Positions 1 to 64,000 of a DNA stretch of 64,000 bases are shown here, piece after piece. How positions within the stretch are numbered: the first letter of the stretch is position 1; each line of letters starts with the position of its first letter. The translations under genes were made by a program, and so were the position numbers. This DNA is from Niallia alba (GTDB lineage Bacteria > Bacillota > Bacilli > Bacillales > Cytobacillaceae): contig NZ_JABBPK010000001.1 of assembly GCF_012933555.1 (NCBI RefSeq), forward strand, positions 1,652,001-1,716,000, read 5' to 3'. The notes under the pieces are model-generated. The model searched no databases, was not told the DNA's origin, and saw only the letters and a list, made by a program, of their open reading frames with translations.

Positions 1-248
1 ATGTGATGCCTAGCTCTTGTTTTATATGTGATTTTTGAGGAAGTGTTTGTGAATATTAGATTATTTATTAAGATATATTGTCCTAACTAGGAAGATAATT
101 ACCAATAAAATATGGTACTATAAGCTTAAGTCGAAATGAACCGAAAAGTGTCAAATATTGTTCTTTCGTAAAACCAGTTTATACAAACTAATGAAAATTT
201 CTTTTTAAATGTAAATGTAATTTTTAATAATAGAAAGAAGGCTAAACC

Positions 249-3200
249 ATGAAAGACAAACTAATACATATGCGGGATAAGTTAAATGATATTAGTAAGA
301 GAAATAGATCGATAAGATTATTAAAGATTTATAACAAGTGGAGTTTTGATTTAACGGAATTGGACAAGTTGTCGATGCTATCCAAAGATAAAGAGAGTGA
401 AAAAATCGTTGAGAAGATTATTAGTCAATCTAAAGGGGAGATAACGTTATTAAAGCCCACTTTAGATAATGAACATTCTATGATTATCTCGAAAAAATTG
501 ACTGATTTATCACGAAATATGAAAGCAATTGAAGAGGAATCAGGTATTCATGATTTTTATTTAGGTTATCCCTTTTTAACGGGAACACTCGCTGATGGAA
601 CTTTTTTTCAAGCTCCATTGTTTTTGTATCCTATCCGTATTGAAAAAAATAATCTGCATGCACAAAAATGGATTCTTCGTATTGAAGAAGGAAGTCCACA
701 AATTAATCGTACCTTATTTTTGGCATTCAAAAAATTAAATAATATTGATTTCTCAGAGGAATTCTTTGAAGCAGCATCTGTGATAGCAGGTAAGCAGGAT
801 GTGGATGAGTGGAGATCCTTTTTACAAGATCATGAAATGAAGGTATCGTTTGCAAAACAAGGATTAACAAGACTAAAAGAATATAGACGTGAAGATATTC
901 CGGAAAAACAAGGGATAAGCATTGTTGAATATGCGGTCATGGGAAATTTCCCGCAAGGTGGATCTGCTTTAGTGAAAGATTATGATTCTCTAATTCATAT
1001 TTCAGAAGAAGAAGATTTATCTTTAGTCAGTGAACTAATCGATCCTAAAGAATTGGACTTTGAAGAAGGATCGAATTTAGAAACCGAATATACACAGGAG
1101 AAAATCGAGGTTTTGAATCTTCTCGACACAGATGGTTCTCAAGAAGAGATTTTAAAAGAAGCTAGATATAAAAAAGGGATTGTGGTGCATGGTCCTCCTG
1201 GAACAGGTAAATCGCAAGTGATTGTTAATTTAATCACAGATGCTATAAGTCAGGATAAAAGGGTGCTTGTCGTTTGTCAGAAAAGAGCAGCTCTTGATGT
1301 GGTTTATCAGCGGTTAGATGGTCTATCTTTAACTAATCATATAGCTTTAGTACATGATGAGAAAAATGACCGCAAATCATTATATAGCAAAATAGGATCT
1401 GTATTAGAACAAAACAAAGTAATGTATGAACAAGCAAGTCATGAATTGCATTCAACTTCCAAACGATTGGAAACGCATGAAAAACTGTTAAACGATATTG
1501 CAAAAGGATTATATGAATATCAAGATTTTGGTTATCGTCTTTATGATTTATATGGAAAAGCAGCGTCCATCGGTGAATTTAATCAAATCCTTGATTTAAA
1601 GCCAATGTTAAGTGAGTTTCATAAGGATACTTTAGAGGATATATACGGAAATATATACACGTATGCAGAATGGCAAGAACGGTTTGGAGATGAGAATTAT
1701 GCATTAAAGAACCGTAAATCATTTGCTGCTTTTTCGATGAAAGAGAAAGTAGAACTAGATGAATTGTTGAATGATCTAATCAAAAAAGCAAAGCAATCTT
1801 CTGAGTATCTGCATTCATTGGATTATAAGAAAATCACGCCAGCATACACTTGGTTGATTGAAAACAAACTAGACAAAATATACCCGGATTTAGAGGATAA
1901 TAATAAGAAAACATTACAAGGATTAAGAATTTGGTGGTGGACATCTTTCTCAGGAAAAACCATTATCGAAGAGCTTTTAGAAGGAGAGAAATTCAAAGGA
2001 ACTAGTTCTACTGAATGGCTTAAAATCAAACAATCACTTATTATGATGAATCATTTAGGGAAAGAAACGAAAAAAATGGCTGATGAGATGGAGAAGCTTA
2101 AAGAATATTTTGATGATAAATATATCGATTCGTGGAAAAATAGAATAGCTGATGGGTACATACCAATTCAGGAACTAGATAAAATGTTGGAATATATCTA
2201 TCAGGATTTTGATAGTTTACAGCAAATGGATGCCTATTGGAATCAGTGTTCAGAGGTAGTCAAAAAAATTCTAACCGAATTACAAACCAAGTCTTCTTCT
2301 TCAGAAAGTAGTTTACCTAATTATTGGGTTCAACTATTTAAGTATTCGACTTTTATACATTGGATTGATAAAACAGAAAGTAAGTATCCAGAAGTAAAGA
2401 AGATATCGACAAATGAATTTAATCGAACAAGAGAGACATTCGCTAAGTTGGTTGAAGAGAAACGAGAGCTAGCAAATAAGTATTTAATTCACCAATTAAC
2501 GCAATCCGTAGATTCTTTATTAAGTAATTATCCGAAAGCGATGCGTGACTTAAAATATCAAGTAGGTAAGAAAAGCCAAGTGTGGCCACTAAGAAAACTT
2601 GTAAATGAATTTGCAGATAAAGGACTTGTAGGATTAATGCCTGTTTGGCTTACTTCACCAGAAACAGTTTCGTCTATATTCCCATTAAAAGAAAATTTAT
2701 TTGATCTCGTTATATTTGATGAAGCTTCCCAATGTACGGTAGAAAGTGGTATTCCAGCTGTTCATCGTGGAAAACAAGTTATTATAGCTGGTGATGAGAA
2801 ACAATTACCGCCATTTAACATGTTCCAATCTTCTTTTGTAAATGAGGAAGACGAAGAGGAATATGATACGGATGAATCCCAAAGTTTATTAAATCTTGCA
2901 AAAAGAAGATTCCCAGAGAAAATACTACAATGGCATTATCGTTCTAAGTACGAGGAACTTATTAATTTTTCCAATCATGCTTTTTATAATGGGCATGTGC
3001 AAATTGCGCCTAATGTGGCTCCATTAAAAAATCCTCCATCTATCTCATGGAAGAAAGTTGATGGAAGATGGCTCAATCAATCAAACGAAGTAGAAGCATT
3101 GGAAGTAGTTCGGATATTAAAAGAATCTTTGACTAAACAACCTGATAAGTCAGTTGGGATTATTACTTTTAATGCGAAGCAGCAGACAAAAATTCTTGAC

Positions 3201-4001
3201 ATGATTGAAAAAAATGCATCAGACGATCAAGAATTTAATGCAGTATATAACCAAGTGATGGCTAAAGAGTTAGATGAAAGAGTATTTGTCAAAAACATCG
3301 AAAATGTTCAAGGCGATGAAAGAGATATAATCATCTTCTCTATTGGATATGCAAAAAACGAAGAAGGAAGAATCTATAATCGTTTCGGAATGCTTAACCA
3401 ACAAGGTGGAGAAAATCGACTAAACGTTGCTGTTTCAAGAGCGAAAGAAGGTATTACCGTTGTTTCAAGTATTGAACCAGAAGAACTAAATGTAAGTAAT
3501 ACTGCGCAAATAGGTCCTAAATTACTAAAGTCCTATATGAAATATGTAAAAGCTGTTTCCAATACACAAATAGAATATATACATGCAGTGGTTGAAGAAA
3601 TTAATGAAAATGTTAGTACGCATGTAAAGGAGCAAGGATTGCATTTTGATTCACCATTTGAAGAACAAGTGTATAAACAGTTAAGAAATTTAGGATATGA
3701 AGTAACAACACAAGTAGGGATGTCAGGATATCGAATCGATATGGCCATTGTACATCCAAATGATTCTTCCAAGTATATTCTTGGTATAGAATGTGATGGG
3801 GCAATGTACCACAGTACGGCCAATGCAAAGGAAAGAGATATATATCGTCAACGGTTCCTTGAAAGCAGAGGATGGACGATTGAAAGAATCTGGAGCCGAA
3901 ACTGGTGGAAAACTCCTAGTGCAGAAATAGAGCGGATTGACCAAAAGGTGAAAGAGTTATTGAAACAAGAAGAACTTAAGAAGAAAGTTAAAAATGGATA
4001 A
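249..4001 (+). CDS. DUF4011-type SF1 helicase with C-terminal restriction-endonuclease-like domain
   Basis: 1250 aa. Superfamily 1 helicase core: Walker A GPPGTGKS at about residue 315, Walker B DEAS at about 824, GDEKQLPP just after, and the late motif VQGDERD at about 1021. A roughly 500-residue charged, helical insertion separates the Walker motifs. The last ~100 residues look like a Vsr/DUF559-type nuclease: FEEQVYKQL, then D1164 in GYRIDMAIV and E/D in GIECDG followed by YH. This architecture is known from large bacterial proteins often found in defence loci. I infer ATP-dependent DNA translocation coupled to cleavage, but no substrate is visible. It stands alone in this window; the upstream 248 bp hold only an AT-rich leader. 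An AGAAAGAAGG ribosome site precedes the ATG. Function unproven; the fold assignment is good. Confidence 0.85.
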   Translation: MKDKLIHMRDKLNDISKRNRSIRLLKIYNKWSFDLTELDKLSMLSKDKESEKIVEKIISQSKGEITLLKPTLDNEHSMIISKKLTDLSRNMKAIEEESGIHDFYLGYPFLTGTLADGTFFQAPLFLYPIRIEKNNLHAQKWILRIEEGSPQINRTLFLAFKKLNNIDFSEEFFEAASVIAGKQDVDEWRSFLQDHEMKVSFAKQGLTRLKEYRREDIPEKQGISIVEYAVMGNFPQGGSALVKDYDSLIHISEEEDLSLVSELIDPKELDFEEGSNLETEYTQEKIEVLNLLDTDGSQEEILKEARYKKGIVVHGPPGTGKSQVIVNLITDAISQDKRVLVVCQKRAALDVVYQRLDGLSLTNHIALVHDEKNDRKSLYSKIGSVLEQNKVMYEQASHELHSTSKRLETHEKLLNDIAKGLYEYQDFGYRLYDLYGKAASIGEFNQILDLKPMLSEFHKDTLEDIYGNIYTYAEWQERFGDENYALKNRKSFAAFSMKEKVELDELLNDLIKKAKQSSEYLHSLDYKKITPAYTWLIENKLDKIYPDLEDNNKKTLQGLRIWWWTSFSGKTIIEELLEGEKFKGTSSTEWLKIKQSLIMMNHLGKETKKMADEMEKLKEYFDDKYIDSWKNRIADGYIPIQELDKMLEYIYQDFDSLQQMDAYWNQCSEVVKKILTELQTKSSSSESSLPNYWVQLFKYSTFIHWIDKTESKYPEVKKISTNEFNRTRETFAKLVEEKRELANKYLIHQLTQSVDSLLSNYPKAMRDLKYQVGKKSQVWPLRKLVNEFADKGLVGLMPVWLTSPETVSSIFPLKENLFDLVIFDEASQCTVESGIPAVHRGKQVIIAGDEKQLPPFNMFQSSFVNEEDEEEYDTDESQSLLNLAKRRFPEKILQWHYRSKYEELINFSNHAFYNGHVQIAPNVAPLKNPPSISWKKVDGRWLNQSNEVEALEVVRILKESLTKQPDKSVGIITFNAKQQTKILDMIEKNASDDQEFNAVYNQVMAKELDERVFVKNIENVQGDERDIIIFSIGYAKNEEGRIYNRFGMLNQQGGENRLNVAVSRAKEGITVVSSIEPEELNVSNTAQIGPKLLKSYMKYVKAVSNTQIEYIHAVVEEINENVSTHVKEQGLHFDSPFEEQVYKQLRNLGYEVTTQVGMSGYRIDMAIVHPNDSSKYILGIECDGAMYHSTANAKERDIYRQRFLESRGWTIERIWSRNWWKTPSAEIERIDQKVKELLKQEELKKKVKNG

Positions 4002-4099
4002 AGTAAGTTATTGGTTAAACGAGACGTTGGTTTGACAACGTCTTGTTACATAAAATCAAGAACAATTAGAAAAATGATCTTGGTATCCTTAATATTATT

Positions 4100-4540
4100 T
4101 TAATCATTATCATGTGCTCTCTCCAAAATCAAAAAGTCTTTTGTTTTAATTACCATAATTCCATTCCTATTAGCTAAAAACATTAAATCTTCAAGAATGT
4201 TGTTAGGAGAATAATGAATGATTTGAATAGAAAATCCCTTTTTTTGCTTAATTATCGCTCCTTTCGTAGACCAACCAAAACGTTTAAAGCTGATTTGCAT
4301 TATTTGAGAGAATTGAATTTTTTTCTTATAAAGGGATGTTCCAATGCATTGAATTTGATAGCTTATTACTTCGTCAGTAATGGTGATTTTATATTGGATA
4401 AAAAAAGATAGGATAAAAAATAGGATAAGTGTAAGTTGAAAGAAAAGTAACCAGACGGGAGAAGACAAAGATAAAGAGACCGTAACTAGTGCTAACATAA
4501 TGATTAAGAAGCTTCTTGGGGTTTTTCTGTAATATTCCAA
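4100..4540 (-). CDS. Small membrane protein, PH-like domain
   Basis: 146 aa. Two hydrophobic segments (about residues 11-30 and 32-48) are followed by a soluble beta-rich part (about 50-140), which resembles the YcxB/bacterial PH-like layout, but I do not recognise a named family. The start is TTG, chosen because a strong AGGAGGAA site lies at about 4546-4553 on the minus strand with proper spacing. It converges with the helicase gene. Function unknown. Confidence 0.6.
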   Translation of the reverse strand: MEYYRKTPRSFLIIMLALVTVSLSLSSPVWLLFFQLTLILFFILSFFIQYKITITDEVISYQIQCIGTSLYKKKIQFSQIMQISFKRFGWSTKGAIIKQKKGFSIQIIHYSPNNILEDLMFLANRNGIMVIKTKDFLILERAHDND

Positions 4541-4635
4541 ATTAATTCCTCCTATTACTATTTATCTTCATTACGGATATACTGTCAGCTTGGTTTCACT
4601 TTCTGTTTGAATAATAGAATAATAGTGTCAATAAT

Positions 4636-4685
4636 AGTGTCAGGCACTGTATATGGACAAATGTCTTTTACAGGTGCCTGACACT
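4636..4685. repeat. GTGCCTGACAC-type palindromic repeat
   Basis: The 12-bp arms AGTGTCAGGCAC and GTGCCTGACACT enclose 26 nt, giving a strong hairpin on either strand. This motif is a familiar dispersed REP-like palindrome in Bacillaceae intergenic DNA. It lies between two minus-strand genes and has no T-run long enough to call it a terminator with certainty. Confidence 0.65.
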
Positions 4686-4836
4686 TTGTTATTAAAAGGA
4701 AAACCTGTATAATGGGCACTTAATAAAAGGTGACCGTTAAACGGGTTTTAACTTCTACTTATGGATAGTGATTATAGAAATAATGTAGCTTGTTCAGGGT
4801 GTGTTTGATTGTTCTAACGACCTATCTATTAGAGAA

Positions 4837-5088
4837 TTAAGTAAAGGACATAAATAAAACGGCGAAAATGAATAGGATAAGTAGTAAATGGAAAATAATT
4901 GCTAATATGAGTATAATCCATCCTAATAATTTTTTACCTGTTCTAATCCAATAAATAGAAAGTGTTATTATTCCGAATATAAAGCCCAGTATTCCCCAAA
5001 GGACAGGATTTTTTCCGTGCTTTTTAGAATCTACTACCAAATAAATGGTTATTAAAATATTTATTACCGAATATAAAGAAAACTCCAT
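4837..5088 (-). CDS. Small hydrophobic membrane protein
   Basis: 83 aa from the ATG at 5088. An upstream in-frame TTG at 5097 sits directly against the GGAGG site and is too close to serve as start. Three predicted membrane segments (about residues 2-18, 27-44 and 52-80) with short charged loops (SKKHGKN, RTGKK). No family recognised; such proteins are common in Bacillus. Monocistronic. Confidence 0.55.
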   Translation of the reverse strand: MEFSLYSVINILITIYLVVDSKKHGKNPVLWGILGFIFGIITLSIYWIRTGKKLLGWIILILAIIFHLLLILFIFAVLFMSFT

Positions 5089-5535
5089 AATGAACAACCT
5101 CCACTTTACTTTTTTATATTGTATTCGAATAAATTTTAATAAATGTCTAGCATTAATTATACAAGAAGAAATGTAAATTTCCTCTTTATTAATGATTGTG
5201 ATGTATTTTTTCTAAGAAAACACACATAGTCCCTCCTATTAATATACTATGCCGATATATACGTATCTTTTGTAAGGAAGGTTTCAATTTTGCCCATAAA
5301 CCGGTAAGTGAGATACTGTACAGATGGTCTTCCCTTCTTTTTTTAAGCTGTGAAACCTTAAGTCCGTTTTCATTCCAGTCACTGAGTGTGAAAAATCACT
5401 TTATCTCTTATTCAGAAAAAACGAGGATTGATGGAATATCTATCTATAGCTTAAGCGTTAGGTGAACTAGATACATAAATATTGTTTTCAGTAATTAAAA
5501 ATGTAGTTTATAGCAGTATGTTTAATGAATAAAAA

Positions 5536-5580
5536 AACCCAGATATACAAAAAAATGCATAATTATTGTATATTTGGGTT
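5536..5580. terminator. Long hairpin, possible bidirectional terminator
   Basis: 15-bp arms with one mismatch, flanked by A-rich DNA on the left (seven A) and a short T-poor right side. On the minus strand it is followed by a T-run, so termination is more credible in that direction. No adjacent gene explains it. Confidence 0.4.
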
Positions 5581-5589
5581 CTTGAATTT

Positions 5590-5733
5590 CATCCCACTCT
5601 TAACAGGCAGTGAGACCCCAGTTCGAGCTGGAAAAATCGAGAGTGATAGGTGTTGAACTCTCCTGTAAAGGTCCGTTAAGGGCAATTAACCATAAGTGGA
5701 GGATGAGGAAAAAAACTACTGATATAAGTTTTT
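5590..5733 (+). repeat. Dispersed structured repeat, family A, copy 1
   Basis: Begins ATCCCACTCTTAAC and ends near TAAGTTTT. Shares blocks with copies at 12314, 13991 and 27507: CCCACTCTTAAC, TGTAAAGGTCCG, and AACCAT-AGTGG-GATGAGG. Outer pairing ACAGG with CCTGT differs from copy 3 (ACGGA with TCCGT) by compensating changes, which suggests a conserved RNA fold. Confidence 0.65.
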
Positions 5734-6090
5734 AATACGTTAGTCCAAGTATATACAGTTTCATAAATGTGCATAAATATTAGTGTTTATACATATGTTT
5801 TTTGAATTTTTATTCAAATGTGTCAATAAAACCACTTACGAAAAGTATATCAATTAATTCCTGGAAATAAATATGCAGTCCATTTACATATTATCATCTT
5901 CCAGTATGTCGAAGAACAAAAGAAGTTCATTAAATCGTCAAATTTTAGGTCTTTTTTTTTCTCAAAAAGCAGATATAATGGAATTATAAAAGGTGTATTT
6001 AATATACTTCTTTTGTATGAATAGGGATGTGACTAGTAATATTAGCAAAGTACTTAGAATATTAACAATTTATTTTTTTATGTGACATTA

Positions 6091-6106
6091 TGTGATTTAT
6101 TTCACA
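6091..6106 (+). promoter_or_regulatory. Fnr box upstream of nirB
   Basis: TGTGATTTATTTCACA is an exact match to the Bacillus Fnr palindrome TGTGA-N6-TCACA. It fits oxygen control of nitrite reduction. It lies only 40 bp before the start codon, so a class II position (centre at -41.5) would put the transcription start at about 6140, inside the ribosome site. The real arrangement may therefore differ (see findings). Confidence 0.8.
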
Positions 6107-6146
6107 AATGAATTCACCTTACTAGATGATTCTTGGAGGTACAAAG

Positions 6147-8552
6147 ATGAAAAAGCAATTAGTTATGATTGGAAACGGAATGGCGGGAGTACGGACAATT
6201 GAAGAGATATTGAAGCGGAATGCTGATCTTTTTGAAATCACGATTATTGGAGATGAACCTTATCCAAACTATAATCGCATTATGCTTTCAAATGTTTTAC
6301 AAGGGAAAACAACTGTAAATGATATTAATATAAACGACTGGAATTGGTATCAAGACAATCATATTAATTTATTAACAGGTGAAAAAGCGATCAAGATTGA
6401 TAGAGAAGAGAAAAAGGTAATTACTGATAAAGGGAAAACGATTGAATATGATGAACTTATCCTAGCAACAGGATCTAGTGCCTTTATTTTACCGATACCT
6501 GGAAGTGAGTTAGAAGGTGTAATTGGTTTCAGAACGATTGATGATACGGAAAAAATGATGGAAACAGCAAAACATTATAAAAAAGCGGTTGTTATCGGTG
6601 GAGGTTTATTAGGACTAGAAGCAGCAAGAGGGTTAATTGACCGTGGAATGGAAGTTCATGTTGTTCATTTATTGCCAACTTTAATGGAGCAACAGTTAGA
6701 TGCTGCTGCAGCAAATCTTCTTAGAAAAGATTTAGAAGCACAAGGTATGAAGTTCTTAATGGAAAAGCAGACAGCCGAAATATATGGAGACAATCGTGTG
6801 AAGGGATTAAAATTTACAGATGGTACTAACATTGAGTGTGATCTTGTTGTGATGGCCGTAGGAATTCGACCAAATGTGGCGATTGCCCGTGAGGCAGGAT
6901 TAGAAGTGAATCGTGCTATTCTTGTAAATGATCATATGGTAACATCTGATCCATCTATCTTTGCAGTAGGAGAGTGTGCGGAACATAATGGAATTGCTTA
7001 TGGATTAGTTGCTCCTTTATATGAACAAGGAATGGCACTTGCGGAATGCATTACAGGAGGAAATGGAAAAGGATACCAAGGATCGATTCTTTCTACTCAA
7101 TTGAAAGTTGCGGGCTGTGACTTATTCTCAGGGGGGAAAATTCATGAAGATGAGAATACAGAAGCCATTATTGTCCATGACCAATTTGCAAAAGTATATA
7201 AAAAGATTTTAGTAACAGAAAACAAAATTGTTGGGATTGTCTTATATGGAGATGCTTCAGATGGCAATCGTCTCTTTAATATGCTGAAAAAACAAGCGGA
7301 TATTAGTGAATATATAAGCTCATCTGTTTTAAGTAAGAGTGGTCAGGACTCAGAAGAAGATTTAGTAGCAAGTATGAGTGCAGATGATACAGTGTGCGGC
7401 TGTAATGGGGTAACAAAAGGTACGATTGTCCATTCTATCTTAGAGCAAGGATTGACTACTTTTGAAGAAGTGAAGGGATGTACAAAAGCTGGTGGATCTT
7501 GTGGGAAATGTAAACCAATGGTCGAAAGTATTTTAGCACATACGCTTGGTGACAGTTTCGATGCTTCTATTCAAAAAACAGGCATGTGCAGTTGTACAAC
7601 ACTAACTCGTGATGAAGTAGTAGCACAAATAAAAGAAAAGCAACTTAAGTCTCCAAAAGAAGTAAGAATGGTGCTTGAATTTTCAAGTGAGGAAGGCTGT
7701 TCTAAATGTCGTCCAGCACTAAACTATTATATGCGCATGCTGTTCCCAGAAGAGTATGAGGATGATAAAGCATCAAGATTTGTAAATGAAAAAATGGAAG
7801 GGAACATTCAAAAAGACGGTACATTCTCTATTATTCCTCGTATGTATGGGGGAACAACCACTGCAGAAGATTTAGTGAAAATAGGAGAAGTAGCGAAAAA
7901 ATATAATGTGCCATTAGTAAAAATTACAGGTGCGAGTCGTATCGGATTATATGGTGTAAAGAAAGAGGACGTACCACATGTATGGGAAGAGTTAGGGATG
8001 CGTTCTGGTTATGCCTATTCTAAATCCCTTCGTAACGTAAAATCATGTGTTGGTTCAAGATTTTGCCGCTTTGGAACACAGGATTCACTCGGACTTGGTA
8101 TTAAATTGGAACAAGCAATTGAAATGGTCGATACTCCACATAAAATGAAGATGGGGGTAACGGGCTGTCCACGAAACTGTGCAGAAGTACTTACAAAAGA
8201 CTTTGGCGTGATATGTGTAGAAAATGGCTATCAATTATATATTGGTGGAAATGGTGGAACTGAAGTTCGCGAATGTGATAGCTTAACTACAGTGAAAACG
8301 GAAGAAGAAGTCATTACGATGGCGAAGGCTTATGTTCAATATTACAGAGAAAATGCTAATTATGGAGAAAGAACAGCTCCTTGGGTGGAACGTATGGGAG
8401 TTGATACAGTTAAAGAAACATTATTAAACGTAGAAAATGTTGAACAGTTTGTAAGTAGATTCGAAAAAGCAAAAACAACATACGAAGAAGCTTGGTCTTC
8501 TGTCCTAAACGATCAGACGAAGAGAGAAATGTATGAAGTGATAAAAGGATAA
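6147..8552 (+). CDS. nirB: Assimilatory/respiratory nitrite reductase NAD(P)H large subunit
   Basis: 801 aa from the ATG at 6147, which has TGGAGG 7 nt ahead; an upstream in-frame ATG at 6126 lacks a site. Cytoplasmic siroheme enzyme reducing nitrite to ammonium with NADH. Order: FAD/NAD-binding oxidoreductase part (about 1-390), BFD-like [2Fe-2S] region with CGCNG at about 417 and CTKAGGSCGKC, a second CSCTTLTRDE repeat region, then the nitrite/sulfite reductase half with the 4Fe-4S/siroheme cysteines C634-x5-C640 and C674-x3-C678 (CVGSRFC and GCPRNC). All catalytic cysteines are present and the length is normal. First gene of an operon with nirD, cobA/hemD, sirB and nirC, behind an exact Fnr box. 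Confidence 0.95.
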   Translation: MKKQLVMIGNGMAGVRTIEEILKRNADLFEITIIGDEPYPNYNRIMLSNVLQGKTTVNDININDWNWYQDNHINLLTGEKAIKIDREEKKVITDKGKTIEYDELILATGSSAFILPIPGSELEGVIGFRTIDDTEKMMETAKHYKKAVVIGGGLLGLEAARGLIDRGMEVHVVHLLPTLMEQQLDAAAANLLRKDLEAQGMKFLMEKQTAEIYGDNRVKGLKFTDGTNIECDLVVMAVGIRPNVAIAREAGLEVNRAILVNDHMVTSDPSIFAVGECAEHNGIAYGLVAPLYEQGMALAECITGGNGKGYQGSILSTQLKVAGCDLFSGGKIHEDENTEAIIVHDQFAKVYKKILVTENKIVGIVLYGDASDGNRLFNMLKKQADISEYISSSVLSKSGQDSEEDLVASMSADDTVCGCNGVTKGTIVHSILEQGLTTFEEVKGCTKAGGSCGKCKPMVESILAHTLGDSFDASIQKTGMCSCTTLTRDEVVAQIKEKQLKSPKEVRMVLEFSSEEGCSKCRPALNYYMRMLFPEEYEDDKASRFVNEKMEGNIQKDGTFSIIPRMYGGTTTAEDLVKIGEVAKKYNVPLVKITGASRIGLYGVKKEDVPHVWEELGMRSGYAYSKSLRNVKSCVGSRFCRFGTQDSLGLGIKLEQAIEMVDTPHKMKMGVTGCPRNCAEVLTKDFGVICVENGYQLYIGGNGGTEVRECDSLTTVKTEEEVITMAKAYVQYYRENANYGERTAPWVERMGVDTVKETLLNVENVEQFVSRFEKAKTTYEEAWSSVLNDQTKREMYEVIKG

Positions 8553-8579
8553 TAATGGAGAATAAAACGGAGGGTATAC

Positions 8580-8900
8580 ATGATGACGGCAACTTTAGAG
8601 TGGAATAAGATTATGAAACTAGCTGATTTACCTAAACAAATTGGTAAAGAGGTTCATTTAAAAGGAAAATCAATTGCTTTGTTTCATCTTTCAAATGGAG
8701 ATGTTAGAGCCATTGCAAACAGCTGTCCCCATCAAAATGGGCCGTTGGCAGAAGGAATTGTATCAGGCGAATTTGTCTTCTGTCCATTGCATGATTGGAA
8801 AATTTCTTTAGTCACAGGCGAAGTTCAAAAACCAGATAATGGCTGTGTCGAGGTTTATGAAACACAAATAAAAGATGACTATATTTATATAATGGTGTAA
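8580..8900 (+). CDS. nirD: Nitrite reductase small subunit, Rieske-type
   Basis: 106 aa. Partner of NirB. Contains Rieske [2Fe-2S] ligands C49-x-H51 (CPHQNG) and C68-x2-H71 (CPLHDW), unlike some enterobacterial NirD proteins that lack them. Two ATG codons stand side by side at 8580 and 8583, with CGGAGGG 7-10 nt ahead. Lies 27 bp after nirB and 3 bp before cobA/hemD, clearly co-transcribed. Confidence 0.93.
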   Translation: MMTATLEWNKIMKLADLPKQIGKEVHLKGKSIALFHLSNGDVRAIANSCPHQNGPLAEGIVSGEFVFCPLHDWKISLVTGEVQKPDNGCVEVYETQIKDDYIYIMV

Positions 8901-8903
8901 GAG

Positions 8904-10340
8904 ATGAATACGAACAAGGGGTATGTAGCATTTGTCGGAGCAGGACCTGGGGATATTGGATTAATTACAAATAAGGGGATAGAGTGTTTAAAAAAAGCAG
9001 ATGTTGTATTGTATGATCGCCTTGCGAATCCACGATTATTACGTTTTACAAGCAAGGATTGTACGTTTATCTATTGTGGGAAGCTACCAAACAATCACAT
9101 TATGCGACAAGAAAAGATTAATGAAACATTAGTGGAAGAAGCGTTAAAAGGAAAATATGTTGTCCGGTTAAAAGGGGGAGATCCTTCTGTTTTTGGAAGA
9201 GTAGGAGAAGAAGCAGAAGCTATTACAAAATATGATATTTCTTTTGAAATAGTACCGGGTGTGACATCAAGCATTGCAGCTAGTGCTTATGCAGGCATTC
9301 CAGTAACGCACCGAGATTATAGTACTAGTTTTACGATTCGAACAGGGCATGCTTGTAAGAAAAATGAGGCTGCCATTCATCATGAACCTAAGCAAGAAGC
9401 AATAGGAGATACTATTGCCTATTATATGGGGGTGAAAGGTTTACCGGGAATTTGTGAGAATTTATTAGCACAAGGTAAGTCTAGCGATACCAAAGTAGCT
9501 GTTATTGAGTGGGCAACTCTAGGAAAACAACGAGTAGTCGAGGGGACCTTAAAAACAATTGTAGAAATGGTAAAGGAAGCGGAGCTTGGGAATCCAGCCT
9601 TAACGATAATCGGTGACGTTGTACAGCTAAGATCGTCTATTGCTTGGTTCGAGAAAAAAGCCTTTTATCAAAGGAAATTATTAATTGCCAAAAGCTCATC
9701 AGAAGAAAGTTTGCTAGAAAGATATTTTTCCAAAAATGGCGCGGAAGCTTATGCCTTCCCTACTTTAAAAGCTATCGCGCACTCTTACACAACCGAGGAA
9801 TTACAATTGATAGTAAATGCAGAAAGACTGATTTTTGCTTCTGCAGAAGGAGTGGAATTCGTGTTTTCCCAGTTGTTTAAGGCAGATTATGACTTGCGTG
9901 ATCTCCCTAGACAGATAGAACACTTATCTGATAAAACGCGTAAGGGATTGGAGAAAAGGGGAATTCGCAGCATAAAGGCATCTTATGACAAAAGAAGTGC
10001 TATTTTTATAGGAAATGAGCGAACAATTGAAAAACAAATATTTTCAGATAATCTACTAGCATTACCTAGTCATACTATTCAAATAGATGAACGCTTTCAT
10101 GAAGTAAATAAACGCTTATTGACAGAAGATTGTTGGGAAACGGTTATTTTTCCAAATAAACAATCTGTGGATTTATTTTTACAAGAATGGCGTAAATTTA
10201 GTGAACGGAATCCAATGGAACTTTCCTTTGCAGCAATCGGCCAATCTGTGAAGGAGTATGCTGCTAAGCAGGGGTTTAAGCATATAGATGAGCAGGTCCA
10301 ACAAGAACTAGATAACCAGGATTGGAAGCGTGAATGCTAA
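8904..10340 (+). CDS. cobA: Uroporphyrinogen-III C-methyltransferase fused to HemD-like domain
   Basis: 478 aa. Residues 1-245 are a SAM-dependent uroporphyrinogen-III methyltransferase: GAGPGD near the N terminus, VVRLKGGDPSVFGR near 85-98, and the GNPALTIIGDVV end. It makes precorrin-2 on the way to siroheme, the NirB cofactor. Residues about 250-478 match the shape of uroporphyrinogen-III synthase (HemD), the same arrangement and length as Bacillus NasF. The ATG lies just after the nirD stop with a weak AAGAG site, so translational coupling is likely. Whether the HemD half is active cannot be judged from sequence alone. Confidence 0.9.
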   Translation: MNTNKGYVAFVGAGPGDIGLITNKGIECLKKADVVLYDRLANPRLLRFTSKDCTFIYCGKLPNNHIMRQEKINETLVEEALKGKYVVRLKGGDPSVFGRVGEEAEAITKYDISFEIVPGVTSSIAASAYAGIPVTHRDYSTSFTIRTGHACKKNEAAIHHEPKQEAIGDTIAYYMGVKGLPGICENLLAQGKSSDTKVAVIEWATLGKQRVVEGTLKTIVEMVKEAELGNPALTIIGDVVQLRSSIAWFEKKAFYQRKLLIAKSSSEESLLERYFSKNGAEAYAFPTLKAIAHSYTTEELQLIVNAERLIFASAEGVEFVFSQLFKADYDLRDLPRQIEHLSDKTRKGLEKRGIRSIKASYDKRSAIFIGNERTIEKQIFSDNLLALPSHTIQIDERFHEVNKRLLTEDCWETVIFPNKQSVDLFLQEWRKFSERNPMELSFAAIGQSVKEYAAKQGFKHIDEQVQQELDNQDWKREC

Positions 10341-11074
10341 TGGATGCAGTTGTATATATAGGTCATGGTAGCCGCATAATGGAAGGAAATAATCAATTCA
10401 TAGCATTTATCGAAGAAGTAAAAAAAGAAATCAATATATCCGTACAAGAAATTGCTTTTTTAGAACTGGCATCACCATCGATTGATGAAACAATGGAAAA
10501 AATAATCATGGCTGGAGCAAGGGAGATTCTCGTTGTACCTGTTCTTTTGTTTGCAGCAGCCCATTTCAAAAGAGATATACCAGAAGAATTACTGGCAGTG
10601 AAAGAAAGATTTCCAGAAGTCAGCTTTTATGTTTCAAAGCCATTTGATCTCCATCCGAAAATGATCGACTTAGTTCTGAAAAGAATAGAAGAAAAACGAT
10701 TGAAAAATGATGGGGCAATTCTATTAGTGGGAAGAGGCAGTAGTGATCCAGAACCAATTGGGAAGCTTAAGGAAATAAGCAAGCATGTCCAGCAAAAATT
10801 AGATTGCCCTGTATATCCAGCTTTTTTAACAGCAGGCCAGCCTGGGTTTATTGATGAATTGGAAAAGCTTCAATTGGAATATAACAAGATTTATGTTGTT
10901 CCGTATTTACTTTTTACGGGAAGATTATTAAAAAGAATGGAGAGCAAAATTGAAAACAGTGAAAAAGAAGTTATACTTTGTCATCCATTAAAGTACGATT
11001 GCTTCATGAAGGAAGTATTGGTAGAAAAAATGGAAGAGCAATTAATGAGTCTTGTAAAGGAATGCTTGGCTTAA
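10334..11074 (+). CDS. sirB: Sirohydrochlorin ferrochelatase (CbiX/SirB family)
   Basis: 246 aa. Inserts iron into sirohydrochlorin. The N-terminal IGHGSR carries the conserved histidine, and VPVLLFAAAHFKRDIP supplies the second one; the protein has the two-lobed CbiX form. The ATG at 10334 overlaps the cobA stop by 7 nt, and a second ATG at 10340 is an equally good start. The precorrin-2 dehydrogenase (SirC) that Bacillus operons often carry next is absent here. Confidence 0.9.
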   Translation: MLMDAVVYIGHGSRIMEGNNQFIAFIEEVKKEINISVQEIAFLELASPSIDETMEKIIMAGAREILVVPVLLFAAAHFKRDIPEELLAVKERFPEVSFYVSKPFDLHPKMIDLVLKRIEEKRLKNDGAILLVGRGSSDPEPIGKLKEISKHVQQKLDCPVYPAFLTAGQPGFIDELEKLQLEYNKIYVVPYLLFTGRLLKRMESKIENSEKEVILCHPLKYDCFMKEVLVEKMEEQLMSLVKECLA

Positions 11075-11097
11075 ATTATATGTAGAGGAGTGTCGTT

Positions 11098-11898
11098 ATG
11101 AAAGAAGTTATTACTGCATTTAGTAATACGGCATTAATGAAAAGGAATGCTTTAAATACAAGTAAAAAGAAGTATTTAGTTGGTTCTATGCTTGCTGGTT
11201 TTTTTGTTGGGTTAGGAATTATTCTTATTTTTACAATTGGTGGGTTACTCGGCGCAACTGGATTTGCAGGCACGAAAATTATAATGGGAGTTTCATTTGG
11301 GATTGCATTAAGTTTAGTTATTATGGCAGGCGCTGACTTATTTACTGGTAATAATATGGTGATGACAATTGGCATGCTAGAGAATAAAGTTACCTGGAAA
11401 GATACCGGCAAAGTATGGGGATATAGTTATATTGGCAACTTTATTGGTTCTATTATAGTAGCGTTATTATTTAGTTATTCAGGTTTGGCTGTTGGAGGAG
11501 TAGCTGAATTTATAACTAACGGAGCGGCAGCGAAAATGAATGCTCCTTTTATGGAATTACTGATCCGTGGAATTCTTTGTAATATTCTCGTTTGTTTAGC
11601 AGTTTGGTGTTCTGTAAAATTAAAGGATGAAACAGCAAAATTAATTATGATTTTTTGGTGTCTCTTCGCTTTTATTACGTCAGGATTTGAACATAGTGTC
11701 GCAAATATGACGTTATTGTCTATTGCACTTATCATTCCTCACCCTGAAACAGTATCTATTGGTGGCATGTTTGCAAATTTATTGCCAGTGACCATTGGGA
11801 ATATTATCGGTGGAGCTATTTTTGTAGGAGCTGCCTATTGGTATCATATTTCGGAGAAGACACAAGCAGTTGTTAAATCTTTTAAAAAAGAAGCTTAA
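11098..11898 (+). CDS. nirC: Formate/nitrite transporter (FNT) family channel
   Basis: 266 aa, six predicted membrane helices, with the FNT signature around GADLFTGNN at about residues 80-88. Given its place as last gene of the nitrite reductase operon, nitrite uptake or export is the likely role; formate is possible. GAGGAG stands 9 nt before the ATG, 23 bp after sirB. An Fnr box lies immediately downstream. Confidence 0.9.
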   Translation: MKEVITAFSNTALMKRNALNTSKKKYLVGSMLAGFFVGLGIILIFTIGGLLGATGFAGTKIIMGVSFGIALSLVIMAGADLFTGNNMVMTIGMLENKVTWKDTGKVWGYSYIGNFIGSIIVALLFSYSGLAVGGVAEFITNGAAAKMNAPFMELLIRGILCNILVCLAVWCSVKLKDETAKLIMIFWCLFAFITSGFEHSVANMTLLSIALIIPHPETVSIGGMFANLLPVTIGNIIGGAIFVGAAYWYHISEKTQAVVKSFKKEA

Positions 11899-11916
11899 TT
11901 TTACTTTATCTGCTTA

Positions 11917-11932
11917 TGTGAAAGATATCACA
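11917..11932 (+). promoter_or_regulatory. Orphan Fnr box downstream of nirC
   Basis: TGTGAAAGATATCACA, an exact TGTGA-N6-TCACA palindrome. A -10-like TCTAAT at 11955-11960 has the spacing of a class II Fnr promoter, but that hexamer already belongs to the terminal sequence of an IS3-family remnant. No Fnr-regulated gene follows. Confidence 0.7.
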
Positions 11933-11992
11933 AAAAGAGCTATGTGGAAAGTGATCTAATCCAATAAAGTTAGACATATATTTTTAGGAAAA

Positions 11993-12313
11993 TTAAAGGA
12001 TCTGAGTCCGGTATTCTACGAGACCACTGAAAAAGTCTTTTTTTCGTGCGAAATGAAGAGCAAGCATATTTGAAAGTGAAAATAAGGTTGATTTGGAGAG
12101 GCGTCCGCTCGACCCATGGAAAGGGAGCGGACAAATCCATCATCTTATGTTTAAAAAGTGACTATTGCCCATCATCATTAGCTAGCCAGTTTTTCAGTGC
12201 ACTCGTATTCTACAGGTTCCAGATCTTTTAGTTTGCTTTTATTCTTTTGTGATTGTAATAGTCAATATATGTTGCTAATCATCTTTCAAAATCCTCGATA
12301 TTTTTCAAACTCT
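11993..12313 (-). pseudogene. C-terminal remnant of IS3-family (IS150-like) transposase OrfB
   Basis: Reading the minus strand and removing the MITE at 12020-12204 together with one copy of its duplicated target, the frame gives KNIEDFER, a TGA, LATYIDYYNHKRIKA, a one-base deletion, then LKDLEPVEYRTQIL and stop. IDYYNHKR and PVEYRTQ are hallmarks of IS3-family OrfB C termini. The N-terminal three quarters are gone. Past the stop, about 11942-11978 reads like the IS end (TGTCTAACTT on the minus strand). The remnant sits directly behind the nirC Fnr box. Confidence 0.75.
12020..12204. mobile_element. MITE, copy 1 (185 bp) with 9-bp target duplication
   Basis: Imperfect terminal inverted repeats GAGACCACTGAAAAAG and, from the other end, GAGTGCACTGAAAAAC. 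Flanked by the direct repeat GTATTCTAC (12011-12019 and 12205-12213), a clean 9-bp target duplication. It interrupts the IS3-family transposase remnant between codons VEY and R. It encodes no transposase. A longer relative, copy 2, lies at 15931-16194; copy 1 lacks most of that copy's inner palindrome. Confidence 0.85.
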
Positions 12314-12389
12314 TGCAGGTAAAGGTCCGATAAGTGCAACCAACCATCAGTGGTAGATGAGGAAAAACTCCCACTGATAGAAGTTTTCT
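12314..12389 (+). repeat. Dispersed structured repeat, family A, copy 2 (3' part)
   Basis: Contains GTAAAGGTCCGATAAG and ATCAGTGG-n-CCACTGAT followed by AGAAGTTTT, matching the 3' half of the copies at 5590 and 13991. It abuts the IS3 remnant on the left and the 3' end of the DinB pseudogene on the right. Confidence 0.65.
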
Positions 12390-12893
12390 TTATAATGGTG
12401 GGTTTTTGACTCCTAATTGAATCCAATCTTCTTTGGGAGGTCCATAAACTCCAAATGGTTTCAATCCAGCCTGACGCATAAGAACGGTAATTTGGCCACG
12501 GTGATGAACAATATGCTTGATTAATCCCATTAGAATGGAGGCATTTGTTTCTTGTCTTCCAAAGGCATCTTGTATTTGTTTCAGAGAGTCATCAGTCCAT
12601 TGATCTTCCATAACTTTAGCAGCGTTAACACTTACATCATTAAAGGTTTCCGCAATTTCTTTTGCTGAAGTTGGAATATTTTCCGCATTTTTTACTTCCT
12701 CTATCTTCAACCCAAATTCAGCCAAGTATTCTGGAACAGTTATTGTTAAATGCCATGCAATTCTTCCTATATTACGACCTTCTTGATAAACTTGTTATTT
12801 CAATGAATCATCAGTCAAACCATTTAATATGTTTTGCGTTAATACAGCTTCTTTGTTCCATTCTTTAATAAAGTCTGAAATGGTTATATACAT
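12390..12893 (-). pseudogene. DinB family protein broken by a nonsense codon
   Basis: The minus strand reads from ATG at 12893 (GGAGG 8 nt ahead) MYITISDFIKEWNKEAVL...DDSLK, then TAA at 12797-12795, then without frame change QVYQEGRNIGRIAWHLT and on to HIVHHRGQ and the normal end. So one codon, probably CAA changed to TAA at position 33, truncates an otherwise intact DinB four-helix metal-binding protein (His in IAWHLT and VHHRGQ). The internal frame 12390-12725 could still be translated as a fragment. Divergent from the broken WYL regulator. Confidence 0.85.
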
Positions 12894-12996
12894 GTAAAGT
12901 CCTCCATCATTTAAATTTAAAGATACATCATGAAATAATTGTTTTTTTAATTCAATTTCCATCCTCCTTATTCTTTATCTATGTGTGATTATATAT

Positions 12997-13020
12997 TATA
13001 ATAGTGACAGTTTATGTCAC
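12997..13020 (+). promoter_or_regulatory. TATAAT -10 box and TGAC-N7-GTCA operator of the WYL regulator
   Basis: TATAAT at 12997-13002 is followed at once by the perfect inverted repeat GTGACAGTTTATGTCAC (13004-13020), 22 bp before the regulator start. The placement suggests autoregulation by the YobV-like protein encoded next to it. The same TGAC-N7-GTCA layout occurs before cas6 at 44242-44256. Confidence 0.55.
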
Positions 13021-13041
13021 TTTTGTTTTTTGGAGGAAAAT

Positions 13042-13963
13042 ATGTCTCGAGCAAAAAGATTAAATGAAATGATTATGATGGTTAATCGAAGAAAACGATT
13101 TACGGTAAGAGAATTAGCACAAGAATTTGGAGTATCAAAAAGAACTATCCTGAGAGATTTACAAGAATTAAGTGAGATGGGAGTTCCATTACATTCAGAA
13201 GTAGGTCCACATGGAGGGTATCAAGTCTTAAATGAAAGAATTCTTCCACCAATAGTATTTAGTGAGGATGAAGCTGTCTCTATATTTTTTGCTATTCATG
13301 CCTTTTGATATGGAGTATGAATCAATAAAAAAGAAATTTTACTTAAATCTTTCCGGTGATATTAGAGATACAATTGATAAAATGCAAAATAGAGTTGATT
13401 TTGTATCGGTGCCTCAACAAGAAAAAATTCCATTTTTAAAAGAGTTACTAGATGCGGCAGTGCACCAAAAAGTTTTAATAATTAGTTATGAAACGAGTGG
13501 AAAGACCAGCTTAAGAAGCATTCAACCAATTGGTATTTATGCAAAGGAAGGAAATTGGTATTGTCCTTCCTATTGCTTTTTTAGAGAAGATTATCGAGTT
13601 TTCCGTTGTGATCGTATAAAATCTGTAGAATTTGATGAAAAAAATGGTCCTATTGATTTATCACATATTAACTTAAATAATCGTTTTTCCATTCTTAATC
13701 CCGATAAGGACATGATGGAATTATATGTGGAGTTCACTAAAAATGGAGTAGAGAAATTTGAATCTGTTAATTGGCCAAATATCCATTTAAGAAAAAGAGA
13801 AGATGGAACTGGATTTATAAAAGGTATAATTGCAAAAAATGATATTAACTTTTTATCAAACTACTTTATCGCATATGGAGAAAATGCGTTTATAAAAGAG
13901 CCTTTGGAATTAATCGAAAGTACAAAAGAAATATTAAACAAAGTATTAAATCAGTATAACTAA
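13042..13963 (+). pseudogene. HTH/WYL-domain regulator (YobV-like) with internal frameshifting deletion
   Basis: Starts at ATG 13042 (TGGAGGAAAA ahead). The first frame gives the DeoR-like HTH (RFTVRELAQEFGVSKRTILRDLQEL) and runs to FFAIHAF then TGA at 13306-13308. The second frame resumes at about 13300 with FDMEYESIKKKFYLNLSGD and carries the WYL and C-terminal parts to 13963. Compared with the usual form of this family (FAIHA-LRHYxSL-PF), about seven residues are missing, so a short out-of-frame deletion, not a sequencing slip, is likely. Confidence 0.8.
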
Positions 13964-13990
13964 GAGCTTGACCTTATCAAGTTCTTTTTT

Positions 13991-14140
13991 ATCCCACTCT
14001 TAACGGACAGTAAGACTCCCCCCTCAAGCATATGAGAATACGAGGAAGATAGGTGGGAGATCAACTGTCCGTAAAGGTCCGATTGGTTCAACTAACCATC
14101 AGTGGGGGAGGAAGGAAAACCCCCACTGATGGAAGTTTCA
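13991..14140 (+). repeat. Dispersed structured repeat, family A, copy 3 (fullest)
   Basis: Outer stem ACGGACAGT with ACTGTCCGT and a 3' hairpin CATCAGTGGGGG with CCCCCACTGATG, joined by GTAAAGGTCCGATTGG. This is the best-formed copy and serves as reference for those at 5590, 12314 and 27507. A short open frame at 14053-14259 across it has no coding character. Confidence 0.7.
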
Positions 14141-14373
14141 CTTTATTCTTATTACCTATATTTTGTGAATTCTTCCTGTATATTGGGTATGCCTCTAATG
14201 ATGTTTGGATAGTGAATTTCTGCCGATTTATTTTTGTCCATATTCGCGATTTTTGTTAAACCTCTACTGATATAGTTTTAATTCACTATCGGAATATACG
14301 CAAACATAGGCTAACTATTTATGTAGTTAACCGCTGTTTAGCAATAAATGTTTATTTTTTTTACAAATAAAAA
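14141..14373. other. Intergenic DNA, no gene recognised
   Basis: AT-rich. The only structure is an 11-bp inverted repeat (GATAGTGAATT at 14208-14218 and AATTCACTATC at 14280-14290) around 61 nt, and T/A-rich DNA near 14350 that could help end the minus-strand SLAP gene. Confidence 0.4.
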
Positions 14374-14751
14374 CTAGCTCAGTTCTAACAGTCCATCCTT
14401 ATAAGAAGTATGAGTTTGATAATTCTCTTTTGGAAAAATAAACGTCCAAGGCATACTTACATGAGGGGGGATGACGAGATCAGGGAATGTGAAGGCCTGT
14501 TCTGCAACGACCTTTCCTTTTAATCTATATTGCAATCTAGTTTGATTAAATAATAGTTGGTTTTTCGTAAAATTATGAACTAATACAGACACAAGCAAGG
14601 CATCTTTATGATTAATCGCTTCTCGAATAGGGGAGAAGATGACACTCGTGCTGTTTAAACTTTTAGTCTCTTGAAAGATTTTTTCTATATTTCGTCGATC
14701 CTGAGGTGCCAGTTGTTTATCCCAGGAAGATTCAAATTGTAATTGCTGCAT
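14374..14751 (-). CDS. SLAP domain-containing protein
   Basis: 125 aa from the ATG at 14751, preferred over 14784 because AAGGTGG lies 8 nt ahead of it. FESSWDKQLAPQDRRNIEKIF, PIREAINHKDALLVSVLVHNF and PPHVSMPWTFIFPKE match the Bacillus SLAP domain (S-layer-associated/accessory Sec context). No signal peptide is visible, so it is probably cytoplasmic or a partner of an exported protein. No S-layer genes are nearby. Confidence 0.7.
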   Translation of the reverse strand: MQQLQFESSWDKQLAPQDRRNIEKIFQETKSLNSTSVIFSPIREAINHKDALLVSVLVHNFTKNQLLFNQTRLQYRLKGKVVAEQAFTFPDLVIPPHVSMPWTFIFPKENYQTHTSYKDGLLELS

Positions 14752-14827
14752 CCACAAAACCACCTTTTGAAGTGAGTGTATCATAAGCCGATAAAAGAAT
14801 CTATTAATGATCCTTTTATTACACTAG

Positions 14828-15049
14828 TCATTTATTCTTCTTAGACAGTAAATTTAAGAGAAATTCACATCCGAAAGCTACTAATAATCCAGACCAAAAA
14901 ATCACTGTAGAGGTAAAAGGCTCCTTATTGAATAGTAATGAGCTGGTATAGTTTACAAATAATAGTAATAAAAAGACGTAAAACCCAAGTATTGCTCCTT
15001 TTCTCCAATTAATCACTTCTACTTTTGACATATTTCTGAAAAATTTCAA
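14828..15049 (-). CDS. Small two-helix membrane protein
   Basis: 73 aa with TTG start preceded by AAGGAG. Two hydrophobic segments (about 19-37 and 46-66) and a basic tail LLSKKNK. No family recognised. It is upstream of the SLAP gene on the same strand, about 77 bp away. Confidence 0.5.
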   Translation of the reverse strand: MKFFRNMSKVEVINWRKGAILGFYVFLLLLFVNYTSSLLFNKEPFTSTVIFWSGLLVAFGCEFLLNLLSKKNK

Positions 15050-15227
15050 TGTGACACTCCTTATAAACTTATTTCATTCCTATTATTCTATCATGAAGAT
15101 AGAATTGATTTACTTTAATCTTCACTATCTATTTTTCTAATGAAAAATTCCTTCTAAACAGAACAAGTGTTTTGGTGTAGAATAGTAATGTTGCAATAAA
15201 ATATTAAATATTAGAGGTGTAATCAAC

Positions 15228-15854
15228 TTGAATGGAACATCACACGCTGTAATTGGATCAGCGACAGGATTTATTGTTGCTAATGCGGTGCAATCCACAC
15301 CATCAGAGACACTCTTATTCGTCTCTTTAGGGGCGGTTTCTGGATTAATTCCCGATCTTGACATTGACGGGAAGCTTCGTGGGAAAATTACTTTACCCCA
15401 CCAAATGATTCAACTGTCTGCACAAGTCATTGGAATAATGATGATCCTATATAGTATCTTTGAAAAGACGGCAGGAGAGAGGTGGATAGGTGTCGGAATT
15501 GGTATATTGATTTTATTTATTGCCTCTTTGATTAAACGAAAACATATGTTAACAATTACTGGTATCGCTGTTCTGATGGGCGGAATATCTGTAGAAGAGC
15601 GATGGATTATTCTTCTAGGAATCTATATTATGATTGCCTCATTTACCTCTCATCGAAGTTATACGCATTCTATTTTAGGCGTTGTTTACTTTGGAATAAT
15701 TGCCGCAGATTTAGAGACTTCGCTTGGGATTAACGGATTGTTCTACACTTGTATTGGAGGATACATCAGTCATCTACTAGCAGATTTAAAAATACTACCA
15801 TTTAATAAACGCGGAGTTAAACTGTTCTTACCATTATCATCGAAAGAATTATAA
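15228..15854 (+). CDS. Metal-dependent hydrolase, YdjM/DUF457 membrane family
   Basis: 208 aa. TTG start at 15228 with AGAGGTG 8 nt ahead. The N-terminal GTSHAVIGSATG and the later LIPDLDIDG and SHRSYTHSILG carry the His/Asp residues typical of this inner-membrane, LexA-regulated-in-E.-coli family. Several membrane helices. Physiological substrate unknown. Confidence 0.8.
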   Translation: MNGTSHAVIGSATGFIVANAVQSTPSETLLFVSLGAVSGLIPDLDIDGKLRGKITLPHQMIQLSAQVIGIMMILYSIFEKTAGERWIGVGIGILILFIASLIKRKHMLTITGIAVLMGGISVEERWIILLGIYIMIASFTSHRSYTHSILGVVYFGIIAADLETSLGINGLFYTCIGGYISHLLADLKILPFNKRGVKLFLPLSSKEL

Positions 15855-15871
15855 TATATTTATAGATGACA

Positions 15872-16212
15872 GGATTCAGAGGGACGGTTCTACTGAAGAC
15901 ATTTTTAATTGGGAATCAGAAGAACCGTCCGAGACCACTGAAAAAGCCTTTTTTTCGTGCGAAATGAAGAGCAAGCACATTGGAAAGTGAAAATAAGGTT
16001 GGTTTGGAGAGGCGTCCGCTCGACTCCTGTGGGAGCTGCGAGAAAGCCCGAGACCCCGGACGTAGTGTGACGAGGAGGCTTGGCGCTCGCCCCATGGAAA
16101 GCGAGCGGACGCCTCGAAAAACAAATCCATCATCTTATGTTTAAAAAGTGGCTATTGCCCATCATCATTAACTAGCCAGTTTTTCAGTGCCCTCGAACCG
16201 TCCCCTTGATTC
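15872..16212. repeat. GGGACGGTTCT palindromic repeat, split by a MITE
   Basis: Left arm GATTCAGAGGGACGGTTCT and, once the MITE is removed, right arm AGAACCGTCCCCTTGATTCC form one palindromic element. The MITE duplicated GAACCGTCC within the right arm. A fragment of the same repeat (AATCAGGGGGACGGTTTT) lies at about 25022. Confidence 0.7.
15931..16194. mobile_element. MITE, copy 2 (264 bp) with 9-bp target duplication
   Basis: Ends GAGACCACTGAAAAAG and (reverse) GAGGGCACTGAAAAAC; flanking direct repeats GAACCGTCC at 15922-15930 and 16195-16203. The interior has a palindrome GGCGTCCGCTCG...GAGCGGACGCC holding the Bacillaceae block GACTCCTGTGGGA...GAGACCCCGGA...GAGGAGGCTT...GGAAAGCGA. Identical ends and the same target size as copy 1 show both moved by the same, here absent, transposase. 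Confidence 0.85.
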
Positions 16213-16245
16213 CCTTGCTTTTTTTTATTAATGGGTTTATTATAT

Positions 16246-16266
16246 AAATCGTAATGATTACGATTT
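16246..16266 (+). promoter_or_regulatory. Zur box upstream of COG0523 GTPase
   Basis: Core TCGTAATGATTACGA flanked by AAA and TTT, an exact match to the Bacillus Zur operator (7-1-7 inverted repeat). It lies 27 bp before the start codon and predicts derepression under zinc starvation. Confidence 0.92.
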
Positions 16267-16293
16267 GTGTGAAATCAAAAAAGGAGTGAGGAA

Positions 16294-17490
16294 ATGAGAA
16301 AAATACCGGTAACTGTGTTAAGTGGTTATTTAGGAGCTGGAAAGACGACATTGCTGAATCATATTTTACATAATCGAAATGGACTGAAGGTTGCAGTAAT
16401 TGTGAATGATATGAGCGAGGTGAATATTGATAGTGAATTAGTGCAAACAAAGGGTGGTTTTTCCCGGACAGAAGAGAAACTTGTGGAAATGTCAAATGGA
16501 TGTATTTGCTGCACATTGCGTGAAGATTTGCTTGTAGAAGTGGAGAGGCTAGCGACTGAAGGCGATATTGATTATATTTTAATTGAATCATCTGGAATCA
16601 GTGAACCTATTCCGGTTGCACAAACTTTTTCTTACATAGATGAAGAGATGGGAATAGATTTAACTAAATTTTGTAAATTGGATACGATGGTAACGGTAGT
16701 TGATGCAAATCGTTTTTGGCATGATTACGAATCTGGAGACTCTTTACTTGACCGAAAAGAAGCAGTTGGGGCTGATGATGATAGAAATGTTGCCGATTTA
16801 CTAATCGATCAAATAGAGTTCTGTGATGTGCTAATTCTTAACAAATGTGATTTAGTAGCAGCAGATGATTTGGATAAATTAGAACAGGTTATTAGAACGT
16901 TACAGCCAGTTGCCAGAATCATTCGTACAGTGAATAGCGAAATAGATCCACAAGAAATCCTAGATACGAACCTTTTTGATTTTGATCGAGCAAGTGAGTC
17001 TGCAGGTTGGTTACGAGAATTAAATATTGGTCCAAGCATGCATACACCAGAAACAGAGGAATACGGTATTAGCTCGTTTGTTTATTCAATTAAAAGACCG
17101 TTTCACTCGGAACGTTTTAATGATTGGTGTCATTCAATGCCACTTTCAATTGTAAGAGCGAAAGGAATATCTTGGTGTGCGACTAGAAATAATCTTGCTT
17201 TGCTGTTATCTCAAGCAGGGCCTTCAGTGACTATCGAGCCTATTTCCTACTGGGTTGCATCACTTCCAGAGGCTAGACAACAGGACATTCTCAGCGTTAA
17301 TCCGTCTTTGAGAGAAAATTGGGACCCTCAATTTGGTGACAGACATACAAAGCTTGTGTTTATTGGAATGGATTTAAATGTGGAGCTTATCAAAAAGGAA
17401 TTGGATGAATGTTTATTAACGGAAGAAGAGTTTCATGGAGATTGGCATCAATTAAGAGATCCATTTTATTGGCAGCTCCAAGCAAGATAG
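16294..17490 (+). CDS. G3E/COG0523 GTPase, putative zinc metallochaperone (YciC/ZNG1-like)
   Basis: 398 aa. Walker A GAGKTT at residues 14-19, the metal-binding CxCC motif (NGCICC, C70-C73), ESSG switch region, and NKCD at about 187; a CobW C-terminal domain follows. The family uses GTP to deliver metal ions. The exact Zur box ahead and the Zur-controlled ribosomal protein genes behind point to zinc. Start ATG with AAGGAG 9-10 nt ahead. Confidence 0.9.
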   Translation: MRKIPVTVLSGYLGAGKTTLLNHILHNRNGLKVAVIVNDMSEVNIDSELVQTKGGFSRTEEKLVEMSNGCICCTLREDLLVEVERLATEGDIDYILIESSGISEPIPVAQTFSYIDEEMGIDLTKFCKLDTMVTVVDANRFWHDYESGDSLLDRKEAVGADDDRNVADLLIDQIEFCDVLILNKCDLVAADDLDKLEQVIRTLQPVARIIRTVNSEIDPQEILDTNLFDFDRASESAGWLRELNIGPSMHTPETEEYGISSFVYSIKRPFHSERFNDWCHSMPLSIVRAKGISWCATRNNLALLLSQAGPSVTIEPISYWVASLPEARQQDILSVNPSLRENWDPQFGDRHTKLVFIGMDLNVELIKKELDECLLTEEEFHGDWHQLRDPFYWQLQAR

Positions 17491-17516
17491 ATGATGAATA
17501 GAAGCAGAAAACTTGC

Positions 17517-17537
17517 AAATCGTAATGATTTCGTTTT
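17517..17537 (+). promoter_or_regulatory. Second Zur-like box, displaced from rpsN2
   Basis: AAATCGTAATGATTTCGTTTT differs slightly from the perfect palindrome on the right arm. It stands 303 bp before rpsN2, separated by a palindromic repeat element. Confidence 0.6.
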
Positions 17538-17555
17538 ATGATAGATAAGTGTTTT

Positions 17556-17776
17556 TGAAAGGCTGTTTTCTAAAGGATTATTGTTTTTTCAATAGAAAAA
17601 AAGAATTAGTTGGAAAAATGGAGCAGCCGGAATACACGTAGACTCCTGTGGGATTAGCGAGACAGCCTGAGACCCCGGAGGCGAAGCTGAGGAGGCTTAA
17701 GCTTAGCCCCACGGAAAGCGAAGTGTATTCCGGCTGCGGGTAATAGCAACAAACTTTACCAAAACAGCCTTTTGAA
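17556..17776. repeat. Palindromic dispersed element, family C
   Basis: Outer inverted repeat AAGGCTGTTTT and AAAACAGCCTT; inner inverted repeat GCAGCCGGAATACAC (from 17623) and GTGTATTCCGGCTGC (to 17737). The centre has the Bacillaceae block GACTCCTGTGGGA, GAGACCCCGGAGGCGAAG, GAGGAGGCTTAAGC, GGAAAGCGAAG. Decayed inverted pieces recur at 27560-27745. Confidence 0.75.
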
Positions 17777-17795
17777 AAGAATACTTGTATTTAGT

Positions 17796-17816
17796 AAATC
17801 GTAATGATGGCGATTT
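17796..17816 (+). promoter_or_regulatory. Zur box upstream of rpsN2
   Basis: AAATCGTAATGATGGCGATTT, matching the Zur operator except for two central-right positions, 23 bp before the rpsN2 start. Confidence 0.88.
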
Positions 17817-17839
17817 AGGATAAAGGAGGAAAAGGAACT

Positions 17840-18109
17840 TTGGCAAAAAAATCAAAAGTAGTAAAAGCGAGAAAAAGAAGAGAAATGGTGGAGAAATATG
17901 CTGAAATTCGCAAAGAGTTGAAAGAAAAGGGCGATTATGAAGCATTAAGAAAACTACCTAGAGATTCTTCGCCGACGAGATTGAAAAATAGATGTGAAGT
18001 TACTGGAAGACCAAGAGGCTATCTCAGAAAATTTAAGATGTCTAGAATTGCTTTTCGAGAATATGCACATAAAGGACAACTACCTGGTGTGAAAAAATCT
18101 AGCTGGTGA
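17840..18109 (+). CDS. rpsN2: Zinc-independent 30S ribosomal protein S14, alternate form
   Basis: 89 aa, TTG start with AAAGGAGG about 10 nt ahead. Long, cysteine-poor S14 form ([17 protein letters not shown] has one Cys only), lacking the CxxC pairs of the zinc-binding S14. It replaces the zinc form when zinc is scarce, as YhzA does in Bacillus subtilis. Zur box upstream; rpmE2 follows by 37 bp. Confidence 0.95.
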
Positions 18110-18146
18110 TTAAAAGATTTAAATCAACTTATAGGAGGACTATATA

Positions 18147-18395
18147 ATGAAAAAAGGAATTCATCCGACTTATCAAGAAGTTGTATTCATGGATGTTAAT
18201 AGTGGGTTTCAATTTTTAACAGGATCGACTAAACAATCGAAGGAAGAAATTGTCTGGAAAGATGGGAAAAGCTACCCTCTAATAAAAGTTGAAATAAGTT
18301 CCGATACCCATCCTTTTTATACAGGACGTCAAAAATTCTCTGATCGAGGCGGTCGAGTAGAGCGGTTTTATGAGAAGTATAAAAATAAGCTCTAA
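18147..18395 (+). CDS. rpmE2: Type B (zinc-independent) 50S ribosomal protein L31
   Basis: 82 aa. MKKGIHPTY start and [10 protein letters not shown]...[10 protein letters not shown] are L31 type B; the zinc CxxC motif is absent. Equivalent to Bacillus YtiA, which displaces zinc-bearing L31 and frees zinc. AGGAGG 7-8 nt before ATG. Likely co-transcribed with rpsN2 from the Zur-controlled promoter. Confidence 0.95.
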
Positions 18396-18433
18396 TTTCT
18401 AAAGGATGTTAGTACTATACAAAAATAGAAACA

Positions 18434-18515
18434 GAATTGTCCCGAAAAGTTTTTAGACCATACAAGCTATATTTTAACTCAATACATATAGTTTGTTACC
18501 TTTTTGGGACAATTC
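18434..18515. terminator. Long palindrome between convergent genes, likely bidirectional terminator
   Basis: Arms GAATTGTCCCGAAAAG and CTTTTTGGGACAATTC pair with one mismatch around a 50-nt loop that has its own CTATAT/ATATAG arms. It sits between rpmE2 and the minus-strand VOC gene, so ending both transcripts is the natural reading; a small dispersed element is the alternative. Confidence 0.5.
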
Positions 18516-18543
18516 CACACTTAAATTAAATGGAGAGGTAGAG

Positions 18544-19320
18544 TTATTCTATCGATTTAAAGGTATAAGTTCCTTCTCCTATCGTGAGTGATTTATTTTG
18601 AAGCTGTGGAGATTCAGTTAAAAGAATGATTTCAGTTAGCTGATTGAAAGAACCTTTCTTAAATAGAAAGCTTTGTTCTCCGATCGATAGAGTAGCTACA
18701 GTGTCAGAAAAATTGATACTGTTTAAGTGAAATATCTCTTTCCAATGTTCAGCAACAGCTAATGGATCAGATACTGTAAATATTGCTTGGTGGATAATCG
18801 TTTTACCAGCAGGATGATCTTGAATAACCCCTGAAGATTGCAGTGATTTTAAACGCTCTGAATCTGTGCCTTTCCATTGGATTACAAATGGGTAAGGTAA
18901 ACCTTGAAAAGAACCGTCAATCGTCATCATTTTCCATTCGATTAATTCTCCCTTACTATCTAATCGTTTTCCAGCCATAATTGGGGAAAGGGTGAGCCCT
19001 GTATCTCTTAATCTAGCAGCTATTTCCTCTATATTATCTGTACGAAGGGCAACTCTACTTAGGGCTTCATGCTCAGGCAGATATTGAATAGCATCTTTTA
19101 CTACTCTGTTCGGTTCTTTAACGTGTTTAACTAAATCTCTATTTTCAATTCCTAAGAATTCAATATAGGTTAAATCAAAGTAACTAAGAGAGTTGTAGGT
19201 TCCCCATTGTTTATGAGATCCGCCTCTAAAAGCAATTAAGTTTTTTTCTTTAAATAAATCAATTGGTTCTTCTATGTCGTTAACATAGTGAACAATATGA
19301 TCCCACTTTACTTTTGTCAC
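18544..19320 (-). CDS. VOC superfamily (glyoxalase-3-like) protein
   Basis: 258 aa. Starts VKWDHIVHYVNDIEEPIDLF, a typical first VOC beta-alpha unit with a metal-type His; a second unit starts at IIHQAIFTVSDPLAVAEHW. The family covers dioxygenases, isomerases and resistance proteins, so the reaction cannot be named. The ATG overlaps the stop of the ProC-like gene by 4 nt, placing it as last gene of the six-gene minus-strand operon. Confidence 0.8.
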   Translation of the reverse strand: MTKVKWDHIVHYVNDIEEPIDLFKEKNLIAFRGGSHKQWGTYNSLSYFDLTYIEFLGIENRDLVKHVKEPNRVVKDAIQYLPEHEALSRVALRTDNIEEIAARLRDTGLTLSPIMAGKRLDSKGELIEWKMMTIDGSFQGLPYPFVIQWKGTDSERLKSLQSSGVIQDHPAGKTIIHQAIFTVSDPLAVAEHWKEIFHLNSINFSDTVATLSIGEQSFLFKKGSFNQLTEIILLTESPQLQNKSLTIGEGTYTFKSIE

Positions 19321-20123
19321 TTTGTTTCTCCTCCTAATTGAGATGTTCGTTTAACAGCAGTTAAAACACTACTTTGTAATCCAGCAGCAAAATCACTTTT
19401 ATTTAGTTCAAATAACGCATTAATTCCAACCCCGCCAGGTGAATTATTAATATCTAATAATTGTCTTGGATGTTTTCCTGATAACTTTAACATTTCAACT
19501 GCACCATTCATGTTTTCTAAAGCAACTTTCCAAGACAAGTCTCTTGGCAAACCTGCTAGAACACCGGCATCTGCTAATGATTCAATAAAATAATAAATAT
19601 AGTTTGGACCTGCAACCCCGTAACCAGTAAATATATCTAATAAGGATTCATCCATGTATTCCACTTTACCAAAGCCATTTAAAAATGAATCGATTTTGGT
19701 TTTATCAGCAAGCTCATTTAGTGTAGCAGCACTGTATCCAAATCCAGTATCTGTTAACGTATTAGGGATAACACGAGCAAGGGCAAATCGGTTCTGTAAA
19801 TAGGATTCAAGTTTTTTTAATGTAACCCCAGCAACAATGGAAAGGATGGTAGCAGTCTGATCGGCATATTGATCAATTAGACTACCAATCGTTTTGATAT
19901 CATCTTGTGGTCTTACCCCAATAATAATGAGATCCGCATCCCTAAAGCCGCTTTTTTCATTAAAAACCACTTCAATTCCATACGTTTCAGCAAGATATTG
20001 TAGGCGAGAAGGATCGATATCAAAAACAGTAATTTGTTTCTCCTCTACAATTTTGTTATGAATAATAGCCCGAATAATTGCTTCAACCATTTGTCCTCCA
20101 CCGATAAAATATATCTTTTTCAT
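19317..20123 (-). CDS. Pyrroline-5-carboxylate reductase-like oxidoreductase
   Basis: 268 aa. N-terminal Rossmann motif FIGGGQMVEAII, the NTLTDTGFGYSA segment, and the GVAGPNYIYYFIESLADAG and ISNSPGGVG-like (NNSPGGVGI) dimer region place it in the ProC family. Within this transport operon it may reduce an imine from amine catabolism instead of making proline; that is inference. GGAGC site before ATG. Confidence 0.85.
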   Translation of the reverse strand: MKKIYFIGGGQMVEAIIRAIIHNKIVEEKQITVFDIDPSRLQYLAETYGIEVVFNEKSGFRDADLIIIGVRPQDDIKTIGSLIDQYADQTATILSIVAGVTLKKLESYLQNRFALARVIPNTLTDTGFGYSAATLNELADKTKIDSFLNGFGKVEYMDESLLDIFTGYGVAGPNYIYYFIESLADAGVLAGLPRDLSWKVALENMNGAVEMLKLSGKHPRQLLDINNSPGGVGINALFELNKSDFAAGLQSSVLTAVKRTSQLGGETK

Positions 20124-20253
20124 GATTTAAGCTCCTTTTTTATTGGGAAAATTAGTAGTCATTTTAAAAATGTTTGCATAAAACAATGGATAGAATCTAT
20201 CCTGTGCCAGTAAATTTAACCTACACAGGAAAGATATTAACAGCACCTATTTT

Positions 20254-21075
20254 TTATTTCCAAGCATCTAACAGAATGAATCCATCATATTTCTCTTGTG
20301 ATTCCATATAAGACTTAAATTTATCAGACTCGTAGGCATCTTTTAAATCTTTAGCCCACTCAGTATCTTTATCCGCTTCATTAATGGATACAATAATACG
20401 ATGTTCTTCGGGTGTGTTTTCAATTTTTAAGGCATCCGTAATTTTTTTACCAGCGCTTGCGATGTAATTACCATTTACTACTCCATAGTCAACATCCTGT
20501 AAAGAAACTAAGATTTGAGCGGGATCTAAAACTTTAATATCAATATCATACTTATCCGCTTTAACACTATTTAAATTAAAATCAGTCGTACCCGCATTCT
20601 CATCAACCTGTATCCATCCTAATTCTTCAAGAATGCGTACAGCACGCTCTTGGTTTACGGGGTCATTTGGAACAGCAACTGTCGTTCCATCTTTAACTTC
20701 ATCCAATGATGTATGGTTAGTAGAATATAACCCTTGAGGAGCGCTCGGGACAAAAGTGATTCCAGTCATGTTTGTATTAAGTTCTTCATTGATACCATTC
20801 ATATAAGCAGTACTTTGAAATACACTTGCATCAATAGAGCCTTCCTTCATGGCAGGGTTTACTTGCATGTTTTGGCTAAATGTTTTAATCGTGACATCAT
20901 ATCCTTTGTCCTCTAAAATCGGTAGAATCCCGTTACGAAATTGTTCTTCATATGTCCCGACACCGAAACCGACTGTTATTTCTTTCTTGTCTTCTCCAGT
21001 AGTTGATTTGTCTTTTCCACAACCTCCTAAAATAAGAAGTAATCCGACTAAAATAGTAATTAATATTTTTTTCAT
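20254..21075 (-). CDS. metQ: MetQ/NlpA family substrate-binding lipoprotein
   Basis: 273 aa. Signal peptide and lipobox LILGGC with acylated Cys19. Body matches the NlpA family (VGFGVGTYEEQFRN, FQSTAYMNGINEELN, VAVPNDPVNQERAVRIL). Captures substrate for the MetN-MetI importer. It overlaps the UroD-family gene by 4 nt, an unusual insertion between permease and binding protein. The ligand may be methionine or, given the neighbours, another amino-acid-like compound. Confidence 0.88.
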   Translation of the reverse strand: MKKILITILVGLLLILGGCGKDKSTTGEDKKEITVGFGVGTYEEQFRNGILPILEDKGYDVTIKTFSQNMQVNPAMKEGSIDASVFQSTAYMNGINEELNTNMTGITFVPSAPQGLYSTNHTSLDEVKDGTTVAVPNDPVNQERAVRILEELGWIQVDENAGTTDFNLNSVKADKYDIDIKVLDPAQILVSLQDVDYGVVNGNYIASAGKKITDALKIENTPEEHRIIVSINEADKDTEWAKDLKDAYESDKFKSYMESQEKYDGFILLDAWK

Positions 21076-22106
21076 TTTGTGATCTCCTTTTCTGTAATGG
21101 ATTTTCTAAATGCATACAATGTTTCTTCCGTAACGTTAAGTGGAATGGCACAATTAGGAGCAACAATAAATGGTTTATTTTCCATCAACTTAAGAGCATT
21201 CTTCGTCTCGTTTGTGATTGTTTTAACATGATTCTCTGCAAATAAATGATGATCCACACCACCAACCACGGTTGCTTTTACATTTGCTAATAAACTTGGA
21301 TTCCCTGTGGCTTTTGTATCCCAACTTATCCCTTCTATAGGGTAATCATTGAATTTTTCAGGCTGCGCATTAGGTCCGCAAGTATGTAAAATTCTTTTTC
21401 CATTTTGGGCAGCTTCTAAAACGATTAAATCATATGGTCTAGAGAATTCATTAAAGGCAGCTTCATCAAATAAATTAGGATTAGCTGTGCCTGTTACTGC
21501 ATAAAAAAGACCGTTTATTCCTACTCTATCTAATTCTTGAACATACTCAGCGATAGTTAGCACGATAACATGCAAAGCATGATGTACACCAGAACGGTTC
21601 TCTACAAATAAGCTTTCAAATGTAACAGGAGTATCTATACCAAATACTGTTTCATATACATATGCAGACCTACCTGCAATAAAAAGTAATACAGATAGCG
21701 GAGAAAAAATAGTCTGTGTTAAGGGTATTTCAGGTAATTCAGTTCTAATATTTTTGCAAGCTGCTAGTTGTTCAAGTAAAGAAGAAGATTTGAACACTTT
21801 TCTTGCTTCTAATTTCCATACATCCGAAGGTTTGGGTAGTATGGTAGTTAATTGTCTCGGAAAGACAGAATGATAGTCTGTAAAGTCGTATTCATTTCCC
21901 CAAATTTCTGCAAGATAAGTAGCTCTAGGATTAATTTTAACCCAATCCCAATTGTATTTTTTTGTAAAGTTCACTGTTGAACTTGTTAAATCATTGGCAT
22001 TTTGTTCTTTATCAATAAAGTGTCTCCATCCACTTATAATCGGACGATCTGCTTTTTCACCGGATAGAAGGGCATTAAATCGATCCTGTTTTGTCCAAGT
22101 TCCCAT
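21072..22106 (-). CDS. UroD-family putative zinc methyltransferase
   Basis: 344 aa, member of the uroporphyrinogen decarboxylase superfamily but not HemE: it carries HTCG at about 240 and APNCAIP near 315, the H-x-C...C zinc-ligand pattern of the MtaA/MtbA/CmuA-type methyltransferases. Starts MGTWTKQDRFNALLSGEKADRPIISGW, as in that subfamily. No corrinoid protein gene is next to it, so the methyl donor and acceptor are unknown. Embedded between metI and metQ genes. GGAGAT site before ATG. Confidence 0.75.
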   Translation of the reverse strand: MGTWTKQDRFNALLSGEKADRPIISGWRHFIDKEQNANDLTSSTVNFTKKYNWDWVKINPRATYLAEIWGNEYDFTDYHSVFPRQLTTILPKPSDVWKLEARKVFKSSSLLEQLAACKNIRTELPEIPLTQTIFSPLSVLLFIAGRSAYVYETVFGIDTPVTFESLFVENRSGVHHALHVIVLTIAEYVQELDRVGINGLFYAVTGTANPNLFDEAAFNEFSRPYDLIVLEAAQNGKRILHTCGPNAQPEKFNDYPIEGISWDTKATGNPSLLANVKATVVGGVDHHLFAENHVKTITNETKNALKLMENKPFIVAPNCAIPLNVTEETLYAFRKSITEKEITK

Positions 22107-22153
22107 ACTTTATCTCCTTATCTATATATTTAAAATGAAAGGTCTATTCTTGT

Positions 22154-22810
22154 TTAGTTACGTCTTGCTTTTCGTGCCAAGAAGTTACCAAGTGACTGTA
22201 TTCCTTGAACCATAATAATAAGGACTATGACTGTTAGCACCATTACAACCGTATCGAATCTTTGATAACCATAAACAATCGCTAAATCACCTACACCACC
22301 TCCACCAACTGTTCCAGCCATAGCAGTTGCACCAATTAAACCAATTGTTGCGGTAGTAATAGAAAGAACTAAAGAACCAACTGCTTCAGGTAATAGAAAA
22401 TACCAGATTATTTGTAAGGGAGTAGCTCCCATTGATTGAGCGGCCTCGATAATTCCTGGATTAACCTCTAAAAGAGAGTTTTCTACTAATCTGCCAATGT
22501 AAGGGGCGATATAAATGATTAGCGGAACTATTGCAGCAGCAGTTCCAATAGATGTTTGTACAATTAATCTAGTAAATGGAATAATGGCCACTAATAAAAT
22601 AATAAAAGGAAGGGATCGTAAAATATTTATGATTGGATTTAATAGGGAATAGATTATTTTATTTTCCAATACTCCTCCATTTCTTGTTACAACTAATAAT
22701 ATTCCTAGCGGGATTCCAATTAAGGATCCAATAAATAGGGAGAATCCAACCATATAAAGAGTATCAATTATAGCTTGAAAAAATTGATCCAAAGTAATAT
22801 TAGTAGTCAT
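22154..22810 (-). CDS. metI: Methionine-type ABC transporter permease
   Basis: 218 aa, five membrane helices, with the EAA loop GIIEAAQSMGATPLQIIWYFLLPEA. The ATG overlaps the metN stop by one base and AGGAGG lies inside the metN 3' end. Forms the channel for MetN. Confidence 0.92.
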   Translation of the reverse strand: MTTNITLDQFFQAIIDTLYMVGFSLFIGSLIGIPLGILLVVTRNGGVLENKIIYSLLNPIINILRSLPFIILLVAIIPFTRLIVQTSIGTAAAIVPLIIYIAPYIGRLVENSLLEVNPGIIEAAQSMGATPLQIIWYFLLPEAVGSLVLSITTATIGLIGATAMAGTVGGGGVGDLAIVYGYQRFDTVVMVLTVIVLIIMVQGIQSLGNFLARKARRN

Positions 22811-23823
22811 TACGTATGTACCTCCTCAAAAAGAACATTTTTATTTTGAAGATAGGATAGGGCATGTTGAATATTCGATGATTCGCCATTTAATTGAATA
22901 ATCATATTACCAATTGCAGTACCTTGAATTTCCGTCATATTTGCATAAAGAATATTTAATTTGAGGTGATGATGATGGATTAGTTCATAGATGATTGGTT
23001 CTGAAGCTGTTTCTCCAATAAATTCAAGTTTAAAAGTTTGATGTCTAAAATCAACGTTATTTTGCAGGCTAGTTGGAACTTTTGCATGAATGACAGTTTG
23101 CACAAAATTTTTAGTTGTTGGATGTTGTGGTTTTCCAAACACTTCAAGGACGGTTCCAACCTCAATTATTTTTCCTTTTTCCATAACTGCTACTTTGTTA
23201 CATATTTCCTGAATAACAGCCATTTCATGTGTAATAATCATAATCGTTATGTTATATTCTGCATTGATTTTTTTTAATAACTGTAAAATAGATTGTGTTG
23301 TTTCAGGATCAAGTGCAGATGTTGCTTCATCACAAAGTAAAATGGATGGGTTGGAAGCTAAAGCTCTAGCAATTCCAACGCGTTGTTTTTGACCACCTGA
23401 TAATTCGCTTGGATAACTGTTTGATTTATCACTTAATCCGACAAAATCTAGCAATTCCGTTACCCTTTTTTTAATCTCTTGTTTCCCTTTCTTTTGAAGT
23501 ACTAAAGGGATAGCTACATTGTCGAAGATCTTTTTTGATTCCAATAAATTAAAGTGCTGAAAGATCATTCCAATTTGTTTTTTTGTTTCCCTCAGTTCCT
23601 TTTTATTAAAATTGGCTAAAGATTGACCATTAACGATGACTTCTCCTTTTGTTGGTATTTCTAAATAATTCACAAGGCGAATTAGGGTGCTTTTTCCTGC
23701 ACCGCTGTATCCTATGACACCAAAAATATCGCCTTTATTTACTTTTAAATTAATTCCTTTTAAAGCTTCTACTGTCGTATTCTTGCGCGTATAAGATTTA
23801 TGAATGTTCTTTAATTCAATCAT
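22810..23823 (-). CDS. metN: Methionine-type ABC transporter ATPase with NIL domain
   Basis: 337 aa from the ATG at 23823; the TTG at 23829 is too near the AAAGGA site. Walker A GYSGAGKST, signature LSGGQKQR, Walker B ILLCDEATSALD, and a C-terminal NIL regulatory domain (about 255-335) as in MetN. First gene of the operon metN-metI-uroD-like-metQ-proC-like-VOC. No SAM riboswitch is visible in the 300-bp leader. Confidence 0.92.
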   Translation of the reverse strand: MIELKNIHKSYTRKNTTVEALKGINLKVNKGDIFGVIGYSGAGKSTLIRLVNYLEIPTKGEVIVNGQSLANFNKKELRETKKQIGMIFQHFNLLESKKIFDNVAIPLVLQKKGKQEIKKRVTELLDFVGLSDKSNSYPSELSGGQKQRVGIARALASNPSILLCDEATSALDPETTQSILQLLKKINAEYNITIMIITHEMAVIQEICNKVAVMEKGKIIEVGTVLEVFGKPQHPTTKNFVQTVIHAKVPTSLQNNVDFRHQTFKLEFIGETASEPIIYELIHHHHLKLNILYANMTEIQGTAIGNMIIQLNGESSNIQHALSYLQNKNVLFEEVHT

Positions 23824-24122
23824 AGGCAAGTCCTTTCTAAATATTATTTTTCAAAAAACAGAAGGATGGTAAAATTCAGAATAATAAATTCCGACTATTC
23901 CCATTGATAATTAAGATAACGCTAAATGGCACCTTTTTAAATAGGTCTAAAGAACTATTCTTTTCGAAATTTACTTTTTTAAAAGTGCTTAGTTGAAACT
24001 AGGACTAAACCATAAAAAGCTAACTAGAATTATTTAAAGAATAATAATAATAATGTTTTAACTTCTCCACGAATGTGAATAATTTAAGTAAATCATTCAT
24101 ATTAAGAGGAGGATAAAATAAG
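23824..24122. other. Divergent promoter region between metN and aldolase
   Basis: 299 bp with promoters for both directions expected. On the minus strand near 23881-23906 a GGGAATAGTCGGAATTTA stretch resembles CymR-type (cysteine regulator) targets, but I hold this only as a weak candidate. No S-box or T-box pattern was found. Confidence 0.3.
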
Positions 24123-25019
24123 ATGAACAACCAATTGGAGAAAATGAAAACAAAAAAGGGGTTTATTGCTGCATTAGATCAAAGTGGTGGCAGTACACCA
24201 AAGGCTTTGCTCCATTATGGAGTAGCGGAAAATACTTATACAAATGAGGAAGAAATGTTTGATTTGGTGCACCAAATGCGGACAAGAATTATTACTTCTC
24301 CAGCATTTGATTCTGAGTATATTCTTGGTGCTATCTTGTTCGAACAAACGATGGATAGCAAAATAGAAGGGATGTATACGGCCGATTATTTAGCAGAGAA
24401 AAAAGGGATTGTCCCCTTTTTAAAAATTGATAAAGGGCTAGCAGAGCTCACAAATGGGGTTCAGTTGATGAAGCCAATCACAGATTTAGATGAAATACTC
24501 CGCCGTGCGAAAGAACGTCATATTTTCGGAACCAAAATGAGATCTGTCATAAAAGAAGCAAATCCAGAAAGCATTAAAGCAGTTGTGGACCAGCAATTTG
24601 AAGTAGGAAAGCAAATAATTGCAGCAGGATTAGTACCAATAATTGAACCAGAAGTAGATATTAATAGCCCGGATAAAGAACAATCGGAAGCTATTTTGAA
24701 ACGGGAACTATTAAAACACCTCCATAACTTAAAAGAAGATGAGAATGTCATGTTAAAGTTGTCGATTCCAACAGTTGCCAATACGTATAAAGAATTAACC
24801 ACTCATTCAAGGGTTGTTCGCGTAGTAGCTCTGTCTGGCGGATATAGTAGAGAAGAAGCGAATCAAAAATTAAAAGAAAACGACAATATAATTGCAAGCT
24901 TCTCCAGGGCTCTAAGCGAAGAACTAAACGTCAATCAATCAGAAGAAGAATTCAACAACACCCTAAAAGAAGCAGTTACCTCTATTTATGAAGCATCTAC
25001 TGCAAAGACAGGGAGATAG
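24123..25019 (+). CDS. fda: Class I fructose-bisphosphate aldolase
   Basis: 298 aa. Short prokaryotic class I aldolase: [19 protein letters not shown] near the start, IIEPEVDI, and the Schiff-base lysine K212 in MLKLSIP. Interconverts fructose 1,6-bisphosphate with glyceraldehyde-3-phosphate and dihydroxyacetone phosphate. AGAGGAGG stands 10 nt before ATG. Single gene. Confidence 0.92.
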
Positions 25020-25268
25020 AGAATCAGGGGGACGGTTTTAGTGATTCCTATTAGGATTTAGTGACAGCTTAGTGGTGTCTTCTAAATCCTTCACAGTTAT
25101 AATAGCATCTAAATAAAACGGGATTATTATTTTCTGATAAATTGTTCTAAAGACACGGTGATAGATGTAAATAAGTGATATTAGAAATAATACTTTCATT
25201 CTTAGAGAAAAAATTCACCTTTTTTCTCTATTTTTTTTGGAAAATAATTTTCCAGAGAGAATAGTCCT
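25020..25268. other. Intergenic region with partial repeat
   Basis: Starts with AATCAGGGGGACGGTTTT, a fragment of the palindromic repeat seen at 15872. The rest is AT-rich; the GAGAAAAAATTC...TTTTTTCTC stretch at about 25205-25229 can fold weakly. No gene seen. Confidence 0.4.
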
Positions 25269-25294
25269 TAATAATAGGCAGTTACCCCCGATAT
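25269..25294 (+). promoter_or_regulatory. SigmaD-like promoter of the chemoreceptor gene
   Basis: CCCGATAT at 25287-25294 matches seven of eight bases of the SigmaD -10 (GCCGATAT), with TAAT 14 nt upstream as a poor TAAA -35. SigmaD drives motility and chemoreceptor genes in Bacillus, which fits the gene 32 bp downstream. Confidence 0.6.
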
Positions 25295-25325
25295 ATAAGT
25301 GAGAAAAACCTATTGGAGGAAACAG

Positions 25326-27389
25326 ATGAAAAAAACACAGCAGAGAAGAACAGGCATCGCGAAATCTATGATTATCTTCATTATTCCCGTTGTATTGGTT
25401 TGCCTTAATATTTTTTCAGCAATTGGCTATATATTTTCAAAGCAAGTAATTGTTAATCAATTAGATGAGCAAATGACAATAAAGCTGAATGAAACAGCAG
25501 CACAGGTTAATGAGATTTTAGCATTGGAAAAAAGCGCTGCGAGAAGTATGGCAAAAGCAATTGAAGTGAATAGTGATAATTTAACAGAACAAAATTATAA
25601 TGAGTTATTAACTAATTATATTTCGATGTATGATGAAACATTTGGAATGGGAATATGGTTTGAAAAAGATGCCTTTCCAGAAAAGGAGAAATTTGCACCA
25701 TATGCTTATCGTAATGGTGATAAGATAGTAACCGACGATTCATACACAACAGGAGATATCGATATATGGTCGACAGAGTGGTATACAGTTGGTAAACAGA
25801 TTGAGGGAGGATGGACAAAAGCTTACTTTGATCCTGCCACAAATGTATCGATGGTAACAGCAGCTTATCCAATTAATAAGAGCAATAATCAATTGCTTGG
25901 TGTAGTTACTGTAGATGTTGATATTAGCAGCATTCAGAAACTTATCGACGGTTTAGAGATTAATTATAATGGAAAAGCAATTCTAATAGATTCAGAGGGA
26001 TATTTTTTAGGCGGCGTTGATCATACGCTCTTATCAAATACCAATATAGCAGATCAAGATAAGTCACCATATGCTGCTGTAACCGACGATTTGATAACAA
26101 GCGAAAGAGGAAAAACACAATATACAGAAGAGGGACAAAAATTCAGCTTTTATTACTCCACTCTCCCTGATACTAATTGGAAAATAGGAATAAGCGTTAG
26201 TGAAAAAAATTTATTTGCTAGCTTAAATCAGTTAGGGATTACTTTTGCAGTTGCAGTAGTGATTGCAACAACTATATTAACGATTTTGATTGTTATATAT
26301 TCTACTAAAATGGGTAGAGTTGCTAAAAAATACAGCGGATTTGCAGAGTCTATTTCACTTGGAAGATTAGAAAATCAGTTTACCAATAAAGAGTTGAGCA
26401 GAAAAGACGAACTTGGCGATATTGGAAGAGCTCTTTCGATTATGCAAGATAAACTAAAAGATGTAATTGGAAATTTTCAAAACAATGCTGAGAATATTGA
26501 TAACCATGCGAAAAATTTATCGTCTTTCTCACAAGACATTAGCGCCACTTCTGAAAATGTTGCCTCAGCTATAGCGGATGTGGCAGATGGTGCTTCAGTC
26601 CAATTTGAAAAATTAACGACAATAAAGACAGTTATTCATCAATTTGCAGACGACTTAAATAATATGGATCAATCAGTTACAGGTGTAAATGGATCAGCAG
26701 ACTTGATTATGAGAATGGCTAAAGATAACAGTATAGAGATGGAGCAGATGATTCAGTCATTTGAAAAGCTAAATCAAACGTTTCTGGAGTTAATTAATCG
26801 TGTAAATGCATTAGGGGGTAATATTAGTTCTGTTCAAGCAATGACAGAACTCATTCATTCCATTGCTGATCAAACTAATCTGCTTGCATTAAATGCGGCA
26901 ATAGAAGCAGCAAGGGCAGGAGAGGCAGGGAAAGGCTTCTCTGTAGTTGCCAATGAGATAAGAACATTAGCAGAAAAAAGCAAAGATTCTTCCGAAAGAA
27001 TTGATTCGATTATAAAAGGGGTATCACTAGATACTAAAAATATGGTTGGCACAGCGGAAGAAGTTAACAAGGACCTTCTTCAACAGAAAGAACAATTAGG
27101 CAGCACTATCCATTCTTTTGAAGAGATCTTAAAAGCAGTAGAAAGTATGATACCAGAGATAATAAAAACGAAAGATGCGTCAGTAAAAATTCAAAATGAG
27201 AAAGAGATTATTTTAGAAGAATTGGAAAATACATCAGCCATTTCTGAAGATGTAGCAGCTTCAGCAGAGGAAATATCTGCATCAGCAGAAGAAATGTCTT
27301 CAGCGACAATCGAAGTTAGTCATTCAGCTGTTAGTCTAGGAAAAATGACAGATGAGATGAAGGAAAAAATCAGCTTCTTTAAAATGTAA
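25326..27389 (+). CDS. Methyl-accepting chemotaxis protein with Cache sensor
   Basis: 687 aa from ATG 25326 (TGGAGG 8 nt ahead). Membrane helix at about 8-30, extracellular dCache-type sensor at about 35-295 (MGIWFEKDAFPEKEKF, TDDSYTTGDIDIWSTEWY), second helix at about 300-325, HAMP, and a cytoplasmic signalling coiled coil with the hairpin QTNLLALNAAIEAARAGEAG at about 513-532, where CheA and CheW bind. Ligand unknown; dCache receptors often sense amino acids or carboxylates. Confidence 0.93.
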   Translation: MKKTQQRRTGIAKSMIIFIIPVVLVCLNIFSAIGYIFSKQVIVNQLDEQMTIKLNETAAQVNEILALEKSAARSMAKAIEVNSDNLTEQNYNELLTNYISMYDETFGMGIWFEKDAFPEKEKFAPYAYRNGDKIVTDDSYTTGDIDIWSTEWYTVGKQIEGGWTKAYFDPATNVSMVTAAYPINKSNNQLLGVVTVDVDISSIQKLIDGLEINYNGKAILIDSEGYFLGGVDHTLLSNTNIADQDKSPYAAVTDDLITSERGKTQYTEEGQKFSFYYSTLPDTNWKIGISVSEKNLFASLNQLGITFAVAVVIATTILTILIVIYSTKMGRVAKKYSGFAESISLGRLENQFTNKELSRKDELGDIGRALSIMQDKLKDVIGNFQNNAENIDNHAKNLSSFSQDISATSENVASAIADVADGASVQFEKLTTIKTVIHQFADDLNNMDQSVTGVNGSADLIMRMAKDNSIEMEQMIQSFEKLNQTFLELINRVNALGGNISSVQAMTELIHSIADQTNLLALNAAIEAARAGEAGKGFSVVANEIRTLAEKSKDSSERIDSIIKGVSLDTKNMVGTAEEVNKDLLQQKEQLGSTIHSFEEILKAVESMIPEIIKTKDASVKIQNEKEIILEELENTSAISEDVAASAEEISASAEEMSSATIEVSHSAVSLGKMTDEMKEKISFFKM

Positions 27390-27401
27390 AATAAGAGACG
27401 G

Positions 27402-27498
27402 GCTGTCCTGCAAAGTCTACTACATAAACAAGCTGGATTTCTAGGTGTATGAGGAGAAATCCAGTTATGTAGTTAGATTTATATAGGACAGCTTTTAT
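27402..27498 (+). terminator. Intrinsic terminator of the chemoreceptor gene
   Basis: A nested stem: GCTGTCCT/AGGACAGC outside, CTACATAA/TTATGTAG and CTGGATTTCT/AGAAATCCAG inside, followed by GCTTTTATCTTTATTT. It starts 13 bp after the stop codon. Confidence 0.7.
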
Positions 27499-27506
27499 CT
27501 TTATTT

Positions 27507-27555
27507 ATCCCACTCTTAATAGGCAATAAGACCACCACTGATAGAAGTTTTCTTA
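27507..27555 (+). repeat. Dispersed structured repeat, family A, copy 4 (internally deleted)
   Basis: ATCCCACTCTTAATAGGCAATAAGACC is joined directly to CCACTGATAGAAGTTTT, so only the two ends of the element remain. Confidence 0.6.
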
Positions 27556-27559
27556 TGGT

Positions 27560-27745
27560 CTCAGACTGTCTCGCTAATCCCCGTGGCGTCTTCGTGTATT
27601 CCGGCTGCTCTGTTTAACCAACTAATCATATTTCCTCTTGTAAAAAAGTGTGCGAAAGCAGCCCCCCGGAGGCAAAGCTGAGGAGGCTTAAGCTTAGCCC
27701 TACGGAAAGCGAAGTGTATTCTGGCTGTGGGGAATCGCACTAAAC
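27560..27745. repeat. Decayed family C palindromic element
   Basis: The left half is an inverted copy (GTCTCGCTAATCC, CGTGTATTCCGGCTGC) and the right half a direct copy (CCCCGGAGGCAAAGCTGAGG, GGAAAGCGAAGTGTATTC) of the element at 17556-17776, with unrelated DNA between. It looks like two partial insertions or a rearrangement. Confidence 0.6.
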
Positions 27746-27767
27746 TTCATGGGAACATCCTTTAAAA

Positions 27768-27828
27768 AACAAATAAAAAACCAAACAATTATACGGAACT
27801 TTCATTAGTAGCTTCGTATAATTGTTCG
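27768..27828 (-). terminator. Intrinsic terminator of the DUF438 gene
   Basis: On the minus strand AACAATTATACG pairs with CGTATAATTGTT and is followed by TGGTTTTTTATTTG. Lies 50 bp past the stop codon of the minus-strand gene. Confidence 0.7.
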
Positions 27829-27877
27829 ATTTATCCTTGGCTGGAATACTTATGTCCCAGCCCCTTTCCTTATTTCA

Positions 27878-29125
27878 TTAACCAAGAATTCTTTTTTCCC
27901 CGTCTATTGCTTGGATAGGCTGAATATTTTGGGTGAATTCTAAAGTTCCTATATATTCATTTTGTTCATTTCTTACGGCAAAATAACGTATATATACATA
28001 TTTATCCTTGAATTTAATCCAGAAATCTTCACAATCTTTTTCTCCAGACTTAAATTCTTCTAATAATTTTTCCACTACATGTACACTTTTAGGAGGATGA
28101 CAGTTTTGAACAGTACGTCCGATAACGGCTTTTGTTCGGGCAAATATTCTTTCTTTGCCATGAGAAAAGTACCGCACAACATCGTCTTTATCAATAAAGG
28201 TTATATCCACTGGCAAATGATTTAGCATTAGCTCTAGCTGTTTGACAGAAAGAATGCCAGTTTCTAAATGAATCAGTCCATCTTCTATCATATCTATAGA
28301 GGTTTTCTCTTGTATAGATACTCGCTTTGGAATCCATTTTTCTACTGGTTTAATAAAACAATAGCCAATTTCTTCGCTTTCGGTTGCAATTTTTATCCAT
28401 TCATCTTCAGTTAATGTACTTTGGGCCATCGGAAATAGAATATTCTCTTCTTTGAAAATCATTTCAGTAGTTTCCTGAATTATAAAGTAAATATTATTCA
28501 GAATGTCTTGTTTGTCTCCGTGATAATCTTCTAATTGTTGTTTTGCTAATTTGATAGCATCACGAATTGTATCATCTACTCCCCACATAACCTGGGTAGG
28601 TCCATAAATACCGTATTTTTCAAGAAAGGGAAATAGTAAATTTTCTTTGCGGCTATAGTGTTTATCGATATCTAATAATAGTTGTATGTCCTCCAGAAGT
28701 TTTTGGACATTTTCTGGAGAATCATCTTTTTCAAATCGTTCATAATGAAGCTGAAGCTTGAAATTTACCAATAAATCAATTTCTTTATTTTCATGTTTAA
28801 AGGTATGAATTGGATGTCCAACTTCTTCTTCTAATTTTTGGGAAGAAGAGGCATGAATATCATCAATGGATCCTTTAAATACTGCTGTGTGCACAGAACA
28901 TAATCGTTGTACTTCTTCAACTGGAATCCCTTCTTCTTCCATAAGAGCTTGTTCAAGCTGGGAAATTTCCGATACAGAAATATTACCAACGGCATTTTCA
29001 AATTGAGCTTTTACTTCTTCAACTGACTTGCCAGCATGTAAATCTTTGATGATTTCTTTTAAAAGCCGTTGGCGTTCGGAAGCTTCTTTTTTTAATTCTT
29101 TTCGATTGTTTATTAATTCACTCAT
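27878..29125 (-). CDS. DUF438/hemerythrin HHE/PAS protein
   Basis: 415 aa from ATG 29125, whose GGAAGGGA site lies in the end of the DUF1858 gene; an earlier ATG at 29161 lacks one. Order: DUF438 (about 15-85), HHE hemerythrin-like cation-binding domain (about 95-240, several H and E ligands such as HTFKHENKE and HYSRKENLLFPFLEKYG), PAS-like domain (about 295-400, DITFIDKDDVVRYFSHGKERIF). A non-haem di-iron sensor of oxygen or nitric oxide is a fair inference. Overlaps DUF1858 by 8 nt and shares its Fnr promoter. Confidence 0.85.
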   Translation of the reverse strand: MSELINNRKELKKEASERQRLLKEIIKDLHAGKSVEEVKAQFENAVGNISVSEISQLEQALMEEEGIPVEEVQRLCSVHTAVFKGSIDDIHASSSQKLEEEVGHPIHTFKHENKEIDLLVNFKLQLHYERFEKDDSPENVQKLLEDIQLLLDIDKHYSRKENLLFPFLEKYGIYGPTQVMWGVDDTIRDAIKLAKQQLEDYHGDKQDILNNIYFIIQETTEMIFKEENILFPMAQSTLTEDEWIKIATESEEIGYCFIKPVEKWIPKRVSIQEKTSIDMIEDGLIHLETGILSVKQLELMLNHLPVDITFIDKDDVVRYFSHGKERIFARTKAVIGRTVQNCHPPKSVHVVEKLLEEFKSGEKDCEDFWIKFKDKYVYIRYFAVRNEQNEYIGTLEFTQNIQPIQAIDGEKRILG

Positions 29126-29366
29126 ACGTGTCCCTTCCCTCTTCCATAATCGTAAACCCATGATCTATACAAGCTTGTTTTACTGTTTCTATTGATATTT
29201 TTCTCATGCGACATCCTTTAGGAATGGTCATGATTCGTCCTGCGGTTTGCATCATACGAGGGTCCGTAATTTTTTCAAAGCCTACCTCTTTTAAAACGTT
29301 AATTAATTCTGGATAAGTGGTTGTTAATTCTAAGATGGTTCGATTTAAATCTAATACTTTAGTCAA
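29118..29366 (-). CDS. DUF1858 domain-containing protein
   Basis: 82 aa. Small single-domain protein (LDLNRTILELTTTYPELINVLKEVGF, then DPRMMQTAGRIMTIPKG), the usual partner of DUF438 proteins in Bacillus. Preceded by GAGGTG and an Fnr-dependent class II promoter. Biochemical role unknown; it may bind a metal or act with the HHE protein in anaerobic or NO stress response. Confidence 0.85.
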   Translation of the reverse strand: MTKVLDLNRTILELTTTYPELINVLKEVGFEKITDPRMMQTAGRIMTIPKGCRMRKISIETVKQACIDHGFTIMEEGRDTYE

Positions 29367-29405
29367 TCGATAACACCTCTTTTAGTGATAATTATTCTCA
29401 ATGGA

Positions 29406-29448
29406 AGTATAACAAAATAATCGGATAAAAAATGTGATGGAAATCACA
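29406..29448 (-). promoter_or_regulatory. Class II Fnr-dependent promoter
   Basis: Exact Fnr palindrome TGTGATGGAAATCACA at 29433-29448 and, on the minus strand, -10 box TATACT at 29411-29406. The predicted start (about 29399) places the palindrome centre at -41.5, the textbook activating position, and leaves a 33-nt leader before DUF1858. Confidence 0.85.
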
Positions 29449-29556
29449 TTTTTATAAAAATTGATGTTTGAAAACGTGCTTACAGGAAGTTGTTTTATTT
29501 AGGTTCATGATTTGTTTCAGCAGTCAACAAAATAAGAACTCAATGAGCATTGAAGG

Positions 29557-29570
29557 AGAAAGCGCTTCAA
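29557..29570 (+). promoter_or_regulatory. Candidate cre (CcpA) site before the PTS operon
   Basis: AGAAAGCGCTTCAA matches 11 of 14 positions of the symmetrical cre sequence TGAAAGCGCTTTCA. Catabolite control of a PTS operon is expected. No sigma54 -24/-12 element was seen. Confidence 0.45.
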
Positions 29571-29703
29571 ACTACAATTTAATTAAAGGTGATCACTTTA
29601 AAAGATGTGAGAGATGGAGGGAAAATATTTTAAAGAAAGTATAAACGGAGAAAGATTATCAAAAGAAATGGATAAGTAAAGTGTTTGTAAGGAGGTAGTG
29701 ATA

Positions 29704-30147
29704 TTGTTAAACAATATCTTAGAAGAAGAATTAATCCAATTAAATGTAAAGGCGGATAATTGGGAGGACGCAATTAGAAAAGGTACACTACCTCTCGTAG
29801 TGAAGAACAAGGTTACAAAAGAGTATGTCAATAAAATTATTGAAATTGCCAAGTCGATTGGACCTTATATTGTTATTACTAAGCATGTTGCATTACCCCA
29901 TGCTCCTGCGGAATTTGGAGCTAATGAAACAGCAATAGGGATCACTACATTGGATCGTCCTGTTAACTTTGGAAATGAAGCCAATGATCCAGTGAAGTAT
30001 TTATTTTGTTTAAGCGCAACAGACAATAATAGTCATTTGGAAGCATTGGCAGAATTAGTAAAGTTATTGGAAAATGAGGATTTTTTTAAGCTATTAGATA
30101 CTAGCAACAGTCCGAAAGAGATACTTTCATATATTAGTACTATTTAA
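29704..30147 (+). CDS. PTS EIIA component, ascorbate (UlaC/SgaA) type
   Basis: 147 aa from TTG 29704, which has GGAGG 8 nt ahead; the GTG at 29698 is only 2 nt from that site. EIIA domain of the fructose-mannitol fold with phospho-histidine H66 in KHVALPHAP. Accepts phosphate from HPr and passes it to the EIIB encoded next. It is closely similar to the C-terminal domain of the operon's own regulator (NWEDAIR, NVALPHARP). Confidence 0.9.
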   Translation: MLNNILEEELIQLNVKADNWEDAIRKGTLPLVVKNKVTKEYVNKIIEIAKSIGPYIVITKHVALPHAPAEFGANETAIGITTLDRPVNFGNEANDPVKYLFCLSATDNNSHLEALAELVKLLENEDFFKLLDTSNSPKEILSYISTI

Positions 30148-30164
30148 CTAAAGGGGCGATTTTT

Positions 30165-30452
30165 ATGTATAAAGCATTAGTAGCATGTAGAGCAGGCGTT
30201 GGTTCAAGTTTGATGCTAAAAATAAAAGTTAATGAAGTGGTAAGAGAAAATAAACTGCCTATACAAGTAGAACATTCTTCATTAGATGGTGTACCTGGAT
30301 TTGATGGTGAATTATTAATTACTCTTGTGGATGTCGCACAGGAATTAAGTAATAAAGGGATAAAGCAACATATTATTGGTATTGCCAATATTGTCGATAA
30401 AAAAGAAATTTTTGAGAAATTAAATAAATTTTTACAGGGAATAGAAATTTGA
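30165..30452 (+). CDS. PTS EIIB component, ascorbate (UlaB) type
   Basis: 95 aa. Phosphocysteine C8 in the P-loop-like CRAGVGSS at the N terminus. Cytoplasmic carrier between EIIA and EIIC. 17 bp after EIIA, AAGGGGCG site. Confidence 0.9.
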   Translation: MYKALVACRAGVGSSLMLKIKVNEVVRENKLPIQVEHSSLDGVPGFDGELLITLVDVAQELSNKGIKQHIIGIANIVDKKEIFEKLNKFLQGIEI

Positions 30453-30473
30453 AAATAAGGAGCTGTTGGATAG

Positions 30474-31736
30474 ATGATGCAATTCATTATTAGCTTATTT
30501 AGTAATCCGGCAATTATTTTAGCATTAGTTGCCTTGGTTGGATTACTAGCACAACGAAAAGCTATGACAGAAGTAATGACAGGTACATTTAAAACATTGA
30601 TTGGATTTCTGATCTTTGGAATTGGTGCGAGCACAATGACAGCAGCACTAAAAAACTTTAACGTATTATTCCAAGCTGGCTTCGATTTGACAGGGGTTGT
30701 TGCCTCACCTGAAGCTGCGACAGCTCTTGCTCAATCTGAGTATGGTTTTGTAGTATCATGTACTTTAATTTTAGGATTTGTTATGAACTTAGTTTTTGCA
30801 AGAATTACTCCGATGAAGAATATTTTCTTCACAGGGGGACACAGTTTATTCTTCGCTTGTGTATTATCCCTAATAATTAAATCTTATGGATACTCAAATA
30901 CAGTTGCTATTGTTCTTGGCGGGATTATTTTAGGTTTTTGCTCTGCTGCTTTACCGCAATTATGTCAGCCTTTTATGCGAAAAATTACAGGCAGTGATGC
31001 TACCGCTATAGGGCATTTTAATATGTTAGGTTATGCATTATCAGGTAGTATTGGAATGTTATTTAGCAAACATCAAGAAAAAAGCACAGAATCTATTAAA
31101 TTTCCTGCTTGGTTATCCTTTTTTAGAGATTTTCTAATGGGGATGGCTGTTATTATGCTGATTCTTTTCTATGTATCTACTCTAAAGGCAGGAAAAGATG
31201 TTGCGCAAGAATTAGCTGGTACAACCCATTGGTTAGTGTTCCCCTTAATCCAAGCATTTATGTTTACAGCAGGTATGTCGATTTTAATGACAGGCGTACG
31301 TATGTTTTTAGCTGAAATTACAGCGGCGTTTGTGTCTATATCAGAGAAATTTATACCAAATTCTCGCCCGGCCCTTGATGTACCAACAGTATTCCCATTT
31401 GCACCTACAGCGGTAATTGTTGGTTTCTTGTCTGCTTATATAGCTGGACTTTTGGCAGTATTTATTATGGTGTTTTTTGACTTCCCAGTTGTTATTATTC
31501 CTGCTGCTCATATTGCTTTTTTCTCAGGGGGAACAGCTGCGGTTTTTGGAAATTCAACAGGGGGTTGGAGAGGGGCAGTTGCAGGATCGTTCGTTGTTGG
31601 ATTATTATTAGCACTCTTACCAACAGTGCTTTATCCTGTGTTTGCTGGTATGAATATCGAAGGATCTACCTTCCCGAATATTGACTACAATATTACTGGT
31701 ATGCTCCTGAATAAATTTTTAAGCTTTTTCCATTAA
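30474..31736 (+). CDS. PTS EIIC component, ascorbate (UlaA/SgaT) type
   Basis: 420 aa, about 11 membrane segments. MTEVMTGTFKTLIGFLIFGIGA and FTGGHSLFFACVLS are typical of the SgaT/UlaA family. The family imports L-ascorbate in enterics, but no UlaG lactonase or UlaD-F genes occur here, so the sugar is probably different. Confidence 0.9.
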   Translation: MMQFIISLFSNPAIILALVALVGLLAQRKAMTEVMTGTFKTLIGFLIFGIGASTMTAALKNFNVLFQAGFDLTGVVASPEAATALAQSEYGFVVSCTLILGFVMNLVFARITPMKNIFFTGGHSLFFACVLSLIIKSYGYSNTVAIVLGGIILGFCSAALPQLCQPFMRKITGSDATAIGHFNMLGYALSGSIGMLFSKHQEKSTESIKFPAWLSFFRDFLMGMAVIMLILFYVSTLKAGKDVAQELAGTTHWLVFPLIQAFMFTAGMSILMTGVRMFLAEITAAFVSISEKFIPNSRPALDVPTVFPFAPTAVIVGFLSAYIAGLLAVFIMVFFDFPVVIIPAAHIAFFSGGTAAVFGNSTGGWRGAVAGSFVVGLLLALLPTVLYPVFAGMNIEGSTFPNIDYNITGMLLNKFLSFFH

Positions 31737-31808
31737 GTTTAGTTAGCAAAGATGTAAGTGAGTTAACATGTTGTTGATAACGAAAATCAAAAGGAAAGGA
31801 AAAGAGGA

Positions 31809-32396
31809 ATGAGTGAGGCAAAGAACTACTTGGAAGCTATACAAGAAGAAATGAGTCAATTAATTAACCATATTTCGATTGCTAATTTAGAAGAAGCGAA
31901 GTCATGTATTATTAATGCTAGAAAAAAAGGAAAACGATTACATCTTACCGGCATTGGAAAACCTAGTTATGTTGCACGCTATAGTGCATCCTTATTATCC
32001 TCCACTGGAACGCCAGCCTACTTTTTAGACGGTACAGAAGCTATTCATGGTTCGTCAGGTCAAGTTGTTGAAGGGGATATTGTAATTGCAATATCCAATA
32101 GTGGAGAGACAGATGAATTAAAAAAGACGCTTCAAACTTTAAAGGAAAATGGAGCAATTATCATTGCCATTACAGGGAACCTTCAGTCCTCGATTGCTCG
32201 ACAAAGCGACTTTGCTATTTTTGCAGGTGTATCCAAGGAAGGTGACAGTCTTAATAAGCCTCCTAGAGCATCCATTGTTGCTGAACTACTTATATTGCAA
32301 ACCCTATCAATACTACTTCAAAATGAAATTGGGCTGGATGCACAAACTTATGTAAAGTGGCATCCCGGAGGAACCCTTGGACAGTCCATTAAATAA
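31809..32396 (+). CDS. SIS-domain sugar-phosphate isomerase
   Basis: 195 aa, one SIS domain without the CBS pair of KdsD/GutQ. Motifs: GIGKPSYVA, SSTGTPAYFLDGTEAIHGSSG, ISNSGETDEL, WHPGGTLG. Aldose/ketose phosphate isomerase of the arabinose-5-phosphate or hexulose-6-phosphate kind. Follows EIIC by 72 bp and probably acts on the imported phosphosugar. Confidence 0.85.
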   Translation: MSEAKNYLEAIQEEMSQLINHISIANLEEAKSCIINARKKGKRLHLTGIGKPSYVARYSASLLSSTGTPAYFLDGTEAIHGSSGQVVEGDIVIAISNSGETDELKKTLQTLKENGAIIIAITGNLQSSIARQSDFAIFAGVSKEGDSLNKPPRASIVAELLILQTLSILLQNEIGLDAQTYVKWHPGGTLGQSIK

Positions 32397-32482
32397 AAGT
32401 AGAAAAATGCGCAGGCTATAGATAGAGAAACTGTTTCTATAGCCTATCAAACAAATAGTTTAATAGTAGAAGAGGTGGAAAA

Positions 32483-33382
32483 ATGAAGCCTAGTGGAATC
32501 ATTACTGCGATGGTTACTCCTTTTGATAAGGAGCAAAAAATTGATAGACAAGCGACATGTGATTTAGTTAATCGTTTAATCTGTTCAAAGGTGGCTGGAT
32601 TATTTATTCTAGGTACGAATGGAGAGTTTCATGTATTATCTAGAGACGAAAAAGTAGAATTTGCATCTATTGTCATAAAGGAAACAAATAAACGGGTTCC
32701 GGTCTATATAGGAACTGGAGGAAATAGCACAGCAGAAGTTGTCTTTTTATCTAAAGAAATGGAAAAACTTGGGGCAGATGCACTTTCTGTTATAACGCCA
32801 TATTTCCTTTCACTAACAGAAGAAGAATTGTATCAACATTATATGAAAATAGCTGAATCTGTAAGTATTCCAATTGTACTGTATAATATTCCAAAAAATA
32901 CTGGTATTCATTTAAGTTCACAATTAGTAGCACGACTGGCTAAGGTTGATAATATAGTAGGAATAAAAGATAGCAGCGGTGACATTGAAAATATTAAAAA
33001 TTATATTAGCGTGACAAAAAAAGAGGTTTTCTCTGTTTTATCTGGGTCAGATTCTTTAATATTAAAAGCTTTGGATGAAGGAGCAACAGGAGCAATTGCA
33101 GCAACATCGAACCTTTTAACTAATATTGATGTTGCCATTTATAAGCATTGGCAAAAAGGAGAAAGACAGAAAGCAGAAGAAGCTCAGCAAAGTTTAGAAG
33201 AACTGCGCCGAGTCTTAAAGCTCGGTTCCATTCCGGCAGTCTTGAAAAAAGCAATGGAGATTGCAGAAATTTCTGTTGGTGCGGCTAGGTATCCTGTTCT
33301 AGAGCCTAAAGGTGAAGTGGTAGAAGAAATTAGCTCAGTGGTAACAGCTTATCTACAAAAATATCATAAATTATCGTATTAA
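32483..33382 (+). CDS. DapA/NAL-family aldolase (dihydrodipicolinate synthase-like)
   Basis: 299 aa TIM barrel. Schiff-base lysine K162 (VGIKDSSGD), catalytic Tyr in YNIPKNTG, and GTNGEF near 45. Family members condense or split pyruvate with aldehydes or 2-keto sugar acids. In this sugar operon, cleavage or dehydration of a keto-deoxy sugar acid is likelier than lysine synthesis. AGAGGTGG before ATG. Confidence 0.85.
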   Translation: MKPSGIITAMVTPFDKEQKIDRQATCDLVNRLICSKVAGLFILGTNGEFHVLSRDEKVEFASIVIKETNKRVPVYIGTGGNSTAEVVFLSKEMEKLGADALSVITPYFLSLTEEELYQHYMKIAESVSIPIVLYNIPKNTGIHLSSQLVARLAKVDNIVGIKDSSGDIENIKNYISVTKKEVFSVLSGSDSLILKALDEGATGAIAATSNLLTNIDVAIYKHWQKGERQKAEEAQQSLEELRRVLKLGSIPAVLKKAMEIAEISVGAARYPVLEPKGEVVEEISSVVTAYLQKYHKLSY

Positions 33383-33395
33383 GGGGCTTTTACTA

Positions 33396-34028
33396 ATGTA
33401 TAAAAATAATATTCTCAATCGAATGGAAAAAACAGCAATTATGGCTATTGTAAGAGTAGAGACATTAGAACGTGCTTATGAAATTGCAGATGGCTGCTTA
33501 GCTGGGGGAATAGATGTATTAGAAATTAGCTACACATTGCCAAATGCAGGAGAAATAATAAAAGGCTTAAATAAGAAATATGGGACACGCTTACTAGTAG
33601 GTGCAGGTACAGTATTAGATACAGAAACGGCAAGACTAGCCATATTAGCTGGTGCGAAGTTTATCATCGCACCAAATTATAAAGAAGAGGTTTGTAGAAT
33701 ATGCAATAGGTATCAAGTACCGTATGCCCCAGGCTGTACAACCATTTCAGAGATGGTTGATGCTATGGAGTCAGGAGCTTCAATGATTAAAGCATTTCCG
33801 ATTTCTAACTTTTATGGCTCACAGCTTGGTACAGTTTTGAAAACACCGATTCCTTATATGCCTATAATGGCTTCTGGAGGAGTGTCTGCTGATAATATAA
33901 TAGAGTGGTTTGAAAATGGGATAGACTGTGTAGGAATCGGTGGCTTGTTAACGAATGGAACATCAACACAAATTGAACAAAATGCAAGAGAACTTGTAGA
34001 AAAATTAAGGGAATATCGAAATGATTAA
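33396..34028 (+). CDS. KDPG/KHG aldolase family (Eda)
   Basis: 210 aa. IMAIVRVETLERAYEIA, LLVGAGTVLD, and the Schiff-base lysine K132 in SMIKAFPIS. Splits 2-keto-3-deoxy-6-phosphogluconate-type compounds to pyruvate and an aldehyde phosphate. 13 bp after the DapA-like gene, so two pyruvate-type aldolases stand side by side. Confidence 0.9.
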   Translation: MYKNNILNRMEKTAIMAIVRVETLERAYEIADGCLAGGIDVLEISYTLPNAGEIIKGLNKKYGTRLLVGAGTVLDTETARLAILAGAKFIIAPNYKEEVCRICNRYQVPYAPGCTTISEMVDAMESGASMIKAFPISNFYGSQLGTVLKTPIPYMPIMASGGVSADNIIEWFENGIDCVGIGGLLTNGTSTQIEQNARELVEKLREYRND

Positions 34029-34174
34029 TTATATAGAGAAAAAAGAATTTGTCATACAAGAGAGAAATAATTAATGAGAAGCAAGTTACACCAATCAACT
34101 AATTAAAAAAAGCATTAAGATATTCTCGAATAAGCCGGATTCTCTTCTATTATTATTAAATGGAGTGAAGTCAT

Positions 34175-36256
34175 TTGCTAGATGAAAGAGCATACATCAT
34201 TATCCAAAAAATTATGGAACGCCCATTTATAGAAAAGCAAAATTTACAAGAGCAAACGAAATTAACGCAAAGACAAATTGATTATAGCTTGGAAAAAATA
34301 AATAGTTGGTTAGAATCACATAAGAAAAAACCAATCGAAATAAATAGCTATAATCAAATTTCTGTTGATTATGAAACACGGGAACTATTAATAAATGAGG
34401 TATCCAATACTATTCCAGTTGATGAATATGTATTAAGTAGTGAGGAACGTATGCAATATATGTTTCTCTATCTTTTCATAAACATAGATTACCTATCCAC
34501 AAACCATTTCATTGATGCTTTAAAAGTTGGCAAAACAACGATAATGAGTGATTTAAAAGCTTTAACATCTAAATTACAACGTATGGGAATTTCCTTGGAA
34601 TACAATCGGAAGCAAGGATATCATCTGGTAGGGAATGAGAGTGAGATTCGCTATTTAGGATTAAAATTAATCGTAAAAGAATTAAATACAAATAATAACA
34701 CAAAATTATTTGGCTATTTTTTGCGGGAAAATCAACTGGAAAGCTATGCACATATGAAACAGATTGTATTGTTTTATTCGAACAAACACAATATCATTTT
34801 TATCGAGAATAGGTTAACAGAATTTATTTATTCCTTTCTATTATTAAAGACAAGATTACAAAAAGTAGAATCTCTTCATTTGACCCATAAATGGAGATCG
34901 ATTAAATCTACAAAAGAATATAATTTTGCAGAAGAATTATTATCATTTTATCATATAAAAAAGGAAGAAAATATTTGTTATTTAACATCTTGGGTATTAG
35001 GTCTAACATTAGGTGAGGCTGATGAATATCGCGAAGACTATCCCCTCGTTATGGACTTAGTGGAACATATCCGAATGCGATTTGAATCTTTTTCGGGAAT
35101 TCGCTTTGAACATCCAAGAGAAGTGTCTAAGCAAATTTTTAGGCACTTCCGATCCGTTTATTACAGGTTGCTTTTTCATTTACCGATTGTTAATCCACTC
35201 TATGAGAAAATCATAGAGGAATACAATAATCTATACACTATAGTTAATGAAACGTTGAAACCACTTAGCGCACTATTCAAACATCCTATCCCTGCAGAAG
35301 AAGTTGCGTATTTGACAATTCATTTTGCATCTTTATCAAGAAATGAAAGAGAAGGTAAGGCAAACAAAAAAGTAGGATTAATTGTTTGCCCAAATGGAGT
35401 TGGTAGTTCATCTATTACACATACTGTTTTGAAGTCTATTTTTCCAGAATTCGCTTTTTTAGCACCTATTGAAACAGAGCAATTGGATAAAATAGATGTC
35501 GATTATGATTTGTTATTTTCTACTGTACCGGATATTCGCTTATTCTATACCAAAAAACCCGTTTTTATTGTAAGTCCTGTAATGGACACAGCAGAAAAAT
35601 ACCGGTTAATAAGAGATGTTTACACAGAGCTAGGGAATTCCTTTTTCAAATTACCTAGTGTAGAACTAATTACTCAAATTGTGGAAAAGTATGCAGTGGT
35701 GAAAGAAAAAGAGCAAATGAAAAGAGAGTTATATGAATACTTCGTAGTAAATGAAAAAGTAGAACTAAAAAAAGATCAAGGACCAAAATTGAGTGAGATT
35801 ATCTCTCCAGAGCTTATTCAGTTGCACGTATTGGCAAATAATTGGGAGGATGCCATTCGTTTATCTGCATTACCATTGTTACATGAAAAAAGAATTACAG
35901 AAAATTATATTCAGAAAATGATAGAAAATGCCAGAAAAGATGGTCCTTATATGGTAATAATGCCAAACGTTGCGCTTCCCCATGCAAGACCTTCGGATGG
36001 CGTAAATCAATTATCGATTAGTATAGCTGTTTTAAATGAACCAGTATATTTTGATAAATATACTAATAAGCCAGTTCGATTTGTATTCTGTTTGGCAGCC
36101 ATTAATCAGGAATTTCACTTAAATGCTCTTTCGCAGTTAGTTCAACTGTTGGAAAAGGAGGAATTTTATCATATTTTAAAAACAAGTAAAACTTCCCAAG
36201 AGGTTTTCAATTATATATGTTGCCAGGAAGAAAGAAATGTAAAAGTTGCTCCATGA
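34175..36256 (+). CDS. PRD-containing, PTS-regulated transcription activator (LicR/MtlR type)
   Basis: 693 aa, TTG start with TGGAG 8 nt ahead. N-terminal helix-turn-helix parts, PRD region about 290-395, EIIB-like domain with C405 (VCPNGVGSS), and C-terminal EIIA domain with H603 (NVALPHARP). PTS phosphorylation of these sites would couple activity to sugar flux. The most likely target is the operon immediately upstream. Its EIIA domain is a sequence relative of the operon's first gene. Confidence 0.9.
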   Translation: MLDERAYIIIQKIMERPFIEKQNLQEQTKLTQRQIDYSLEKINSWLESHKKKPIEINSYNQISVDYETRELLINEVSNTIPVDEYVLSSEERMQYMFLYLFINIDYLSTNHFIDALKVGKTTIMSDLKALTSKLQRMGISLEYNRKQGYHLVGNESEIRYLGLKLIVKELNTNNNTKLFGYFLRENQLESYAHMKQIVLFYSNKHNIIFIENRLTEFIYSFLLLKTRLQKVESLHLTHKWRSIKSTKEYNFAEELLSFYHIKKEENICYLTSWVLGLTLGEADEYREDYPLVMDLVEHIRMRFESFSGIRFEHPREVSKQIFRHFRSVYYRLLFHLPIVNPLYEKIIEEYNNLYTIVNETLKPLSALFKHPIPAEEVAYLTIHFASLSRNEREGKANKKVGLIVCPNGVGSSSITHTVLKSIFPEFAFLAPIETEQLDKIDVDYDLLFSTVPDIRLFYTKKPVFIVSPVMDTAEKYRLIRDVYTELGNSFFKLPSVELITQIVEKYAVVKEKEQMKRELYEYFVVNEKVELKKDQGPKLSEIISPELIQLHVLANNWEDAIRLSALPLLHEKRITENYIQKMIENARKDGPYMVIMPNVALPHARPSDGVNQLSISIAVLNEPVYFDKYTNKPVRFVFCLAAINQEFHLNALSQLVQLLEKEEFYHILKTSKTSQEVFNYICCQEERNVKVAP

Positions 36257-36284
36257 ACAGAAAGAAGGCTTGTAGCTTTACAGG

Positions 36285-36324
36285 AATGCAAGGCACCAAA
36301 TAAGATAAGTTGGTGCTTTGCGTT
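36285..36324 (+). terminator. Hairpin after the PRD regulator gene
   Basis: AATGCAAGGCACCAA and TTGGTGCTTTGCGTT pair with two weak positions around a 10-nt loop. The T-run after it is poor, so termination strength is uncertain. Confidence 0.45.
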
Positions 36325-36374
36325 ATTGGTGACTGTATTTGGTATGAGTAAAATGTTTGTGGGAGAATAAATAT

Positions 36375-36420
36375 CCTTTTTGTCTAGTTGGGGGACGAGT
36401 CCCCCAACTAGACAAAAAGG
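36375..36420. terminator. Perfect 22-bp-arm palindrome inside the IS left end
   Basis: The arms, with cores TAGTTGGGGGAC and GTCCCCCAACTA and outer CCTTTTTG/CAAAAAGG, match perfectly around a 2-nt centre. Run of A/T on both sides allows termination in either direction. A likely role is shielding the transposase from outside transcription. Confidence 0.6.
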
Positions 36421-36526
36421 CCACCAAGCGAAAGCGCGGTAGCTGGAAAAAATTAAGTATTAAAAAAGAGAGCTTCCTTTTGTAAAGTAGAGTTTGACTA
36501 GAACACTACGAAAAGGAGAGGCTCTC

Positions 36527-37864
36527 ATGAATCAATGTAACACAAAAATGCCATCATTAAAAGAATTGGAAAAAACTTTATTTCGAACACTACAAATGAC
36601 GTTTCAAGAAATCCTTATTCAAACGTTAGAAAATTGGGATCAAGAGATTGCCAAGCAACGAGACAAAAGAAGATTTGCTTTACGTGATAAACGAGAAATA
36701 CGATTAGATACAGCGTTTGGAGCTGTGGAGCTGAAGCGTAATTATTATTTTGATCGTGTGACTAAAAAATATATTTGTCTATTAGATCACTATTTACAGT
36801 TTCAGGGGAATAAGGGATTTAGTCCGCTACTAGAAGAATGGGGGTTAGAACTAGCGACGAATGGCTCCTCCTATCGAAAGGCGGTGGAAACGTTCGAACA
36901 ATTTTTAGGCTATTCGGCGATGAGCCACGAAGCATTACGGCAACATCTTCTTCAAACAAGCGTACTTCCCGCTAAGGAAAAACGCCCTTTTCAAAAGGTA
37001 TTGTTTGTCGAAGTAGATGGATTATATGTGAAGAGTCAAGAAAAGAAAAAGCGTGGATGGGAGTTGAAATTCGCCGCTGTACACGAGGGATGGAAAGAAA
37101 ACGGAAAGCGAATCAGGCTCCGAAATAAAAGGCATTTTCTTTATGAAGGAAAAGAACCCTTTTGGGAAGCCTTTGAAACGTTCTTACAGAATCATTATGC
37201 GTATGATCCTACCCAAACCTTGCTTATTATTAATGGTGATGGAGCAGGCTGGATAACGGCATGTCGGGAGTATTTTCGGGAACGCGCCTTTTTCACCATG
37301 GACCGTTTTCATGTCGCTCGTTCGATGAAGCAACTAATGAAGAGCCATCCTTGATACCGCTACATGAAAAGAGCGTTAAGAAACTATCAGGTAGAAACAT
37401 TACTTCTAGAGTTGAATAGCGCAGTAGGAACAATGGATACACCAGAAAAAGAAGAAAAACTAGAGCATTTCCTTGCCTTTTTAACGCATCATCAGGAAAC
37501 CATAAAAGATTACCGTAGTTGGTTACAGGAAAAAGGTGTGGACACGACAGCGTATCGTCCAATGGGAAGTGCAGAGGCGATGATGAATCAATTAGCCAAA
37601 CGATTAAAGAATGGAAGAGCATGGAGCAAAAAAGGGGTCATGAGCATGGCACGTTTGTGGATTGGGTTGAAGGATGATCTATCTATCCAAACGATATATG
37701 GAAAATGGGAAAAAGCCACGGAAAAATCAAAGAAAGAGCATCGACCGAAAAGAAAAATACCCACAAAATTAGTAACAGAAACCGTGCGTCAGAACATGCC
37801 ATACTTAAATCAAGCGATTGGAAAACCCGTTCACTTTGCCTTACAGGGATTAAAAGGTTTTTAA
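36527..37864 (+). pseudogene. ISLre2-family transposase with premature TGA
   Basis: Starts at ATG 36527 with AAAGGAGAGG ahead. Reads MNQCNTKMPSLKELEKTLF to KQLMKSHP, then TGA at 37352-37354, then in the same frame YRYMKRALRNYQVETLLLELNSAVG to the end ALQGLKGF. RPMGSAEAMMNQLAKR and VDGLYVKSQEKKKRG are ISLre2 hallmarks. One C-to-T change (CGA to TGA) explains the break; all other parts are intact, so inactivation is recent. Confidence 0.88.
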
Positions 37865-38004
37865 AAAATGAGAGAATCAACAGTTGGAAGAACAAAACCA
37901 ATTGGAAAGCGGATACAAACTTAGAGGTTTTACTTTATAAAAAAGGGAGCTAAAAAAACTCCCACAAAAACTTGACTCAATCCAGCATTAGGCATAGCAA
38001 ATCA

Positions 38005-41000
38005 ATTTATATCCCACTACGTTCAGATAAAAGGAAGCGAATTACAGTATGCATTTTTAGGATCATTCAAATTTATATCCCACTACGTTCAGATAAAAGT
38101 ATTATGATGAAAGTTCAAAGAATGTACATCTATACAAATTTATATCCCACTACGTTCAGATAAAAGGTATAAATTGCCTAAAGAACCACCAAAGCATCCA
38201 ACAAATTTATATCCCACTACGTTCAGATAAAAGTGAAGGTCGTGAAGACATGGGTATTCATCTTGATATTTCATTTATATCCCACTACGTTCAGATAAAA
38301 GAAGTGATGCCAGAAGAAGTTTTGTTACCAGATATACATTTATATCCCACTACGTTCAGATAAAAGACCTACTACAAGTTCTTTTGATATTGTTGATCCT
38401 AGATTTATATCCCACTACGTTCAGATAAAAGAGTGCTAACCGTAATGAGACAAATTGGGTACAATTATCATTTATATCCCACTACGTTCAGATAAAAGTT
38501 TGATTATATATTTTATCCCCAGTTTTTAAATCTAATTTATATCCCACTACGTTCAGATAAAAGTACATGAGTGAGTTCCTAAGACCTCTACTACACACAT
38601 TTATATCCCACTACGTTCAGATAAAAGATACTAATCAATCAGATATGAAAAATGTTAAAGTAATTTATATCCCACTACGTTCAGATAAAAGTGAGTTAAT
38701 TCAATGACACTAGAAGAATTTAAATCAATTTATATCCCACTACGTTCAGATAAAAGGAACTGGTATTCCATGATAAAGGGTTTTTATGATAAATTTATAT
38801 CCCACTACGTTCAGATAAAAGTATCTACCTACAAATATACAAACGTACTTTACAAACATTTATATCCCACTACGTTCAGATAAAAGCACAAAAGGCGTAA
38901 CGATTCATTCGCCATATCCAAAATTTATATCCCACTACGTTCAGATAAAAGCTAGTGCAACGGGGAGAGCTGAACGCAGTGGACTGTAATTTATATCCCA
39001 CTACGTTCAGATAAAAGGTTAAGAGATAAGTTTAAAACACTTGGTTATACATAATTTATATCCCACTACGTTCAGATAAAAGTTAGAATCAGAAAGATTT
39101 AAAGTAGAGTTTACTCAATTTATATCCCACTACGTTCAGATAAAAGAAAGACATAAGAAGTATATTGAGGATATGTTAGAATCATTTATATCCCACTACG
39201 TTCAGATAAAAGAAACATTGGAAACTTGGTACAGTAGCGTTCACACGAATTTATATCCCACTACGTTCAGATAAAAGCCAAAAGGCAAATACTATGTCTT
39301 TAATGAATCCCAATTTATATCCCACTACGTTCAGATAAAAGTAGAGCTTGTTTGTACTTCTTTTGACGTTGTCTTAGATTTATATCCCACTACGTTCAGA
39401 TAAAAGTTTTTTAAGTCAACAGTTTTTTCTTCAGCTTTCAAAAATTTATATCCCACTACGTTCAGATAAAAGCTCGAATAGGCTTTAAGCCTTTATCATT
39501 CATTTCATATTTATATCCCACTACGTTCAGATAAAAGAATAAAACTATAAATCATAAAGGTGGAATTATTAAATTTATATCCCACTACGTTCAGATAAAA
39601 GAATAATTCTGATGTTCGTTGCACTATGTGGAATGGTATTTATATCCCACTACGTTCAGATAAAAGGGTGAGGGTGCTATAGTTAAAGTTGTAGCTGGTT
39701 CTGCATTTATATCCCACTACGTTCAGATAAAAGCGGAGAGAAGGCACGAACATTAACGCAATATCTACAATTTATATCCCACTACGTTCAGATAAAAGAA
39801 CTATTTTAGGTTCTGATTATTTACTTCAATTCTTATTTATATCCCACTACGTTCAGATAAAAGTGCATTAGCTGCTCTGCCTCTTCTTCGGTTAATCCGA
39901 TTTATATCCCACTACGTTCAGATAAAAGCATAATTGTTGTTTATGACGCTTGAGGCATTGACTGATTTATATCCCACTACGTTCAGATAAAAGCGTTGGA
40001 TCAACTGGCGGTGGAGTCGGTTCTCCTGGATTTATATCCCACTACGTTCAGATAAAAGGAAAAACCACCAAAGCATCCAAGCTAAAATAATTAAATTTAT
40101 ATCCCACTACGTTCAGATAAAAGGCTCTGATCTCTACAGTATTATCATGAATTTTATTAATTTATATCCCACTACGTTCAGATAAAAGATAGTTGAGCGT
40201 ATAGACGTTTATCAGTTTGTTTGAAATTTATATCCCACTACGTTCAGATAAAAGAAAAATTGATGTTGGAATTGACAAACGTTCTACTAAATTTATATCC
40301 CACTACGTTCAGATAAAAGGCGGGGGAGGATAATGTTTGATTTTGTAGGTGATTTGTTATTTATATCCCACTACGTTCAGATAAAAGTAATAAAAATTTT
40401 CTTGTTTATACAAGACATTCTGAATTTATATCCCACTACGTTCAGATAAAAGTACTTGGATGCCTTATATTCGTGGTTTCATAATAATATTTATATCCCA
40501 CTACGTTCAGATAAAAGAAAAAATTGATGTTGGAATTGACAAACGTTCTACTAAATTTATATCCCACTACGTTCAGATAAAAGGTTGTAATGATTTTAGG
40601 ATATGCAATCGCAATACCATTTATATCCCACTACGTTCAGATAAAAGTTAGAGATGGCAGCCAAAAGTGACGTTTTAAAATCATTTATATCCCACTACGT
40701 TCAGATAAAAGGGTCGTGGTGATTATACCATTGCTCCAATTGTTCCTGAATTTATATCCCACTACGTTCAGATAAAAGTTGATTAGCTAAAAGTAAGATT
40801 TCTTCATCTCTCATTTTATTTATATCCCACTACGTTCAGATAAAAGAAAAGGTAATAATAGTTATATAGATTATGATAAACTATTTATATCCCACTACGT
40901 TCAGATAAAAGTACTTTTACAAGTGATGGAATACATCCTAATACTTTATTTATATCCCACTACGTTCAGATAAAAGAAAGATAGTTGGACTTATGCTAGT

Positions 41001-42798
41001 TTACAAGCTTCTACATTTATATCCCACTACGTTCAGATAAAAGTCAAAAACATGATTAGAAGAAATAGTTTTTAATTCAATTTATATCCCACTACGTTCA
41101 GATAAAAGGGGAAGTTCTAATGGCAGAAGCAAGAAGTATCGCTCATTTATATCCCACTACGTTCAGATAAAAGACATCATCCGCACTTCAATGAAGTGAA
41201 GCTTATTTCATTTATATCCCACTACGTTCAGATAAAAGTGAAATGCATTGGGAATCCTTCTTCCTTTTTTCATCCCATTTATATCCCACTACGTTCAGAT
41301 AAAAGGGATCTGCAGAACGACCTTCTGGGTTATCTTCTTCATCATTTATATCCCACTACGTTCAGATAAAAGAATATAGTTTAGAGATTGAGTAATTCTA
41401 TCTCCGTCAATTTATATCCCACTACGTTCAGATAAAAGAGAATTTTTAAACCTAAATTCGATAGATCTATCAGTAATTTATATCCCACTACGTTCAGATA
41501 AAAGAATGAATCTATGGTTCGTTTAGTAGTTCTTAGTGCATTTATATCCCACTACGTTCAGATAAAAGCGTATTAGCATTCGGTAAGAAACGATCTCCTA
41601 ACGTATTTATATCCCACTACGTTCAGATAAAAGGCGTCTTCTTGTCGCTGGCTTTTTCGGTTCTTCCTCATTTATATCCCACTACGTTCAGATAAAAGAA
41701 AACATTCCATCAGTATTTAATGAAAGCTGTAATCATTTATATCCCACTACGTTCAGATAAAAGATTCCCCTCAGCATCTTGCCTAGCATCCGTTATTTCA
41801 TTTATATCCCACTACGTTCAGATAAAAGTGATTGGGTTGGTGAGGAACATAATCCATTTACCAGATTTATATCCCACTACGTTCAGATAAAAGTAGAATT
41901 ATTCTCATATGCTTCTATATTTGTCCCCAATTTATATCCCACTACGTTCAGATAAAAGCAAACGGTCAAACATACGACACATTACCGAAAAGGCATTTAT
42001 ATCCCACTACGTTCAGATAAAAGAATCCAACGACATGGTTAATGAATGTATTTACTCCATTTATATCCCACTACGTTCAGATAAAAGCCTTAATTAATGA
42101 TGCGGTTAGAGTCGTACTTTCGTAATTTATATCCCACTACGTTCAGATAAAAGCCTTAATTAATGATGCGGTTAGAGTCGTACTTTCGTAATTTATATCC
42201 CACTACGTTCAGATAAAAGGGAATTATTTACATCTGAACCGGCTGTTTATTTCATATTTATATCCCACTACGTTCAGATAAAAGACTTTTGCAGTTGCAT
42301 TAGAAAATGCGGTTATCAAATTTATATCCCACTACGTTCAGATAAAAGACACGATCGTTATAGAATCATTCACTTAAACGAAATTTATATCCCACTACGT
42401 TCAGATAAAAGGATAGTTGCTCATTTATATTCACTCTCCTAATAAAATTTATATCCCACTACGTTCAGATAAAAGATTTAAGTGAAGACAGCTTGATACA
42501 AGTTGATATCATTTATATCCCACTACGTTCAGATAAAAGTTCTCTTAATCCATAAGGAATTCTTTTGCTTCTATCTATTTATATCCCACTACGTTCAGAT
42601 AAAAGTAAAGAGCAGGATTAATTCCTGTTCTTTTTTTTAATTTATATCCCACTACGTTCAGATAAAAGTTCCACAAAAGATAGTACAGCTTCATTTGAAT
42701 TTACATTTATATCCCACTACGTTCAGATAAAAGTTATTTATCCCCTCTGCTGAGAAGCCACCCATCTTAATTTATATCCCACTACGTTCAGATAAAAG
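38005..42798 (-). CRISPR. CRISPR array 1, 74 repeats and 73 spacers, type I-B
   Basis: Repeats of 29 bp; on the plus strand each begins ATTTATATCCCACTACG and ends TTCAGATAAAAG. Spacers are about 34-39 nt, period about 65. Read in crRNA direction (minus strand) the repeat starts CTTTTATCTGAACG and ends GGGATATAAAT, differing from array 2 at both terminal bases. The leader is at the 42.8-kb end, so newest spacers lie there. Duplicated spacers occur at 42088/42154 (identical neighbours) and 40255/40518. The distal end is perfect in repeat sequence and stops at an IS element. Confidence 0.98.
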
Positions 42799-42900
42799 CC
42801 TCAAATTTATCATACGAAAAACCTATATGTATCAAGGTTTTGAGGCGATTGTTGTTTTAATAATATTTCTCCATTTTGCAGCAAACCTATAGTTGTGTAT
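42799..42900 (-). promoter_or_regulatory. Leader of CRISPR array 1
   Basis: On the minus strand the motifs GCAAAA, AATATT, GCCT and CCTTGATA precede TTTGAGG and the first repeat. CCTTGATA (42837-42830) stands exactly 31 nt from the repeat, as in the leader of array 2. Such shared elements direct spacer insertion and contain the array promoter. Confidence 0.75.
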
Positions 42901-43123
42901 TTTTTTATCTTATAAAAAAGTAAGCAAACCCTTGTCACTTCTATGTTTGAAGCTGTTCTTAATAAAAATAGTTTCGCTGCAGATTTTGAGCGTAATTATA
43001 GTAATTATAATATAGTTGGTTGTCATTTTATATATTTAATCACTGTTTTTGAGACAGGTTATCATTATATATAGTATATTATATTTATTAGTAAATCGGA
43101 ATTTATTTTAGGAGCTGTTTTAG
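42901..43123. other. Divergent region between array 1 leader and WYL gene
   Basis: AT-rich, with TATATAGTATATTAT at about 43070-43084 as likely promoter of the WYL gene. It includes ATTTATTA (43083-43090), which equals the first 8 nt of the mini-CRISPR pseudo-spacer. No gene seen. Confidence 0.4.
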
Positions 43124-44068
43124 GTGAAAATGAATAAGGTGGAAAGACTTTTTAAAATTATTGACTACCTTAGTGCTGGAGATTTTGTAACTGCGGAGGA
43201 ATTGGCTCTTATTACAAAGACATCTAAACGCAATATTTACCGCGATATAAGTGAATTAGAGACTGTTGGTTTCTATTTTCATACTGAGAAAAAAGGCTAT
43301 CTATTATTGGAAAAGCCTATTAAACATAATGTTGGTTTAACAGATAGAGAGTGGCTCTCACTTCTATTAACACAAGCACTTCCAAAGCAAAATTTGATTT
43401 CAGAAAACTCGATGCTTTCAGAATACAAGGTTGGACGAAAGAAAACAAGCAAAGAAAAAGGATGGAATCGGGTAATTAGTGAACGAATATTACACCATTT
43501 CCTTTATCGTGATAACTATGATGAAAATTTAGTGATTTCGCTTGTCAAGGCTATCGAAAAAAGAAGAAGTTTAATGATTGCTTATTATAGTCCTACAAAT
43601 GAAGTGGAAACAAAAAGAATAATTGATCCCTATTATCTTATCGATAGAGATGATCATTATTATATTGTTGCTTATTGTAATGAAAAAAAGGAGTTTCGTA
43701 ATTTTCGCATAGATCGTATCAGATCATGGCAAATAGAAAAGCAAATCTATGAGTTTCAAGAGGAGTTTTCTATTGATAACCATCTAGCAAATTGGAAAAT
43801 GGATTATACAGATGAAAAAAATAAATTTGTTGTACGATTTAGTAAAAAAGTAGGGAAATACATTAAAGAAAAAAAGTTTTATGATAAGAATGTTATAATA
43901 GAAGAAGAGGAAGATGGTTCAGTAATTTTAACTATTGAAACAATGAGTAAATTATTTTTACGATGGGTAAGGAAATATGGAATGGATGCTGAAGTAATGG
44001 AGCCTCTTCATATAAGAGAGCAGTTAAAGAATGAGTATAAAAAGCTATTGGATATTTATGGGAAATAA
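43124..44068 (+). CDS. WYL-domain transcriptional regulator of the CRISPR-Cas locus
   Basis: 314 aa, GTG start with AGGAG 9 nt ahead. HTH at residues about 5-60 (VERLFKIIDYLSAGDFVTAEELALITKTSKRNIYRDISELE), WYL ligand-binding domain at about 145-220 (SLMIAYYSPTNEVETKRIIDPYYLI, FRNFRIDRIRSW), and a C-terminal WCX-like part (WVRKYGMDAEVMEPLHIR). WYL proteins bind nucleic-acid ligands and control several CRISPR systems. Its mRNA seems to continue into the degenerate repeats downstream and stop at the 44180 terminator. A TGAC-N7-GTCA site lies before cas6. Confidence 0.9.
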   Translation: MKMNKVERLFKIIDYLSAGDFVTAEELALITKTSKRNIYRDISELETVGFYFHTEKKGYLLLEKPIKHNVGLTDREWLSLLLTQALPKQNLISENSMLSEYKVGRKKTSKEKGWNRVISERILHHFLYRDNYDENLVISLVKAIEKRRSLMIAYYSPTNEVETKRIIDPYYLIDRDDHYYIVAYCNEKKEFRNFRIDRIRSWQIEKQIYEFQEEFSIDNHLANWKMDYTDEKNKFVVRFSKKVGKYIKEKKFYDKNVIIEEEEDGSVILTIETMSKLFLRWVRKYGMDAEVMEPLHIREQLKNEYKKLLDIYGK

Positions 44069-44154
44069 GTTATATCTGAACAGCCGTGGGATATAAAAAT
44101 TTATTATTATTTCATTAAGCATTAATTTTTATTTGAACGTAGCGGGATAACTAT
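44069..44154 (+). ncRNA. Degenerate mini-CRISPR (repeat-spacer-repeat), CreR/CreA-like crRNA
   Basis: Directly after the WYL stop codon. Pseudo-repeat 1 (44069-44098) reads GTTATATCTGAAC, AGCC, GTGGGATATAAAA; pseudo-repeat 2 (44126-44154) reads TTTTTATTTGAACGTAGC then GGGATAACTAT. Both align with the array repeat over most positions and keep TGAAC and GGGATA. Between them is a 27-nt pseudo-spacer starting ATTTATTATTAT. Cas6 processing would give a crRNA-like RNA with handle ATATAAAA. Known CreA and CreR RNAs of type I systems have this form and silence a promoter through partial base pairing. The assignment here is inference. Confidence 0.7.
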
Positions 44155-44179
44155 CTATTAATTAATTTTTTGCAAGTAG

Positions 44180-44214
44180 TGGAGTAGGGTGATCAATACC
44201 CTACTCCATTTTTT
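44180..44214 (+). terminator. Intrinsic terminator closing the WYL/mini-CRISPR transcript
   Basis: TGGAGTAGGG pairs perfectly with CCCTACTCCA around a 9-nt loop and is followed by TTTTTTGTGTTTTTTT. It separates the WYL unit from cas6. Confidence 0.9.
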
Positions 44215-44241
44215 GTGTTTTTTTGAAAAACATGTGTTCGC

Positions 44242-44279
44242 TGACGTTTTTTGTCAGTTTATCTATTATAATAATAAAT
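44242..44279 (+). promoter_or_regulatory. Putative cas operon promoter with WYL-type operator and pseudo-spacer target
   Basis: Inverted repeat CTGACGTTTTTTGTCAG (44241-44257) has the TGAC-N7-GTCA layout seen at the other WYL regulator gene. TATAAT follows at 44267-44272 without a good -35, as for an activated promoter. On the minus strand 44279-44268 reads ATTTATTATTAT, equal to the first 12 nt of the mini-CRISPR pseudo-spacer, with TTT on its 5' side. Confidence 0.5.
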
Positions 44280-44374
44280 AAAAATAGTGTGAATATTGCG
44301 TATTACCTTTATTTGGTATAAAATGAAATAGTAAGGTAATATTGGATAAAATAATATTAAATAGGAGTGATAAA

Positions 44375-45076
44375 GTGAGATGTGTGTTTAGTTTTAAAAT
44401 CGAGTACTTCCCAATACGGTATCGGCTATTACTATTATCGTACATAAAGGAAATGATTCGCTCACAATCAGAAGAGTTCTATCAGTCGTTTTTTGTAGAG
44501 AGGGAAAAAGAGACAAAGAGATTTTCTTTCGCTCCATATTTTCCGAATATTCAAATCGATGGAGATTTAATAGTTTCAGAATCTTTGAATCTAACAGTGA
44601 CCAGTTCAAATATGGAAATGATGATTTACCTCATTAATGGTAGCCAGCAAAAGAGCGAATACCACTATAAAGAAAGCATTATGAAATTTACTGGGATGAA
44701 AATGATCAAAGAAAAGACAATTGTACAGTCACAATATTGGTTTAAAACTTTAACACCGATCTTAGTGGAATCAAAAGAGAGAAAACCATTGCTTTTCGAT
44801 GATGCTAATTTTGAAGAAGAATTAAATATTATTAGCTCAAAAATGATGAAGAGTAAGTATGGAAGACCTTTATACCAACCAATTAAAATATTAAAACATC
44901 AAATGAAAAAAAGTGTTGTGAAAGAAAATTTACATCAAGCATCAGGTGATTTATTTTTCACAGGAAATACAGGTCGATTCATGGTAGAAGGAGATCCTCG
45001 TGATTTAAATATATTCTATTTAGAGGGCATAGCTCTTCGTAGCAACCAGGGATTTGGCTGTATAGATGTTTTATAA
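44375..45076 (+). CDS. cas6: CRISPR pre-crRNA endoribonuclease Cas6
   Basis: 233 aa from GTG 44375 (AGGAG 7-8 nt ahead); the upstream TTG at 44342 has no site. RAMP fold protein, MRCVFSFKIEYFPI at the start, and the glycine-rich ending GIALRSNQGFGCI typical of Cas6. Cuts the repeats of both arrays and probably the mini-CRISPR. First gene of the cas operon; cas8b follows after 24 bp. Confidence 0.92.
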   Translation: MRCVFSFKIEYFPIRYRLLLLSYIKEMIRSQSEEFYQSFFVEREKETKRFSFAPYFPNIQIDGDLIVSESLNLTVTSSNMEMMIYLINGSQQKSEYHYKESIMKFTGMKMIKEKTIVQSQYWFKTLTPILVESKERKPLLFDDANFEEELNIISSKMMKSKYGRPLYQPIKILKHQMKKSVVKENLHQASGDLFFTGNTGRFMVEGDPRDLNIFYLEGIALRSNQGFGCIDVL

Positions 45077-45100
45077 CTTGAGAGGAGGTGAGGATGGATA

Positions 45101-46868
45101 GTGACAATAGCAAGAATAGAGACTGCTGATGCGCTTTTAAATGCTGGGATTACGGGCTTTGTGAATATCTTAAATGATGCCAATATTACCTCTTACAAAT
45201 GTGGTAATAACTATGTAGAGTTTGACATTTCAATCTTAGAAAATTTCCATCATTATTATTTTGATTATTTCGCAAATAGGTATAAAGAACTGTTATCACA
45301 TACTTTTATTGTAACAAAGGGAAAGGATTTTCTTTATAAAAAAGAATGGGATGATAAGACAATAGAAGATTGGAATAAATATATCGAAAGAGCAAAAAAG
45401 AATCTTAAAAGCAATAGTTATCTAGCTGCATATAAAATGATGTCTTGTACAGAAGTAGATTTAGTAGAAATGGAAAAAAAGCTAAAAAAGCTGAAGTTAA
45501 AAAAGAATCAAACTGTTTCAGATTCAGATATTCAAAATGAAATCCATGAACAAATACACTATCTGCAAACTATTATTGACTTTTTGGAAAAAGAGGAGGT
45601 GGAAAAATATATTCTTGCAAAAAATATTGCCTATACAATTATTGGTAATTTTTGGGGTGGAGTATCTTTCTTACATAAGTCATCGACAACAGCTGATATT
45701 TTTGAAGAGTATAAAAAATATTTTATTGATCCAATCAAGCTTTATTATGAAGAAGATCATACAAAAGATAAATATGTATGCTTTATTAGCAATACGCCAA
45801 TTAAGAAATTATCAAAACCACATGCTTATGATATGGCTTGGCTAACAAAAATGGGGGTAGATATGAGCAGGAAAACATCTCATTTTTGGAATTTGCAGTC
45901 AAACACATGCTATATCTCACCGCTTATTAATTTTATTTATTCGTGTATTCCTGCTGGGTTTACTTTTATGAATGATCAAGGATATTTTGTCAATTGTAAC
46001 AGTTCTGTTGAAGCTCTAACTAGATTAAATAACAATCATGAAATGTATGTCATTAAATCAGATGATAATATTCAGCTACTAGAAGCAAGAACATATTATC
46101 AATTGATAGATTTTATGGAGAATCAAAAACATAAGAAAGCAAAGTATGAAATAGATAATATTCAAGTCATTAAATTTAGCAATACAGATAATAAGACAGA
46201 TAATTTTCGACCATACACTTATAATGTACTATCAAAAGATAAATTGGAAGTTATTAAACGGCATCAAAAATCATTAAACAATATGATTAACAGGGTAGTG
46301 AAGATGGGCGATGGTTCATACCTTAGGATTTACCAAAATGTGATGGAACGTTTATACAGCAATAAAAATCAATTTGATTTAATTGGTTTATTATGTCGGA
46401 CAAATTTGCCGAGCAAAGCAGAAGAGCCAATTAGAAGTAATAGACTCCTATTAGATATTGTTTACTTAAATAATAGTTTTATAGGGACAATTATTCAAAA
46501 TCAAAAAGAGAAGGAGGATGGTTCGATGAGTGATTATTATTCCTATGTTCGTAGGGAAACCATTGCATATATGGAAAATGCGGGTAGGAAATTAGCTTAC
46601 AATTATAAAGTTAGAAATGCCAGTAATAAATTAGGTGGTATTACTTATCGTTTACTGAATGCTTTAAAAACAAAGGATACAGGAAAGTTTATGGACACTT
46701 TTATCAATGCTCATTTATATGCTGCAAGAGAAGGAGAATTAATCATTCCGCCGCAAATGACAGAGGCATTAACAGATGAGGATAAATTGCAAACGCTTGG
46801 CTATGCATTTGTTTTAGGATTACGTTCTGGACTTAGCCCTAAAGGAGATAAAAAGGAGGAAGAAGAAA

Positions 46869-46876
<8 letters not shown>
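45101..46876 (+). CDS. cas8b: Cascade large subunit Cas8b (Cst1-like)
   Basis: 591 aa, GTG start. Large, poorly conserved subunit of the type I-B effector that reads the PAM. I assign it from position between cas6 and cas7, its size, and its IETADALLNAGITGFVNIL start together with the C-terminal helical bundle (NKLGGITYRLLNALKTKDTGKFMDTFIN), which fit the Cst1/Cas8b family of Tneap-like I-B systems. Overlaps cas7 by 8 nt. Confidence 0.85.
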
Positions 46877-48511
<1,635 letters not shown>

Positions 48512-48530
48512 AGGACAAGCTATGGAAGTG

Positions 48531-48560
48531 AATAAGACTAGGAATTCCTAGTCTTATTTT
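48531..48560 (+). terminator. Palindrome with short T-run between cas5 and cas3
   Basis: AATAAGACTAGG and CCTAGTCTTATT pair perfectly around AATT, followed by TTTTG. This may be a weak terminator or an mRNA-processing/stability hairpin that sets cas3-cas4-cas1-cas2 expression below that of the Cascade genes. Confidence 0.55.
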
Positions 48561-48575
48561 GAAAGGAGTATCATT

Positions 48576-50837
48576 ATGAATAATTTATTTCTTGCTAAGT
48601 CAGATGTACAATTAGAAGAAACGATAGTAAAGCATACGAAAGCATTATTAGAAGAGTTTGATAGGTTAAAAGTTATTTATTGCAATATTCCGAATTTAAG
48701 GTACGATTTATTGGAAATAGCGTGTGTTTACCATGATGTCGGAAAAATTAATACAAAATTTCAAAATAAATTATTGAAAGCATTAAAAAAGACCGATTGT
48801 TTATTGGAAGATCTTTTACCGAAAGCGGGGGAAGTTCCCCACGGATATTTAAGTTGTGCATTTATTCCTTATAAAGAAATATTAGAAAATAAAGAGGAAA
48901 GAGAAATTGTAGCACAAGCTGTTTATTATCACCATAATAGATCTGCAGCCAACCCTAAAGATTTGAAAGAAACGATTCTTTATGATTTGCCCAAATATTA
49001 TCTATCATTTAAAGAAGCATTTCCATTTCTTTTAGCTGAACCAAAAGCAAATTTTAAGCCGTATCTTAATAGAAGAATAAGAAAACAAAGAAATCAAGAA
49101 CAGGCTAAACAATTTGTTCTTGTAAAAGGCTTGCTTAACAAAATTGACTATGCTGCAAGTGCACATATCCCCGTGGAAATTGCTAATCCTGGTCTAGATA
49201 ATTATGTAGATAAGTTCCTTGCGGTTAAATATAAGAGCGGAAGAAATGAACTGCAAAATTACTTGCTGGAACATCAAAAGGAAAATAATATTGTGATTGC
49301 TTCGACTGGTATAGGAAAAACAGAAGCAGCACTATATTGGATTGGAGACAGCAAAGGCTTTTTTACACTTCCGCTTCGAGTATCGATTAATAGTATTTAT
49401 AAGCGTATAGAGAGTGAAATTAATTTTAAAGAAGTTGCATTACTACATTCAGAAACAGAAAGTGAATATGTGAAAAATGATCTTTATTCAATTGATTATT
49501 TTGAAAAGACAAGACAGTGGTCGATGCCTTTGACCATTTCTACGCTTGATCAAATGTTAGATTTTGTCTTTAAGGAAGAAGGGTTTGAAAAGAAATTAGC
49601 TACATTAGCCTATTCCAAATTAGTAATAGATGAAATTCAAATGTATTCACCGAAAATGTTGGCTTGTCTTTTGGTTGCTTTAAAAGAGATAACAGATATA
49701 GGTGGGAAATTTACTATTATGACAGCAACTTTTGCTCCATTCTTGTTAGATTTGATGGTAGGAAAATTAAATATTCCATTTAAACAATCATGCGATCCTT
49801 TCTATAAAAAATTGAATGGAGAAGTTATAGTTCGGCATCGTCTGATTGTAAAGAACGAGCAATTAAATATAGAGGATATTATGAAAAATAAGATAGACAA
49901 AAAAATATTGATAATCGTAAATACTGTTCAAAGAGCACAAGAAATACATGATGCATTAAAAGAGCGTGACGATGTATTTTTATTTCATAGTAGATTTACG
50001 AAAATGGATCGTAAAGAGAAAGAAGCTGCTATTCAAGAAATGGGGAAATTGGAGAATAAGAGCAGTGGTATTTGGATTGCGACACAAGTGGTAGAAGCAA
50101 GTGTAGATATTGATTTCGATGTTCTTTATACAGAATTATCAGACTTAAATGGTTTATTTCAGCGAATGGGTCGAGTTTATAGAAATAGAATATTAGATCA
50201 TGAACGAGTTAATGTATTTGTTTATGATGGTGGAAATGATTATCCATCAGGGATTAGTTATCGTGATAAATATAGTGTAGTAGATAGTAGTATTTTTGAA
50301 ATTTCTAAACAAGTTTTGCAGGAATATAGTTCTCCAGTTATTTTTACAGAAGAGTTAAAGATGGAATTAATAGAAAAAAACTATACTACACAGCGTTTAG
50401 AAAAGAGTACTTATTATAACGAAGTTAAAGAGTTTTTGGATATTTTAACAAGTATAGAGGAATATGATGAAGACTTAGATCCTCGAATTACAGATTTAAG
50501 AGAAATATTTAATGAAACTATTGTTCCATATTCCGTTTATCAGGAAAATCAAAATACAATAGAGGAATTAGTTGCTAAATATAGTAAAACGTTAAGAATA
50601 AAAGCAACGAATGCGATAAGAGAAGAGCGTGCGAAACTTCGTGATAAATTATATGAATTTACAGTAGATATTCCACAATATAGAGTTACAAATGCAAGAA
50701 AATTAAATAGAGAGGAACAATTTTTAAAGATAGGTAGCTATGAATCTATTAAAGTAATTGATTTTGAATATGATTCAACGGTCGGTCTAAAATATTCGAA
50801 TGATAAAAAATTATTTTCTAGTAGCCAGATTATGTAG
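48576..50837 (+). CDS. cas3: CRISPR helicase-nuclease Cas3 with N-terminal HD domain
   Basis: 753 aa. HD nuclease at about 10-200 with H53-D54 (YHDVGKI) and YYHHNRS at about 117. SF2 helicase: Walker A STGIGKTE with K248, DEIQ near 352, TATF, and QVVEASVDIDFD then QRMGRVYRN. Degrades DNA marked by Cascade. All motifs are present. AAAGGAG site 7-8 nt ahead of ATG. Confidence 0.95.
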   Translation: MNNLFLAKSDVQLEETIVKHTKALLEEFDRLKVIYCNIPNLRYDLLEIACVYHDVGKINTKFQNKLLKALKKTDCLLEDLLPKAGEVPHGYLSCAFIPYKEILENKEEREIVAQAVYYHHNRSAANPKDLKETILYDLPKYYLSFKEAFPFLLAEPKANFKPYLNRRIRKQRNQEQAKQFVLVKGLLNKIDYAASAHIPVEIANPGLDNYVDKFLAVKYKSGRNELQNYLLEHQKENNIVIASTGIGKTEAALYWIGDSKGFFTLPLRVSINSIYKRIESEINFKEVALLHSETESEYVKNDLYSIDYFEKTRQWSMPLTISTLDQMLDFVFKEEGFEKKLATLAYSKLVIDEIQMYSPKMLACLLVALKEITDIGGKFTIMTATFAPFLLDLMVGKLNIPFKQSCDPFYKKLNGEVIVRHRLIVKNEQLNIEDIMKNKIDKKILIIVNTVQRAQEIHDALKERDDVFLFHSRFTKMDRKEKEAAIQEMGKLENKSSGIWIATQVVEASVDIDFDVLYTELSDLNGLFQRMGRVYRNRILDHERVNVFVYDGGNDYPSGISYRDKYSVVDSSIFEISKQVLQEYSSPVIFTEELKMELIEKNYTTQRLEKSTYYNEVKEFLDILTSIEEYDEDLDPRITDLREIFNETIVPYSVYQENQNTIEELVAKYSKTLRIKATNAIREERAKLRDKLYEFTVDIPQYRVTNARKLNREEQFLKIGSYESIKVIDFEYDSTVGLKYSNDKKLFSSSQIM

Positions 50838-50853
50838 GGGGAGAGATAAGAAG

Positions 50854-51375
50854 ATGCTGCAAACGAGAACAGTTGGTGGCGTAGATTTAGCTTACTATAT
50901 TGTCTGTAAAAGAAAGCTTTGGTTATATAAGAAAGGAATTGGGATGGAAAGCGAATCAGATAGAGTGCTCGAAGGATCTATTCTTCATGAGACTTCGTAT
51001 CCTCGTCTTAATAAAAAAGAAATCCTTATTGACGGTGCATTTAAGATAGATGCAATTGATGGGGAATATGTTAGAGAAATTAAATTATCTAGTAAAATGC
51101 AAGAATCAGATAAAATGCAAATGCTGTTTTATTTGTACCAGCTTTTTTTAAGAGGAATGAAGAAAAAAGGCTTAATCAGCTATACAAAAGAAAAGAAAAC
51201 GGTGGAGGTATTGTTGACAGAAGAAAATAAGAGAAATATTCAGCGAGCAATTGCGGGAGCTTATCAAATTATCGATCGAGACACTCCACCTCCATTAAAG
51301 AAGTTGAATTATTGTAAAAGTTGTGCCTATTACCCATTTTGTTTTTCAAGAGAGGATGACGACTATGATGCGTGA
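50854..51375 (+). CDS. cas4: CRISPR adaptation exonuclease Cas4
   Basis: 173 aa from ATG 50854 with GGGGGAGAG ahead; the longer frame start lies within cas3. Iron-sulfur cysteines C18 (YYIVCKRK) and a C-terminal CKSCAYYPFC group; RecB-type nuclease residues around EIKLSSK. Trims prespacers and selects the PAM. Its end overlaps the cas1 start. Confidence 0.93.
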   Translation: MLQTRTVGGVDLAYYIVCKRKLWLYKKGIGMESESDRVLEGSILHETSYPRLNKKEILIDGAFKIDAIDGEYVREIKLSSKMQESDKMQMLFYLYQLFLRGMKKKGLISYTKEKKTVEVLLTEENKRNIQRAIAGAYQIIDRDTPPPLKKLNYCKSCAYYPFCFSREDDDYDA

Positions 51376-52351
51376 TCATTATGTTTTTTCAAATGGAAGA
51401 TTAAAAAGAAAAGACAATACCATATATTTTGAAAATGAAGAAGGGCAGAAAAAGCCACTTCCTATTGAAAAAATTCAAACATTGCATTTATTTGGAGAAA
51501 TTGATGTGAATACAAAGCTATTAACTTATTTAAGCCAGTATGGAATTACACTACAGTTTTATAATTATTATGGATTTTTTACTGGTGCGTTTAATCCTCG
51601 AGATGCTAAAGAATCTGGTCATGTGATTGTCAAACAAAGTGAGCATTATTCAGATAAGTATAAACGGCTGTATATAGCTTATCAATTTTTAAATGGAGCA
51701 GTTCATCATATGCTTCGCAATATGCGTAATTATAAAGAAGGAACAGCGGAGTATATAGAAGGAATCCAATTGTTATTTAGTCAATTGCATACGTCCACAA
51801 CTATTCCTGAATTAATGGGTAGAGAGGGGCAAATACGCCACCTTTATTATCAATCGTTTAACCATATTTTTAAACAAGATTTTGTTTTTGAAAAGCGAGA
51901 AAAACAGCCGCCACGCGATCCAATCAATGCTTTAATTTCTTTTGGAAATACATTGATGTATCGGATTGTATTAACAGAAATTTATAAAACTTCTTTGAAT
52001 CCAACTATAAGTTATCTTCATGAGCCCTCAACTAAGAGATTCTCCTTAAGTTTAGATATTGCAGAAATTTTTAAACCATTGATTGTAGATCCAATTGTTT
52101 TTTCTCTTATTAATAGAAGGCAACTTAGCAAAAAGCATTTTGATTATTTAGAAGGAGAGATTTGTTATTTAAATGAAGAGGGAAAGAAAAAATTTATTAC
52201 GGCATGGGAGGAAAAACTAAATCAATCAGTTAAACACCGTATGTTAAAAAGAAATACAACATATCGTTATTTAATTCGTTTAGAATGCTATAAATTAATT
52301 AAGCATGTAATTGGTGACGATGTGTATAAGCCGTTGAAAGCGTGGTGGTAG
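51365..52351 (+). CDS. cas1: CRISPR integrase Cas1
   Basis: 328 aa. Two adjacent ATG codons (51365, 51368) overlap the cas4 stop; GAGGATGA lies 5-8 nt ahead. Metal ligands E154 (GREGQIRH), H219 (LHEPSTK) and D231 (SLDIAEIFKP) are intact. Starts DHYVFSNGRLKRKDNTIYF, typical of type I-B Cas1. Inserts new spacers at the leader end with Cas2. Confidence 0.95.
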   Translation: MMRDHYVFSNGRLKRKDNTIYFENEEGQKKPLPIEKIQTLHLFGEIDVNTKLLTYLSQYGITLQFYNYYGFFTGAFNPRDAKESGHVIVKQSEHYSDKYKRLYIAYQFLNGAVHHMLRNMRNYKEGTAEYIEGIQLLFSQLHTSTTIPELMGREGQIRHLYYQSFNHIFKQDFVFEKREKQPPRDPINALISFGNTLMYRIVLTEIYKTSLNPTISYLHEPSTKRFSLSLDIAEIFKPLIVDPIVFSLINRRQLSKKHFDYLEGEICYLNEEGKKKFITAWEEKLNQSVKHRMLKRNTTYRYLIRLECYKLIKHVIGDDVYKPLKAWW

Positions 52352-52354
52352 CAA

Positions 52355-52618
52355 GTGTTTGTTATTATCACATATGATGTAGGTGAAAAAAGAGTGGGGA
52401 AAGTATGTAAAAAGCTTCGAGAGTATCTCGATTGGACACAAAATTCTGTGTTCGAAGGGGAAATAACCATTGGTAAATATACACAATGTATGGCAGATTT
52501 AAGTAACATTGTAGATAAAGATACCGATTCTATTTATGTATATGAGGTTAAAAATCCGCGAAATATAAAAAAAGTAATTCATGGAAGAGAAAAGAATCCT
52601 TTCGATTTATTTTTATAA
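52355..52618 (+). CDS. cas2: CRISPR adaptation protein Cas2
   Basis: 87 aa, GTG start three bases after cas1. Ferredoxin-like fold with FVIITYDVGEKR and the conserved acidic residue D8; ends KNPFDLFL. Structural partner of Cas1. Last cas gene; array 2 leader starts within about 120 bp. Confidence 0.95.
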   Translation: MFVIITYDVGEKRVGKVCKKLREYLDWTQNSVFEGEITIGKYTQCMADLSNIVDKDTDSIYVYEVKNPRNIKKVIHGREKNPFDLFL

Positions 52619-52739
52619 TAAAACGGTGTAGGGGAATATTATAATTATTCTAAATAACCTTGTATTTTGCAGTGAATTTATTTTTCAGCAAATGTCTTTA
52701 AATCCTTGTGTATCAAGGGATCAAGCCATCTTTTGAGAA

Positions 52740-52847
52740 AAGGTAAAAACATTACTGCTGGTTCACTGCAAAAAACAAAATATTGATTCATCAATAAAGT
52801 GCCTAAGCCCTTGATATAAAAGGGTTCTTGTTGGACTTGTTTTGAGA
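52740..52847 (+). promoter_or_regulatory. Leader of CRISPR array 2
   Basis: GCAAAA, AATATT, GCCTAA, CCTTGATA (52809-52816) and TTTGAGA precede the first repeat; CCTTGATA is 31 nt from it, exactly as in the array 1 leader. Confidence 0.75.
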
Positions 52848-54441
52848 GTTTTATCTGAACGTAGTGGGATATAAAGTGCTGCACCAATTCTCGTAAAGAC
52901 TTGGTCAAATAAGTTTTATCTGAACGTAGTGGGATATAAAGCTCTTTATAAGATGGGGATAAATAAGTAACGACTGCGTTTTATCTGAACGTAGTGGGAT
53001 ATAAAGTGAAGTAGATCGCACTCAATCCATGTCTGAAAACAAGGTTTTATCTGAACGTAGTGGGATATAAAGTCATCTTCAGCACCCCCCTTCAATAAAT
53101 CAATATTAGGTTTTATCTGAACGTAGTGGGATATAAAGAAAGAAACGATAGAGCAAAAAACATATAATTGCTAAGGTTTTATCTGAACGTAGTGGGATAT
53201 AAAGATGCGAAATATCTACGATTTTTTTCGTCATTATTCTGTTTTATCTGAACGTAGTGGGATATAAAGCAGAAATCAAATCAATTTACATTACAATCAA
53301 AACAGTTTTATCTGAACGTAGTGGGATATAAAGATTAAAGAAGAAAGCAGACGGAGGGCTAGGAGGAAAGGTTTTATCTGAACGTAGTGGGATATAAAGT
53401 TGGCTTGGCGTTCGAGTTGCCGGCTGGCTATGAATTGTTTTATCTGAACGTAGTGGGATATAAAGAATACTCAACCATTGCAACTGTTTTTCCATAACCC
53501 TGTTTTATCTGAACGTAGTGGGATATAAAGTATAAGATTCGGGCATATAGCAATCTATTTTTCTTGTTTTATCTGAACGTAGTGGGATATAAAGAAGAAA
53601 TAATGATTGTTAGCGCTGCAGTAAGCAAGGGTTTTATCTGAACGTAGTGGGATATAAAGGAAGAAATCGAACGTGTAGCAGAGTGGGAAAGAATTGTTTT
53701 ATCTGAACGTAGTGGGATATAAAGTTGACTTGGGAAATGGATATGCTAAACGGAAATTTAATGTTTTATCTGAACGTAGTGGGATATAAAGTTGTAGCTA
53801 GTTGCTTAACCGGGAGACGTTTATAATAGTTTTATCTGAACGTAGTGGGATATAAAGGTTGTAACAAATTCAATTAGTTTATCGATTTTAAAGTTTTATC
53901 TGAACGTAGTGGGATATAAAGTGCTTATAGTTTAGTAATTAATGAAAATATCTTCATGTTTTATCTGAACGTAGTGGGATATAAAGTATTCCAACGCTTT
54001 AATGCTTTTTCACTAGCTTTTTGTTTTATCTGAACGTAGTGGGATATAAAGAAGGAGTGAGTCGCATGAATTTCTTAATTGGCGCCGGGTTTTATCTGAA
54101 CTTAGTGGGATATAAAGAAGTAACGATATAAATTATCTGTGCTATTAGTAACCGGTTTTATCTGAACGTAGTGGGATATAAAGGAAGGATTTGGACCTAC
54201 AAAAAATGATCAATCAAACGTTTTATCTGAACGTAGTGGGATATAAAGGAATAACCTTGTATGATTCCTAATTGCCCTTTATAGTTTTATCTGAACGTAG
54301 TGGGATATAAAGTTTATAATCGCATCTTCTAAAGCCATTGCAATCGGTTTTATCTGAACGTAGTGGGATATAAAGGACGATTGAACAGTTCCGCCACCGC
54401 TTGAAGTTGACGGTTTTATCTGAACGTAGTGGAATATAAAT
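52848..54441 (+). CRISPR. CRISPR array 2, 25 repeats and 24 spacers, type I-B
   Basis: 29-bp repeats starting GTTTTATCTGAACG and ending GGGATATAAAG; spacers about 35-38 nt. The repeat at 54089-54117 has G to T (GAACTTAG). The terminal repeat at 54413-54441 has G to A (GTGGAAT) and final T, the usual decay at the trailer end. Leader lies behind cas2, so the array is transcribed on the plus strand, away from array 1. Confidence 0.98.
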
Positions 54442-54666
54442 AGCCTTAATATGTGATCTTTTTAATCACTCGAATTCTAGTACTTCTAATGTTTAAAATT
54501 AAATCATTATTTTTGTAATTTTAAAAGGTTACTATCATAAGAATAGAGAATAAATAAGAGAAAAAATCAAAAGGTGAAATAATTTATAGACAAGGGTATG
54601 TCTTTCGTTATTAGCAAGTTATATTTTGACCATTTATGAAACCGCTTTAAAAAGGGGGAGTTAGAG
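54442..54666. other. Intergenic region between array 2 and AraC gene
   Basis: AT-rich trailer sequence. AGACAAGGGTATGTCT (about 54589-54604) is a short inverted repeat that might serve the AraC promoter. AAGGGGGAG is the ribosome site of the next gene. No gene seen. Confidence 0.35.
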
Positions 54667-55545
54667 ATGACGGAAAAAATAATCGCTGCTTATCGTTTAA
54701 TGGATAAGGTGGAGAGCTATGAAGATTTTAGTTACCACTCTCATGATAGGTATGAAATATACTACTTTCATGGCGGGGAATGTAAATATTTAATTGGAGA
54801 CCGTATTTATCGTTTACAAGAAGATGATTTAATTATTATGAATGGATTAACGTTGCATCGCGCTTATCCTGAACCAGGAATTCCTTATGAGCGGAGTGTT
54901 ATTGAGTTCTCTTCTGAATGGTTGCGACCGATTTTGAATAATTTAAATGTTCCAGAATTGTTATCTCCTTTTAACCAATTAAGCAATACTTTATTTCATA
55001 TAAAGGATAAAGAAAAATCGGCTGAAGTAAAAGCGTTAATAAAGAAAATGGCGGAGAAATTGAAAAGCTCTAAGCAAGAAAATATAGTCGAAAATCGATT
55101 TCAAATTGGCGAATTAACAAGTATGCTAATGCAGCTTTTATTTAAGGTTTTTGAGTTGAGTAAACAACAGCTTGAAAATAATTCCCTTGCTGAATCTGAT
55201 AAAAATATTCATGTCAAAAAAATGATTGAATGGATTGATACACATTTCTGTGAGCCAATCACATTGGATGATATTGCTCATCATTTAAATATTAGCAAGT
55301 ATTATATGTCGAGAATTTTTAAAGATGTAACAGGATATACAATTATGCAATATATCATGAGCTGTCGAATAAACCGTGCCAAATATTTACTGGAGATCCA
55401 TCTAGACAAATCGATTCTTGAAGTATCTCTCGAATCAGGATTTGAAGATTCCTCACATTTCAGTCGTTTTTTTCGAAAACAAATGAAACTAACTCCTACA
55501 GAATATCGTAATAGCACAGCAATTCGTATGAAAAACACGAATTAA
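54667..55545 (+). CDS. AraC family transcriptional regulator
   Basis: 292 aa. N-terminal cupin sugar-sensing part (SYHSHDRYEIYYFHGGECKYLIGD, residues about 20-160) and C-terminal double helix-turn-helix (about 190-285: ITLDDIAHHLNISKYYMSRIFKDVTG, ILEVSLESGFEDSSHFSRFFRKQ, TPTEYR). Likely controls the adjacent sugar transport and catabolic operon. Confidence 0.92.
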   Translation: MTEKIIAAYRLMDKVESYEDFSYHSHDRYEIYYFHGGECKYLIGDRIYRLQEDDLIIMNGLTLHRAYPEPGIPYERSVIEFSSEWLRPILNNLNVPELLSPFNQLSNTLFHIKDKEKSAEVKALIKKMAEKLKSSKQENIVENRFQIGELTSMLMQLLFKVFELSKQQLENNSLAESDKNIHVKKMIEWIDTHFCEPITLDDIAHHLNISKYYMSRIFKDVTGYTIMQYIMSCRINRAKYLLEIHLDKSILEVSLESGFEDSSHFSRFFRKQMKLTPTEYRNSTAIRMKNTN

Positions 55546-55776
55546 GCTAATTCTCCCACAATGTCTCTACATAATATGATTATTTAAAAGAGCAATAAAA
55601 AACAATTTCTTCATCAGATTACACAATTCTATCCACGTTAAAAATAGATAACTTTCATACAATGGAATCAGAAGGGAACATAACCATTATACTTCGTTAG
55701 GGAATATAATTAGTTTGTTTATAGAATGGGTGAACGAGATAAATAGGTAATTATCTCGTGAATATTTCTATAAAAT

Positions 55777-55790
55777 TGAAAGCGTTGTCA
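55777..55790 (+). promoter_or_regulatory. cre (CcpA) site before the sugar ABC operon
   Basis: TGAAAGCGTTGTCA matches the cre consensus TGWAANCGNTNNCA at every defined base, 45 bp before the permease start codon. Predicts glucose repression. Confidence 0.8.
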
Positions 55791-55835
55791 TAATTAGGGA
55801 AAGTAAAAATGAATCCATTAGGGAAAGGAGAATTT

Positions 55836-56777
55836 ATGGAAAACAATCATGTTTCGACGACGGAAGCAAGTGTGAAAACCAGTGTTTACATGGAGTCAAC
55901 TAGGAAGAAAAAGAAAAAAAGAACCACACAATGGACATGGTATATTTTCTTAATTCCTAGTTTTTTAGGGATTTTGTTATTTATGGTTTATCCAGTTTTA
56001 GAATCATTTAGATTAAGCTTTTTCAAATCGAATGGTACCATTGAAACTTTTACTGGCCTAAATAATTTTCGTACTGTTTTAACATCAGGACCTTTTTGGA
56101 ATGCTGTGTGGAACACTTTCTTTATCGGAATATTTCAAGTTATTATTACGATTCCATTAGGCTTCATTTTTGCTACCTTAATTAACTCTGTTGGCAAAGG
56201 GAAGAACTTCTTTAAAGTCATCTACTTCTTGCCAAATGTTACTTCCATTGTTGCTGCAGCAATGATCTTTCAATTTGTCTTACATCCGGAAATGGGAATT
56301 GTTAATTTTGCGCTAGATTCCATCGGATTGCCAACGCCAGGTTGGTTTTCTGAACCTAGCACTTCTAAATGGGGAGTTATCTTGCTGGCTGTTTGGCATT
56401 GGATTGGTTTTGTTATCATTATATGTCTTGCTAACCTTCAAGCAATCCCATCTGAAATGTATGAAGCAGCTAAAATTGACGGAGCTAGTGGATTTCAACA
56501 ATGGCTGTTTATTACGATTCCTAATATGACAGGAACCTTTGCTTTTCTACTGATTACTGGTTGGATTGGAGCCCTACAACGTTTTAATGAGGTCTATGTA
56601 ATTGGCGGGCCAAATGGAAGTCCTGCTCGTTCTATCCAAACGATGGGAGCATTTATATATGAGCGTGGCTTTACGGGGTTTGAATTTGGAATCGCGTCAG
56701 CTGCCACCTATATTATGTTTATTATTATTTTAATATTTACGTTTATCAACTTAAAAATGTCAAAAATGAAAATCTAA
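55836..56777 (+). CDS. Sugar ABC transporter permease (LplB/UgpA type)
   Basis: 313 aa from ATG 55836 with AAAGGAG ahead; the ATG at 55809 has none. Six helices after a basic cytosolic N terminus (RKKKKKRTTQW). EAA loop MYEAAKIDGASGFQQWLFITIPNM. Pairs with the permease encoded next. No ATPase gene is nearby, so a shared MsmX-type ATPase is probable. Confidence 0.92.
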   Translation: MENNHVSTTEASVKTSVYMESTRKKKKKRTTQWTWYIFLIPSFLGILLFMVYPVLESFRLSFFKSNGTIETFTGLNNFRTVLTSGPFWNAVWNTFFIGIFQVIITIPLGFIFATLINSVGKGKNFFKVIYFLPNVTSIVAAAMIFQFVLHPEMGIVNFALDSIGLPTPGWFSEPSTSKWGVILLAVWHWIGFVIIICLANLQAIPSEMYEAAKIDGASGFQQWLFITIPNMTGTFAFLLITGWIGALQRFNEVYVIGGPNGSPARSIQTMGAFIYERGFTGFEFGIASAATYIMFIIILIFTFINLKMSKMKI

Positions 56778-56796
56778 CTTAGTGGGGAGGGAGACG

Positions 56797-57651
56797 ATGA
56801 AAAATACGATCTCAATGAAAAAGTTGGAGAGAATGACATCCGTTATTAAGTATTTTGTTTTATTCTTTTTTGGGATTGTTTTAATGGCTCCATTTGTATG
56901 GATGATTAGCGTAGGGTTTGATCGAACTGCTAATATAGTCATGCCTTTTCCACCAAGGTTAATACCAGAGGCTATTTCATCTTTTAACTATGGCATCGTT
57001 TTTGAAAATGGGAGACTTATCCAGTCTTATATAAATTCCGCCATTGTTACTGTAAGTTCTGTCTTTTTGAGTGTATCTGCTTCTTTGTTGGCGGGGTATG
57101 CATTTTCAAAAGGAAAATTCAAGGGAAAAAGAATTTTGTTTGTGATTGTCCTTTGTACATTAATGATTCCAATGGAGCCACGGTTAATTCCTTTATATAC
57201 TTTTTTCAATAAACTTGGTCTATTAAATACTTTTTGGCCATTAATTCTTCCATCTATTATTAGTGGAATGCTTATTTTTCTATGTAAACAGTTTTTTGAC
57301 CAGCTGCCAGATACATTAAGAGAGGCGGCACAAATCGACGGAGCTGGAGAATTCAAAATTTTCTTCCGTGTGTATTTGCCACTGGCAGGTCCAATAGCAG
57401 CGACGATGGTCATTTTGTCCTTCATATGGAGCTGGAATGATTTTATGTGGCCATTAGTTGTTATTAATGATTTAAATTTACAAACGATTCCTCTTTATTT
57501 AGCAAGTTTCTCGCTGGAAAATGGCTCTAGTCTAGGTGGTTTAACAATGGCTCTAGCAACAGTAAGTGTATTACCAATTGTCATCGTGTATTTGTTCTTG
57601 CAAAAATACATTATCCAAAGTATTGCATTAAGTGGAGTTAAAGGAGAGTAG
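56797..57651 (+). CDS. Sugar ABC transporter permease (LplC/UgpE type)
   Basis: 284 aa from ATG 56797 (GGGGAGGGAG ahead). Six helices; EAA loop LREAAQIDGAGEFKIFFRVYLPLAGP. Second half of the membrane channel, 19 bp after the first. Confidence 0.92.
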   Translation: MKNTISMKKLERMTSVIKYFVLFFFGIVLMAPFVWMISVGFDRTANIVMPFPPRLIPEAISSFNYGIVFENGRLIQSYINSAIVTVSSVFLSVSASLLAGYAFSKGKFKGKRILFVIVLCTLMIPMEPRLIPLYTFFNKLGLLNTFWPLILPSIISGMLIFLCKQFFDQLPDTLREAAQIDGAGEFKIFFRVYLPLAGPIAATMVILSFIWSWNDFMWPLVVINDLNLQTIPLYLASFSLENGSSLGGLTMALATVSVLPIVIVYLFLQKYIIQSIALSGVKGE

Positions 57652-57679
57652 GAGATTTAAATAAATAGGGGGTTAGAAA

Positions 57680-59047
57680 ATGAAAAAGAGTATATTTTCT
57701 AAGACGGCTACTTTTGCCTTTGTATTAATGCTGTTAATAGGTACTGTGCTTGCAGGGTGTAGCTCGAAATCAGGGGGTTCCCAAGGTTCTGATAAAGATG
57801 GAGAATGGGCAGGGCAACAAATAACAGTCATGATGATTGGGGATTTTGCCATGGAAGACAAGACAGACCCGATTACTGGTGAGTCTGCAAAAGGAGTAAA
57901 AGTATTAAAAGAAGAATTTGAAAAGCAGCATCCTGGCGCCACTGTGAAATTTGTTCTGATGCCATGGGAAGGATACACAGAGAAAACGCAAGCAATGATC
58001 ACATCAGGAGAAGCGGATGTGTATCAGATGCCAGGTGTAGCTGATTTCGCTCCTCAAGGTGTATTAGAACCATTACAGCCATGGATTGACAAAGATCCAG
58101 ATTTTAATTTGGATATTTTTATCGATAATCAAATAGAAGGTTGGCAAGCTTTAGGTCCAGATAGCAAGGAGTTGGATATTTTTGGACTTCCATTTTTGGG
58201 AGATGCGCGTTTTATCAGTTATGATAAACAGCTATTTGATGAATGGGGAGTAGAATATTTATCTGAATATCCAACGATGGAGGAAGTTGCAGAAAAAGCT
58301 AAACAAATGACTGGGAAAAATCCAAAAACAGGGGAACAAAACTATGGTATTTGGTTCCGCGGGGATTGGTCTTCTGCCTTCACTTTAGTAGATCTTGCGG
58401 AAGGGCAAAACGGACAGTGGGGAACAGGATTTGCTTGGGATGAGGTCAAATTTAATTTTAATTCGAAAGAAATGTTGAATGGATTGAACTGGCTACTAGA
58501 TATGCAAAGTTATGCTCCAAAAGGAATTGTGAGTAACCAAGGGAATGAAAAATGGTTAACAAAAGACAATAATATTGCGATTATGTTAAACCAAGGTCCT
58601 GGAGATACGGTGAAACCGGCTTATGCACAAGGCCTTGGAGATCGAATTGGCATTTCGCAAGAATTTAAGAATGACGATGGTCAAGGAGGCTTATTTGCTG
58701 GAAGCCCAATCACGATTGCAAAAGATAGCAAAAACAAAGAGTTGGCTTGGGAATGGCTTAAATTTGCAACAAGTGATTTTGTCCAAAAATATGTCTATGA
58801 GGAACTTGGTCTAGTGCCATCTGTGAAATCGGCAACGGAATGGGCAAGTGTGAAAGAGCAGCCATTAATGCTTCCCGTGTTTGAAGCAATGTCTACGCCG
58901 ACAACACCAAGATATCCATGGGGCTCATCACAACCGCGCTATATTTTAACATCTGAAATTGAAGCGGCATTAACGGGAAAAAGAAGTGCAGAAGCAGCCC
59001 TTGAGAAAGCGCAAAAAGAAAGTACAGAGTGGGTCGAAAACCGCTAG
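57680..59047 (+). CDS. Sugar ABC transporter substrate-binding lipoprotein
   Basis: 455 aa, family 1 extracellular binding protein. Signal peptide with lipobox TVLAGC (C27). Body: VKVLKEEFEKQHPGATVKFV, MITSGEADVYQMPG, FAGSPITIAKDSKNKELAWEWLKF. Ligand probably an oligosaccharide or polyol, not identifiable. Confidence 0.92.
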   Translation: MKKSIFSKTATFAFVLMLLIGTVLAGCSSKSGGSQGSDKDGEWAGQQITVMMIGDFAMEDKTDPITGESAKGVKVLKEEFEKQHPGATVKFVLMPWEGYTEKTQAMITSGEADVYQMPGVADFAPQGVLEPLQPWIDKDPDFNLDIFIDNQIEGWQALGPDSKELDIFGLPFLGDARFISYDKQLFDEWGVEYLSEYPTMEEVAEKAKQMTGKNPKTGEQNYGIWFRGDWSSAFTLVDLAEGQNGQWGTGFAWDEVKFNFNSKEMLNGLNWLLDMQSYAPKGIVSNQGNEKWLTKDNNIAIMLNQGPGDTVKPAYAQGLGDRIGISQEFKNDDGQGGLFAGSPITIAKDSKNKELAWEWLKFATSDFVQKYVYEELGLVPSVKSATEWASVKEQPLMLPVFEAMSTPTTPRYPWGSSQPRYILTSEIEAALTGKRSAEAALEKAQKESTEWVENR

Positions 59048-59175
59048 AAGAATAGGTTTTATTTTGAATGAAATTAGGTAGTTTGGATACTTCAAACTTT
59101 TGAGATGAATGTAAATAAAGAAATTAAAGGGTATCCATTCTACCTCTTTTTTATAAAAAAAGAGGAGAGTGTCTT

Positions 59176-60213
59176 ATGTTAAAAATAGCTGTGATTGGTC
59201 TCGGCGATATTTCCGGTATTCATCTCGCTGCTATACTAGCAAATCCAAAAGCTGAGTTAGTGGCAGTTAGTGATATCGATGAAACGCGTAGGGAGATTGT
59301 TCAGGGGGTTAATTTTTATACAGACTATCAAGAAATGCTTGAACAGGAGTCTTTGGATTGTGTACATATATGTTTGCCGCATTATCTTCATTATCCTGTA
59401 ACAAAGGCTTGTGTAGAAAAAGGTATCCATGTGTTTCAAGAAAAACCATTGGCCTTAAATACAGAAGAAGGGCTTAAATTAGTGAGACTAGAAGAAGCTA
59501 ACCAAAAGGTAAAAATAGGTGTATGCTTCCAAAATCGTTTGAATGAAACGGTGGAAAAACTGCAGCAAATTATCCATTCAAATGAATATGGGCAAATCGT
59601 TGGAATAAAAGGAATTGTTACTTGGGCAAGACCTAAATCCTATTATGACAAGAAACCGTGGCGAGGAAAATTAGACCTGGCTGGTGGAGGAGTAATGATT
59701 AATCAATCGATTCATACACTGGATTTAATGCAGCTTTTTGGAGGAGAAGTAGCAACGATAAGAGGATCTGTTGATCAGCTTCTTGATTATGGGATTGAAA
59801 CAGAAGATACAGCAACGGCTAAAATTGTATTTGAAAACGGAGCAAACGGCTTCTTTTTTGCAACAAATGCAAATGGAAATAATTCCAGTGTTGAACTTCA
59901 AATCATTTTTGAAAATCAAAAATTAACAATTAAGGACAATAGGTTAACGATGCTAGATGAAAATGGCAAAAAGGTCATGATAGAAGAAGATACAAAGCTG
60001 GATGGCTCGAAATTCTATTATGGAGCGAGTCATACAAAACTAATTGATACATTCTATACTTGCATTATAGCGAATAGCCAAGATTATATTCACGCTAAAG
60101 ATGCGCTTCCTTCCTTGCAAATGATTGATGCTATTATCCAATCGTCTAATGAAAAAAGGGAAATTAGAATAGATGATATTCTTATTTCAAATAGAAGCCT
60201 AGGAGATATGTAG
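59176..60213 (+). CDS. Gfo/Idh/MocA family oxidoreductase 1
   Basis: 345 aa. Rossmann motif GLGDISGIH, QEKPLALN (catalytic lysine in EKP), then the alpha-beta dimer domain with GGGVMINQSIHTLDLMQ. NAD(P)-dependent dehydrogenase of a sugar or inositol-like alcohol. GAGGAG site before ATG. Confidence 0.9.
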   Translation: MLKIAVIGLGDISGIHLAAILANPKAELVAVSDIDETRREIVQGVNFYTDYQEMLEQESLDCVHICLPHYLHYPVTKACVEKGIHVFQEKPLALNTEEGLKLVRLEEANQKVKIGVCFQNRLNETVEKLQQIIHSNEYGQIVGIKGIVTWARPKSYYDKKPWRGKLDLAGGGVMINQSIHTLDLMQLFGGEVATIRGSVDQLLDYGIETEDTATAKIVFENGANGFFFATNANGNNSSVELQIIFENQKLTIKDNRLTMLDENGKKVMIEEDTKLDGSKFYYGASHTKLIDTFYTCIIANSQDYIHAKDALPSLQMIDAIIQSSNEKREIRIDDILISNRSLGDM

Positions 60214-60426
60214 TATGTAAGAAATAAAATAACACAAGATTGGTTATTTTATATATTTGTGCATCAGTGAACATGTAATATGCTTTTTGATTCATTGGAA
60301 GGTTAGGGAAAAGCAATAAGAGTAAAATAATTGCCAATAATGAACAAGATAAGATAATGTCTTTCCCCGTATACCGATTAATATAGAGTTATAGACTTTT
60401 ATTTTTCAAAAAAAGGAGCGAGTCCG

Positions 60427-61185
60427 ATGGAATATAAGTTTGCTGCACAATTGTTTACATTAAGAGAGGAATTAAAAAGAGGGATTGCCCCTGTATTTAA
60501 AGAGTTGAAAGAGATGGGCTGGGACGGAGTTCAATTGTCTGCATTGCCTGCTGGTTATGACCCAGTCGAGGTGGCAAAAGCTTTACAGGAAAACAATTTA
60601 GGAACGGCGGGGATACATGTCTCTATCGATCGTTTAGAAAATGATCTTAATCAGGTGGTGGAGGAGGTAACGTTATATAACACAAAAGATATAGTTTGCC
60701 CCTTTTTACCAGAAGATGTAAGAAATCAAGATGGATATGAGAAGATAAAGGCGCTTTTAAATGAAGTGGCGAAGAAGGCACCAGAATTTCGCATAAGTTA
60801 TCATAATCACGCATTTGAATTTGACACGGAAATAGATGGGAAATCAGCGTTGGAGTATTTGCTAGAGCCAACGTCTGAAAATAAAATTTTTGCTGAGATA
60901 GATGTGTTTTGGGTGAAAAAAGCCGGAAAAGATCCATTGCAATTTCTTAAAAGCTATGCAGAGAGAATGCCAATCATTCATTTAAAAGACATGACGAATG
61001 ATGAAAGACAAACTTTTGCAGAGGTTGGTACAGGGGTAATTGATTTTGTTCCTATTCTAAATTGGTGCAGAAGCTCTGGAGTCGAATGGTATGCAGTAGA
61101 ACAAGATATTTGTCCGGGGGATCCGATGGATAGTCTCCAAATAAGTTTAAAGAACCTTAACCAATTAACAAAACCTTTACAGTAG
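60427..61185 (+). CDS. Sugar phosphate isomerase/epimerase (xylose isomerase-like TIM barrel) 1
   Basis: 252 aa. MGWDGVQLSALPAGYD, ISYHNHAFEF, AEIDVFWVKKAGKDP, IHLKDM and WYAVEQD carry the Glu/His/Asp metal ligands of the AP-endonuclease-2-like superfamily. Likely isomerises or dehydrates the 3-keto product of a Gfo/Idh/MocA enzyme. AAAGGAGCG before ATG. Confidence 0.88.
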   Translation: MEYKFAAQLFTLREELKRGIAPVFKELKEMGWDGVQLSALPAGYDPVEVAKALQENNLGTAGIHVSIDRLENDLNQVVEEVTLYNTKDIVCPFLPEDVRNQDGYEKIKALLNEVAKKAPEFRISYHNHAFEFDTEIDGKSALEYLLEPTSENKIFAEIDVFWVKKAGKDPLQFLKSYAERMPIIHLKDMTNDERQTFAEVGTGVIDFVPILNWCRSSGVEWYAVEQDICPGDPMDSLQISLKNLNQLTKPLQ

Positions 61186-61241
61186 TAAATATAGTAATTA
61201 GAAAATTGAAAAGTGAGGACAACTGAAGGAGATGGAGAAGA

Positions 61242-62405
61242 TTGGCTAATGTCAAAATAGGAATTATCGGTATTGGTAATATGGGAAGTTCGCATGCTGT
61301 GTATCTAAATAATCGAGAAATTGAAGGGGCAGAATTAACTGCTGTGTGTGACAGTAATCCAGAACGATTACAATGGGCAAAAGAAACATTAGGGGAAAAT
61401 GTTCAGACGTTTGATCATGTTGATCGCTTTTTGGAGTTTGCTGACATGGATGGGGTTATCATTGCAACACCTCATTATGATCATCCGCCATTAGCAATCA
61501 AATCCCTACAAAAAGGTTTTCATGTCTTAGTAGAAAAGCCTGTTGGTGTATATACAAAAAATGTGCGTGAATTAAATGAGATTGCTAGAAAAAGTGATAA
61601 GGTATTTGGAATTATGTTTAATCAACGAACAAATCCTTTATATCAAAAGCTAAGAGATCTTGTGGAAAGTGGAGAAGTCGGTGAAATCAAACGAACAAAC
61701 TGGATTATCACGGATTGGTACCGTTCACAGAGCTATTATGATTCAGGTGGCTGGAGAGCTACATGGGCTGGAGAAGGAGGCGGCGTTCTTTTAAATCAAG
61801 ATCCCCATCAGCTGGATTTATGGCAATGGACGAGTGGATTGATGCCAAAGCGAGTTCGGGCGTTTTGTGGATTTGGGAAATTTCATAATATTGAAGTGGA
61901 AGATGATGTAACCGCTTATGTCGAATATGAAAATGGTGCAACAGGGGTTTTTGTTACATCAACAGGTGACTCGCCTGGAACTAATCGTTATGAAATTTCG
62001 GGTGATCGGGGAAAAGTAGTGGTAGAGGATGGGAAATTAACATTTTGGAGATTAAGACAATCGGAAAGGGAATTCAATAAAGAGTATAAAGGTGGATTTG
62101 GCGAACCAGAATGCTGGAAAATCGATATTCCCATTCATGGGGAAGCGACACAGCATAAAGGCATCACCGCAAATTGGGTGAATGCTATTCGCAATGGGAC
62201 AGCATTACTTGGACCTGGAGAAGAAGGGATTAAAGGGTTAGAAATCTCTAATGCGATGCATTTGTCTGCATGGCTGGATGATTGGGTCGAACTGCCAATC
62301 AATGAAGACCTATTTTATTCCAAACTACAAGAAAGAATTAATTCATCTACGTTTACAAAGAAAAAAGAGACCAATTTAACGTTAGATGTGAAAGGATCTC
62401 ATTAA
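61242..62405 (+). CDS. Gfo/Idh/MocA family oxidoreductase 2
   Basis: 387 aa, TTG start with GGAGATGGAG ahead. GIGNMGSSH, VEKPVGVYTKNV, and GGGVLLNQDPHQLDLWQW (His as catalytic base). Distinct from the first dehydrogenase of the cluster, having a longer C terminus. The pair may oxidise and reduce successive keto-sugar intermediates. Confidence 0.9.
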   Translation: MANVKIGIIGIGNMGSSHAVYLNNREIEGAELTAVCDSNPERLQWAKETLGENVQTFDHVDRFLEFADMDGVIIATPHYDHPPLAIKSLQKGFHVLVEKPVGVYTKNVRELNEIARKSDKVFGIMFNQRTNPLYQKLRDLVESGEVGEIKRTNWIITDWYRSQSYYDSGGWRATWAGEGGGVLLNQDPHQLDLWQWTSGLMPKRVRAFCGFGKFHNIEVEDDVTAYVEYENGATGVFVTSTGDSPGTNRYEISGDRGKVVVEDGKLTFWRLRQSEREFNKEYKGGFGEPECWKIDIPIHGEATQHKGITANWVNAIRNGTALLGPGEEGIKGLEISNAMHLSAWLDDWVELPINEDLFYSKLQERINSSTFTKKKETNLTLDVKGSH

Positions 62406-62487
62406 AGGATAGGGCAGATTCATTCTGCCCTGTCCTTTGGTCATATCTCCATAGCAAGAATACTAGTTTTATTAGCGAGGTGTAAAG

Positions 62488-63306
62488 ATGAAATTAGCAT
62501 TTACGACATTAGGGTGTCCTGATTGGGACTTAGAGAGAATTATCAAAAATGCGGTGGAAAATGGTTATAATGGTATTGATTTTCGTGGGCTTCTGGGGGA
62601 ACTTGATATATACAAACTGAAAGAATTTTCATCAAATGTAAAAGAAACGGTTCGCCAGTTTAAGGAAGCTTCTTTAGAAATTCCTTGTTTTTCAAGTTCG
62701 GTAAAACTGGTTACCCAGTCACAGGAAGAATATGATAGATATATAGAGGAATTAAGACAGTACGCCCTGTTATGTAAAGAATTCAACACCCCATATATCC
62801 GTGTATTTGGTGGAGCGATTGGAAAATGGAAGAGAGAGGAAGCAATCGGAATTGCAGAGAAGAACGTGCATGATTACCTTGCCCTTGTAGAGAAATATAA
62901 TGTCAAACTTCTGTTAGAAACACATGATGATTGGACAGATAGTAGAAATGTAAGAGAACTTGTTCAAAGAGTTTCCTCTAACCATTTTCTTGTATTATGG
63001 GATATTCATCATCCGTATCGAACAATTGGAGAAAAACCAGAGACTACATGGGATAATCTTGGGGAATGGGTTTGCTATACACATTGGAAGGACTCCTATG
63101 TAAAGAAAGAGACGAAAAGAGGCTATCAACTTTGTCTTTTAGGGGAAGGAGATATACCTCTGCCGGATATAATGGCTCTATTAAAGGACAATGAGTATGA
63201 TGGCTACTTTACATTAGAATGGGAAAAAAAGTGGTGTCCAGAGTTGGAAGAGCCGGAAATTGCATTTAAGCAGTTTAGTAAGTATATGAAAAATATTCTT
63301 ATATAA
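62488..63306 (+). CDS. Sugar phosphate isomerase/epimerase 2
   Basis: 272 aa TIM barrel. VENGYNGIDFRG, LLLETHDDW, VLWDIHHPYRTIG, YTHWKDSY, and GYFTLEWEKKW supply the metal-binding residues. Preceded by GCGAGGTG. Same superfamily as the genes at 60427 and 63320 but clearly not a tandem duplicate. Confidence 0.88.
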   Translation: MKLAFTTLGCPDWDLERIIKNAVENGYNGIDFRGLLGELDIYKLKEFSSNVKETVRQFKEASLEIPCFSSSVKLVTQSQEEYDRYIEELRQYALLCKEFNTPYIRVFGGAIGKWKREEAIGIAEKNVHDYLALVEKYNVKLLLETHDDWTDSRNVRELVQRVSSNHFLVLWDIHHPYRTIGEKPETTWDNLGEWVCYTHWKDSYVKKETKRGYQLCLLGEGDIPLPDIMALLKDNEYDGYFTLEWEKKWCPELEEPEIAFKQFSKYMKNILI

Positions 63307-63319
63307 GGGTGTTGATTCC

Positions 63320-64000
63320 ATGAAGTTCGGTTGTTGCGCTGCTATTGATCAGGCAGAGGCGCTATATGAAGCAGGTTATGATTTTATTGAATGTACGGTT
63401 GTTTCCCTTTTGCCAGAAGAAAGCGAAGATGTTTTCAAAAATATAGTAAAAAAATATCAGGAATCACCTATTCCGATTGAAGCGTTTAATATTCTTCTGC
63501 CAAGCGATTTGAAAATCGTCGGTGAAAGTGTGAATCATCAGCGAGTGAAAGATTATCTAACATCAGCTTTAGAACGGGTGCATCGAATTGGAGCCAAAAC
63601 TATTGTATTTGGAAGCGGGGGTGCTAGAACCTTCCCAAAAGGCTATCCAAAAGAAAAAGGGGAAGAGCAAATAGCGATATTTTTATCGACAGTAGCAGAT
63701 ATTGCGGAACAGCTAAACTTAACAATTGTGATTGAACCACTTAACAGAAAAGAATCGAATGTAATTAACAGTATTCCTGAGGCTGTTGAATGGACAAAGA
63801 AATTAAAGCGAAAATCATTAAAATCATTAGCTGATTTCTATCATATGGTAGAAGAAAACGAACCACTTGCCCATCTTTATGAACAGAGGGATTTTATTCA
63901 TCATATACATGTTGCCGATTCTAATAGATTAGCTCCAGGTACTGGTACGTATCCATACTCAGAGTTTGCTAGCATTATACATAAAGCGAACTATGATAGC
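63320..64000 (+). CDS. Sugar phosphate isomerase/epimerase 3 (cut by window end)
   Basis: At least 227 aa, open to the end of the window. Starts MKFGCCAAIDQAEALYEAGYDFIECTVVSL is the reading from ATG 63320; later FGSGGARTFPKGYPKE, IVIEPLNRKESNVINS and HHIHVADSNRLAPGTG, all typical of the xylose-isomerase-like TIM barrel. Follows the previous gene by 13 bp with AAGGGTG ahead. Confidence 0.85.
   Translation, partial: MKFGCCAAIDQAEALYEAGYDFIECTVVSLLPEESEDVFKNIVKKYQESPIPIEAFNILLPSDLKIVGESVNHQRVKDYLTSALERVHRIGAKTIVFGSGGARTFPKGYPKEKGEEQIAIFLSTVADIAEQLNLTIVIEPLNRKESNVINSIPEAVEWTKKLKRKSLKSLADFYHMVEENEPLAHLYEQRDFIHHIHVADSNRLAPGTGTYPYSEFASIIHKANYDS

Follow-up and report, generated by a model that had tools for sequence, protein, structure and literature searches.

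The locus under study lies in a 64,000-nucleotide stretch of Niallia alba DNA, hereafter the window, and it is a type I-B CRISPR-Cas locus of the Cas8b1/Cst1 type with the gene order cas6-cas8b-cas7-cas5-cas3-cas4-cas1-cas2. The first gene of the operon is cas6 (44375..45076, plus strand; TIGR01877, PF01881), and the remaining genes from cas8b to cas2 occupy positions 45101..52618 on the same strand. The start of cas6 was taken as the GTG at 44375 on the basis of the N-termini of relatives, compared by eye, and of the Shine-Dalgarno sequence, while the open reading frame list gives a TTG at 44342. CRISPR array 1 (38005..42798, minus strand, 73 spacers) lies upstream of a gene encoding a WYL-family regulator with HTH_11, WYL and WCX domains (43124..44068, plus strand; Pfam PF08279, PF13280 and PF25583), which is also recognised by the PADLOC 'WYL' CAS-associated models. 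This gene ends with the stop codon TAA at 44066-44068 and sits between array 1 and cas6. CRISPR array 2 (52848..54441, plus strand, 24 spacers) is found downstream of the cas operon.

Other peculiarities of the locus were noted. The CXXC pairs present in the Cas8b protein of locus L048 (CFNC, CYICPIC) read CFIS and CYISPLI in cas8b of the window (45101-46876) and of the sister species G175, so that, as judged by eye, these cysteines have been lost in an otherwise intact protein. Spacers 10 and 11 of array 1 (crRNA order; 42088-42190) are identical, a repeat-spacer duplication. A transposase-like gene (36494-37953), presumably of the ISLre2-like family, is broken into two reading frames near 37354/37364.

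Directly behind the WYL gene, two degenerate copies of the array repeat enclose a short pseudo-spacer. The first pseudo-repeat, psiR1 (44069..44098, plus strand), is 30 nt long with one inserted base and begins directly after the WYL stop codon; it is followed by a 27-nt pseudo-spacer (44099..44125, plus) and by the second pseudo-repeat, psiR2 (44126..44154, plus). This arrangement had been described by the sequence-only reading, and both its coordinates and its description proved correct and beyond chance: psiR1 and psiR2 score 38 and 30 against the array repeat, and in 200 dinucleotide shuffles of 42810-44342 no score rose above 22 against the repeat or 26 against its reverse complement. Rfam lists psiR1 (44069-44098) as CRISPR-DR43, in the orientation of the Rfam model, with 27.4 bits and an E value of 0.12, a hit that does not reach the gathering score of 35. 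Alone, psiR1 folds into a stem (-6.0 kcal/mol) and psiR2 hardly folds (-0.2 kcal/mol), and within a 145-nt transcript the two pseudo-repeats are predicted to pair with each other. The strong intrinsic terminator that the same reading placed after the unit was also recovered (44178-44210, plus strand, 14 pairs and a T tail); terminator-like sites in 42800-44450 number four, against a shuffle mean of 0.7.

The unit does not belong to an ordinary CRISPR array, because its repeats are degenerate and its pseudo-spacer of 27 nt is shorter than the 34-39 nt of the array spacers. A mini-CRISPR of degenerate repeats is a feature of CreR, the cas-autorepressing RNA, and here such a unit is found within the cas locus and outside the arrays. 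When the own genome was searched with both arrays (E <= 0.01; 23 of 46 and 27 of 51 first-look candidates scored), the mini-CRISPR was the sole ectopic place returned, besides the arrays themselves and two single-spacer matches. Assuming that Cas6 cuts 8 nt before the end of each pseudo-repeat, as in the anatomy of I-B crRNAs, the predicted mature RNA would span 44091..44146 (plus strand) and consist of 8 + 27 + 21 = 56 nt, with the 5' handle ATATAAAA supplied by the last 8 nt of psiR1 (44091-44098), the pseudo-spacer as guide and the 3' handle supplied by psiR2, whose own last 8 nt are degenerate.

The PAM of the system was derived from the spacers of array 1, array 2 and G175, which were compared with genus relatives, phages and a plasmid allowing up to 7 mismatches (6 in one search). 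CCN was found on the 5' side of the protospacers for 13 of the 19 distinct matched spacers, namely array 1 nos. 1, 2, 4, 5, 7, 8, 18, 19 and 54, G175 no. 14, and array 2 nos. 6, 19 and 21; the six others were array 1 nos. 3, 27, 41 and 45, G175 no. 17 and array 2 no. 1. Many of the protospacers in genus relatives were clustered, and these places are probably prophages. The phage and plasmid searches returned 4, 2 and 2 records, of which H1, H2 and H7 were looked up, and sub-threshold matches (L105, L116, L126, L127 and L131) stayed outside the PAM count. Two of the non-CCN spacers have unusual matches. Spacer 27 of array 1 (41044-41079) matches a DUF262 gene of the Aeromonas plasmid NZ_KP738729.1 at 36/36 positions; the plasmid's host is a distant one, and the flank on the PAM side reads CTA. 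Spacer 1 of array 2, the nearest to cas2 (52877-52912), shares 36 identical nt with the host's own mutS-like gene (L144; name given by eye), and the flank ATC instead of CCN suggests that this is probably tolerated self-targeting.

With this PAM, a target of the guide is found at the start of cas6. The protospacer lies on the minus strand at 44336..44362, with its first base at 44362, and it matches 15 of the first 17 guide positions and 20 of all 27; positions 1-5, 7-14, 16 and 17 match, and positions 6 and 15 do not. The PAM, CCT (44363..44365, minus strand), is the complement of part of the cas6 Shine-Dalgarno sequence AGGAG (44363-44367). In the scoring used, CCN was required and guide positions 6 and 12 were uncounted, and the target CCT followed by ATTTAATATTATTTTAT agrees with the guide ATTTATTATTATTTCAT at 14 of the 15 positions that count. 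In 5000 dinucleotide shuffles of 44155-44432 the score never exceeded 13, a value that occurred three times, the 97 array spacers gave at most 10/15 on the same stretch, and no other CCN site in the whole 64-kb window reached even 12/15. A search of the genome (5.24 Mb) with a pattern lacking positions 6, 12 and 15 returned three sites with at most one mismatch, the cas6 site among them; position 15 was dropped from this pattern only after its mismatch was known. When neither the PAM nor the skip rule was applied, the cas6 site (15/17) was still the best in the 1.36 kb searched. Two points speak against the target reading, the A+T-rich composition of the guide and the mismatch at position 15. 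A seed-type partial complementarity to the cas promoter/leader region next to the system's own PAM, as in CreR, is thus observed here.

An A+T-rich match of 12 contiguous nt on the minus strand at 44279, upstream of the Shine-Dalgarno site, was the first candidate target, and it was dropped when the spacers gave CCN as the PAM. Its first 12 positions match in both species, but its flank is TTT, and its shuffle P values (0.04 in the window and 0.01 in G175) compare poorly with 0/5000 for the CCT site, so action of the guide there is highly improbable.

The same unit is present at the same place in the sister species. G175 and the genome analysed here are the only carriers of this Cas8b among 13 genomes of the genus, and in the family it was found in 3 of 193 genomes, that is, these two and one partial match. 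The repeat scan of G175 gave scores of 34 and 30, the latter reached by 1 of 200 shuffles. Its pseudo-spacer is identical over 27/27 positions, and differences from the window amount to 4/30 in psiR1, 1/29 in psiR2, five in the 23 nt past psiR2, one in the terminator (in the loop) and 29/315 at third codon positions of the WYL gene. The sequence-only reading had named neutral decay of the pseudo-repeats in relatives as evidence against function, and in the one close relative available the comparison favours function. The 30 nt of target plus PAM differ at four positions, which are the N of the PAM (CCC in G175) and guide positions 6, 18 and 23; as the guide itself is unchanged, pairing is kept where Cascade needs it.

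These data also bear on the possibility that the unit is a functionless, decayed two-repeat remnant of a CRISPR array, which might be suggested by the degenerate repeats, by the end of array 1 only 1.3 kb away and by the poor folding of psiR2, but which the 27/27 conservation of the pseudo-spacer against five differences in the 23 nt after psiR2, its length below that of array spacers, and a PAM and seed match to cas6 that recurs in other lineages make the least likely explanation of all.

A wider comparison has been carried out with a Cas8b alignment, which was run against 84,980 species, each represented by a single genome, and yielded 45 loci. Adding the window, G175 and G293 brought the number examined to 48, of which 46 have a cas6-sized open reading frame before cas8b; cas6 was assigned in the compared loci by position and length, not by profile. 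For the repeat scan 47 loci were fetched and two (L060 and L085) dropped for want of a cas6-sized frame before cas8b, leaving 45 and the window. Loci devoid of arrays were scanned with a pool of 45 repeats, and the weak, chance-level matches that resulted were mostly uncounted. No mini-CRISPR upstream of cas6 was seen in L049 or L051, and in L050 there was only an array with a degenerate terminal repeat. Relatives were also sought through the WYL protein: a search of genome contigs gave none, and a family search (135 of 193 genomes) gave 30 loci, of which L003-L010 were read and only L003 (G175) is the same I-B locus, L004-L010 being type I-C-like or without cas neighbours as judged by eye. 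Among the type I-C-like loci, the gaps of L004, L008 and L009 were inspected, and a repeat-end motif scan of L004-L007 and L010 found one repeat-like match, at the start of L010.

Twelve loci with paired degenerate repeats before the cas operon, window and G175 included, were used for a cross test, for which the second repeat of L086 was identified by eye and the ectopic repeats of L092, L093 and L095 were left out. With positions 6 and 12 uncounted, the own guide matched its own region at 13-15 of 15 positions in 10 of the 12 loci (13 in L078), and L063 and L088, at 9 and 10, yielded no target; the 130 foreign pairings of guide and region reached at most 12 of 15. When all 17 positions were counted, own pairs gave 10-16, foreign pairs did not exceed 13 (reached by 4 of 130), and L063 (10), L078 (13) and L088 (12) were not above this foreign control. 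If 17 positions were counted and no PAM was required, the best site was not the CCN one in 4 of the 12 loci (L063 and L088, with ties in L078 and L086).

In a blind search, every handle-like motif outside the arrays was taken as a possible guide. Of the 46 loci, 13 gave a guide/target pair scoring 14 or more and 33 gave none, and the same threshold was reached in 3 of 920 shuffled runs. The target precedes cas6 or a WYL-cas operon in ten of the thirteen (the window, L047, L052, L056, L064, L073, L082, L083, L086 and L090; in L082, L083 and L090 its placement was measured from the true start judged by eye) and something else in L076, L091 and L092. Within positions 1-14, the mismatches of the ten cas-front pairs fall solely at 6 or 12. 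As positions 6 and 12 had been skipped when the sites were picked, the picking was redone for each pair of positions six apart in the cross-test loci with a target, counting the sister species once and leaving out L063, L088 and L047: over these nine loci, ignoring positions 6 and 12 gave 128 of 135 summed matches, and ten other pairs of positions six apart gave 115-117. To judge by these alignments, different guides covary with different targets across loci, and the tolerance at 6 and 12 is read as the periodicity of a type I effector. The pairing of guide and target is kept in relatives, both in G175 and, counting the window and G175, in 10 of 46 loci.

Several of the compared loci carry guides that face other genes. 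In a Bacilli MAG (L092:3262-4166; L093:7870-8762), the guide of L092 matches 16 of 17 positions, with the PAM CCA, at the front of a DUF3800 gene beside the Cas8b locus, and this unit could possibly be a Cascade-repressed protein effector of the CrePA kind; in L093, the DUF3800 gene and an ectopic repeat are present, yet there is no pair. In Ruminiclostridium (L091:5870-6271), a guide located behind a 110-aa open reading frame without a Pfam match targets the front of that same frame, with CCT and mismatches only at 6 and 12, a possible CreTA or CrePA. The guides of L067 (8879-9215) and L076 (815-1060), with 13 and 14 of 15 matches, have their targets before tiny open reading frames with ribosome-binding-site-like motifs, that of L067 being followed by a terminator-like hairpin; both look CreT-like by eye. 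In L063 (8160-8850), paired degenerate repeats directly precede a GNAT acetyltransferase gene, and a target was not found.

Taken at the level of sequence, the mini-CRISPR very likely encodes a CreR RNA acting at cas6, whatever promoter it is transcribed from. A CreR-like role had been preferred to CreTA by the sequence-only reading on the grounds that no small toxin gene was visible. The PAM-flanked seed match at the cas6 start, which that reading lacked, now supports the preference, as does the same logic of guide and target in other Cas8b loci with unrelated guides. The lack of a toxin gene itself was borne out, with no candidate between psiR1 and cas6 among open reading frames of at least 5 codons, a listing to which a toxic RNA without a reading frame would be invisible. 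The absence of an associated toxin, at that length, agrees with CreR.

Among the other explanations, the one that survives best concerns the origin of the RNA and overlaps the CreR reading, which holds for either origin. The RNA could be transcribed from a promoter of its own inside the end of the WYL coding sequence, and the adjacency of the two would then be mere tight packing. Other loci make guides away from a WYL tail, and the promoter matches of L086 (12/12, shuffle P 0.00) and L090 (score 11, with TG before the -10; P 0.01) exceed those of shuffles. Against it, the best sigma-A-like hexamer pair in the 120 nt before psiR1, all WYL coding sequence, scores 7 in the window and in G175 with a shuffle P of 1.00 (200 shuffles), the lowest match among the 13 loci considered, of which the other 11 score 8-12. 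This contrast is weak, because most of the relatives' matches do not exceed shuffles: nine of them score 8-10, within the shuffle range, L064 and L073 among them, where a TATAAT stops some 1 and 6 nt short of psiR1 (score 10, P about 0.26). A separate promoter is therefore regarded as a serious possibility, held at appreciably less than an even chance. Transcription of the WYL gene through the mini-CRISPR as far as the terminator is considered somewhat probable, and origin from the WYL mRNA is the simplest reading because there is no gap after the stop codon, the terminator stands behind psiR2 and no promoter of its own is recognisable.

The other alternative is that the unit is a CreA-type antitoxin RNA that represses a toxin RNA or protein (CreTA/CrePA). 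Such a unit, too, would lie beside cas genes and consist of a short pseudo-spacer between degenerate repeats, and the guides of L091 and L092 do target the fronts of non-cas genes. In the window, by contrast, the sole good target is the front of cas6 and no match to a toxin promoter was found; the open reading frames of at least 5 codons from psiR1 to cas6 either have no Shine-Dalgarno-like motif or start within the terminator stem-loop, and the ATG at 44232 is missing in G175. This explanation is accordingly rated very unlikely.

Returning to the CreR reading, its placement was compared among the loci. A WYL gene follows the mini-CRISPR in L056, L064 and L073; in L067 (13/15) and L083 the mini-CRISPR lies between WYL and cas6 on the opposite strand, and in L052 no WYL gene was recognised among the listed open reading frames. 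The placement in the WYL tail thus appears special to this genus, as far as sampled. The cas promoter contains a perfect inverted repeat, CTGAC-N7-GTCAG (44241..44257), a candidate WYL operator with 0/17 differences in G175; with up to 3 mismatches allowed, the window contains this pattern once against 3.6 expected, a count that is uninformative. Inverted repeats of the TTCGCTGAC..TGTCA type were seen by eye near WYL or cas genes of L004, L007 and L049, and repeats of the 44241-44257 type are candidates for a shared WYL operator; that the WYL protein binds at 44241-44257 is a guess. As an inverted repeat like those beside other WYL genes lies in the same cas promoter, the suggested coupling of protein and crRNA control of the cas genes is plausible. 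The candidate cas6 promoter is an extended -10 like TGGTATAAA (44314..44322, plus strand; start at about 44329), assigned by eye and unchanged in G175; an alternative promoter-like pair lies at 44241-44269, and the number of such sites is at chance level. An antisense promoter-like site (44293-44265, 11/12) was discarded since G175, with 6 inserted bases there, does not preserve it.

The proposed mechanism would start with WYL transcription running through the mini-CRISPR as far as the terminator. Cas6 would then cut both pseudo-repeats, releasing a 56-nt RNA with its handle and 27-nt guide, and Cascade would bring this RNA to the cas6 leader, where it would read CCT in the complement of the Shine-Dalgarno sequence and the guide would pair with the protospacer at the matching positions given above, a match seen as sequence. 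Pairing at 20 of 27 positions would presumably be insufficient for cutting by Cas3 and, by analogy with the work on CreA and CreR, enough to block transcription just past the promoter. Cas abundance would be kept low in this way and would rise once crRNAs or anti-CRISPRs draw Cascade off CreR. If the guide derives from the WYL mRNA, WYL transcription would set the strength of the brake; no second good target of the guide, for example at the WYL promoter, was found in the window.

CreR is reported from type I (I-B and I-E) and V-A systems, generally without a toxin; it is a crRNA-like RNA that directs the effector, by partial complementarity, to the promoter of the system's own cas operon and represses that operon (PMC12737573; PMC13131331). 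The unit described here is alike in these respects and differs in that it follows the stop codon of the WYL regulator without a gap and that the complement of the cas6 Shine-Dalgarno sequence contains the PAM. For CreA of CreTA, nucleotides 1-5 and 7-11 are described as needed and 6 and 12 as dispensable (PMC8501985); the psiR1-psiS-psiR2 design, this seed with its tolerance at 6 and 12, and a PAM that lies opposite a purine-rich promoter element are shared with that system, whereas the target here is cas6 instead of a toxin and no creT was seen. BrxR and Sll7009 are likewise WYL regulators beside a defence operon; the former acts as a repressor by way of inverted repeats, and the latter reportedly represses a I-D locus. 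Unlike the present case, they control as proteins, and the available portion of that source mentions no guide RNA in the 3' UTR of the regulator (PMC9122601). Racrs, solitary phage-encoded repeats that act as anti-CRISPRs, are also repeat-like RNAs outside arrays (PMC10651486), but they are viral, and the unit of the window is chromosomal, within a cas locus, with a guide and a PAM-flanked target. In Haloarcula, guides of up to 24 nt were found safe with full matches (PMC10989794), and the 27-nt guide here exceeds that length, though its match is partial. Among the literature matches listed (titles and beginnings of abstracts, with subscription literature mostly uncovered), none concerned a CreR located in a regulator's 3' UTR. 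The original 2023 CreR report is said to have dealt with the origin of CreR from mini-CRISPRs and may list relatives of the WYL-tail unit. By its sequence-testable features the unit is very probably a CreR, and its placement in an apparent WYL 3' UTR would be a variant.

A joint proposal can be put forward tentatively, at slightly below an even chance. A cas-repressing guide would be cut from the 3' UTR of the WYL mRNA, and the Cas6 cut 22 nt past the WYL stop codon would strip the terminator stem and tie WYL synthesis to the supply of Cas6 and Cascade; the WYL protein (at 44241-44257) and CreR (at the cas6 Shine-Dalgarno sequence) would then be the protein and RNA arms of one transcript acting on one promoter.

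A predicted guide RNA has now been supplied with a target. The covariation of guides and targets from Bacilli and Clostridia to Marinitoga suggests that guided autorepression of cas genes is a recurrent feature of this Cas8b1 lineage. If the origin from the WYL mRNA is true, the protein and RNA regulators of one operon would be carried on one transcript, and Cas6 could control the mRNA of the regulator.
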